Origin: Planctomycetota bacterium
GTDB taxonomy: Bacteria > Planctomycetota > UBA1135 > GCA-002686595
Reading direction: 5' to 3'
Assembly (NCBI GenBank): GCA_004357655.1
Contig: SMVQ01000233.1
Location: 1 to 33,246 of the forward strand
DNA: 33,246 nucleotides
A program made the translations under genes and the position numbers. This document shows, one piece after another, positions 1 through 33,246 of the stretch. The notes below the pieces were generated by a model. That model saw only the letters and a program-made list of their open reading frames with translations, made no database searches and was not told the origin of the DNA. Position 1 is the first letter of the stretch. Each line of letters begins with the position of its first letter.

Positions 1-319
1 CGGAGAGAGCGGTCGGGTCACCCCGGGGCCCGAGAAAGTCGCGCAACCCATCGATCCCGCGGAGCGTAGTCCGGGCGTTGATCGTGCGCGGGTTCTCGGG
101 CTCGTCGAGGTCCGCCTGCACCATCAGATAGCCGGGGTACAGCTTCCTCTCCACCGTGCGCTTCTTGCCGCCCTTCATGTCCGTCACGAGCTCGTACGGC
201 ACGATCACCTGCGGGATCACGTCGGTTGCGCCCGTGATCTTCAGGCGATGGGTCGCGTTGTCCCGGATGCGCTTCTCGCGCCCGGACTGGCAGCGGACGA
301 AGTACCACTTGAACGCCAT
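1..319 (-). CDS. nusG: Transcription termination/antitermination protein NusG (N-terminal part, cut by window edge)
   Basis: The first 106 residues of NusG are visible; the rest lies beyond position 1. The protein begins MAFKWYFVRCQSGREKRI and continues with a VIPQVIVPYE stretch and the KLYPGYLMV motif, the core of the NGN domain that binds the RNA polymerase clamp helices. The C-terminal KOW domain, which contacts Rho or ribosomal protein S10, is not in the window. The ATG at 319 lies two bases beyond the secE stop, so the two are surely cotranscribed, matching the near-universal secE-nusG pair. NusG acts in the cytoplasm as a polymerase processivity factor. The family call is very secure; the only limit is truncation by the window. 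Confidence 0.95.
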   Translation of the reverse strand, partial: MAFKWYFVRCQSGREKRIRDNATHRLKITGATDVIPQVIVPYELVTDMKGGKKRTVERKLYPGYLMVQADLDEPENPRTINARTTLRGIDGLRDFLGPRGDPTALS

Positions 320-321
320 GA

Positions 322-753
322 TCAACCGTGACCCAGCAGGATGACTTTCGCGGCCCGACCGAGGAACCAGTCGGCGCCCGCGAGGAAGACCATGAGGAAC
401 AGCACGCAGATGATCACGACCACCGAGCTCGTGATCGCCTCGTCCAGCGAAGGCCACGTGACCTTGCGCAGCTCGGACTCGGTCTCGATGAGCAGGTCCG
501 CGTTCTTCGGCTTGTCCTGCCAGCGGTAGAGCAGCCAGAGCGAAGTGGCCAGGACGAGCCCCGCGACGATGAGCGCCGGTGAGAAGTCCATCCCGAGGAT
601 CGGAATCCGGAAGCCGCCGAGCGCTCGGCCCATCTCCGGGAAGTCCGAGGCCAGCTCCGTGTGCAGGGACACGCACCCGTAGAAGATGAGCACCGCCAAC
701 GACCAGAACGCGGCCATGCGCGCCATCCGTCCTTGATCTTTCTTGTAGGCCAT
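322..753 (-). CDS. secE: Preprotein translocase subunit SecE
   Basis: This 143-residue protein has three predicted membrane segments (about 14-30, 57-77 and 108-130). The third is preceded by the SecE signature ELRKVTWPS (94-102), the conserved cytosolic amphipathic helix and hinge that clamps SecY. Three membrane segments is the E. coli-type architecture; many bacteria have a one-segment SecE. It stabilises SecY in the inner-membrane protein export channel. It sits between rpmG and nusG on the same strand, with nusG starting two bases after its stop, so it belongs to the tRNA-tuf-rpmG-secE-nusG transcription unit. The ATG at 753 is the only good start and follows the rpmG stop by 87 bases. 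Confidence 0.95.
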   Translation of the reverse strand: MAYKKDQGRMARMAAFWSLAVLIFYGCVSLHTELASDFPEMGRALGGFRIPILGMDFSPALIVAGLVLATSLWLLYRWQDKPKNADLLIETESELRKVTWPSLDEAITSSVVVIICVLFLMVFLAGADWFLGRAAKVILLGHG

Positions 754-840
754 CGGTGTGCTGCTCGGGGTTCGTGCTGTGCGGGGGTTCCGGCGTGGGA
801 TCGCGCGCGGGGAGGAGGGGCTCGTCCGGGTCCGTTCGGG

Positions 841-999
841 TCAGAGCTTTTTCTCTCTGTGCGACGTGTGCTTGCGACAGAAACGGCAGTACTTCTTCTT
901 CTGGAGCTTGTACGCCGCCTTCAGGCGCTTGTGCGTCGTGTAGTTGCGGTTCCTGCACTCGGTGCACTCGAGGAAGACGTAACGTTCCTTGACCTTCAT
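841..999 (-). CDS. rpmG: 50S ribosomal protein L33
   Basis: A 52-residue basic protein, [15 protein letters not shown] onward, with two CxxC pairs (CTEC and CRFC) forming the zinc ribbon of the zinc-binding (C+) form of L33. The reading frame stays open upstream as far as 1236, but that extension overlaps the 3' end of tuf and is not L33-like. The ATG at 999 gives the family's normal length and N-terminus. L33 sits near the E site of the large subunit. Its place between tuf and secE is a known arrangement in several phyla, although E. coli carries rpmG elsewhere. Confidence 0.95.
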
Positions 1000-1087
1000 G
1001 TTCGGACCGACCTCTCGTACACGGATGGGGCGGGGGGAGCGGGCGTGAGCCGCAGGGACGGCGTACGGACCATGGCTCCCCCGTTGA

Positions 1088-2296
1088 TTACTCGATGATC
1101 TTCGTGACGACCCCGGCACCCACGGTGCGGCCACCCTCGCGGATCGCGAAGCGGAGCTGCTCTTCCATGGCGATCGGCATTCCCAGCTCGATCGAGAGCT
1201 TGACGTTGTCGCCCGGCATGCACATCTCCGCGCCACCGAGGAGGTTGGCCGAGCCCGTCACGTCCGTGGTGCGGAAGTAGAACTGGGGCCGGTAGCCCGA
1301 GAAGAACGGGGTGTGACGGCCACCCTCTTCCTTGGAGAGGATGTAGACCTCCGCCTCGAACTTGGTGTGGGGGGTCACGGAGCCCGGCTTGGCCAGGACC
1401 TGCCCGCGCACGAGGTCCTTCTTGTCGATGCCGCGCAGGAGCACGCCGACGTTCTCGCCCGCACGACCCTCGTCGAGCGTCTTCTGGAACATCTCGACCC
1501 CCGTGCAGGTCGTCTTGCCGATCTCCTCCGTGATGCCGACGACCTCGAGCGCATCGCCCATATGGACGATGCCGCGCTCGATCCGGCCGGTCCCCACGGT
1601 TCCGCGACCCTTGATCGAGAACACGTCCTCGACCGGCATCAGGAAGGGCTTGTCGATGTCGCGCTCGGGGAGCGGGATGAAGCTGTCGACCGCGTCCAGC
1701 AGCTCGGTGATGCTCTTGAACGCCTCGTCGTCGTCGGGCTTGTCCTCGTTGAGAGCGACCTCGGCCGCGAGCGCCGAGCCGCGGATGATCGGCGTGTCGT
1801 CCCCGGGAAAATCGTACTTGTCGAGCAGCTCGCGGATCTCCAACTCGACGAGGTCGAGCAGCTCGGGATCGTCCACCTGGTCGACCTTGTTCATGTAGAC
1901 GACGAGGGCCGGCACGTTCACCTGCCGGGCGAGGAGGATGTGCTCGCGCGTCTGAGGCATGGGGCCGTCCGCCGCGGAGACCACGAGGATGGCGCCGTCC
2001 ATCTGGGCGGCGCCCGTGATCATGTTCTTCACGTAGTCGGCGTGACCGGGGCAGTCCACGTGGGCGTAGTGCCGCTTCTCGGTCTCGTACTCGACGTGGG
2101 CCGTCGAGATGGTGATGCCCCGCGCCTTCTCCTCCGGAGCCTTGTCGATGTCGTCGAAGCCCATCGGCTTGGCCAGCCCCTTGCGGGCCTGATACCGGCA
2201 GATCACGGACGTCAGAGTCGTCTTGCCATGGTCGACGTGACCGATGGTGCCGACGTTGACGTGGTCCTTGGTCCGCTCGAAGACTTCCTTGGCCAT
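1088..2296 (-). CDS. tuf: Translation elongation factor Tu
   Basis: A 402-residue EF-Tu, full length for the family (about 393-405). It has all GTPase motifs: GHVDHGKT (19-26), the switch I motif ending RGITI, DCPGH, NKVD and the SAL motif. Domains 2 and 3 follow, ending in [11 protein letters not shown]. It delivers aminoacyl-tRNA to the ribosome as the GTP complex. The ATG at 2296 is preceded by an AAGGAA ribosome-binding sequence. The gene lies 128 bases downstream of tRNA-Thr(GGT), as tufB does in E. coli, so primary transcripts probably carry the tRNAs and the mRNA together. Nothing in the window shows whether a second tuf copy exists. Confidence 0.98.
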
Positions 2297-2424
2297 TGTT
2301 GTGGTTCCTTCAGGTTCCTTGGGCGTTGCCCAGGTCGGGTTCTCTCTGGGAGCTGTTCACGCCCGTTTCGAACCGCGGGGCGGTCCGTCGTGGCGCAGGA
2401 TTCAGGTTGTCTTTGTATCGCTGG

Positions 2425-2499
<75 letters not shown>

Positions 2500-2614
2500 G
2501 AGGTCGCCGCCCCCCTGCGGGGGGGCGATGATCGTGGACTCGAGAGCGCCGTCCTCTGGGACGGACGTGCCCCTTGCGGCGGGGACGGCGCGGGACGGCG
2601 TCACCGGCGAGGCG

Positions 2615-2688
2615 TGGAGCGGGTGAAGGGAATCGGACCCTCGTGTACAGCTTGGAAGGCTGTCGTTCTACCATTGAACTACACCCGC
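2615..2688 (-). tRNA. tRNA-Gly (anticodon TCC)
   Basis: A 74-nt tRNA with acceptor stem GCGGGTG/CACCCGC, discriminator T and an encoded CCA. The anticodon loop CTTCCAA, closed by ACAGC/GCTGT, gives TCC (reads GGA/GGG). The T-loop sequence GGTCCGATTCC deviates slightly from the usual GGTTCGA. It occupies the glyT position of the tRNA-tuf cluster. Confidence 0.94.
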
Positions 2689-2878
2689 TGAGGCACGCCC
2701 GCGGTGTATGGGCCAGCGGCCATTCGGCGTCGTGCAAGGGTTCGAGGTTCGGCCTGGAGGCCGGCGTCGTCGTTCGTAAGGAGGTCGGACCGGAACGGGT
2801 GCCGGGCACCCGTCGCGAGCGGCCACTCCATGGTCAGCGACTCCCCGCCGAGCACCTGTGCCGGGCGCGGGAACCGGG

Positions 2879-2963
<85 letters not shown>

Positions 2964-3162
2964 ACGCAGTACAGGGTATGGAGTGATCTCGTGATGCCCG
3001 GTCCAAACGCGCGCGTCCGTCGCACGGTCGCGGCCCGGGGCCGGACCACGGCGGCGCAGCGCTCCCGTGTCATCCTCTCGAGTCGGTTTCGTTTCCATGG
3101 AACGGACCGGAGCGCCTCCGGGGCTCTCCGGCTCCACCGTGCCGGCCTTCGTCGCGGCGCGG

Positions 3163-3235
3163 AGCCAGCGGCGGGACTCGAACCCGCAACCTGCTGATTA
3201 CAAATCAGCTGCTCTGCCAATTGAGCCACGCTGGC
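3163..3235 (-). tRNA. tRNA-Thr (anticodon TGT)
   Basis: A 73-nt tRNA with acceptor stem GCCAGCG/CGCTGGC and anticodon loop TTTGTAA closed by CTGAT/ATCAG, giving TGT (reads ACA/ACG). Unlike the other three tRNAs here, the CCA end is not encoded: the bases after the discriminator read CCG, so CCA must be added after processing. It is the promoter-proximal tRNA, the thrU position. Confidence 0.94.
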
Positions 3236-3315
3236 GGTACCGCCGTGCGAGACCCAACATCGGGTTCCGGGTCGCCCCCGTCCGCTGGGACTGCGGGCGG
3301 CAAGTGGAGCGGCGT

Positions 3316-3343
3316 ATCGTACGGGCACGGACCTTGCGGTCAA
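3316..3343 (-). promoter_or_regulatory. Candidate sigma70 promoter of the tRNA-tuf-rpmG-secE-nusG unit
   Basis: On the minus strand, TTGACC (3338-3343) and TACGAT (3316-3321) are separated by 16 bases. The site lies 80 bases upstream of the first tRNA and downstream of the aroC stop. This is the best promoter-like match in this part of the window and is placed where a stable-RNA promoter is expected. No start site has been measured. Confidence 0.65.
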
Positions 3344-3351
3344 GGCTGGCG

Positions 3352-3381
3352 CGGGAATTCGTGCCGCTTCTGGAATTCCCG
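3352..3381. repeat. 9-bp inverted repeat between aroC and the tRNA promoter
   Basis: CGGGAATTC (3352-3360) and GAATTCCCG (3373-3381) form a perfect 9-bp inverted repeat with a 12-base loop. It starts 12 bases after the aroC stop and lies just upstream of the tRNA promoter's -35 box. It could be the aroC terminator, although no T-tract follows, or a binding site for a regulator of the stable-RNA promoter. Confidence 0.5.
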
Positions 3382-3393
3382 TCCGTGAGCCCG

Positions 3394-4545
3394 TCAGAGC
3401 CGCCCGAGCTCCTCCACATAGTAGTCGAAGGCCGCTCGCACCTGGGCCATCGAGTCACCCCCGAACTTGTCGAGGAAGGCCTCCGTCAAGGCGAGCGCGA
3501 TCACCGCCTCCCCCACGACACTGGCCGCCGGCACGGAGGTCACGTCCGAGCGCTGGTAGGTGGCCTGGACGGCTTCGCCGCTCTCGAAATCGACCGTCGG
3601 CATACCCTGGCGCAGGGTGGGGATGGGCTTCATGGCGGCGCGGACGACGACGGGAGCACCGTTCGTCATGCCCCCCTCGAGGCCCCCCGCCCCGTTCCGG
3701 GAGCGGGCGAAGCGGCCCCAGGGACGGTTCCCCGCGGGCGCGTGCACGATCGGGTCGTGGACCTCCGAACCCGGCATGGCCGCCCCCGCGAACCCGAGCC
3801 CGAACTCGACACCCTTGATCGCAGGCACGGCGAAGAGCGCGGCGGCGAGGCGCGCGGTCAGCCGCTCGGGTCCGCTCGCGTAGCTCCCGAGGCCGGGCGG
3901 CAGCCCGGTGGCCCGCACCTCGAACACGCCCCCCAGGCTGTCCCCCGCCGCTCTCGCCCGATCGACCGCGGCGCGCATCGCCACGTCGGCCGCGGGGTCC
4001 AGGGAGAGGAAATCACTGGCGTCGCGCAGGGTGTGCCGGTCGCTGCCGGCGGCCTCGTAGGCCCCCTCGCGGACGGCCTCGCCCCCCAGCTCGACGACGT
4101 GCGCGAAGATCTCGACCCCGAACGCCTCCAAGACCTGGCGGGCGACGGCCGCGGCGGCGACGCGCGCTGCCGTCTCGCGCGCACTCGCGCGCTCGAGGAT
4201 CGCGCGCGGATCGCGGTGCCCGAACTTCTGACACCCCGCGAGGTCGGCGTGACCGGGGCGCGGGTTGGTCGGCACGGGGAGCTGCTCGATCGTGTGATCC
4301 TTGTTCGCCACGAGGAGCGCAACGGGCGAGCCGAGGGTCAGCCCCCCCTTCGTGCCGGCCAGGATCTCGACCCGGTCGCGCTCGATCTTCATCCGGCCGC
4401 CGCGGCCGTACCCGCGCTGGCGCCGCGCGAGCTGCTCATCGATGCGACCCGTGTCGAGCGGGAGCCCCGCCGGGATACCCTCGACGATGGCGACGAGACC
4501 GATCCCGTGCGACTCCCCCGCGGTCCTCCACTGCAACCGCGTCAT
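3394..4545 (-). CDS. aroC: Chorismate synthase
   Basis: A 383-residue chorismate synthase, normal length. It converts 5-enolpyruvylshikimate-3-phosphate to chorismate with reduced FMN, the last common step to the aromatic amino acids. Visible family motifs are the N-terminal GESHG (10-14) and RRQRGYGRGGRM. Further on come the GHRDPRAILERASARET segment and GGLEGGMTNGAPVVVRAA near the C-terminus. The ATG at 4545 puts the conserved TAGESHG motif at the usual distance from the N-terminus. The gene starts 10 bases after the stop of the response regulator, so it is probably the last gene of mutS2-regulator-aroC. The frame stays open upstream into the regulator gene, but that part has no family similarity. 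Confidence 0.96.
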   Translation of the reverse strand: MTRLQWRTAGESHGIGLVAIVEGIPAGLPLDTGRIDEQLARRQRGYGRGGRMKIERDRVEILAGTKGGLTLGSPVALLVANKDHTIEQLPVPTNPRPGHADLAGCQKFGHRDPRAILERASARETAARVAAAAVARQVLEAFGVEIFAHVVELGGEAVREGAYEAAGSDRHTLRDASDFLSLDPAADVAMRAAVDRARAAGDSLGGVFEVRATGLPPGLGSYASGPERLTARLAAALFAVPAIKGVEFGLGFAGAAMPGSEVHDPIVHAPAGNRPWGRFARSRNGAGGLEGGMTNGAPVVVRAAMKPIPTLRQGMPTVDFESGEAVQATYQRSDVTSVPAASVVGEAVIALALTEAFLDKFGGDSMAQVRAAFDYYVEELGRL

Positions 4546-4555
4546 GTGCCCGCAC

Positions 4556-5146
4556 TCATGAGAGCCGGAAGGGCATGGGACCCGCCGCGGATCCGGACTC
4601 GGGCGCGCGTGCAGGCGCTCGCGCGCGACCCGCCGCCGGGTCCTGCGGGACGATCTCGATCCAGCCGTCGTCGTCCGTGTCGTCCTCGACATCGCCCTCG
4701 CCCTCGCCCGCCCCAGTGACGACCGGGCTGGCTCCCGCGCCGGCCCCGGCCCCGGCCCCGGCGAGCTGGGCGCAGCACGCCCGCACGCGCTCCTCGAGCA
4801 CGGCGAAGTCGTACGGTTTCGCGAGCGTCCCGATGACCTGCGGCAGGGCCTCCAGCTCCACCACGAGGTCCGCGTCGAGGTAACCGGACACGACGAGCGT
4901 CGGCGGCAGGAGCCCGAGCGCCGCCAGCCGCGGCAACTCCTCGCGCGCGTTCTCCGCGCCCAGATCGATGTCGGAGAGGAGCAGGTCCGGGGCACGGGCC
5001 GCGATCGACGCGCGCGCTTCGCGGAACGAGAGCGCCGTCCGTACAGAGAAGCCGCGCCGCTCGAGGAACCAGGCCACGAGCTCCAGGATGCGCGCGTCGT
5101 TGTCGACGAGCAGCAGGTCGGTCTGCCGGGCCCCTGGTGCGGACAT
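4556..5146 (-). CDS. Response regulator receiver protein with disordered acidic tail
   Basis: A 196-residue protein. Residues 9-125 form a receiver domain with the acidic pocket VDND (14-17), probable phospho-acceptor Asp59 in LSDIDLG, Ser87 in VVSGY and Lys110 in LAKPYD. No output domain follows. The remaining 70 residues are low complexity: an Ala/Gly run, then an acidic stretch rich in Glu and Asp (about 146-161), then Arg/Ala/Pro. Part of the tail is encoded by a six-base tandem repeat around 4741-4763. No histidine kinase is nearby, so its partner is unknown. I chose the ATG at 5146; the frame is open up to 5368, but that would run into mutS2. It lies 113 bases downstream of mutS2 and 10 bases upstream of aroC. 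Confidence 0.85.
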   Translation of the reverse strand: MSAPGARQTDLLLVDNDARILELVAWFLERRGFSVRTALSFREARASIAARAPDLLLSDIDLGAENAREELPRLAALGLLPPTLVVSGYLDADLVVELEALPQVIGTLAKPYDFAVLEERVRACCAQLAGAGAGAGAGASPVVTGAGEGEGDVEDDTDDDGWIEIVPQDPAAGRARAPARAPESGSAAGPMPFRLS

Positions 5147-5259
5147 TACGACCTTGTACGCCGCCCGGGTACCCCCGTGCAACTGCCTTCCGTCCCTGCT
5201 TTCCCGGCTTCGCCTGCTCCCGCTCAGGTACGGGTGGACCGTGTCCGGAGAGCGGCCGG

Positions 5260-7395
5260 TCAGAGGGACTCGTACCAGGTCACCTCGTCGAAGGACACCT
5301 GCACCTTCATCGACCCGAGACGGGCCGTGACGAGCCGCCTGGCCTTGTCGACCTTGTGAACGATGCACCGCTGCCGGTAGCGCGGCAGGTACACGAAGGT
5401 GCCCTTCGCGAGCGAGGCCAGGAACCGTTGGCGCCGCTCGGTCAGCGTCGCGCCGGAGAGGTGGCGGTGAAGGGCGTCGAGACGCTCCCGCATGGCGTCG
5501 GCGGGCCCGCGCGGGAGCTGATCGAGGAGCTTCCGGGCCAGTTCGAGCTGGCGCATGGCGTCTCGGACGCGCTCCTCGAGCCCGCGCTGAGCCTCCTGCT
5601 CGAGCAGCTCCGAGCGCCGGTCGAGGTCTTCGTGCTTGTCCGCGAGATCGCGCGTCCGCTGCTCGACGTGCTCGAGCTGGCTCTCGGCCCGGCTACGGAC
5701 GCGCTCGGCTTCCGTGCGGGCCGCGCGGACGTCCTCCATGAGGCGCGCGAGCTCGCCGTCGCGGCGCTCGGTCCGCTCGCTCGCGAGGTCGACGACCTCG
5801 TCGGGCAGCCCGAGGCGCCGCGCGATCGCGAGGGCGCTGGACTCGCCCGGCGTTCCGATGTGCAGCTTGTAGAGCGGCGCGAGCGTGCCGAGGTCGAACT
5901 CGGTGCAGGCGTTCTCGGCGCGCTTGTTGCGGTAGGCGAACTCCTTCAGCTTGCCGAGGTGCGTCGAGACGATCGTCGGGACTGCGCGCGTGCACAGGAA
6001 TTGGAGCACGGCCTCCCCCAGGGCCGCGCCCTCGTCGGGGTCCGTGCCCCCGCCGAGCTCGTCGAGGAGGACGAGCGTGCGCTCCGTCGAGTGGTCGAGC
6101 CCGGCCTTGATGCGCACGAGGTGCGAGGCGAAGGTCGAGAGGTTCTGGCTGATCTCCTGCTCGTCACCGATATCGGCGCAGATCCTGTCGTAGAGGGGCA
6201 CCGTCGTGCCGACCGCGGCGGGGACGGGCAGGCCGCAGCGCGTCAGGAGCGCAAACAGCCCCGCCGTCTTCAGGGCGAGCGTCTTCCCGCCCGTGTTCGG
6301 GCCCGTGATGATCAGCATGTCGAACTCCGCGCCGAGTCGGACGTCGATGGGCACGACGGCCTCGATGCTTCCGGAGCGCGCCTGCTCGATCAGGAGCGGA
6401 TGGCGGGCCGTGCGCAGGAGCAGCCCCTCCGCGGCGCCTTCATCACCCGGCTGGAGCGCGATCCGCGCCTCGTACTCCTCCGAGTACCGCGCGGCGACGA
6501 CCGCGAGCTCGATCTCGGACACGCAGCGCGCGGCACTCTGGATCCTCGGTGCCGCGGAGAGGATCGTGCGGGTGAGCAGGAGGAGCACGCGCTCCACCTC
6601 GCGGCGTTCGTCCGCGCGCGTCTCCGCCAGGCGGTTCCCGAGCTCGATCACCTGGCGCGGCTCGATGAACACGGTCTGCTCGCTCTGGGAACGATCGTGC
6701 ACGATGCCCGGCACGCGCCCCGCGCTCTTCGCCTTGACGGCGAGCACCGGCCGGCCGCCGCGGCGGTGGACGTTGCCGTCCGAGAGCACGTTGCGGACAC
6801 TCCCGGCCTGCATGAGCTCCGAGAGCGACCGGTCGATCGACCGGGAGAGCTGGCCGAGGTCCCGTCGCAGCCGCGCGAGCAGGTCGGAGGCGTCGCTCCG
6901 CACCCGGCCGCGTTCGTCGACGACCGCGCCGATCTCGCTCCGGAGCCCCGCGAGCTCGGGGATCTCCGCGGCGACGGCGCACAGCCGGGGCACCTCCGCC
7001 GTGCGGGACGCGAACCATTCGCGCAGCCGCGCGCAGGCCTCGAGGAACCTGACGAGGGCGACCAGCTCCAGCTCTTCGAGGGCGCGCGTCGGCCGGGCGC
7101 TCGCGGGCAGCGGGTCGGTGACCCCGGCGAGCGAAGGGAGCTCGCCGAGCCTGTGGAGCGCCTGCATCTCGCGCGCGCGCGCGAGCGCGTCCCGCGCCCC
7201 CGCATCCGTGCGCGGCGCGAGCTCCCTGAGGGCCCGCTTGCCGAGCGAGGTCGAGGTGAAGCGCTCGAAGCCCGCGAGCACGAGCTCGAGCTCCAGCACG
7301 CCCGCCGCGAAGTCGTGGCGGTCGAGGAAGGCATCGCGGTCGGGGCGGTCGAGGAAGTCGCCGCCCGCGGCTTCGGGGTCGGGAGCGGGGCTCAC
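5260..7395 (-). CDS. mutS2: MutS2-family ATPase lacking the Smr domain
   Basis: A 711-residue MutS2 homologue. The N-terminal 340 residues match the MutS core/lever region of MutS2 proteins. The ATPase follows, with Walker A GPNTGGKT (365-372), an STFASHL segment (420-426), Walker B LVLLDELGGGT (441-451) and STHLGKLKEFAYR. A coiled coil spans about 545-625 and a KOW-like module 662-711. Most MutS2 proteins (about 740-790 residues) continue into a C-terminal Smr nuclease domain, absent here: the stop comes directly after the KOW-like part and the next 113 bases cannot encode it. MutS2 proteins act in suppressing recombination and rescuing collided ribosomes. The GTG at 7395 is the only usable start. 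Divergent from the next gene. Confidence 0.9.
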   Translation of the reverse strand: MSPAPDPEAAGGDFLDRPDRDAFLDRHDFAAGVLELELVLAGFERFTSTSLGKRALRELAPRTDAGARDALARAREMQALHRLGELPSLAGVTDPLPASARPTRALEELELVALVRFLEACARLREWFASRTAEVPRLCAVAAEIPELAGLRSEIGAVVDERGRVRSDASDLLARLRRDLGQLSRSIDRSLSELMQAGSVRNVLSDGNVHRRGGRPVLAVKAKSAGRVPGIVHDRSQSEQTVFIEPRQVIELGNRLAETRADERREVERVLLLLTRTILSAAPRIQSAARCVSEIELAVVAARYSEEYEARIALQPGDEGAAEGLLLRTARHPLLIEQARSGSIEAVVPIDVRLGAEFDMLIITGPNTGGKTLALKTAGLFALLTRCGLPVPAAVGTTVPLYDRICADIGDEQEISQNLSTFASHLVRIKAGLDHSTERTLVLLDELGGGTDPDEGAALGEAVLQFLCTRAVPTIVSTHLGKLKEFAYRNKRAENACTEFDLGTLAPLYKLHIGTPGESSALAIARRLGLPDEVVDLASERTERRDGELARLMEDVRAARTEAERVRSRAESQLEHVEQRTRDLADKHEDLDRRSELLEQEAQRGLEERVRDAMRQLELARKLLDQLPRGPADAMRERLDALHRHLSGATLTERRQRFLASLAKGTFVYLPRYRQRCIVHKVDKARRLVTARLGSMKVQVSFDEVTWYESL

Positions 7396-7579
7396 GACGT
7401 GCCCGATTCCGATTCCGACACCTCAGGACCGTGGCGGGCGGGGGACCGCGGAAACGGCGAGAGGGCTGTGTCCGACACGTCCGGCATTCTAGAAGTACCC
7501 AGGGTGCACCACTACACTCCCTCCCACCTCATACCCGCCTGAACGAGGCCCGCTCGCGCGAACGATCGAAGGAATCACC

Positions 7580-8779
7580 ATGCCGACTCCCAGGAACGCC
7601 CACGGCCGCTTCGAGACCCGCGCCATCCACGCGGGACAGCGACCCGACCCGGCGAACGGAGCCGTGATGACCCCGGTGTACCTCACGAGCACCTACGCCC
7701 AGGACGCCCCCGGCCGACCGCGGGGGGGCTACGAGTATTCGCGCACGTCCAACCCGACGCGCACGGCGCTCGAGGAGAACCTCGCCGCCCTCGAGAGCGG
7801 CGACTGGGGGCTGTGCTTCGCCTCGGGCCTGGCGGCGACGAACGCCTTCCTGGACACGCTCGCCCCGGGCGACCACGTCGTGGCGGGGAACGACCTGTAC
7901 GGCGGCACGTACCGGCTCTTCACGAAGGTGTTCGAGAAGTACGGCGTGAAGTTCTCGTTCGTCGACACGACCGACGTCGCCGCGATCGAAGCCGCGCTGA
8001 CCGAGGCGACGCGCTGGGTGTACCTCGAGTCCCCTTCCAACCCCCTCCTGCGCCTCTCGGACATCTCCGCCGCGGCCGAGGTCGCCCATGCCCGGGGCGC
8101 GCGCGTCGTCGTCGACAACACGTTCGCCTCGCCGTACCTCCAACGCCCGCTCGAGCTCGGAGCGGACCTCGTCCTGCACTCGCTCTCGAAGTATCTCGGC
8201 GGCCACTCCGACCTCATCGGCGGGGCGCTGATCGGCCGCGGCGAGGAGCTGCGCGATCCGCTCGCCTTCCATCAGAACGCCGTCGGGGGCTGCCTGGCTC
8301 CGCTCGACAGCTTCCTCGTGCTGCGCGGCACGAAGACGCTCGCGATCCGCATGGAGCGCCACTCCGCGAACGCGATGGCCCTCGCCGAACACCTCGCCAC
8401 GCAGGAGCTCGTGCAGCGGGTCTATTATCCCGGCCTCCCCGATCATCCCCAGCACGAGCTCGCGAAGCGCCAGATGCACGGCTTCGGCGGCATGGTCTCG
8501 TTCGAGCTCGAAGGCGGCGTGGCGGCGGGCGAGACCTTCGCGAGCGCCACGAGGATCTTCACGCTGGCGGAGTCGCTCGGGGGTGTCGAATCGCTGATCG
8601 AGACGCCGCCGACGATGACGCACGCCAGCATCCCGGCCGAAGTCCGCCATGCCGCGGGCCTCGCCGACGGCCTCGTGCGGCTCTCGGTCGGCATCGAGCA
8701 CGTCGACGACCTCGCGGCGGATCTCGATCAGGCGCTGACGGCGGTCCGGTCGTCGGCCCGGGCGGGGGCGCGCGTCTGA
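7580..8779 (+). CDS. PLP-dependent trans-sulfuration enzyme (cystathionine gamma-synthase/lyase family)
   Basis: A 399-residue member of the Cys/Met metabolism PLP enzyme family, normal length. Visible are YSRTSNPT (53-60), the phosphate-binding SGLAA region, the aspartate that binds the pyridine nitrogen in VVVDNTFASPYLQRP, and the Schiff-base lysine K204 in LHSLSKYLGGHSD. These motifs fit cystathionine gamma-synthase, cystathionine gamma-lyase or a related gamma-elimination enzyme. They cannot be told apart from motifs alone, so I leave the symbol empty. The ATG at 7580 follows a GAAGGA ribosome-binding sequence. The M18 aminopeptidase gene starts 20 bases downstream, suggesting an operon. 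The 184 bases upstream hold no recognisable SAM riboswitch. Confidence 0.92.
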   Translation: MPTPRNAHGRFETRAIHAGQRPDPANGAVMTPVYLTSTYAQDAPGRPRGGYEYSRTSNPTRTALEENLAALESGDWGLCFASGLAATNAFLDTLAPGDHVVAGNDLYGGTYRLFTKVFEKYGVKFSFVDTTDVAAIEAALTEATRWVYLESPSNPLLRLSDISAAAEVAHARGARVVVDNTFASPYLQRPLELGADLVLHSLSKYLGGHSDLIGGALIGRGEELRDPLAFHQNAVGGCLAPLDSFLVLRGTKTLAIRMERHSANAMALAEHLATQELVQRVYYPGLPDHPQHELAKRQMHGFGGMVSFELEGGVAAGETFASATRIFTLAESLGGVESLIETPPTMTHASIPAEVRHAAGLADGLVRLSVGIEHVDDLAADLDQALTAVRSSARAGARV

Positions 8780-8799
8780 GGTCCGCGCGGGCGCACTCC

Positions 8800-10092
8800 A
8801 TGGCTGACGCCAACCTCGCCACGACCCGGCAGATGCTCGAGTTCCTCGACGCATCGACCTCCCCGTACCACGCCTGTGAAGAGACCGGGGCGCGGCTCGG
8901 CAAGGCCGGCTTCCGGCGCCTGGCGGAGATCGATGCCTGGGAGCTCGGGCCGGGTCGGTACTTCGTCGTGCGCGGCGGCAGCCTCGTCGCCTGGACCCTG
9001 CCGCAGGCAGCGCAGGCGTCCACGGGCTTCCGGATCGTCGGCGCGCACACGGACAGCCCGAACCTGCGCGTGAAGCCGCGGCCGGACGCCAACGCGGCGG
9101 GGTTCAACCGGCTCGGCATCGAGGTCTACGGGGGAGTGCTCCTGAACTCGTGGCTCGACCGCGACCTCGGTCTCTCGGGGCGCGTTTTCGTGCGCGGCGA
9201 GAAGGGCCTGGAGCCGCACCTGTTCAAGATCGACCGACCGCTGCTGCGCGTCCCCCAGCTCGCCATCCACCTGCACCGCGAGATCCACGAGAAGGGACTG
9301 CGCCTGGACAAGCAGCAGCACATGGCGCCGGTGTGGGGTCTCGAGGCGAGCGGGGCCGGCAATTTCATCGACCTGCTCGCGCGGGAGCTCCGGGTGCGAC
9401 CCGACGAGATCAAGAGCTGGGAGGCCATGTGCCACGACACGACGCCCGCCACCCTATGGGGCGCGGACGAGGAGTTCGTGGCGTCCGGGCGGCTCGACAA
9501 CCTGTGCTCATGCTTCTGTGCCCTGCAAGCGCTGCTCTCGCGCGCGGGCGCCGACGAGGAGCCGGAGTACGTCCCGGTCATCTCGCTCTTCGACCATGAA
9601 GAGGTCGGCAGCACCTCGCGCAGTGGAGCGACGGGGTCGATGCTGAAGAGCCTTCTCGAGCGCACCGTGCTCGCGCGGGGCGGCACGCGCGAGGACTACC
9701 ACCGGGCCCTGGCCGACTCGGTCTGTGTCTCGGCCGACATGGCCCACGCCACACACCCGAACTACATCGAGAAGCACGACCCCGAGCACCACCTCGCCAT
9801 GAACGCGGGCCCGGTCATCAAGCTCAATGCCAATCTGCGCTACGCGAGCGAGGCCGAGACCGAGGCGCTCTTCCAACTCGCCTGCGAGCGCGCCGACGTC
9901 CCGTATCAGAAGTGGGTCAACCGCTCGGACCTCGCCTGCGGCTCGACGATCGGCCCGCTGACCGCTGCCAACCTGGGCATCCGCACGGTCGACGTCGGCA
10001 ACCCGCAGCTCGCCATGCACTCCGCGCGCGAGACGTGCGGCGCGCACGACCCTGGGCACCTCGCGCGCGCGCTCGCCTCGTTCTTCGAGTAG
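8800..10092 (+). CDS. M18-family metalloaminopeptidase (aspartyl aminopeptidase type)
   Basis: A 430-residue protein of normal length for peptidase family M18. Conserved dinuclear-metal and catalytic positions are visible: GAHTDSPNLRVKP (His83, Asp85), SLFDHEEVGS (Glu267/Glu268), the SADMAHATHPNY segment (Asp313) and AMHSARETCG (His407). M18 enzymes are usually cytosolic dodecamers that remove N-terminal acidic residues. No signal peptide is seen. It begins 20 bases after the trans-sulfuration gene and ends 26 bases before the convergent HU gene. The frame is open much further upstream, but that part overlaps the previous gene; the ATG at 8800 gives the family N-terminus with SPYHACEE. Confidence 0.93.
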   Translation: MADANLATTRQMLEFLDASTSPYHACEETGARLGKAGFRRLAEIDAWELGPGRYFVVRGGSLVAWTLPQAAQASTGFRIVGAHTDSPNLRVKPRPDANAAGFNRLGIEVYGGVLLNSWLDRDLGLSGRVFVRGEKGLEPHLFKIDRPLLRVPQLAIHLHREIHEKGLRLDKQQHMAPVWGLEASGAGNFIDLLARELRVRPDEIKSWEAMCHDTTPATLWGADEEFVASGRLDNLCSCFCALQALLSRAGADEEPEYVPVISLFDHEEVGSTSRSGATGSMLKSLLERTVLARGGTREDYHRALADSVCVSADMAHATHPNYIEKHDPEHHLAMNAGPVIKLNANLRYASEAETEALFQLACERADVPYQKWVNRSDLACGSTIGPLTAANLGIRTVDVGNPQLAMHSARETCGAHDPGHLARALASFFE

Positions 10093-10118
10093 CCCCGCGG
10101 AGGGGCAGGGCAGGGGGG

Positions 10119-10538
10119 CTAGAACGGCGAGTTGGGCTTCGACGGCGGAGGCTGGGGCGGCGGCGGCGGCTTGGGGGGCGGGGGCGCCTCCAGCGGCTTG
10201 CCCTGGGACTGGGGCTCGGGCCTCAGGTCCTCGGGCCGCTCGTCGCAGACGCGCTCGCGCATCGTCCGGCCGACCTTGAACTTCACGACCCGCTTGGCCG
10301 GCACGAAGACCTTCTCGAGGGTCCGGGGGTTCTGGGCCTTGCGCGCGGCGCGCTCACGCACCTCGAACACGCCGAATTCACGGAACTCCAGGCGGTTCCC
10401 CACCGAGAGCTCCTGGATGATCTCGTTCAGGAAGCTCTGCAGGATCTCCTTCACGATCACCTTCGTCTGGCCGCTCTCCTCCGCGATGCGGTTCACGAGC
10501 TCCTTCTTGGTGATCGTCCTGCACTCGGAGTCGGTCAT
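10119..10538 (-). CDS. HU/IHF-family DNA-binding protein with proline-rich C-terminal tail
   Basis: A 139-residue protein. Residues 8-95 are a complete HU/IHF fold: ITKKELVNRIAEESG at the N-terminus, the GVFEVRERAARKAQNP arm with the DNA-intercalating proline (Pro71, in NPRT), and VPAKRVVKFKVG at the end of the core. Standard HU stops near residue 90-95. Here about 40 more residues follow: a mixed-charge linker (about 98-118), then a run with 14 prolines in residues 119-138 and few lysines. Lysine-rich tails on HU are known in several bacteria; a nearly uncharged poly-proline tail is less usual. The gene has its own candidate promoter at 10664-10692 and a leader of about 120 bases. Confidence 0.92.
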   Translation of the reverse strand: MTDSECRTITKKELVNRIAEESGQTKVIVKEILQSFLNEIIQELSVGNRLEFREFGVFEVRERAARKAQNPRTLEKVFVPAKRVVKFKVGRTMRERVCDERPEDLRPEPQSQGKPLEAPPPPKPPPPPQPPPSKPNSPF

Positions 10539-10663
10539 GGGCGAGGTCGGCTGGCTGGCCTCCGGAGGCTGGCTGGGGTTCCGGATTCGCGGTCAGCGGG
10601 GGGCGGCGAGGCGCCCCTGGAGGGTCGGTGCACGGGTGAGGAGCTCCGGGGTCGACCGCGGCG

Positions 10664-10692
10664 ATTGTTGAACTGCATTATGTTCGTGTCAA
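10664..10692 (-). promoter_or_regulatory. Candidate sigma70 promoter of the HU gene
   Basis: On the minus strand, a perfect TTGACA -35 (10687-10692) is followed after 17 bases by AACAAT (10664-10669). Start of transcription would be about 120 bases upstream of the HU ATG. The spacer contains GAAC and GTTC half-sites 8 bases apart, a possible operator. The sequence CTTGACACGAAC around the -35 also occurs upstream of the WPF-repeat lipoprotein gene (14061-14072). Confidence 0.65.
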
Positions 10693-10765
10693 GCAAGAAC
10701 TTGCGTCGGGTGGAGGCCTCTGGCGAGCCCTCGGAGCGCCCGCCCGTCGCGAGCGGCTCGAACGA

Positions 10766-10794
10766 CGCAACCCAAAGTATCGCAACGGGTTGCG
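10766..10794. repeat. 8-bp inverted repeat
   Basis: CGCAACCC (10766-10773) and GGGTTGCG (10787-10794) form a perfect inverted repeat with a 13-base loop, about 75 bases upstream of the HU -35 box and about 75 bases after the dtd stop. No T-tract follows on either strand, so it may be an operator or a weak transcript-end structure. Confidence 0.5.
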
Positions 10795-10870
10795 GATAAT
10801 CTTTAGGTCCCTGAGCGGAGGCGACGCGGAGACCGTCCGGACGAAGCTCGGACCTTAACCACAAGTCCAT

Positions 10871-11347
10871 TCAGGAAAGTGACTTAGGAGCGTTTCCAAC
10901 GGCTCGGACGGGTTCCTCGAGGACGAAGGTCACGGGGCCGTCGCCGACGCTCTCGACGGCCATGAGCGCCCCGAACCGACCGGTGCGCACGGGTACCCCC
11001 AACTCGTCGAGGACGGCGACGAACAGCTCGATGAGGGGCTCGGCGAGCTCCGGCGGCGCGGCCCGCTCGAACGACGGTCGCCGGCCCTTCCGGCCGTCGG
11101 CGACGAGCGTGAACTGGCTGACGACGAGCGCGGAACCGCCGCTCTCGAGGATCGACCGGTCCATGCGTCCAGCCTCGTCCCGAAAGAACCGGAAGCGCGC
11201 GATGCGCTCGGCGAGTCGCCTGGTACGCGCGGCGTCGTCCCCGCGCACAACCCCCAGGAGGATGAGCATGCCCGCCTCGATCGCGCCGACGACCTCGCCC
11301 TCGACGCGCACCTCCGCGCGCGACACACGGCTGACGACCGCGATCAC
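10871..11347 (-). CDS. dtd: D-aminoacyl-tRNA deacylase
   Basis: A 158-residue Dtd, about 10 residues longer than most because of a C-terminal extension ending NAPKSLS. It hydrolyses D-amino acids (and glycine mischarged on tRNA-Ala) from tRNA. The two active-site signatures are present: SQFT (77-80, followed by LVADGRKGRRPSF) and the Gly-cisPro motif in DGPVTF (Gly137-Pro138). The start is the GTG at 11347, giving VIAVVSRVSRAEV, which matches the family's AVVQRVSRASV start. That GTG overlaps the stop of the upstream TPR lipoprotein gene as GTGA, indicating translational coupling. It is the last gene of the trpS-lipoprotein-lipoprotein-dtd group. Confidence 0.94.
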   Translation of the reverse strand: MIAVVSRVSRAEVRVEGEVVGAIEAGMLILLGVVRGDDAARTRRLAERIARFRFFRDEAGRMDRSILESGGSALVVSQFTLVADGRKGRRPSFERAAPPELAEPLIELFVAVLDELGVPVRTGRFGALMAVESVGDGPVTFVLEEPVRAVGNAPKSLS

Positions 11348-12465
11348 GGCGGTCCGTCCCGCGCCTGCTCGTACCGCTCGAGCATCACCTGGGCGCGCAG
11401 CACCTGCAGGAGCCCGGACAGCTCGGTATTCCCCCGCGACAGCTCGGTCACCTTCCGCCACTGCCGCTCGGCGGCCTCGTCGTCCTCGAGCCAATACTCG
11501 TAGAGCACCGCCTGCTGCAAGTGCGGCAGGAGGTCGTCCTTCATCGCTCCCTCCGCCCTCCGCGCTGCATCGAGCGCCGCGAAGAGGTCGCCCAGCGCCT
11601 GCTCCGTCGCCGCGAGCAGCGCGAGCCGGCGACCGCGCGCAACCGTGTTGCCCTCGAGTCCGGCGAGCAGCTCGCGCGCACGAGCGGGACGACCGTCCAG
11701 GAGCAGGAACAGGGCGAGGTCGAGCTCCGCCGTGATGCGCGCTACGGTCGTGACGCGCGGGTCACCGCGCGTCACCTCGAGCCAGGCCGCCAGGTAGTTC
11801 GCGGCCACGGAGACGGCGCCCTCCTGGGCGCGCATCCAGGCCTCGAGCCGGCGGGCGCCCACGTGGCCGGGGTCGAGCTCGAGGGCGCGCGCGAGCGCCT
11901 CGCCGGCCTCGAGCCAGCGATCGTTCTTCCCCCTTTGGCGCAGGAGCGCGTGCGCCTGCCCGTAGTGCGCCCACGCGCAGCCCGGGTCCAGTTCGAGCGC
12001 GCGGTCGAGCAGGTGCTGGCACGCGATGGAGTCGCTCTCGAGCCGCGCCGCGAGGACGAAGTTCACCACGGTGGCGTCCGCCTCCGCCCGCTCCGCGTAC
12101 GCCTTGCGCAGGGCCTCCTCCGGGTCCGGCTCGCGCGCGAGGGCCGCGAGCGCCGGGTCGGCCGGCGAACGCGCGGCGAGCAGCTCCAGCTCGACCTCTT
12201 GCAGATCCACCGCCAATTGCAGGTTATAAGGATGGGCGCGGGTGAGCGGTACGAGCAGGCCCCAGCTCGACTCCCATTCGCCGGCCTCGGCGAAGTCGCG
12301 CGCGGCGCGATACTCCGCGCGCAATTGGGCATCGAAGCGCCCGTACTCCGAGTCCCAGCCCGTCTCCCAGCGGACCCCCGACGAGCCGCACGCGGCGGCC
12401 GCGCAGAGCCCCACCGAGACGGCAGCCCGCACGAGCCGAGGGGAGGTTCGAGAGCGCGCGCTCAC
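11344..12465 (-). CDS. TPR-containing lipoprotein, function unknown
   Basis: A 373-residue protein with a lipoprotein signal peptide (basic start, hydrophobic AAVSVGLCAAAAC, lipidated Cys26). The rest is almost all helical and rich in Ala, Leu and Arg. TPR-like pairs are visible, for example LLDRALELDPGCAWAHYGQA and the next ALARALELDPGHVGARRLEA, with further helical hairpins to the C-terminus. TPR lipoproteins usually act as scaffolds in the periplasm or at the outer membrane. The GTG start at 12465 overlaps the upstream lipoprotein stop as GTGA, and its own stop overlaps the dtd start the same way. I cannot assign a specific partner. Confidence 0.8.
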   Translation of the reverse strand: MSARSRTSPRLVRAAVSVGLCAAAACGSSGVRWETGWDSEYGRFDAQLRAEYRAARDFAEAGEWESSWGLLVPLTRAHPYNLQLAVDLQEVELELLAARSPADPALAALAREPDPEEALRKAYAERAEADATVVNFVLAARLESDSIACQHLLDRALELDPGCAWAHYGQAHALLRQRGKNDRWLEAGEALARALELDPGHVGARRLEAWMRAQEGAVSVAANYLAAWLEVTRGDPRVTTVARITAELDLALFLLLDGRPARARELLAGLEGNTVARGRRLALLAATEQALGDLFAALDAARRAEGAMKDDLLPHLQQAVLYEYWLEDDEAAERQWRKVTELSRGNTELSGLLQVLRAQVMLERYEQARDGPP

Positions 12466-12998
12466 TCCTCGATCGTCGCAGAAAAACGGAGCACGTCCTC
12501 CCGCTCTTCCTTGCCCGTCGCCGGATCCATCCAGTACGCGTCGCCGCGGGCCACGATCGAGACCTCGCAGTCATCGACCCGCTCGAGGATCGTGAGCTCT
12601 TCGAGCGCCATGATCTGCCAGCCGTCGAGCTGCACGCTGATCGGAGGCGATTCGGGGCCGAGGACCTTCGTCACCTGCAAGAACCCCTCCGCGATCACCT
12701 TCACCGTGTAGCTGTAGACGCGCGCGTCCACGCTGGGCACGACGTGCTCGAGCAGGCCGGCCGGTCCCTCGATGTGGATGCGATCCGCGAGGAGCGCCGC
12801 ACGACGGTAAAACTCGTCGGTCCACGGCTTGGGCTGCGGCGGCTCCCACGGCTCCGCCTCGAGCGGCCCCGACGGTGAGACCGGCTGTGCATCCTGCTCG
12901 GGGGACGGTTCCGTCGATGCGCACGCGGTGGCTGCGAGCGCCGCTCCGAACAGGAGCGCGGCCAGCCATCGTGAGTGCCGGGGAGAGCGGTGGTTCAT
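12462..12998 (-). CDS. Hypothetical lipoprotein
   Basis: A 178-residue protein with a clear lipoprotein signal peptide: basic N-terminus, hydrophobic WLAALLFGAALAATAC, lipidated Cys26. A Pro/Glu-rich linker of about 35 residues follows. The globular part contains beta-rich stretches such as VYSYTVKVIAEGFLQVTKV and ISVQLDGWQIMALEELTI, and CEVSIVARGDAYWMDPATG near the end. No known family is recognised. I chose the ATG at 12998 because it puts the signal peptide at the N-terminus. It lies 25 bases downstream of trpS and overlaps the TPR lipoprotein start as GTGA, so the two lipoproteins are probably made together. Confidence 0.75.
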   Translation of the reverse strand: MNHRSPRHSRWLAALLFGAALAATACASTEPSPEQDAQPVSPSGPLEAEPWEPPQPKPWTDEFYRRAALLADRIHIEGPAGLLEHVVPSVDARVYSYTVKVIAEGFLQVTKVLGPESPPISVQLDGWQIMALEELTILERVDDCEVSIVARGDAYWMDPATGKEEREDVLRFSATIEE

Positions 12999-13023
12999 GG
13001 CTGCTTCCGTTTCTCGATCGCCG

Positions 13024-14007
13024 TCACCGTAGCCCACAAGCCGCGAGGGCGCGGTCGCGTGTCGCCCGCGCCCGCACGCGGGCCCGCTCGGCTCCGCGCG
13101 CGAGGATCTCGTCGACCTCGCCCGGGTTCGCGATCAGCGCCTCCCGCCGCTCGCGCGCGGGTCCGAATCGCTCGTCGATGGCCTCGACGAGCCGGGCCTT
13201 GAGATGTCCGTAGCCGGGCGCGCCCTCGCCGCCGGTGCGCACGCGCTCCTGCCACCCGGCGAGCTCCTCCGGGTCGAGGAACAGCTCGAGGAAGTCGAAG
13301 AGGAGGAGCGCGTCGGGGTCCTTCGGCTCCTCGGGCGGCCGACTGTCGGTCGGGATGCGGCCGATGGCCTTTTTCAGCTTCTTTTCCGACTCGAAGATCC
13401 ACAGGTGGTTGCCGTAGGACTTGCTCATCTTCTCGCCGTCGAGTCCCGGAACCCGCGCCAGGGTGTCGGTCGCAGGCAGGCGGCACTCCGGCCGCACGAA
13501 GACATCGCCGTACGCGGCGTTGAAATACCCCGCCATGTCCTGTGCCATCTCGACGTGCTGCTTCTGGTCCTTCCCCACCGGGACGATGTTGGAATCGTAG
13601 GCGAGGATGTCGGCCGCCATGAGGACCGGGTACGTGAAGAGCCCCACCGTCGGTTTGATGCCGCGGGCGAGCTTGTCCTTGTAGGAGTGGGCCCGCTCCA
13701 GGAGCCCCATGCCCGTGACCGTCGAGAGGAGCCAGGTCAGCTCGGTCACCTCGGGTACGTCGCTCTGCCGGAAGAGCACGGCCTGCTCCGGATCGAGCCC
13801 GAGGGCCAGGTACGTGATGGCCGTCTCGCGGACGTTCTCGCGCAAGGCGGCGGGGTCACGACTCGTCGTCAGCGAGTGATAGTCCGCGATGAAGTAGAAG
13901 TGCTCACCGCCTTCCGCGACCGCCTCGATGTGCTGCTTGATCGCGCCGAAGTAGTTTCCGACGTGCGGCAGCCCGCTGGGCTGGATGCCGGAGAGAAAGG
14001 TGGTCAT
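13024..14007 (-). CDS. trpS: Tryptophanyl-tRNA synthetase
   Basis: A 327-residue class I synthetase, normal length for bacterial TrpS. It has the HIGH-type motif HVGN (15-18, in PSGLPHVGNYFGA) and the KMSKS motif (193-197, in GEKMSKSYGN). The tryptophan-pocket segment LMAADILAYDSNIVPVGKDQKQH lies between them (given here as two parts: LMAADILAYD, SNIVPVGKDQKQH). It charges tRNA-Trp in the cytoplasm. The ATG at 14007 gives the standard MTTFLSGIQPSG start; the frame is open far upstream, but only as the antisense of the next gene. It heads a minus-strand group with two lipoproteins and dtd. No T-box or Trp-leader structure is apparent upstream. Confidence 0.96.
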   Translation of the reverse strand: MTTFLSGIQPSGLPHVGNYFGAIKQHIEAVAEGGEHFYFIADYHSLTTSRDPAALRENVRETAITYLALGLDPEQAVLFRQSDVPEVTELTWLLSTVTGMGLLERAHSYKDKLARGIKPTVGLFTYPVLMAADILAYDSNIVPVGKDQKQHVEMAQDMAGYFNAAYGDVFVRPECRLPATDTLARVPGLDGEKMSKSYGNHLWIFESEKKLKKAIGRIPTDSRPPEEPKDPDALLLFDFLELFLDPEELAGWQERVRTGGEGAPGYGHLKARLVEAIDERFGPARERREALIANPGEVDEILARGAERARVRARATRDRALAACGLR

Positions 14008-14122
14008 GGTTCCGCGCCGCTCGTGGCTCGGCGCGATCTCGGGCGAGGGCGCGAGACGCTCTTGACACGAACGGCGGGACGGTACCACCGCCGTCGGGCC
14101 CGGGCAAGTCGCCCCGGACACC

Positions 14123-14150
14123 TTGCAACGGCCGCCGCGAACTCGACAAT
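14123..14150 (+). promoter_or_regulatory. Candidate promoter of the WPF-repeat lipoprotein/Mla operon
   Basis: TTGCAA (14123-14128) and GACAAT (14145-14150) are 16 bases apart, with the -10 ending 13 bases before the ATG at 14164; this would give a leader of only a few bases. A second candidate is a perfect TTGACA at 14062-14067 with TACCAC 15 bases later (14083-14088). That -35 shares the 12-mer CTTGACACGAAC with the HU promoter. Confidence 0.45.
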
Positions 14151-14163
14151 CCCTGCTTCGCCG

Positions 14164-15699
14164 ATGTCGAACGAACGCTCGTACGAGGGAAACCCCGCTG
14201 AGACGGTGCCGATCTGTTCGGCGCGGTGGCACCGGGCGTTCACGTCCCTCCTGCTCGCCCTCTCGGTGAGCTGCGCGTCCGTCTACGACGAGCGCCACGT
14301 CGCCCCGGTCTTCAGCCGGTTCTCCCCCGCCGGCGGCGGCATCGGGACCGAGTCGGTCGGCGGCATGTTCGTCAGTCACAAGCCGGGCTTGGAGGGACCG
14401 CTCGACTACTGGGCGATACGCCCGCTCTACTCGAAGCGCGTCGCGGAGAACGGCAACCGCTTCTACTGGTTCCTCCCGCCCCTGGGCACCTACAAGGTAC
14501 GCGAGCGCGAGCGGGTCTGGCAGCTCCTCCCTATCGCGCGCTACCAGTGGCGGCTGGACGAGGGCGACACCGAACGCTGGTCGTTCCTCAGCCTGCCGGG
14601 GATCTATTGGGCGAAGACGAGCGACGGCCGGATCGTCCGCGCGTGGTTCCCGTTCGGCGGGGTCGCCGACGAGTTCTTCTCGTTCGATCGCCTCGAGTTC
14701 TTCATGTTCCCGCTGTTCGTCAGGACGGAGCGCAACGGTCGCAGGACCACACACTTCCTCTTCCCGATCTTCTCCGTCAGTCGGGGCGCCGGAGGACTGG
14801 CCTGGCGCTTCTGGCCCCTCATCGGACACAACCGCTGGGAAGGACGCTACGAGCGGTTGTTCTTCCTGTGGCCGATCTTCCATTACCAGAGGAACGCTCT
14901 GAACAAGTCCAAGAAGCTGCGGGAGACGGCCTGGACGGTCTTCCCTCTCTTCGGGCAGAGCTCGCGCGGCACGCGGCGCAACTACATGTTCTTGTGGCCG
15001 TTCTTCGGCTATGGCCACGACCCGGTGACGGGCTACTGGTCGCTCGATGCGCCCTGGCCGATCGTACGGTTCCTCGAGCCCGGGACCACGGGCGGCGGAC
15101 GGCGGCACCGGGTCTGGCCCTTCTATTCCTGGTACGAGGGCGACGGGCTCACTTCGCGCTGGATCCTGTGGCCGTTCTTCAACCGGAGGACGGAGGTGTA
15201 CGGGCGAGTCTCGAAGAAAACCACCAACGTCTTCCCGTTCTGGCACAGTTGGACGCGCGACGGCGAGGAGGGCCGGTCGACTTTCCGCCGGTTCTGGCCG
15301 CTCGTGAGGGTGACGCGAGGACCGGATTCGGGCTCCTTCGCGACGCTGGCGCTGAACCCGTTCCCCCCGCTCGAATTCATCGATGAGCACTACGCCTGGC
15401 TCTGGGAGATCTACACCTACGACCACGCGGCCGACGAGGTCCAGGAGCGGAGCTGGCTGGGCCTCTGGCGCCGCGAGAAGGACCGCGACGAGGACCGGCG
15501 CTCCTTCAGCCTGCTCTGGGCCCGGCGCGACTACACGCAGGCGGGGGCGAGAGTCCGAGAAACATCGTGGCTTTTCGGGCTCCTGCGCTTTAGGAAGCGT
15601 GAGGGCGAAGGCACTCGATGGCTCCGCCCAGCGATCCCCGGCCCCGGCTGGCCGCTCGCCCGTGTCCCCCGCTCGATCCCGCCCGCCGACGCCGACTGA
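14164..15699 (+). CDS. WPF-repeat lipoprotein, probable partner of the downstream Mla-type transporter
   Basis: A 511-residue protein I cannot place in a named family. A hydrophobic signal (FTSLLLALSVSC) ends at a probable lipidated Cys37. From about residue 100 to 400 a short motif, two aromatic/aliphatic residues, then W/F-P, then aromatic/aliphatic, recurs about 15 times. Examples are RAWFPFGG (159), FFMFPLF (179), RFWPLIG (215), FFLWPIF (233), MFLWPFFG (275), RVWPFYS (316), WILWPFF (333), VFPFWHS (356) and RFWPLVR (376). The central prolines are spaced 17-24 residues, mostly 18-21. This looks like a regular beta structure (solenoid or barrel). The stop is five bases before the permease ATG, so it is the first gene of an Mla-like operon, and a role in lipid transport at the outer membrane is inferred. 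Confidence 0.8.
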   Translation: MSNERSYEGNPAETVPICSARWHRAFTSLLLALSVSCASVYDERHVAPVFSRFSPAGGGIGTESVGGMFVSHKPGLEGPLDYWAIRPLYSKRVAENGNRFYWFLPPLGTYKVRERERVWQLLPIARYQWRLDEGDTERWSFLSLPGIYWAKTSDGRIVRAWFPFGGVADEFFSFDRLEFFMFPLFVRTERNGRRTTHFLFPIFSVSRGAGGLAWRFWPLIGHNRWEGRYERLFFLWPIFHYQRNALNKSKKLRETAWTVFPLFGQSSRGTRRNYMFLWPFFGYGHDPVTGYWSLDAPWPIVRFLEPGTTGGGRRHRVWPFYSWYEGDGLTSRWILWPFFNRRTEVYGRVSKKTTNVFPFWHSWTRDGEEGRSTFRRFWPLVRVTRGPDSGSFATLALNPFPPLEFIDEHYAWLWEIYTYDHAADEVQERSWLGLWRREKDRDEDRRSFSLLWARRDYTQAGARVRETSWLFGLLRFRKREGEGTRWLRPAIPGPGWPLARVPRSIPPADAD

Positions 15700-15704
15700 C
15701 ACCC

Positions 15705-16502
15705 ATGGCGCTCGTCTCCGCAGCATTCCTGCAGCTCGTCCAGGAGTTCGGCAACAGGCTCGAGCTCCTGGGACAGGTCCTCGCACGCCTCCACCACCTC
15801 CCGCGCCGGAAGCGCTGGATCCTGGACCAGTTCTACGTCGGCGGCGTCCAGACCTTTCATGTCGTCCTCCTCGTGGGGCTGTTCATGGGCATGATCGTCG
15901 CGCTGCAGACGGGCGTCGAGCTCGCCCGGCTCGGCCAGCAGGACCAGATCGGCATGATCGTCGCCTTGAGCATGGCGCGCGAGATGGGGCCGTTCACGAC
16001 GGGCATCGTGCTCTCGGCCACGGTGGGGAGTGCGCTCGCGGCGGAGCTCGGCACGATGTCCGTCTCGGACGAGCTGTCGGCGCTCGAGGTCCTGTCGGTC
16101 GACATCGTCTCGTTCCTCGTGCTGCCGCGCGTGTTCGCGCTCGCCATCATCTGCCCCGCGCTGACCATCATCTGCGACGCCATCGGAATCTGGGGCGGCG
16201 GGTTCGTCGCCGAGTCCCAGTTGCACGTCTCCTGGAGCCTCTACGCGGACGGCGCGCTGGACGCCCTGCGGAAGCCGGGTCAGCTCATCCCGTTGCCGAT
16301 CGAGATCTACTCGGGGCTCATGAAGGCCTTCGTGTTCGGCCTCCTCATCTCCGTGATCTCGTGTGCCAGCGGCCTGAAAGCGCGCGGCGGGGCGCTCGGC
16401 GTGGGCCAGGCGACACGGCAGGCCGTGCGCGACTCGATCATCGCGATCATCGTCTCCAACTACTTCATGACCTGGTTCATCCAGCAGATGGAGATGCGGT
16501 GA
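15705..16502 (+). CDS. mlaE: MlaE-type ABC transporter permease (phospholipid transport)
   Basis: A 265-residue MlaE-family permease, full length. It starts with an amphipathic helix, then membrane segments around QTFHVVLLVGLFMGMIVALQ, the conserved MAREMGPFTTGIVLSATVGSALAAELGTM core, LPRVFALAIICPALTIICD, the segment KAFVFGLLISVISCASG, and a last helix. MlaE dimers form the inner-membrane channel between the MlaF ATPases and the MlaD hexamer and move phospholipids between the membranes. The ATG at 15705 follows the upstream stop by five bases; the frame is open further back, but without family similarity. The stop overlaps the ATPase GTG start as GTGA. The symbol follows the E. coli orthologue group. 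Confidence 0.93.
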   Translation: MALVSAAFLQLVQEFGNRLELLGQVLARLHHLPRRKRWILDQFYVGGVQTFHVVLLVGLFMGMIVALQTGVELARLGQQDQIGMIVALSMAREMGPFTTGIVLSATVGSALAAELGTMSVSDELSALEVLSVDIVSFLVLPRVFALAIICPALTIICDAIGIWGGGFVAESQLHVSWSLYADGALDALRKPGQLIPLPIEIYSGLMKAFVFGLLISVISCASGLKARGGALGVGQATRQAVRDSIIAIIVSNYFMTWFIQQMEMR

Positions 16503-17254
16503 GCGAGGCCGCCTCGAACGACGTGCTGATCCGGTTCAGGGACGTCCACAAGTCCTTCGGGGACCAGGAGATCCTGTGCGGACTCGACCTCGAAGTACGG
16601 CGCGGCAAGACGCTCGGGATCATGGGCGGCTCGGGGACGGGCAAGTCGGTCACACTGCGGCACGTCATCGGTCTGTTGCAGCCCGACTCGGGGCTCGTCG
16701 AGGTCGACGGGCACGACATGTCGACGATCACCGCCAAGGACCTCGCGGCCCTGCGCAGACGCATGGGCTACGTCTTCCAGGAAGGCGCCCTCATCAACTG
16801 GCTCACGGTCGCGGAGAACCTTGCGCTACCCCTGCGCGAGAACACAAAGTTCTCCGAGGAACGGATCAAGGAGCTCGTCCAGGAAAAGCTCGAGCTGGTG
16901 TACATCCCGGACGCGGGCGAGAAGCTGCCTTCGGAGATATCCGGCGGGATGAAGAAGCGCGTGGGCCTCGCCCGGGCGCTCATCACGGATCCCGAGATCA
17001 TCCTCTACGACGAGCCGAACGCGGGACTCGATCCCGAGATCTCGGCCTCCGTCAACCACCTGATCCGCGAGCTGTCCGACAAGCTCGAGGTGACGGCGAT
17101 CGTCGTCGAACACAGAATCGGCTGCCTCAAGATCGTCGCCGATGAAGTCGCCTTCCTGCACGAGGGACAGGTCCTCGTGCTCGAACCCACAGAGTCCTTT
17201 TTCAAACCCACTCATCCGCGCCTCGCACGGTTCCTCGGCGACGGACAGGACTGA
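16499..17254 (+). CDS. mlaF: MlaF-type ABC transporter ATPase
   Basis: A 251-residue ABC ATPase with Walker A GGSGTGKS (43-50), Q-loop Gln94 in YVFQEGALIN, signature ISGGMKKR (147-154), Walker B IILYDEP (167-173), D-loop AGLDP and a switch histidine in VVEH (205). The SGGM variant of the signature, and the FQEGALINWLTVAEN segment, are typical of the MlaF/Mkl subgroup. It energises lipid movement by the MlaE permease. The GTG start overlaps the permease stop by four bases, so production is coupled. The MCE gene starts 13 bases after its stop. The regulatory subunit MlaB (STAS domain) is not encoded in the neighbourhood. Confidence 0.94.
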   Translation: MSEAASNDVLIRFRDVHKSFGDQEILCGLDLEVRRGKTLGIMGGSGTGKSVTLRHVIGLLQPDSGLVEVDGHDMSTITAKDLAALRRRMGYVFQEGALINWLTVAENLALPLRENTKFSEERIKELVQEKLELVYIPDAGEKLPSEISGGMKKRVGLARALITDPEIILYDEPNAGLDPEISASVNHLIRELSDKLEVTAIVVEHRIGCLKIVADEVAFLHEGQVLVLEPTESFFKPTHPRLARFLGDGQD

Positions 17255-17267
17255 CGGAGAACGAGAC

Positions 17268-18455
17268 ATGTCCAGTGAACGCCAACTGATCCTCGGCTTC
17301 TTCTTCATGGTCGTCTTCTCGATCCTGATCTACTTCACGCTCTTCCTGACGGACTTTCAGCTGTTCGGCGAGCGATTCGAGCGGACGGTGTACTTCTCGG
17401 AGACGAACGGGCTGCGCGTCGGGGATCCCGTCCTCGTGGCAGGGATGCGCTGGGGCAAGGTCGAGGATCTCGAGTTCGATCCGCAGGCGGAGGTCTCGAA
17501 GCGGATCCTCGTGACGTTCACGCTGAACGACCGGGTCGACCTGCACGAAGACCACGAGGTCAAGATCGAGGACGCGACGATCCTGGGCGGCAAGCACCTG
17601 TCGGTCGACCCGGGCACGGCGTCGAGTCCGCTGCTCGCTCCGGGCACGGAACTGCACGGCAAAGTGTCGCCGAACGTGATGAAGGCGGTCGAGCAGCTCG
17701 TTGAAGAGAACCGCGAGACGCTCCGGGGCGCACTGGCGGGGCTCGACATCATCATCCAGGACATCCAGTCGAGCCGCAGCATGCTCAGCAAGATCATGTA
17801 CGACGACGAGGTGTCCGCGAACTTCTCCAGCGCCGTGGCCCGCATTGCGAGCTCTTTCGAGAACATCGATATCCTGTCGCGCGACCTGCGGCGCGGCACG
17901 GGGACCTTCGGCATGCTCCTGACCGATGACGGCGCCGCCTACGAGGACCTGTCGAGTCTCCTCCGGACCGGACGCGAGATCGTGGAGAGAGCGCAGGCGG
18001 GCCTAGGGGCCATCGGGATGCTGCTCGCGGACGAGGACGTGGCGGAGGATGTCGGAGTCTTCTTCGGGAACCTCGCCCGGATCTCGACGAGCATCGATGG
18101 AACCGCGCGAGCCATCGACGAGGGCGAGGGCGTGCTCGGCATGTTCGTCCGGGACTCGGAGTTTCGCGATGACGTGAAGGGCGTGTTCAGCATGCTGGCG
18201 AACGGCGAGGGCACGCTCGGCAAGTTGATCACCGACCGCAGGGTCTACGACGACCTCGTCGTCGTGGCGAAGAACCTGCGCGAGCTCTCGGACGCGGCCA
18301 ACAACGGCGACGGGACGGTCGCGCTGCTCATCCACGACGACGCCCTCTACCAGGACCTGCGGACAATGCTCGCCAAGCTGACGGGGAGCCTCGAGGAGGC
18401 GCGCGAGGCGGCGCCCATCTCGACGTTCCTCAATACGGTGTTCCTGGGCTTCTGA
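17268..18455 (+). CDS. mlaD: MlaD-type MCE protein with repeated C-terminal half
   Basis: A 395-residue protein with one N-terminal membrane anchor (8-30) and an MCE domain (about 36-130: VYFSETNGLRVGDPVLVAGMR... up to ILGGKHLSVDPG). MCE rings bind lipid and form a tunnel across the periplasm. E. coli MlaD is about 180 residues; the additional 200 residues here hold at least five copies of a motif G-x-G-x-hydrophobic-G-x-x-hydrophobic-x-D followed by a second acidic residue. They start near residues 210 (RGTGTFGMLLTDD), 245 (GLGAIGMLLADED), 286 (GEGVLGMFVRDSE), 313 (GEGTLGKLITDRR) and 347 (GDGTVALLIHDDA). The repeats alternate with helical segments. Start ATG 17268 follows GGAGAACGAGAC. Last gene of the operon. 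Confidence 0.93.
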   Translation: MSSERQLILGFFFMVVFSILIYFTLFLTDFQLFGERFERTVYFSETNGLRVGDPVLVAGMRWGKVEDLEFDPQAEVSKRILVTFTLNDRVDLHEDHEVKIEDATILGGKHLSVDPGTASSPLLAPGTELHGKVSPNVMKAVEQLVEENRETLRGALAGLDIIIQDIQSSRSMLSKIMYDDEVSANFSSAVARIASSFENIDILSRDLRRGTGTFGMLLTDDGAAYEDLSSLLRTGREIVERAQAGLGAIGMLLADEDVAEDVGVFFGNLARISTSIDGTARAIDEGEGVLGMFVRDSEFRDDVKGVFSMLANGEGTLGKLITDRRVYDDLVVVAKNLRELSDAANNGDGTVALLIHDDALYQDLRTMLAKLTGSLEEAREAAPISTFLNTVFLGF

Positions 18456-18594
18456 CCTGGCGTCCGTATCTGGCCGAGAAGGCGAAGAATCCCCGGCCGA
18501 ACGCCACACACCACCGGTCTCCCCCCCGGGGACCAGGATGCTCTCGACGCGCGCACGACCACACGAACCGGAGACCGAGCCCAGTTTCCAGGCC

Positions 18595-19236
18595 TCAGCC
18601 CTCGCGCTGAAGAACCAGGCGCTCGATCCACTTCCCGATCATGTCCGCCTCGACGTTCACGCGCTGGCCGATCTCCGCGGTGCCGAAGTTCGTCAGCGCG
18701 AGCGTCACCGGGATGACGGCCACACGGAACCGCGCCCCCTCCGGCTCCACCACGGTCAGGCTGATCCCGTCGATCGTGACGCTCCCCTTCTCGACCAGAT
18801 AGCGATCGAGCCCGCCGTCCACCTCGAAGGTGAAGACCCGGCCGCCGTCGCCGACGTCCAGGGCCTCGACCAGGCGCCCACCGCCGTCGACGTGCCCCGC
18901 CACCAGGTGCCCGTCGATCCGGTCGCCGAGGCGCATGGCGCGCTCCAGGTTGAGGCGACGCCCCACGGCGAGTGCTCCGAACCAGGTGCGCGCGAGCGTC
19001 TCCTCCGACAGGTCGAAGGCCATGTCCGCCCCCTCCGTGCCGTCGGGCACCGCGCCCCCGTCCGACCCGAGCAGCTCGGCGACCGTCAGGCAACACCCGG
19101 CGACGGCGATGCTCTGCCCGCGGCCGACGCGCCACTCAGCCAGCCCCTCTGGAGCCGGGACGACGAGCCGCGCGCCGGAGCCGGCGCCGACGAACGAGCG
19201 GACGGGGACGCAGGCTTCGATGATGCCGGTGAACAC
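18595..19236 (-). CDS. ribE: Riboflavin synthase (alpha subunit)
   Basis: A 213-residue riboflavin synthase, normal length, made of two lumazine-binding repeats. The N-terminus is MFTGIIEA with a GTG initiator at 19236. The first repeat contains SIAVAGCCLTV and the second KGSVTIDGISLTVVE. The linking segment RIDGHLVAGHVDG is strongly conserved in the family. It dismutates two 6,7-dimethyl-8-ribityllumazine molecules to riboflavin. The other rib genes are not nearby, so the gene appears to stand alone. It is divergent from trmD and convergent with the MCE gene. No FMN riboswitch is recognisable in the 141 bases upstream. Confidence 0.95.
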   Translation of the reverse strand: MFTGIIEACVPVRSFVGAGSGARLVVPAPEGLAEWRVGRGQSIAVAGCCLTVAELLGSDGGAVPDGTEGADMAFDLSEETLARTWFGALAVGRRLNLERAMRLGDRIDGHLVAGHVDGGGRLVEALDVGDGGRVFTFEVDGGLDRYLVEKGSVTIDGISLTVVEPEGARFRVAVIPVTLALTNFGTAEIGQRVNVEADMIGKWIERLVLQREG

Positions 19237-19338
19237 GCTTCGGGTCTCGCTTCCTGGGGGCGTACGCGGGGGCCCCCGCGAGCCCGCCTGGAGCCCTTCC
19301 AGGGGGGCTTCGGGGGGCCGGGACCACCTGTATTAATC

Positions 19339-19367
19339 TTGACCGTCGATCGGGCTGGCCCTACCCT
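19339..19367 (+). promoter_or_regulatory. Candidate promoter of trmD-rplS
   Basis: TTGACC (19339-19344) and TACCCT (19362-19367) are separated by exactly 17 bases. The -10 match is weak. The -10 ends 10 bases before the chosen TTG start of trmD, so the mRNA would have almost no leader. Confidence 0.4.
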
Positions 19368-19377
19368 GCTGGGCCTT

Positions 19378-20088
19378 TTGCAAGGACCGCTCTTTACCAT
19401 ACTTACCCTCTTCCCCGAGGTCCTCGAGCCCTACCTCCAGTCGGGAGTGCTCGGAACGGCCATCGAGAAGGGTCTGCTCGAGGTTCGCCTGGTCGACTTT
19501 CGTGACTGGGCGCGCGACCGCCACCGCACCGTGGACGACCGTCCGTTCGGGGGCGGTCCCGGCATGGTCCTCAAGCCCGAGCCCATCGTCGAGTGCGTCG
19601 AGTGGATCGAGGAGCGCTACGGAGCCCACCGCAAGGTCGCCCTGTGCCCATCGGGCCGTCGTTTCGACCAGGAGCTCGCCGCCGCGTTCGCCGCGACGGA
19701 CCGCACCCTGCTCCTCTGCGGTCGCTACGAAGGCTTCGACGAGCGGATCTTCGCGGAGCTCGAGCTCGAGCCCCTGTCCATCGGCGACTTCGTTCTGGCC
19801 GGGGGCGAGCTGCCGGCCCTGTGCGTCGTCGAAGCGGCGATGCGCCTCATTCCAGGCGCGCTGGGCGACGAGCGCTCCGCGGCCATGGACTCCTTCCAAG
19901 GCCGGGGCCTCGACCATCCGCACTTCACGAGGCCGCGGGTGTTCCGGGAGCGCGAAGTGCCCCCGGTACTCCTCTCGGGGGACCACGCGGCCATCGACGC
20001 GTGGAGGAGTGAGCAGGCATCGAAGCGAACGCACGAGCGGCGCCCGGATCTGGCGCCGAGAACCAAACCGCCCGCAGGCGAACACTGA
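19378..20088 (+). CDS. trmD: tRNA (guanine-N1)-methyltransferase TrmD
   Basis: A 236-residue TrmD, which methylates G37 next to the anticodon of tRNAs reading CNN/proline codons. Family motifs are ILTLFPEV at the N-terminus, RPFGGGPGMVLKPEP, and the SAM-binding trefoil knot with LLLCGRYEGFDERI and LSIGDFVLAGGELP. No ATG or GTG lies near the expected start. The TTG at 19378 places ILTLFPE at the usual position; a TTG at 19339 is an alternative that would add 13 residues. The last 25 residues are an Arg/Pro-rich tail. rplS follows by 45 bases; rpsP and rimM, usually upstream of trmD, are replaced by the divergent ribE. Confidence 0.9.
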   Translation: MQGPLFTILTLFPEVLEPYLQSGVLGTAIEKGLLEVRLVDFRDWARDRHRTVDDRPFGGGPGMVLKPEPIVECVEWIEERYGAHRKVALCPSGRRFDQELAAAFAATDRTLLLCGRYEGFDERIFAELELEPLSIGDFVLAGGELPALCVVEAAMRLIPGALGDERSAAMDSFQGRGLDHPHFTRPRVFREREVPPVLLSGDHAAIDAWRSEQASKRTHERRPDLAPRTKPPAGEH

Positions 20089-20133
20089 CCCATCCAACCG
20101 AGGGGGAGCCCGTTCAGGCCTCCCGACTGACCC

Positions 20134-20583
20134 ATGCACCTGATCGACGAAATCGAACGCGAGCTCGGCAAGCAGCACCTCCCCATGGTGCACGTGGGCG
20201 ACACGGTGGAGGTCCACTACCTGATCCGGGAAGGCGACAAGGAGCGCGTGCAGCTCTTCGTCGGAACGATCATCTCCTTCAGCGGGCGCGGCATCCGACG
20301 CACGGTGACCGTGCGCCGCATCGTCCAGGGCGAGGGCGTCGAGCGGACGTTCCCGGTACACGGCCCGCGGGTGAAGGACATCATCGTCACCCGGCGCGGC
20401 GACGTGCGCCAGGCACGGCTCTACTTCCTCCGCGATCGCGTCGGCAAGAAGACGCGCGTGAAGGAGCTCCTGGGCGATAAGGTCCGGCGGGACAAGGCGC
20501 TCGAGCGGGACCGCCGCGCAGCGGTCGCCGCTGAGGAGGCCGCCGCGGCGGCGGACGCCGAGTCCAAGGGCGACAAAGCGTAG
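20134..20583 (+). CDS. rplS: 50S ribosomal protein L19
   Basis: A 149-residue L19, about 30 residues longer than E. coli L19 (115). The conserved core is complete: GDTVEVHYLIREGDKERVQ, FVGTIISFSGRGIRRTVTVRR, GVERTFPVHGP and RRGDVRQARLYFLRDRVGKK. The extra length is a C-terminal tail rich in Ala, Glu and Lys (AAVAAEEAAAAADAESKGDKA in two parts: AAVAAEEAAAA, ADAESKGDKA). L19 sits at the subunit interface. It follows trmD by 45 bases and is followed by a hairpin terminator at 20591-20615, so trmD-rplS is probably one unit. Confidence 0.95.
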   Translation: MHLIDEIERELGKQHLPMVHVGDTVEVHYLIREGDKERVQLFVGTIISFSGRGIRRTVTVRRIVQGEGVERTFPVHGPRVKDIIVTRRGDVRQARLYFLRDRVGKKTRVKELLGDKVRRDKALERDRRAAVAAEEAAAAADAESKGDKA

Positions 20584-20590
20584 GCCCGAC

Positions 20591-20615
20591 GCGACCTCCG
20601 AGGCCCGGAGGTCGC
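20591..20615 (+). terminator. Hairpin terminator after rplS
   Basis: A perfect 10-bp stem GCGACCTCCG / CGGAGGTCGC with a 5-base loop starts seven bases after the rplS stop and is followed by CTTCATTC, a weak T-tract. Its position between two transcription units supports rho-independent termination. Confidence 0.7.
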
Positions 20616-20734
20616 CTTCATTCACGGGGGAGCCTTGTGCGCCCCGAACGAGACACTCCAATCCGACTCCACGGCCGAAGAGGCCGGTGGTCCCGCGGGA
20701 CGCGGGGCTCGAGCTTCCCCACTCCACTCGCGCG

Positions 20735-23700
20735 ATGGTTGAAAACGCTGGCCGCAAGGTAACGCTGATTCTCACGCTCCTCATCGTGTCGGGGCTCTCG
20801 CTCTGGCTGATGGGCTTCCGCCTCGGGCTCGACTTGCAGGGGGGCACGCGGCTCAAGTACCGCCTCCCGTTCGAGGACGCCCTGGCCGCGAAGATGATCA
20901 CGCCGGCGGAGTACGCCGACAAGGAGGCCCTGACGCGCCAGATGATCGGGATCATCCGCGAGCGGATCGACCCGTACGGCGTCAGATCGCCGGAGATTCG
21001 CGCCGAGGGCGAGGACCGGATCGTCATCGAGCTGCCCGGCACGGGCACGGACGTGGCGGAGGACGTCGAGGGCCAGCTCGCGCGCGACCTCCCCGCCGGC
21101 GTCAGGACCATCAACCTCGCCGGAGACGATCCCGAGACCCTGCGGAAGTTCCCCGGCACGGGTGGGATCATCCAGATCGGGAAGGAGATGCTGCACTATC
21201 GGAAGCGCCAGGACACCGTTCTCACCGGCGTGGACCGCGGCTACTCCGGTACCCAGAAGCACGTCGTGGACCAGCCGGCGGGCACCCCGGTGCGCCTGAT
21301 CAACACGGACCCGTGGCGCAACCTCATCGAGAACGTGGGCGACCTGGCGTTTCTCATCCGGGCGAAGGTGACGGACTTCAGTGCGCAAGGGTCGGACGAG
21401 GTGAGCGAGAAGGCGCGCCTCGCGACGTGGCTCGAGGGGAACCCGAGCGCCGACATCCGCGCGTTCAACCGGCTGCCCCGCGACCAGGGCGGTCCCATGG
21501 AGCGCCTCCGCTGGAATCCGAGGGCCGACGACGGCGTCACGCCGCTCCTGGACCGGATGCAGCCCCTCATCGTGCAGGCGAACGAGGACTGGCGCTTCAC
21601 CGGCGATCACCTGGAATCCGTCACGCCGTCCCAGGACGATCTCGGCTTCCCCGCCGTCGGTTTCGAGATGGTGACCGCGAAGCGCGAGGCCTTCACCGAC
21701 TTCACGAAGGCGCACAGGAACGAGCTCATGGCGATCGTCATCAACGGCGAGATCGCCACCATGCCGAACATCAATAGCACGCTCCCGGGCGGCGGCATCA
21801 TCATGGGTGGCGTCGGCGGCTTCACGAGCGAGGATGTGAACAACCTCGTCACGATCCTCCGCTCGGGGTCGCTGAAGATCAAACCGGAGCTCGAGCACCA
21901 GGAACGCGTCGGCGCGTCCCTGGGCGAGGACTACGTCAGGCGCGGGCTCTACAGTTGCCTGCTGGGCCTGGCGGCCGTGCTCACGTTCCTGCTCACCTAC
22001 TACCGCCGGCTCGGCGTGTTCGCGGCGATCAGCCTCCTCTCGAGCCTCGTGATGATGCTGGGCGCCCTGGCCTTCACGAAGGCCACCCTGACCCTACCCG
22101 GCGTGGCCGGCATCATCCTCACCGTCGGCATGGCGGTCGACGCGAACATCCTGATCTTCGAGCGAATCCGCGAGGAGGCCCTGCGCGGCCGCAAGCCCCT
22201 ACAGGCCGCCAAGGACGGCTTCGCGAACGCGTTCTCGACCATCATCGACGCCAACCTGACGACGTTGATCACGGCCCTGATCCTCTACAAGTTCGGTACC
22301 GGCCCCGTCCGCGGCTTCGCGACGACGCTCTCCATCGGGATCATCACCTCCGTGTTCTCCGCGCTCGTGATCACGCGCCTGCTGGTCCACCTCCAGCTCG
22401 AGCGGGGCATCGACGCGTGGAACATGATGCGCCTCGTCAAGGACACGAAGTTCCAGTTCATGAGCAAGGCGCGCCTGGCGATTCCAGCCTCGATCGTCGT
22501 CATCGTCGCCGGGCTCGTGGTGTTCGGATCGCTCGACGACAAGGCCAAGCTCGGAATCGACTTCCTGGGCGGCGCGACCATGACGGTGCGCACGGAGCGC
22601 CCGCAAGCGGTCGAGGACATGCGCGCGCTCGTCCGCGAGATCCCCGGGATCATCGGCGAGTCCGCGGAGGTCAAGGCGATCCTCGCGTCCGGCGACAAGG
22701 CGAAGGGCTACAACCAGTTCCGAGTCACGTTCAAGACGGACGGCAGCGGCCTGCAAGACGGTTCCGCCGGGGCGGAGGACCTCGAGGACACTGTCGAGAA
22801 CGAGGTGCGCCAGGTGCTCGGGGCGGTCCTCGAGAAGGGCCCCTTCACGGTCGAGCTCCAGGCGGACAGCACAGCGGCCTCGGGCACCCTGTACTTCGAG
22901 GCTGCGCACCCCGAGGCCGACATCCGGACCGTGCTCGCGGAGCTTGGACTGTCGGACATTCAACTCGAACGGGTGACCGGTCCCACGGCCGCCTACCACT
23001 TCGAGGCCACGGCCGCTGTCGAGCAGAGTCAGGAAGAGCTCATCGCACTCTTGAAATCCGGCTTCGAGCTGAAGCGCAACGAAGCCGGAGAGAACATCGA
23101 GCGACTCGATTCGGAGGACGAGGCATTCGCCTGGGCGAACCCGATCCCCAACATCGCCGTCGTCGGCGCTCAGGTCGTGACCGAGCTGCGCGACAAGGCG
23201 GTCTTCGCCATCCTGCTCAGCCTCTTCGCGGCCGTGATGTACATCCGAGTCCGGTTCGCCGAGTACTCGTACGGCTTCGCCGCGGTGGTCGCCCTCGTCC
23301 ACGACGTGCTCGTCACCTTGGGAGTGCTCGGGGTCGTCATCTGGCTGGACCTCGTCGACGCCGAGATCAGCCTCGCGATGGTCGCGGCCTTCCTCACGAT
23401 CATCGGCTACTCGCTGAACGACACGATCGTCGTGTTCGACCGGATCCGGGAGAATCTGCCCCGGATGAAGGGCTCGTTCTCGGAGATCATCAACGTCTCG
23501 ATCAACCAGACCCTCTCCAGGACGATCCTCACCTCGGCCACGACCCTCGTCACCGTCCTGATCCTCTTCTTGTTCAACTTCAATACGCGGAACGTCCTGG
23601 AAGGCTTCGCCTTCGCCTTGACCGTGGGGGTCCTCGTCGGTACGTACTCCTCCATGTTCATCGCCTGTCCGGTCCTGCTCTGGCTCGAGACGCACCGCGC

Positions 23701-23782
23701 GAAGGGCGAAGGCGCGGCCGAGTCCAAGGCAAAGGGCAAGAAGAAGAAGACGGGCCTGGAGCCCGCCCCGGCCACTCCCTGA
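20735..23782 (+). CDS. secDF: Single-chain protein translocase SecDF with an unusual periplasmic insertion
   Basis: A 1015-residue fusion of SecD (about 1-570) and SecF (about 575-985), which use the proton gradient to pull exported proteins across the inner membrane. SecD signatures are GLDLQGGTRLKY (31-42) and the membrane block with VGMAVDANILIFERIREE; SecF signatures are GIDFLGGATMTV (607-618) and SLNDTIVVFDRIRE. Each half has six predicted membrane segments. The first periplasmic domain has an insertion at about 128-190 with a G-x-I-x-I-G-K-E...LTGVDRGYSGT pattern, and the SecF periplasmic domain is also enlarged (about 611-810). The tail is Lys-rich. I chose ATG 20735 as the SecD-like start; an upstream GTG at 20687 would add 16 residues. 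Confidence 0.93.
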   Translation: MVENAGRKVTLILTLLIVSGLSLWLMGFRLGLDLQGGTRLKYRLPFEDALAAKMITPAEYADKEALTRQMIGIIRERIDPYGVRSPEIRAEGEDRIVIELPGTGTDVAEDVEGQLARDLPAGVRTINLAGDDPETLRKFPGTGGIIQIGKEMLHYRKRQDTVLTGVDRGYSGTQKHVVDQPAGTPVRLINTDPWRNLIENVGDLAFLIRAKVTDFSAQGSDEVSEKARLATWLEGNPSADIRAFNRLPRDQGGPMERLRWNPRADDGVTPLLDRMQPLIVQANEDWRFTGDHLESVTPSQDDLGFPAVGFEMVTAKREAFTDFTKAHRNELMAIVINGEIATMPNINSTLPGGGIIMGGVGGFTSEDVNNLVTILRSGSLKIKPELEHQERVGASLGEDYVRRGLYSCLLGLAAVLTFLLTYYRRLGVFAAISLLSSLVMMLGALAFTKATLTLPGVAGIILTVGMAVDANILIFERIREEALRGRKPLQAAKDGFANAFSTIIDANLTTLITALILYKFGTGPVRGFATTLSIGIITSVFSALVITRLLVHLQLERGIDAWNMMRLVKDTKFQFMSKARLAIPASIVVIVAGLVVFGSLDDKAKLGIDFLGGATMTVRTERPQAVEDMRALVREIPGIIGESAEVKAILASGDKAKGYNQFRVTFKTDGSGLQDGSAGAEDLEDTVENEVRQVLGAVLEKGPFTVELQADSTAASGTLYFEAAHPEADIRTVLAELGLSDIQLERVTGPTAAYHFEATAAVEQSQEELIALLKSGFELKRNEAGENIERLDSEDEAFAWANPIPNIAVVGAQVVTELRDKAVFAILLSLFAAVMYIRVRFAEYSYGFAAVVALVHDVLVTLGVLGVVIWLDLVDAEISLAMVAAFLTIIGYSLNDTIVVFDRIRENLPRMKGSFSEIINVSINQTLSRTILTSATTLVTVLILFLFNFNTRNVLEGFAFALTVGVLVGTYSSMFIACPVLLWLETHRAKGEGAAESKAKGKKKKTGLEPAPATP

Positions 23783-23817
23783 CCCCCGCCTGACGAGACC
23801 CCATCTGACGAGACCCC

Positions 23818-24309
23818 GTGCGCGCGCTCCTCGGCATCACGATCCTCGCCACCCTCTTCTGGATGGCCGCGGCCTGGCAGGACCGCTGGACCGAGGGCTT
23901 GCGCAAGGAGCGCGAGATCGTGCACGGGACGGAGGCCCTGGCGCTCTCGTCGGCCGGCTGGAGCTCGCTCGTGATCGGCCGCCCGAGCGGCGCCGTCCCG
24001 CGCCCCGGGCTTGCGGATACTCCGGAGGACGAGGACGGCGGCTGGGCGACGACTCCGGGAACCGGCCAACCGGCGCAGACCGAATTCGCGTTCGCGTCGA
24101 TTCCCGCCACGCGCCACACCATCCGGGCCGGCGATGTGCTCGGCAAGATCTGCCGGCGACACTACGGCTCGGACCGCCCACTGTTCCCGAAGCTCGCCGA
24201 CCTGGTCCGCGCCGTGGCGGCCCACAACGACCTCCCGACCCCCGACGCGATCCGCGAGGGGCAGACGATCGAGCTACCCGACCTTCAAGTCCTCGCGCAG
24301 CCGCGGTAG
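23818..24309 (+). CDS. Small membrane-anchored LysM protein
   Basis: A 163-residue protein with an N-terminal hydrophobic anchor (about 3-20), a low-complexity linker rich in Gly, Pro, Asp and Thr (about 55-90), and one LysM domain (about 99-155: RHTIRAGDVLGKICRRHYG to IREGQTIELPDL). LysM binds N-acetylglucosamine in peptidoglycan, so the protein probably bridges the inner membrane and the wall; no catalytic domain is present. The GTG at 23818 is preceded by two copies of CTGACGAGACCCC (23790-23802, 23805-23817). The gene begins 35 bases after secDF and may be cotranscribed with it. Confidence 0.85.
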   Translation: MRALLGITILATLFWMAAAWQDRWTEGLRKEREIVHGTEALALSSAGWSSLVIGRPSGAVPRPGLADTPEDEDGGWATTPGTGQPAQTEFAFASIPATRHTIRAGDVLGKICRRHYGSDRPLFPKLADLVRAVAAHNDLPTPDAIREGQTIELPDLQVLAQPR

Positions 24310-24310
24310 C

Positions 24311-24342
24311 CTGGAGTTTCGCCCTCTTAGGCGAAACTCCAG
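24311..24342. terminator. 13-bp hairpin directly after the LysM gene
   Basis: CTGGAGTTTCGCC and GGCGAAACTCCAG form a perfect 13-bp stem with a 6-base loop (CTCTTA), starting two bases after the stop codon. No T-tract follows; a second hairpin begins immediately. It probably helps to end the transcript or protects its 3' end. Confidence 0.5.
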
Positions 24343-24363
24343 CGCTCGCCGTGCAGGCGAGCG

Positions 24364-24440
24364 CGGCGGCGCAGCCGCCGTGGCGCCGCAGGCATCCGCG
24401 TGCGCGAAGCGCGCGCATCACCGGCCCGCAGGGCCGTCCT
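24364..24440 (+). repeat. Dispersed palindromic repeat element, copy A
   Basis: The unit consists of hairpin CGGCGGCGCAGCCGCCG, then TGGCGCC, then a spacer containing GCGCGAA, then hairpin CGGCCCGCAGGGCCG and TCCTG. The same order, with the first 24 bases differing at one position, is found on the opposite strand at 28807-28880. This makes it a repeat family rather than chance GC-richness. Confidence 0.6.
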
Positions 24441-24549
24441 GACCGCGTCGCCGAAGGCTGCGCCCACCGCAGGCATCCGCGTGCGCGAAGCCAGCGCATC
24501 ACCGGCCCGCAGGGCCGTCCTGACCCCGTCGCCGAAGGCTGCGCCCACC
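24388..24549 (+). repeat. 81-bp tandem duplication
   Basis: Two adjacent 81-bp units (24388-24468 and 24469-24549) differ at only 3 positions by my alignment. Each carries the hairpins CGGCCC-GCA-GGGCCG and GCC-GAA-GGC. The first unit is the second part of palindromic element A plus flanking sequence, so the duplication arose inside the repeat element. Confidence 0.85.
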
Positions 24550-25040
24550 GCGGGCAGCACTCCTGAGCTCGACAGGTCAGGGCCCGTCCGAGAAGAACTG
24601 CGAGGTCCCGGCGAGCCCTCGTCGTTCCTCCTGAGGAACCTCCCGCTATGTTCAGGCCAAGTGTCCGCCTGATGACGGCGCCTTGGCTCTGGGGAGCTCC
24701 TCATCGTTCTCTCCCGCAGCCGAAGGCCGCCGGAGGGAGGCTGGCAAGGCGCATGGATGCGTATGCGCTGGATCCTCGGAGAGGGAAGCCCCGGTCTGCC
24801 ACGGGCAGATCGAGACGACCCCTCTGGGTCGTTCGCAGGGGACCCCGCAACGCAGCCAGGGGCGGCGAGGGTCGGCGCAACCTGGCCGTTATTCCCGGAA
24901 GGGCCCTCAGGCGGAGTCGCTGGACTACTTGCGCACCCGGCTCTGGGGCGGCTTCGCGAGAATTCGTCCTCGGCCCGGGACCGCTTGCTACGGCGCTACG
25001 GCGGCTACGCCGCCGCGCCAGCCGTGAGTTCTCGGGCACA

Positions 25041-25174
25041 CTCCGCTCCTCTCCTGCCCTTCACTCCCAGCTCGTCTTCTTCCGGGAAGGCATGGGCGGT
25101 CGCCGACGCCTGCCCGGAAGAAGACGAGCTGGGAATGGGGGCGGGCAAGGAATGAAAGCAGGAACGGAGCGGAG
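25041..25174. repeat. Large inverted repeat with 21-bp perfect core
   Basis: The core arms at 25066-25086 and 25113-25133 are perfect 21-base reverse complements (starting CCCAGCTCGTC and ending GACGAGCTGGG) around a 26-base centre that itself contains AGGC/GCCT and GGCG/CGCC pairs. Outer arms CTCCGCTCC (25041-25049) and GGAGCGGAG (25166-25174) match perfectly, with imperfect pairing between. It lies 9 bases beyond the hflX stop and could act as a two-way terminator. Confidence 0.85.
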
Positions 25175-25183
25175 GGGACGGGG

Positions 25184-26482
25184 CTAGAGGATATCGAACC
25201 GCACCCCCGGCCCCGCCTGACGCCGCAGGTTGCCGAGTGCGCCCTCCCCGAGGCGCGCCCTGATGCGCAAGCTCACGTCGCCGAGACACTCCTCCTCGAG
25301 GACCGCGCCGTAGCTCTTGAGAAGCGCGATCGTCCGTCCGTCGCTGGTCGGGATCGTGACGTCGACGAGCGCCATGTGCTCGTCGAGGATCTGCGCCACG
25401 AGCCGCGTCAGGCGATCGATCCCATCCCCCGAGACGGCGGAGATGTACACGACCTCAGGGTCGTCGCCGGTGAGCAGGAGCTGCAGCGAGATGGGATCCT
25501 TCACCAGGTCCACCTTGTTGAAGACGAGGAGCCCGGGTCGGAGGTTGCTCGAGACGCTCTCGAGCACGTCGTCGACGGCCTGCATCTGGACCGCGGCGTC
25601 AGGGTGCGAGGCGTCGACGACGTGCACGAGCAGGTCGGCGTGCACAGTCTCCTCGAGCGTGGCGTGGAACGAAGCGACGAGGTGGTGCGGCAGGCGCTGC
25701 AGGAATCCGACGGTGTCGGAGACGAGCACCTGCCGTCCGTCCGGAAGCCGCCACCGCCGTGTTCTGGTGTCGAGCGTCGCGAACGGCATGTCCGCGACGA
25801 GCTCGTCGGATTCGGTGAGGCGATTGAGGAGCGTCGACTTGCCGGCATTCGTGTACCCCACCAGGCCGATCGTGAACTGATCGCCCCGCGTCCGCACCTC
25901 GCGCAGCTTGCGCGCCTCGATCTCCTTCAGGTCGGCCCTGAGGTCACGGACCCGCTTCCTGAGGAGGCGCCGGTCCGTCTCGAGCTGGGTCTCGCCGGGG
26001 CCGCGGGTCCCGATCGCTCCCTCCGTACGCTCGAGGTGCGTCCACATGCGGCGCAGCCGCGGGAGGAGGTACTCGTTCTGCGCGAGCTCGACCTGGAGAC
26101 GCGCCTGCCGCGTCTGGGCACGGCGACTGAAGATGTCGAGGATCAGCTCGGAACGATCGATGACGCGCACCCCAAAGATCTTCTCGAGGTTGCGCACCTG
26201 AGCCGGGGAGAGATCGTTGTCGAAGACGACGGCATCGGGTTGCTCGCGCCGGACCTCCTCCTCCACCTCGTGGACCTTGCCCTTGCCCATGAGTGTCGCG
26301 GGGTCAGCTTTGGCACGACTCTGCGTATAGGTCTGACCGACGATTCTGCCGTGCGCGGCTTCCACGAGGGCGCCGGCCTCGGTCAGCGCGCCCTCGAACT
26401 CGACGGGCGCGTCTGGGAACAGCACTCCACAGAGGACGACGCGCTCGCGCGCAGAGTGGGTGGACTCGAGTGCGCGTGTCAT
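25184..26482 (-). CDS. hflX: Ribosome-associated GTPase HflX
   Basis: A 432-residue HflX, normal length. The N-terminal domain has the family pattern with DPATLMGKGKV (60-70), FDNDLSPAQVRNLE and VIDRSELILDIFSRRAQTRQARLQVELA (in two parts: VIDRSELILDIF, RAQTRQARLQVELA). A coiled linker contains GTRGPGETQLETDRR. The G domain has G1 GYTNAGKS (209-216), G3 DTVGF (256-260) and G4 NKVD (322-325). HflX splits stalled or heat-stressed ribosomes. The ATG at 26482 overlaps the nadB stop as ATGA, so translation is coupled to nadB. No hfq or hflKC is adjacent. The large inverted repeat at 25041-25174 follows the stop. Confidence 0.95.
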   Translation of the reverse strand: MTRALESTHSARERVVLCGVLFPDAPVEFEGALTEAGALVEAAHGRIVGQTYTQSRAKADPATLMGKGKVHEVEEEVRREQPDAVVFDNDLSPAQVRNLEKIFGVRVIDRSELILDIFSRRAQTRQARLQVELAQNEYLLPRLRRMWTHLERTEGAIGTRGPGETQLETDRRLLRKRVRDLRADLKEIEARKLREVRTRGDQFTIGLVGYTNAGKSTLLNRLTESDELVADMPFATLDTRTRRWRLPDGRQVLVSDTVGFLQRLPHHLVASFHATLEETVHADLLVHVVDASHPDAAVQMQAVDDVLESVSSNLRPGLLVFNKVDLVKDPISLQLLLTGDDPEVVYISAVSGDGIDRLTRLVAQILDEHMALVDVTIPTSDGRTIALLKSYGAVLEEECLGDVSLRIRARLGEGALGNLRRQAGPGVRFDIL

Positions 26483-28179
26483 TCCGTGGCAACCGTCGCG
26501 CGGAGCGGTTCCCGGAGCAGCTCGACGGCACGGATGCCGTCGGGACCGGCCACCGGCCGCAACGCGGTGTGGGCGCGCCACTCCGAGTCGGGTTCGGGAA
26601 AATCGGAGCGGTAGTGCACCCCGCGCGATTCCTCCCGCGCGAGTGCGCCCAGGGTCGCCAGGTGCGCGACCGTCAACATGTTGACGAGCTCACACGACCG
26701 GTTCCCTTGCGGCGCGTGGTCGTGCACGGCCCTGGACCAGAACTGGAGCTTGGCGAGAGCGTCCTCCATGCCTGCTCCATCGCGCTCGACACCCATCTGG
26801 CGCCACATCATGGACTTGAGGGAGTACGTGAGATCCTGGAGATTCAGGCGCACGTCGGCCGGCGTCGCACCCGTCGTTTCGTTGCTGATGTGGTCGAGGG
26901 CGGTCGTATCGACCCGGCCGAGCTCGCGGGCGGCGCACTCTCCCACTCGGGCGCCGAGGACGATGCCCTCGAGCAGGGAGTTCGAGCCCATGCGGTTCGC
27001 GCCGTGCAGCCCGGTGCTCGCGCACTCCCCGACCGCCCAGAGCCCGGGCGCGCTCGTGCGGCCGTCGAGATCGGCCTCGACTCCGCCGATCATGTAGTGC
27101 GCACCCGGCCGAACCGGGACGGGATCGCGGGCGATGTCGATGCCGAAGAAGCGACAGATCCGGCTGATCCCGGGAAAGATGAGGTGCGGGTCGCCCTCGA
27201 TCTGCGAGAGGTCGAGGTACACGCTCGTGTCGTTCGTAGCGACCATCCGCTGGAAGACCGCCCGGCTGACGACGTCGCGCGGAGCGAGGTCGGCCTGCGG
27301 GTGGTACTTCGGCATGAAGCGGACGCCGTGCCGGTCGCGCAGGACGCCGCCCGCGCCGCGCACGACCTCGCTGATCAACACGCGCGCCGCACCGGCGATG
27401 TAGAGGCAGGTCGGGTGAAACTGGATGAACTCGAGGTCGCGCACCACGGCGCCAGCGCGGAGCGCCATGGCGACGCCGTCCGCCGTCGCGATGTCGGGGT
27501 TCGTCGTCTCGCGGTAGATCTGTCCGGCCCCGCCCGTCGCCAGGATCACCTGCCGCCCACAGAAAGCGACGAGATCTCCGCGCTCGGTTCGGCACAAGAC
27601 ACCGACGACCCGACCGTCGGGATCGTCGAGAAGATCGATGGCAAAGGTCTCGGCAAAGGTCGAGATGCGCGGGTGACGCACGATCGCGAGGGTCACCGTA
27701 CGCTGGATCTCGATGCCGGTCGCGTCGCCTTGAGCGTGGATGATGCGATCGTGCGAGTGCCCACCTTCGCGCGAGAGTGCGAGCGCGCCGCCCGCACCGC
27801 GGTCGAATTCCGCGCCGAGCTCGAGCAGGCGCTCGACCGCCGCCGGCCCACCGTGCACGACGGCCTCCACGGTCGCGCGATCGGATAGCCCGCAGCCGAC
27901 GTCGAGCGTGTCCACGACGTGCGAGGCGAACGAGTCCTCGTCCGAGAGCACCGCCGCGAGCCCACCCTGCGCGTAGTTCGTGTTGCTCTCCCGCAGGCCG
28001 CCTTTGGCGACCACCGCCACCGAGGCACCGGTTCCGGCCGCGGTGAGCGCTGCCACACTGCCCGCCGCGCCGCAGCCGAGGACGATGACGTCGAAGCGAT
28101 AGAGCGGAACCTGCCGCGGGTCGAAGGGGACCAGGTAGCGATCCAACTCCATCGGCGTCGTCGAGAGCAGTTCGGGCAT
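26479..28179 (-). CDS. nadB: L-aspartate oxidase
   Basis: A 566-residue flavoprotein that oxidises L-aspartate to iminoaspartate, the first step of NAD synthesis from aspartate. Visible are the FAD-binding DVIVLGCGAAGSVAAL, the GGLRESNTNYAQGGLAAV segment typical of NadB rather than succinate dehydrogenase, YRETTNPDIATADGVAMA, LEFIQFHPTCLY, and the C-terminal APGLWAVGECASTGLHGANR and GSNSLLEG. The soluble helical C-terminal domain is present. nadA and nadC are not in the window. The ATG at 28179 is chosen; an internal ATG at 28152 would also fit, and the open frame further upstream is unlike NadB. A TAGAAT hexamer ends 8 bases before this ATG. It overlaps hflX as ATGA. Confidence 0.95.
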   Translation of the reverse strand: MPELLSTTPMELDRYLVPFDPRQVPLYRFDVIVLGCGAAGSVAALTAAGTGASVAVVAKGGLRESNTNYAQGGLAAVLSDEDSFASHVVDTLDVGCGLSDRATVEAVVHGGPAAVERLLELGAEFDRGAGGALALSREGGHSHDRIIHAQGDATGIEIQRTVTLAIVRHPRISTFAETFAIDLLDDPDGRVVGVLCRTERGDLVAFCGRQVILATGGAGQIYRETTNPDIATADGVAMALRAGAVVRDLEFIQFHPTCLYIAGAARVLISEVVRGAGGVLRDRHGVRFMPKYHPQADLAPRDVVSRAVFQRMVATNDTSVYLDLSQIEGDPHLIFPGISRICRFFGIDIARDPVPVRPGAHYMIGGVEADLDGRTSAPGLWAVGECASTGLHGANRMGSNSLLEGIVLGARVGECAARELGRVDTTALDHISNETTGATPADVRLNLQDLTYSLKSMMWRQMGVERDGAGMEDALAKLQFWSRAVHDHAPQGNRSCELVNMLTVAHLATLGALAREESRGVHYRSDFPEPDSEWRAHTALRPVAGPDGIRAVELLREPLRATVATE

Positions 28180-28454
28180 GAGTGCGCATTCTAACGGGGC
28201 TGCCACGCGAGCCACCGACCGGGTGGGGATGCGCCTGGGTTCCCGGTCGTCGGTGAGGGCCGCCGTGATGGAGTCGGGGGTGTGGCGCGCAGCAGGGGGA
28301 GGTGCTCGAGCGGGTCCCTGCCGTCCCCTGGTATCGGGCTCGCACACCGACACAGTGTCGCCCTGCGAGGTCCGCCCGAGCCCCTCAGCCCACGCCTATG
28401 CCCTTGTCCTTGCGTGACTTGCGTGCTCGGTGGGCGCTTGCGGAGCTTTTTCGG

Positions 28455-28492
28455 TGTTCGGGTCTTGTTCGGGTCGCGGGAGGCGCTAGATT
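28455..28492 (+). promoter_or_regulatory. Candidate LexA box overlapping a promoter
   Basis: TGTTCGGGTC occurs twice with an 11-base period (28455-28464, 28466-28475), giving GTTC-N7-GTTC at 28456-28470. This is the known LexA operator pattern of Alphaproteobacteria. The second half-site overlaps TTGTTC (28465-28470), a possible -35, with TAGATT (28487-28492) 16 bases later. A repressor here would block this promoter, fitting autoregulation of the downstream lexA. Confidence 0.5.
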
Positions 28493-28578
28493 AGGCATCT
28501 GTTAGGCCTTCCGCCCCGGGGTGATCCGTCCGGATCCCCCGGGGTCCTCGCTCCAACGTCCACACCTGCCACCGACCC

Positions 28579-28665
28579 ATGACCCGTTTCTTCGTCAGCG
28601 CCCGCAGCGATGTCGCCTCCTACCTCTTCTTCGCGGCCGTCATCTCCATTACGTTCGTCATCTAG
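28579..28665 (+). CDS. Possible 28-residue membrane peptide
   Basis: The frame reads MTRFFVSARSDVAS then YLFFAAVISITFVI and a TAG stop: a short basic N-terminus followed by one hydrophobic helix. It lies about 80 bases downstream of the LexA-box promoter and 254 bases upstream of lexA. There is no good ribosome-binding sequence before the ATG. In GC-rich non-coding DNA such a phenylalanine- and isoleucine-rich stretch is unusual, which is the main argument for it. It resembles SOS-controlled small membrane peptides (TisB, DinQ type) only in general build; no homology is claimed. Confidence 0.35.
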   Translation: MTRFFVSARSDVASYLFFAAVISITFVI

Positions 28666-28806
28666 GGCAGGCCACGGACCTGCGTCCTCACCATGCGCAG
28701 CCAGGATCCTCTGTCACCGGAGCTACGCCCCCATGATCCTCACCGAGACAGAGACTGCGCCCCGAGCCCCCAAGCCATGGAGTCCATGAAGTGTCGCGAC
28801 CTGGAT

Positions 28807-28880
28807 CCAGAACGGCCCGGAGGGCCGGCCCTTTCGCGCGCCGGGCGAGTGCTGGTGGCGCCACGGCGGCCGCGCCGCCG
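28807..28880 (-). repeat. Dispersed palindromic repeat element, copy B
   Basis: Read on the minus strand, this has CGGCGGCGCGGCCGCCG, TGGCGCC, a spacer with GCGCGAA, then CGGCCCTCCGGGCCG and TTCTG. The order and sequence match element A at 24364-24440 (23 of the first 24 bases identical). It ends about 38 bases before the lexA start, so it would form a strong structure in the lexA leader. Confidence 0.6.
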
Positions 28881-28918
28881 GGCCGCCTACATTCCGGGCG
28901 GAGCCTCGGGGGACAACG

Positions 28919-29548
28919 ATGAATAGAGGTTCGACGTCACGGGCCTTCGAAGCCCCGCCCCTCACCCGCCGCCAGCGGGACATCATCGCCTTCTTCCGCG
29001 CCTACGTGGAGGAGCATGAAATCAGTCCCACCCTCGAGGAGATCGCCACGCACTTCGGGGTGAACAAGGTCACGATCTTCGGCCACGTCGCCGAACTCGA
29101 GCGCAAGGGAGTCCTGCGTCGTGCCGCCCGTGGGATCTCGCGGGGATTGCAGCTCGTGGAGAGTGACAGGCACCACCCGCAGACCCTGTCCATCCTCGGC
29201 ACGATCGCCGCCGGCGCACCCATCGAGACCATCGAGGATCCGGAAGCTTTCGATCTCAGCGACCTGCTTCCAGCGAACAAGGAGGTCTACGCCCTCCGCG
29301 TCCGAGGCGACTCCATGATCGAGGACTCGATCCGCGACGGAGACATCGTCGTCGTCGAACGTCGCGACACGGCCAGCAACGGAGAAACCGTGGTCGCGGT
29401 CCTCCCCAATGGGGATGCGACCCTCAAACGCTTCTACAAGGAACGCGGCCGCTACCGCCTCCAGCCCGCCAATCCGGACATGGAGCCCATCATTCTGAAG
29501 AGCGTCGAAATTCGGGGCGTCGTCATCGGCGTCGTCCGGCGCTATTGA
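28919..29548 (+). CDS. lexA: SOS repressor LexA
   Basis: A 209-residue LexA, normal length. The N-terminal winged helix covers about 13-78 (LTRRQRDIIAFFRAYVEE, then TLEEIATHFGVNKVTIFGHV as recognition part). The autocleavage site is Ala98-Gly99 in GTIAAGAP. The catalytic dyad is Ser132 in RGDSMIED and Lys170 in ATLKRF. RecA filaments trigger self-cleavage after DNA damage, relieving repression of the SOS genes. The ATG at 28919 follows GGGGGA with good spacing. A GTTC-N7-GTTC motif 450 bases upstream and a strong terminator after the stop frame the unit. recA is not in the window. Confidence 0.96.
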   Translation: MNRGSTSRAFEAPPLTRRQRDIIAFFRAYVEEHEISPTLEEIATHFGVNKVTIFGHVAELERKGVLRRAARGISRGLQLVESDRHHPQTLSILGTIAAGAPIETIEDPEAFDLSDLLPANKEVYALRVRGDSMIEDSIRDGDIVVVERRDTASNGETVVAVLPNGDATLKRFYKERGRYRLQPANPDMEPIILKSVEIRGVVIGVVRRY

Positions 29549-29626
29549 GCGAGCGCGGGCCGCGCCACACCGATCCGGATTCCACCGCCATTCAGCCAGA
29601 GAGAAGCAGACGTCGCCAGAGAGCAG

Positions 29627-29654
29627 GGGGGGCCGCTCACGGGAGCGGCCCCCC
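29627..29654 (+). terminator. Rho-independent terminator after lexA
   Basis: GGGGGGCCGCTC / GAGCGGCCCCCC form a perfect 12-bp stem with a 4-base loop (ACGG), followed by TTGTTG. It starts 78 bases after the lexA stop. Confidence 0.8.
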
Positions 29655-30046
29655 TTGTTGATGGCGGTCGGTATCAGCGGGCTTCTGGCGGTGGTCACCA
29701 GACCAGACTTTGCTGGCCTGTCAACTTGACGTGGATGGCACGGGCTCCCCCCGCTCGCCGCTCACTGAAGGAGTCCTCGCCCTGACGAGCGGCTGCCGGA
29801 CGACAATTGCACCGGCCCGTCGCTGTAGTTGACGTCAGGCGCGGCGCACGCGTAACGTTCCGCGGTCCCCCCCTGGCGCCCCCCAGCGGTCGGTCACCCC
29901 ATGCCGGCTGATCCACACGCGGAGACCAGCGCCCGTTCTCAGGCCCGTGACGGGGGGGCTGCGGTGACGATCACCAACTTGCCGCGGATCCTCAGCAGCC
30001 CTGGCAGTCGCCGACACCCCTGCGGCAGCGAGCTACCGTCGGCCGC
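29655..30046. other. Intergenic region between lexA and the SGNH-TPR gene
   Basis: 392 bases between convergent genes with no convincing coding frame. Two short palindromes are visible: GTCAA-C-TTGAC near 29718-29728 and TGACGTCA at 29830-29837. A plus-strand TTGACG (29829-29834) lies 18 bases before TAACGT (29853-29858); this could be a promoter for an unannotated RNA running against the SGNH-TPR gene end, but nothing else supports it. Confidence 0.4.
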
Positions 30047-32383
30047 TCAATCGGGCCGAGCGCGATAGGGTCGGTTCGCTTCGTAGAGTGCAAGCCGCGC
30101 CGCGAGCTCGGTCGCACGCTGCTCCCGGCCCTTCGACTCGGCGAGCTCGATCGCAAGCCGGGTCGTGGCGGCGGCGTCCTGGAACCGTCCGCTCTCCGCG
30201 CTGGCCGCGGCCAGAACGTTCAGGGAACGGAGGTGCCCGTGCTCGGTGAGCGCGCAGGCGCGCCGGGCGAGCGGCAGCGCCTCGGCTCCGTCTCGGACCG
30301 CGGCGTCGTCGGACGTGGAGAGGATCCAGGCCAGGTTGTTCAGGACCTGGAGCCAGTCGGGGGCGATCGCCAGAACCTCCCGGTAGTCCGCCACGGCGCG
30401 CTCGTGGCGCCCGAGGTCGAGCCAGGCCTCCGCCCTGTCGACCAAGGCAGCCAGCCGGGACGGGTCGAGCCGGAGCGCCTCCGAGAAGCTCTCGATCCCA
30501 GGGGAGAGCCGGCCCTGCAGAACGAGACAGGTCCCCAAGGCGTGGTGGGCTCCGGCGTGGCCGGGCTCCCAGCGCAAGGCCTCGCGCAATTGGATCTCCG
30601 CTCGACGATTCGAACCGAGCTCGAGCAGTGCGAGTCCCAGGTTGTAGTGGGCACCGGCTGCCTTCGCGTCCATCTCGATCGCCCGCTCGTACTCTCCGAT
30701 GGCCTCGGCCCAGGCTTCCACGTGGGACAGGGCGTTGCCCAGGTTGTTGTGTGTCTCGTAGTCGTCCCGACCCGCGGCGAGTGCCCGGCGCCAGAAGCCG
30801 ACCGACTCCTCGTACCTTCCCACGCGAAAAGCCTTGGCGGCCGCCATGAAGAGCGCCTCACCGTCATCCGGCGCAAGCTCCAGCCCGGCCAGCGCGAGGC
30901 GATAGGCCTCATCGTGTTTCCCGGCCCATCCGATGACACGCGCGAGGTTGGAGAGCGCGCGCGCATGCATCGCGGTGTCGATTCCCGCTTCGACCGCCTC
31001 CGTTACGCGCTGGATCGCTCCGCTCCCCCACTCGGAGGTCGGTCGGACGATCCCCTGAGCCTCGAGCACGCGAATCAACTCCAGCGCGAGCAGTCTGTGG
31101 CCCTCGACCGTTGGGTGTACGTGGTCGAGAAACAGCTCCTCCCCCGGGATGCCGTTCGGAGTCTTCCCGGCGAGAAACTTCGCGAAGTCCGCCAGGGGCA
31201 CACCCCGTTCGGCCGCCAATGCGTGGACGACCTCCTGGAGCGCAGTGGTCGCTCGCAAGGCGCAGACGTCCTCGTCACGCGCAGCGACGAAGGCTCCACG
31301 TGATTCCTCGTACCGGCCGAGCTCGTAGAGCACCTCGCCGCGGGCGAACTCGAGCAGCGCAAACCGGCCGTCGATCTCGATGGCCCGGTCGAGCAGGGCG
31401 AGGGCTCGCTCGAGCTCCCCCGCGCCCACAGCCTCCATGGAGCGCCGCAGGAGCCCCTGCCCGGCCTCTGCGTTCTCCAGTGGGAGCCCCTCCGAACTCT
31501 GACTCTTGAATGGGCGACAGTGCCTGAGGTTCGAAGCGGGCGTCACGAGGACGACCCGAGCGCCGGCGGCCTCCGCGGCGTCGACCATCCGATTCAGGTT
31601 GAACCGGAACTCCTCCACGATTCGCTCCCGCAGAAGATCATCGCGCTCATAGGCCGAGGGACCGACGCTGGCATCCAGGATCGCCTCGACCTCCTCTGGG
31701 AAGACCTCCCGCGTGACCCTGGGGCCTGCCTGACGCCCCGTGAGACTACCGACCAGACGCTTGAGACCCGAGTAGGTCCGCGTTCGGGAGAGCATGCCTC
31801 TGGCGAATCTCAGGGCCTCAGAATCGTCCAGGAATTCGCGATACGTCCGCTCTTCGAGGAACTCGTTGTGCCCGGTATAGATGATGAAGAGGTCGGGCTC
31901 GTAGTGCGCGAGCTCCTCCAGCACGGCAGCCACTCGATAGCTCGCGTAGCTGATTCCCCCAGCATTGACGACTTGCCACGCCCGCGAGGGATCGGCCACC
32001 GGCAAGAACTCCCGCAGCCAGCCACAGAACGAGGTGGTGTCATCGTAGGGGCGACCGTAGGTCGTCGAGCCCCCGAGGCAGAAGATGCGAAAAGTGCCGG
32101 AGCCCTTCTGCTCTGGAAACTGCTGCCGGTTGAAGTGGGTCAGCTTGTTGCGAGCCGTCTCGTGAACCACGGCACCATCGGGACCCACGACCTCGACGAA
32201 GAGCGGGACGTCGGACACGAAACCCACGAATGGGTCGCGCTCATCGAGCTCCGGTCGCACGCCCGCGAGCCAGAGGATGCCCTCCACGCCCAGGAAGAAG
32301 ACTACCGGGGCGACCAGGGCGAGCACCAACCGGGGGAAGATTCCCCTGCGATTCAGCGAGCGCTGCGACTCGTTTCCTTCCAC
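30047..32383 (-). CDS. Membrane-anchored SGNH hydrolase with TPR repeats
   Basis: A 778-residue protein. One membrane segment lies near the N-terminus (about 18-41), followed by an SGNH/GDSL-type hydrolase domain: block I FCLGGSTTYG (Ser106), block II NAGGISY (140), block III GHNEF (Asn173) and block V LDHVHPTVEGH (Asp and His). These fit an esterase or acyl-group hydrolase acting outside the cytoplasm; the substrate is unknown. Between blocks III and V a TPR-like pair is inserted (ALALLDRAIEIDG..., YELGRYEESRGAFVAA). The C-terminal half is a run of TPRs (for example HNNLGNALSHVEAWAEAIGE, HYNLGLALLELGSNRRAEIQ). The frame stays open into the rRNA terminator and 5S gene, so the start must lie below 32510: GTG 32383 is chosen, TTG 32392 is possible. 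Confidence 0.85.
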   Translation of the reverse strand: MEGNESQRSLNRRGIFPRLVLALVAPVVFFLGVEGILWLAGVRPELDERDPFVGFVSDVPLFVEVVGPDGAVVHETARNKLTHFNRQQFPEQKGSGTFRIFCLGGSTTYGRPYDDTTSFCGWLREFLPVADPSRAWQVVNAGGISYASYRVAAVLEELAHYEPDLFIIYTGHNEFLEERTYREFLDDSEALRFARGMLSRTRTYSGLKRLVGSLTGRQAGPRVTREVFPEEVEAILDASVGPSAYERDDLLRERIVEEFRFNLNRMVDAAEAAGARVVLVTPASNLRHCRPFKSQSSEGLPLENAEAGQGLLRRSMEAVGAGELERALALLDRAIEIDGRFALLEFARGEVLYELGRYEESRGAFVAARDEDVCALRATTALQEVVHALAAERGVPLADFAKFLAGKTPNGIPGEELFLDHVHPTVEGHRLLALELIRVLEAQGIVRPTSEWGSGAIQRVTEAVEAGIDTAMHARALSNLARVIGWAGKHDEAYRLALAGLELAPDDGEALFMAAAKAFRVGRYEESVGFWRRALAAGRDDYETHNNLGNALSHVEAWAEAIGEYERAIEMDAKAAGAHYNLGLALLELGSNRRAEIQLREALRWEPGHAGAHHALGTCLVLQGRLSPGIESFSEALRLDPSRLAALVDRAEAWLDLGRHERAVADYREVLAIAPDWLQVLNNLAWILSTSDDAAVRDGAEALPLARRACALTEHGHLRSLNVLAAASAESGRFQDAAATTRLAIELAESKGREQRATELAARLALYEANRPYRARPD

Positions 32384-32501
32384 GCTGTCCAACCCGTTCA
32401 GCCCGCGATCACGGCCCCTTCTCCGAGCAGATTGTACTCCCCACGCCCGACGACGATCGCGGAGGAGCCGCCGAGCCGACCCTCCGTCGTAGGACCACCC
32501 T

Positions 32502-32541
32502 ACAACAAAAGCGCCCGCGGGCTGGGAAGCCCGCGGGCGCT
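32502..32541 (-). terminator. rRNA operon terminator
   Basis: AGCGCCCGCGGGCT / AGCCCGCGGGCGCT form a perfect 14-bp stem with a 4-base loop (32510-32541). On the minus strand it is followed by TTTTGTTG. It lies seven bases after the 5S 3' end, the classic place for the rRNA operon terminator. It also shows that the downstream SGNH-TPR gene needs its own promoter; TACAAT on the minus strand at 32431-32436 is a possible -10. Confidence 0.88.
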
Positions 32542-32548
32542 GAGAAGC

Positions 32549-32655
32549 CCCGGCAATCACCTACTTTCGCGCATAAGCACTATCATCGGCGGCACCTGCT
32601 TGACGACCGTGTTCGGAATGGGAACGGGTATGGCCAGACACCTATAGTCACCGGG
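32549..32655 (-). rRNA. rrf: 5S ribosomal RNA
   Basis: About 107 nt. The minus strand carries the conserved 5S core CCCGTTCCCATTCCGAACACG (split here as CCCGTTCCC, ATTCCGAACACG), the GCCGATGATAGT segment and the GCGAAAGTAGGT motif. Ends CCCGGT and GCCGGG pair as the terminal helix. The exact ends are estimated from that helix. It follows 23S by about 145 bases and is the last gene of the operon before the terminator. Confidence 0.93.
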
Positions 32656-32662
32656 AGTACGG

Positions 32663-32692
32663 ATCGGGCCGGCGCTGAGGCGCCGACCCGAT
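32663..32692. repeat. Hairpin in the 23S-5S spacer
   Basis: ATCGGG-c-CGGCGC and GCGCCG-a-CCCGAT pair over 12 bp with one mismatch and a TGAG loop, eight bases upstream of the 5S 5' end. A processing signal for 5S maturation is the likely role. Confidence 0.55.
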
Positions 32693-32799
32693 AGAGGCGA
32701 GGTGGATCATCACGCAGGGGATACCGCGACAGAAGAGTCTACCCTCTGCCGCCCAACCGCCGCACAGCCCGAAGGCCGCCGCGATTGGATGGAAGAAGG

Positions 32800-33246
<447 letters not shown>

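What the first reader, a model, noticed from the sequence alone, without database searches (positions are those of the whole stretch)
14164..18455. A WPF-repeat lipoprotein heads an Mla-type lipid transport operon
Seen: a 511-residue protein with a lipoprotein-like signal and about 15 W/F-P-aromatic motifs, prolines mostly 18-21 residues apart, ends five bases before the MlaE permease start; permease and ATPase overlap (GTGA), and the MCE gene follows by 13 bases. Known: Mla systems need an outer-membrane or periplasmic partner (MlaA, MlaC in E. coli), and none is encoded here. Inference: the repeat lipoprotein takes that place or otherwise works with the MCE complex, perhaps as a beta-rich, aromatic-lined lipid-handling structure. 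I know of no described function for such a protein.
Basis: partly seen in the sequence, partly recalled or inferred. Interest (0 to 1): 0.78.

Follow-up and report, generated by a model that had tools for sequence, protein, structure and literature searches.

The report
Lipoprotein partner of planctomycete lipid transporter
Many planctomycete bacteria encode, next to the genes of a machine thought to move lipids between their two membranes, an undescribed ribbon-shaped lipoprotein that appears exactly where the machine lacks its usual built-in outer-membrane barrel, so it is probably the machine's outer-membrane end.

Summary
In detail: a 511-aa lipoprotein with about 16 regularly spaced aromatic-Pro motifs is the first gene of an mlaE-mlaF-MCE operon. 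It matches nothing in Pfam, NCBIfam or the PDB. AlphaFold2 predicts, with high confidence, a continuous antiparallel beta-hairpin ribbon with no global structural match; locally it resembles the OspA single-layer sheet. The family is found in 146/151 genomes of the class and about half of the sampled Planctomycetota. It is linked to mlaE/F/MCE in 55 of 60 distant loci. MlaA, MlaC and PqiC-type proteins are absent from the host draft genome. New here: (1) the orthologous MCE protein of lineages without the lipoprotein carries a fused ~190-aa C-terminal beta-barrel-like domain, and lipoprotein and domain never co-occur (105 vs 39 genomes, overlap 0); (2) MCE proteins linked to the lipoprotein stop where the barrel would start and end in a conserved tail (EDxREAAPISTFxxxLFGxF), absent from 56 other Mla loci. 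Most likely the lipoprotein is the outer-membrane receptor of the MCE needle, a separate replacement for the fused barrel. Not shown: physical interaction, outer-membrane location, lipid binding. The exclusion is strong in counts but rests on few independent swaps on the MlaE tree (3-7).

The parts
14164..15699 (+). WPF-repeat lipoprotein, 511 aa, first gene of the operon; predicted all-beta hairpin ribbon
   Evidence: no Pfam/NCBIfam/PDB sequence match (9, 10, 11)
14164..14274 (+). signal peptide with lipobox LSVSC; invariant lipid-attachment Cys37 (codon 14272-14274)
14629..15351 (+). core of regular WPF beta-hairpin repeats (residues 156-396), folded separately at pLDDT 97.4
15705..16502 (+). 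MlaE permease
   Evidence: Pfam PF02405 9.7e-63
16499..17254 (+). MlaF-type ATPase, GTG start overlapping the mlaE stop
   Evidence: Pfam PF00005 4.8e-31; MlaF is the best NCBIfam relative, below cut-off
17268..18455 (+). MCE (MlaD-like) protein, 395 aa: N-terminal TM segment, one MCE domain, long helical repeat region, no barrel domain
18393..18452 (+). conserved C-terminal tail of the MCE protein, EEAREAAPISTFLNTVFLGF, found only in WPF-linked MCE proteins

Best explanation
The WPF protein is the dedicated outer-membrane (OM) partner of a planctomycete MlaEF-MCE lipid transporter. MlaE2F2 with an MCE hexamer sits in the inner membrane, and the MCE helical region forms a needle across the periplasm. 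In this lineage the needle lacks the fused C-terminal barrel-like domain seen in other Planctomycetota and ends in a conserved hydrophobic tail. The lipoprotein, held in the OM by its N-terminal lipid, receives that tail and closes the bridge, so lipids can pass between needle and OM. Shown: operon, invariant lipobox, phylum-wide linkage, exclusion of barrel and lipoprotein within one MlaE ortholog clade, and co-occurrence of the tail with the lipoprotein. Predicted: beta-hairpin ribbon fold. Inferred: OM location, tail-lipoprotein contact, hexameric needle, lipid passage and its direction.
For: Linkage: mlaE is adjacent in 28/29 further homologue loci of the own family (the other is cut by a contig end), in essentially all loci of the order, and in 55/60 distant loci covering 35 more families, including loci where the TrpRS neighbour is lost. 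Usual order is WPF-mlaE-mlaF-MCE. Exclusion: 105 genomes with a strong WPF match, 39 with the MCE-fused barrel-like domain, overlap 0 (Fisher 2.9e-11; families 43 vs 18, overlap 0, 1.1e-6). In 21/21 barrel loci the domain is on the MCE ORF and no WPF is present. MlaE tree: one clade of 110 holds 87 WPF, 20 barrel and 3 neither, with 5 WPF/barrel switches. Tail: in 77 of 91 WPF loci by one pattern (in 79 of the 81 WPF loci whose MCE passes the 90-bit score filter by a slightly looser one), in 0 of 56 non-WPF Mla loci. Other Mla loci of the phylum use other partners: MlaA+MlaC in five genomes, all WPF-negative, and PqiC-type PF03886 lipoproteins beside the second, WPF-less mlaE of WPF-positive genomes such as G153, G173 and G175. 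All 58 order-level homologues keep the lipobox Cys, none with Asp at +2.
Against: No interaction, localisation or lipid data exist. Tree-corrected support is thin: only 3 well-supported independent pairs for WPF versus tail, all concordant but p = 0.25. Lipoprotein sorting in Planctomycetota is not established, and LolA was not detected in the three class members sampled. Five of 60 distant homologues are not at mla genes (families f34, f82, f84), so the fold also serves elsewhere. Two f49 homologues and L130 appear to lack the lipobox. The barrel nature of the fused domain rests on sequence alternation (z 2.7-4.2), not on a structure.
Confidence: 0.72

Rival explanations
1. The lipoprotein is an accessory or scaffold of the complex acting in the periplasm or at the inner membrane, for example sheathing the needle along its length, rather than its outer-membrane end.
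For: Predicted long ribbon of about 45 short strands; some homologues (L112, L123, L130) have a signal peptide without a lipobox Cys; no localisation data.
Against: Exclusion with a C-terminal barrel-like domain and coupling to the C-terminal, membrane-distal MCE tail point to the needle tip; lipobox without Asp at +2.
Confidence: 0.15
2. A stronger form of the best explanation: the lipoprotein is itself the lipid-conducting element. Its aromatic-edged ribbon forms a groove, or inserts its LWPFF edge into the outer membrane, and hands lipids to or from the needle.
For: Positions -2 to +2 around each proline are 92-98% hydrophobic and the hairpin tips are charged, so one edge of the ribbon is strongly hydrophobic.
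Confidence: 0.25
3. The lipoprotein is a transmembrane outer-membrane beta-barrel like the fused MlaD barrel.
For: All-beta prediction with many strands; occupies the barrel's slot.
Against: No in/out alternation expected of membrane barrels (z -1.6, against 2.7-4.2 for the fused domain); a lipobox; local fold matches are to OspA single-layer sheets and propellers, with VDAC only marginal.
Confidence: 0.04
4. Linkage without function: the gene merely sits in a conserved neighbourhood.
For: In the own family the wider neighbourhood (TrpRS, two lipoprotein-like genes) is also syntenic.
Against: Linkage to mla persists across 35 further families where TrpRS is mostly not adjacent; exclusion with the barrel and the MCE tail are not explained by synteny.
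Confidence: 0.04

Closest known systems
Veillonella parvula MlaEFD with transenvelope MlaD (PMC10665443)
   Same: MlaE + MlaF + one-MCE-domain MlaD with a long helical region, no MlaA/MlaC; other Planctomycetota encode the same MCE protein with a fused C-terminal barrel-like domain.
   Different: In this window the barrel-like domain is absent; a separate lipoprotein gene and a conserved MCE tail stand in its place. That paper reports the barrel as completely absent in the PVC group; barrel-like domains were found here in 39/246 sampled Planctomycetota genomes.
PqiABC with outer-membrane lipoprotein PqiC (PMC10897342) and the Brucella MpcEFDA system with PqiC-like MpcA (PMC12436622)
   Same: MCE needle system whose operon encodes one lipoprotein proposed to anchor or cap the needle at the outer membrane.
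   Different: PqiC/MpcA are PF03886-type; the WPF protein matches no Pfam family, is about 2.5 times longer and is predicted to be an all-beta ribbon. PF03886 proteins occur in this phylum at other, WPF-less Mla loci.
E. coli Mla (MlaFEDB-MlaC-MlaA)
   Same: Homologous permease, ATPase and MCE protein.
   Different: No MlaA or MlaC in the host draft genome; five other Planctomycetota genomes have MlaA+MlaC and lack WPF.
Borrelia OspA single-layer beta-sheet (closest local fold, PDB 5z1o/3cka)
   Same: Extended antiparallel beta-hairpin sheet in a lipoprotein; Foldseek probability up to 1.00 for the fragment.
   Different: TM-score at most 0.34 and rmsd about 14 A, so curvature differs; no detectable sequence relation.

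Membership tests
Mla/MCE lipid ABC transporter (core MlaE-MlaF-MlaD) | MlaE permease, ABC ATPase and MCE-domain protein in one operon | tested here: met
   Pfam PF02405, PF00005, PF02470 above cut-off, adjacent genes
E. coli-type Mla pathway | MlaA lipoprotein and MlaC shuttle encoded in the genome | tested here: not met
   no PF04333 or PF05494 match in G000 (draft, 78% complete) or in four other sampled class members
Veillonella-type transenvelope MlaD | C-terminal beta-barrel fused to the MCE protein | tested here: not met
   A4 profile finds none in G000; the window MCE ends 20 residues after its helical region
PqiC / ABC_trans_aux lipoprotein (PF03886) | PF03886 domain | tested here: not met
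   no PF03886 match for the WPF protein or anywhere in G000
Bacterial lipoprotein | signal peptide with lipobox and invariant Cys | tested here: met
   Cys in 58/58 order-level homologues; biochemical lipidation not tested
Outer-membrane lipoprotein | outer-membrane location | not testable with these tools
   no Asp at +2 in 58/58, but the sorting rule in this phylum is unknown
Outer-membrane beta-barrel | alternating in/out transmembrane strands | tested here: not met
   alternation z -1.6
Known repeat folds (YD shell, beta-propeller, OspA) | global structural match | tested here: not met
   whole model: TM-score normalised to query at most 0.21 among the best 50; repeat core at most 0.34

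The most novel reading that the evidence does not exclude
The WPF protein is a new class of outer-membrane lipid portal: an aromatic-edged beta-hairpin ribbon that binds the MCE needle by capturing its C-terminal tail and itself passes phospholipids into or out of the membrane, a non-homologous and repeatedly exchanged replacement for the fused MlaD barrel.
Probability: 0.25. Interest if true: 0.87.

Novelty: new variant of a known kind. Interest (0 to 1): 0.73.

Why it matters
How MCE systems that lack MlaA, MlaC and an MlaD barrel reach the outer membrane is open; most MlaD proteins are long and barrel-less, and the survey in PMC10665443 lists the whole PVC group as barrel-less. This work names a specific, widely conserved candidate for Planctomycetota, shows that it and a fused barrel-like domain replace each other, and points to a 20-residue MCE tail as the likely contact. 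That makes the question testable with pull-downs, deletions and complex prediction, and defines an undescribed protein family with an unmatched predicted fold in a phylum whose envelope is still debated.

Tried and rejected
Sequence searches of the lipoprotein against Pfam, NCBIfam and the PDB gave nothing useful; a profile search of the PDB gave only weak hits to designed armadillo proteins (E 0.0014), judged chance because the prediction is all-beta. Whole-model Foldseek hits (WD propellers, LRP6, teneurin/Rhs shells, OspA, VDAC) all had TM (query) of 0.21 or less and are local meander similarity, not homology. Membrane barrel rejected by the alternation test. Plasmid searches: no WPF homologue in PLSDB, and no usable centre for a search in other PVC phyla. 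A 58-row alignment was too diverse for the collection scan; a 21-row one worked. Synteny alone was considered as the cause of linkage and rejected using loci without the TrpRS neighbour. Joint absence of WPF and mlaE in 4 of 5 class genomes without WPF was not used as evidence, since adjacent genes drop out of draft genomes together. No sigma-70 promoter or terminator pattern was found (uninformative). Complex prediction was not possible with the tools (single chains only).

Full report
CHECK. The operon is as described. A 511-aa ORF (14164-15699) with lipobox LSVSC (Cys37) precedes mlaE by five bases; mlaE and mlaF overlap as GTGA; the MCE gene follows by 13 bases. Pfam confirms MlaE, the ABC ATPase and one MCE domain; the lipoprotein has no Pfam, NCBIfam or PDB sequence match. 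It holds 13 W/F-P-hydrophobic motifs (shuffles: mean 1.9, maximum 7), and its prolines lie 17-24 residues apart, with one gap of 39.

FAMILY. Homologues are present in 60 of 61 genomes searched among relatives, 146 of 151 genomes of the class and 113 of 246 genomes of the phylum, 105 of them strong (E<1e-40). Named relatives are Planctomycetota, including strains Poly30, Pla163 and Pla86. In 58 aligned sequences the lipobox Cys and about 12 prolines are invariant; the residue after Cys is mostly Ala, never Asp.

LINKAGE. tblastn and profile searches of neighbourhoods place mlaE, and where the contig reaches mlaF and the MCE gene, beside the lipoprotein gene in 28 of 29 further homologue loci of the own family, in essentially all loci of the order and in 55 of 60 distant loci from 35 further families. 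Two distant loci have the order mlaE-mlaF-WPF-MCE. Exceptions: three f34 loci, of which L104 was shown to lie beside a calcineurin-like phosphoesterase gene, plus single f82 and f84 loci. TrpRS, the divergent neighbour in the own family, is not adjacent in most distant loci, so general synteny does not explain the linkage.

FOLD. AlphaFold2 with 58 sequences gives pLDDT 94.2 and pTM 0.82: about 45 short strands and almost no helix outside the signal peptide. The repeat core alone (residues 156-396) gives pLDDT 97.4. Each proline lies in a short turn, and since the prolines recur at every second turn they lie at one edge of the meander (inference from the strand list). Residues -2 to +2 around each proline are 92-98% hydrophobic, while the opposite hairpin tips are charged or Gly. 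Foldseek finds no global match in the PDB or among viral models; the repeat core is locally most like the OspA single-layer sheet (probability up to 1.00, TM at most 0.34). The chain lacks the in/out alternation of membrane barrels (z -1.6).

ALTERNATIVE ENDS. The own genome has no MlaA, MlaC or PF03886 match (draft, 78% complete). Inspection of WPF-negative Planctomycetota showed that the orthologous MCE protein there is longer and carries a ~190-aa C-terminal domain with strong beta alternation (z 2.7-4.2), resembling in position and character the MlaD barrel of Veillonella (PMC10665443). A profile of this domain hits 39 of 246 genomes. None of the 105 strong WPF genomes is among them (Fisher 2.9e-11; families 43 vs 18, overlap 0, 1.1e-6). 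Weak WPF matches in six barrel genomes come from other open frames, some over 1000 aa. WPF-linked MCE proteins lack the domain and stop about 20 residues after the helical region, in a tail of consensus EDxREAAPISTFxxxLFGxF. The tail is in 77 of 91 WPF loci by one pattern (several of the others lack a complete MCE gene), in 79 of the 81 WPF loci whose MCE scores over 90 bits by a slightly looser pattern, and in 0 of 56 other Mla loci. On an MlaE tree, WPF and barrel loci share one clade (87 WPF, 20 barrel, 3 neither) and switch five times; one 'neither' (L263) belongs to a genome whose barrel MCE lies elsewhere. Five genomes with both MlaA and MlaC are WPF-negative. PF03886 lipoproteins lie beside a second, WPF-less mlaE of WPF-positive genomes such as G153, G173 and G175.

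LIMITS. The genome counts are not independent. Using only well-supported branches there are three independent pairs for WPF versus tail (seven on the best tree), concordant in nearly all draws, p = 0.25. The tail pattern was seen first on WPF-linked loci; the control loci were fetched afterwards. Distribution outside Planctomycetota was not testable here. Outer-membrane location, interaction and lipid binding are inferred.

MECHANISM. The simplest reading is that each Mla locus type has its own outer-membrane end: MlaA with MlaC, a PqiC-type lipoprotein, a barrel fused to the MCE protein, or the WPF lipoprotein with an MCE docking tail. PqiC and Brucella MpcA are precedents for a lipoprotein that anchors or caps an MCE needle (PMC10897342, PMC12436622). 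The WPF protein works like these but belongs to no known family. Whether it only anchors the needle or also handles lipid is open.

Noticed in passing
L245, L246, L265, L266, L283-L300: MCE proteins of 18 planctomycete families carry a fused C-terminal beta-barrel-like domain; the published survey (PMC10665443) reports the barrel as completely absent in the PVC group.
   Followed up: partly
L102, L104, L105 (family f34): WPF-repeat lipoproteins not linked to mla genes; in L104 the neighbour is a calcineurin-like phosphoesterase, and L102/L105 show similar neighbouring ORFs.
   Followed up: partly
G151:C318, G161:C76, G170:C168, G212:C107: Open frames of 1000-1470 aa with several weak WPF-profile matches, mostly in genomes whose MCE has the fused domain; possibly a larger WPF-repeat superfamily.
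   Followed up: no
L242 and G198, G218, G154, G185: Planctomycetota with MlaA and MlaC genes (next to mlaE in L242/G235, G198, G218), all without WPF.
   Followed up: partly
G153:C289:83960, G173:C69:11177, G175:C1:445831: PqiC-type (PF03886) lipoprotein genes beside the second, WPF-less mlaE of WPF-positive genomes.
   Followed up: partly
L002 731-2769 (own genome, contig C268): A PqiA-like gene followed by a protein with two MCE domains: a second, Pqi-like system in the same genome.
   Followed up: no
L269 2403-3293: MCE protein with a degenerate tail (HGAFSSILYSSF) and neither WPF nor barrel; sister on the MlaE tree to two f49 WPF loci whose WPF protein lacks the lipobox: a possible intermediate.
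   Followed up: no
L110, L129: WPF and the MCE tail occur with a very divergent MlaE (65 and 63 bits), outside the main MlaE clade.
   Followed up: no
window 11344-13037 (-): Two adjacent genes downstream of TrpRS (191 aa lipoprotein-like, and 373 aa with TPR repeats), syntenic across the family, no assigned function.
   Followed up: no
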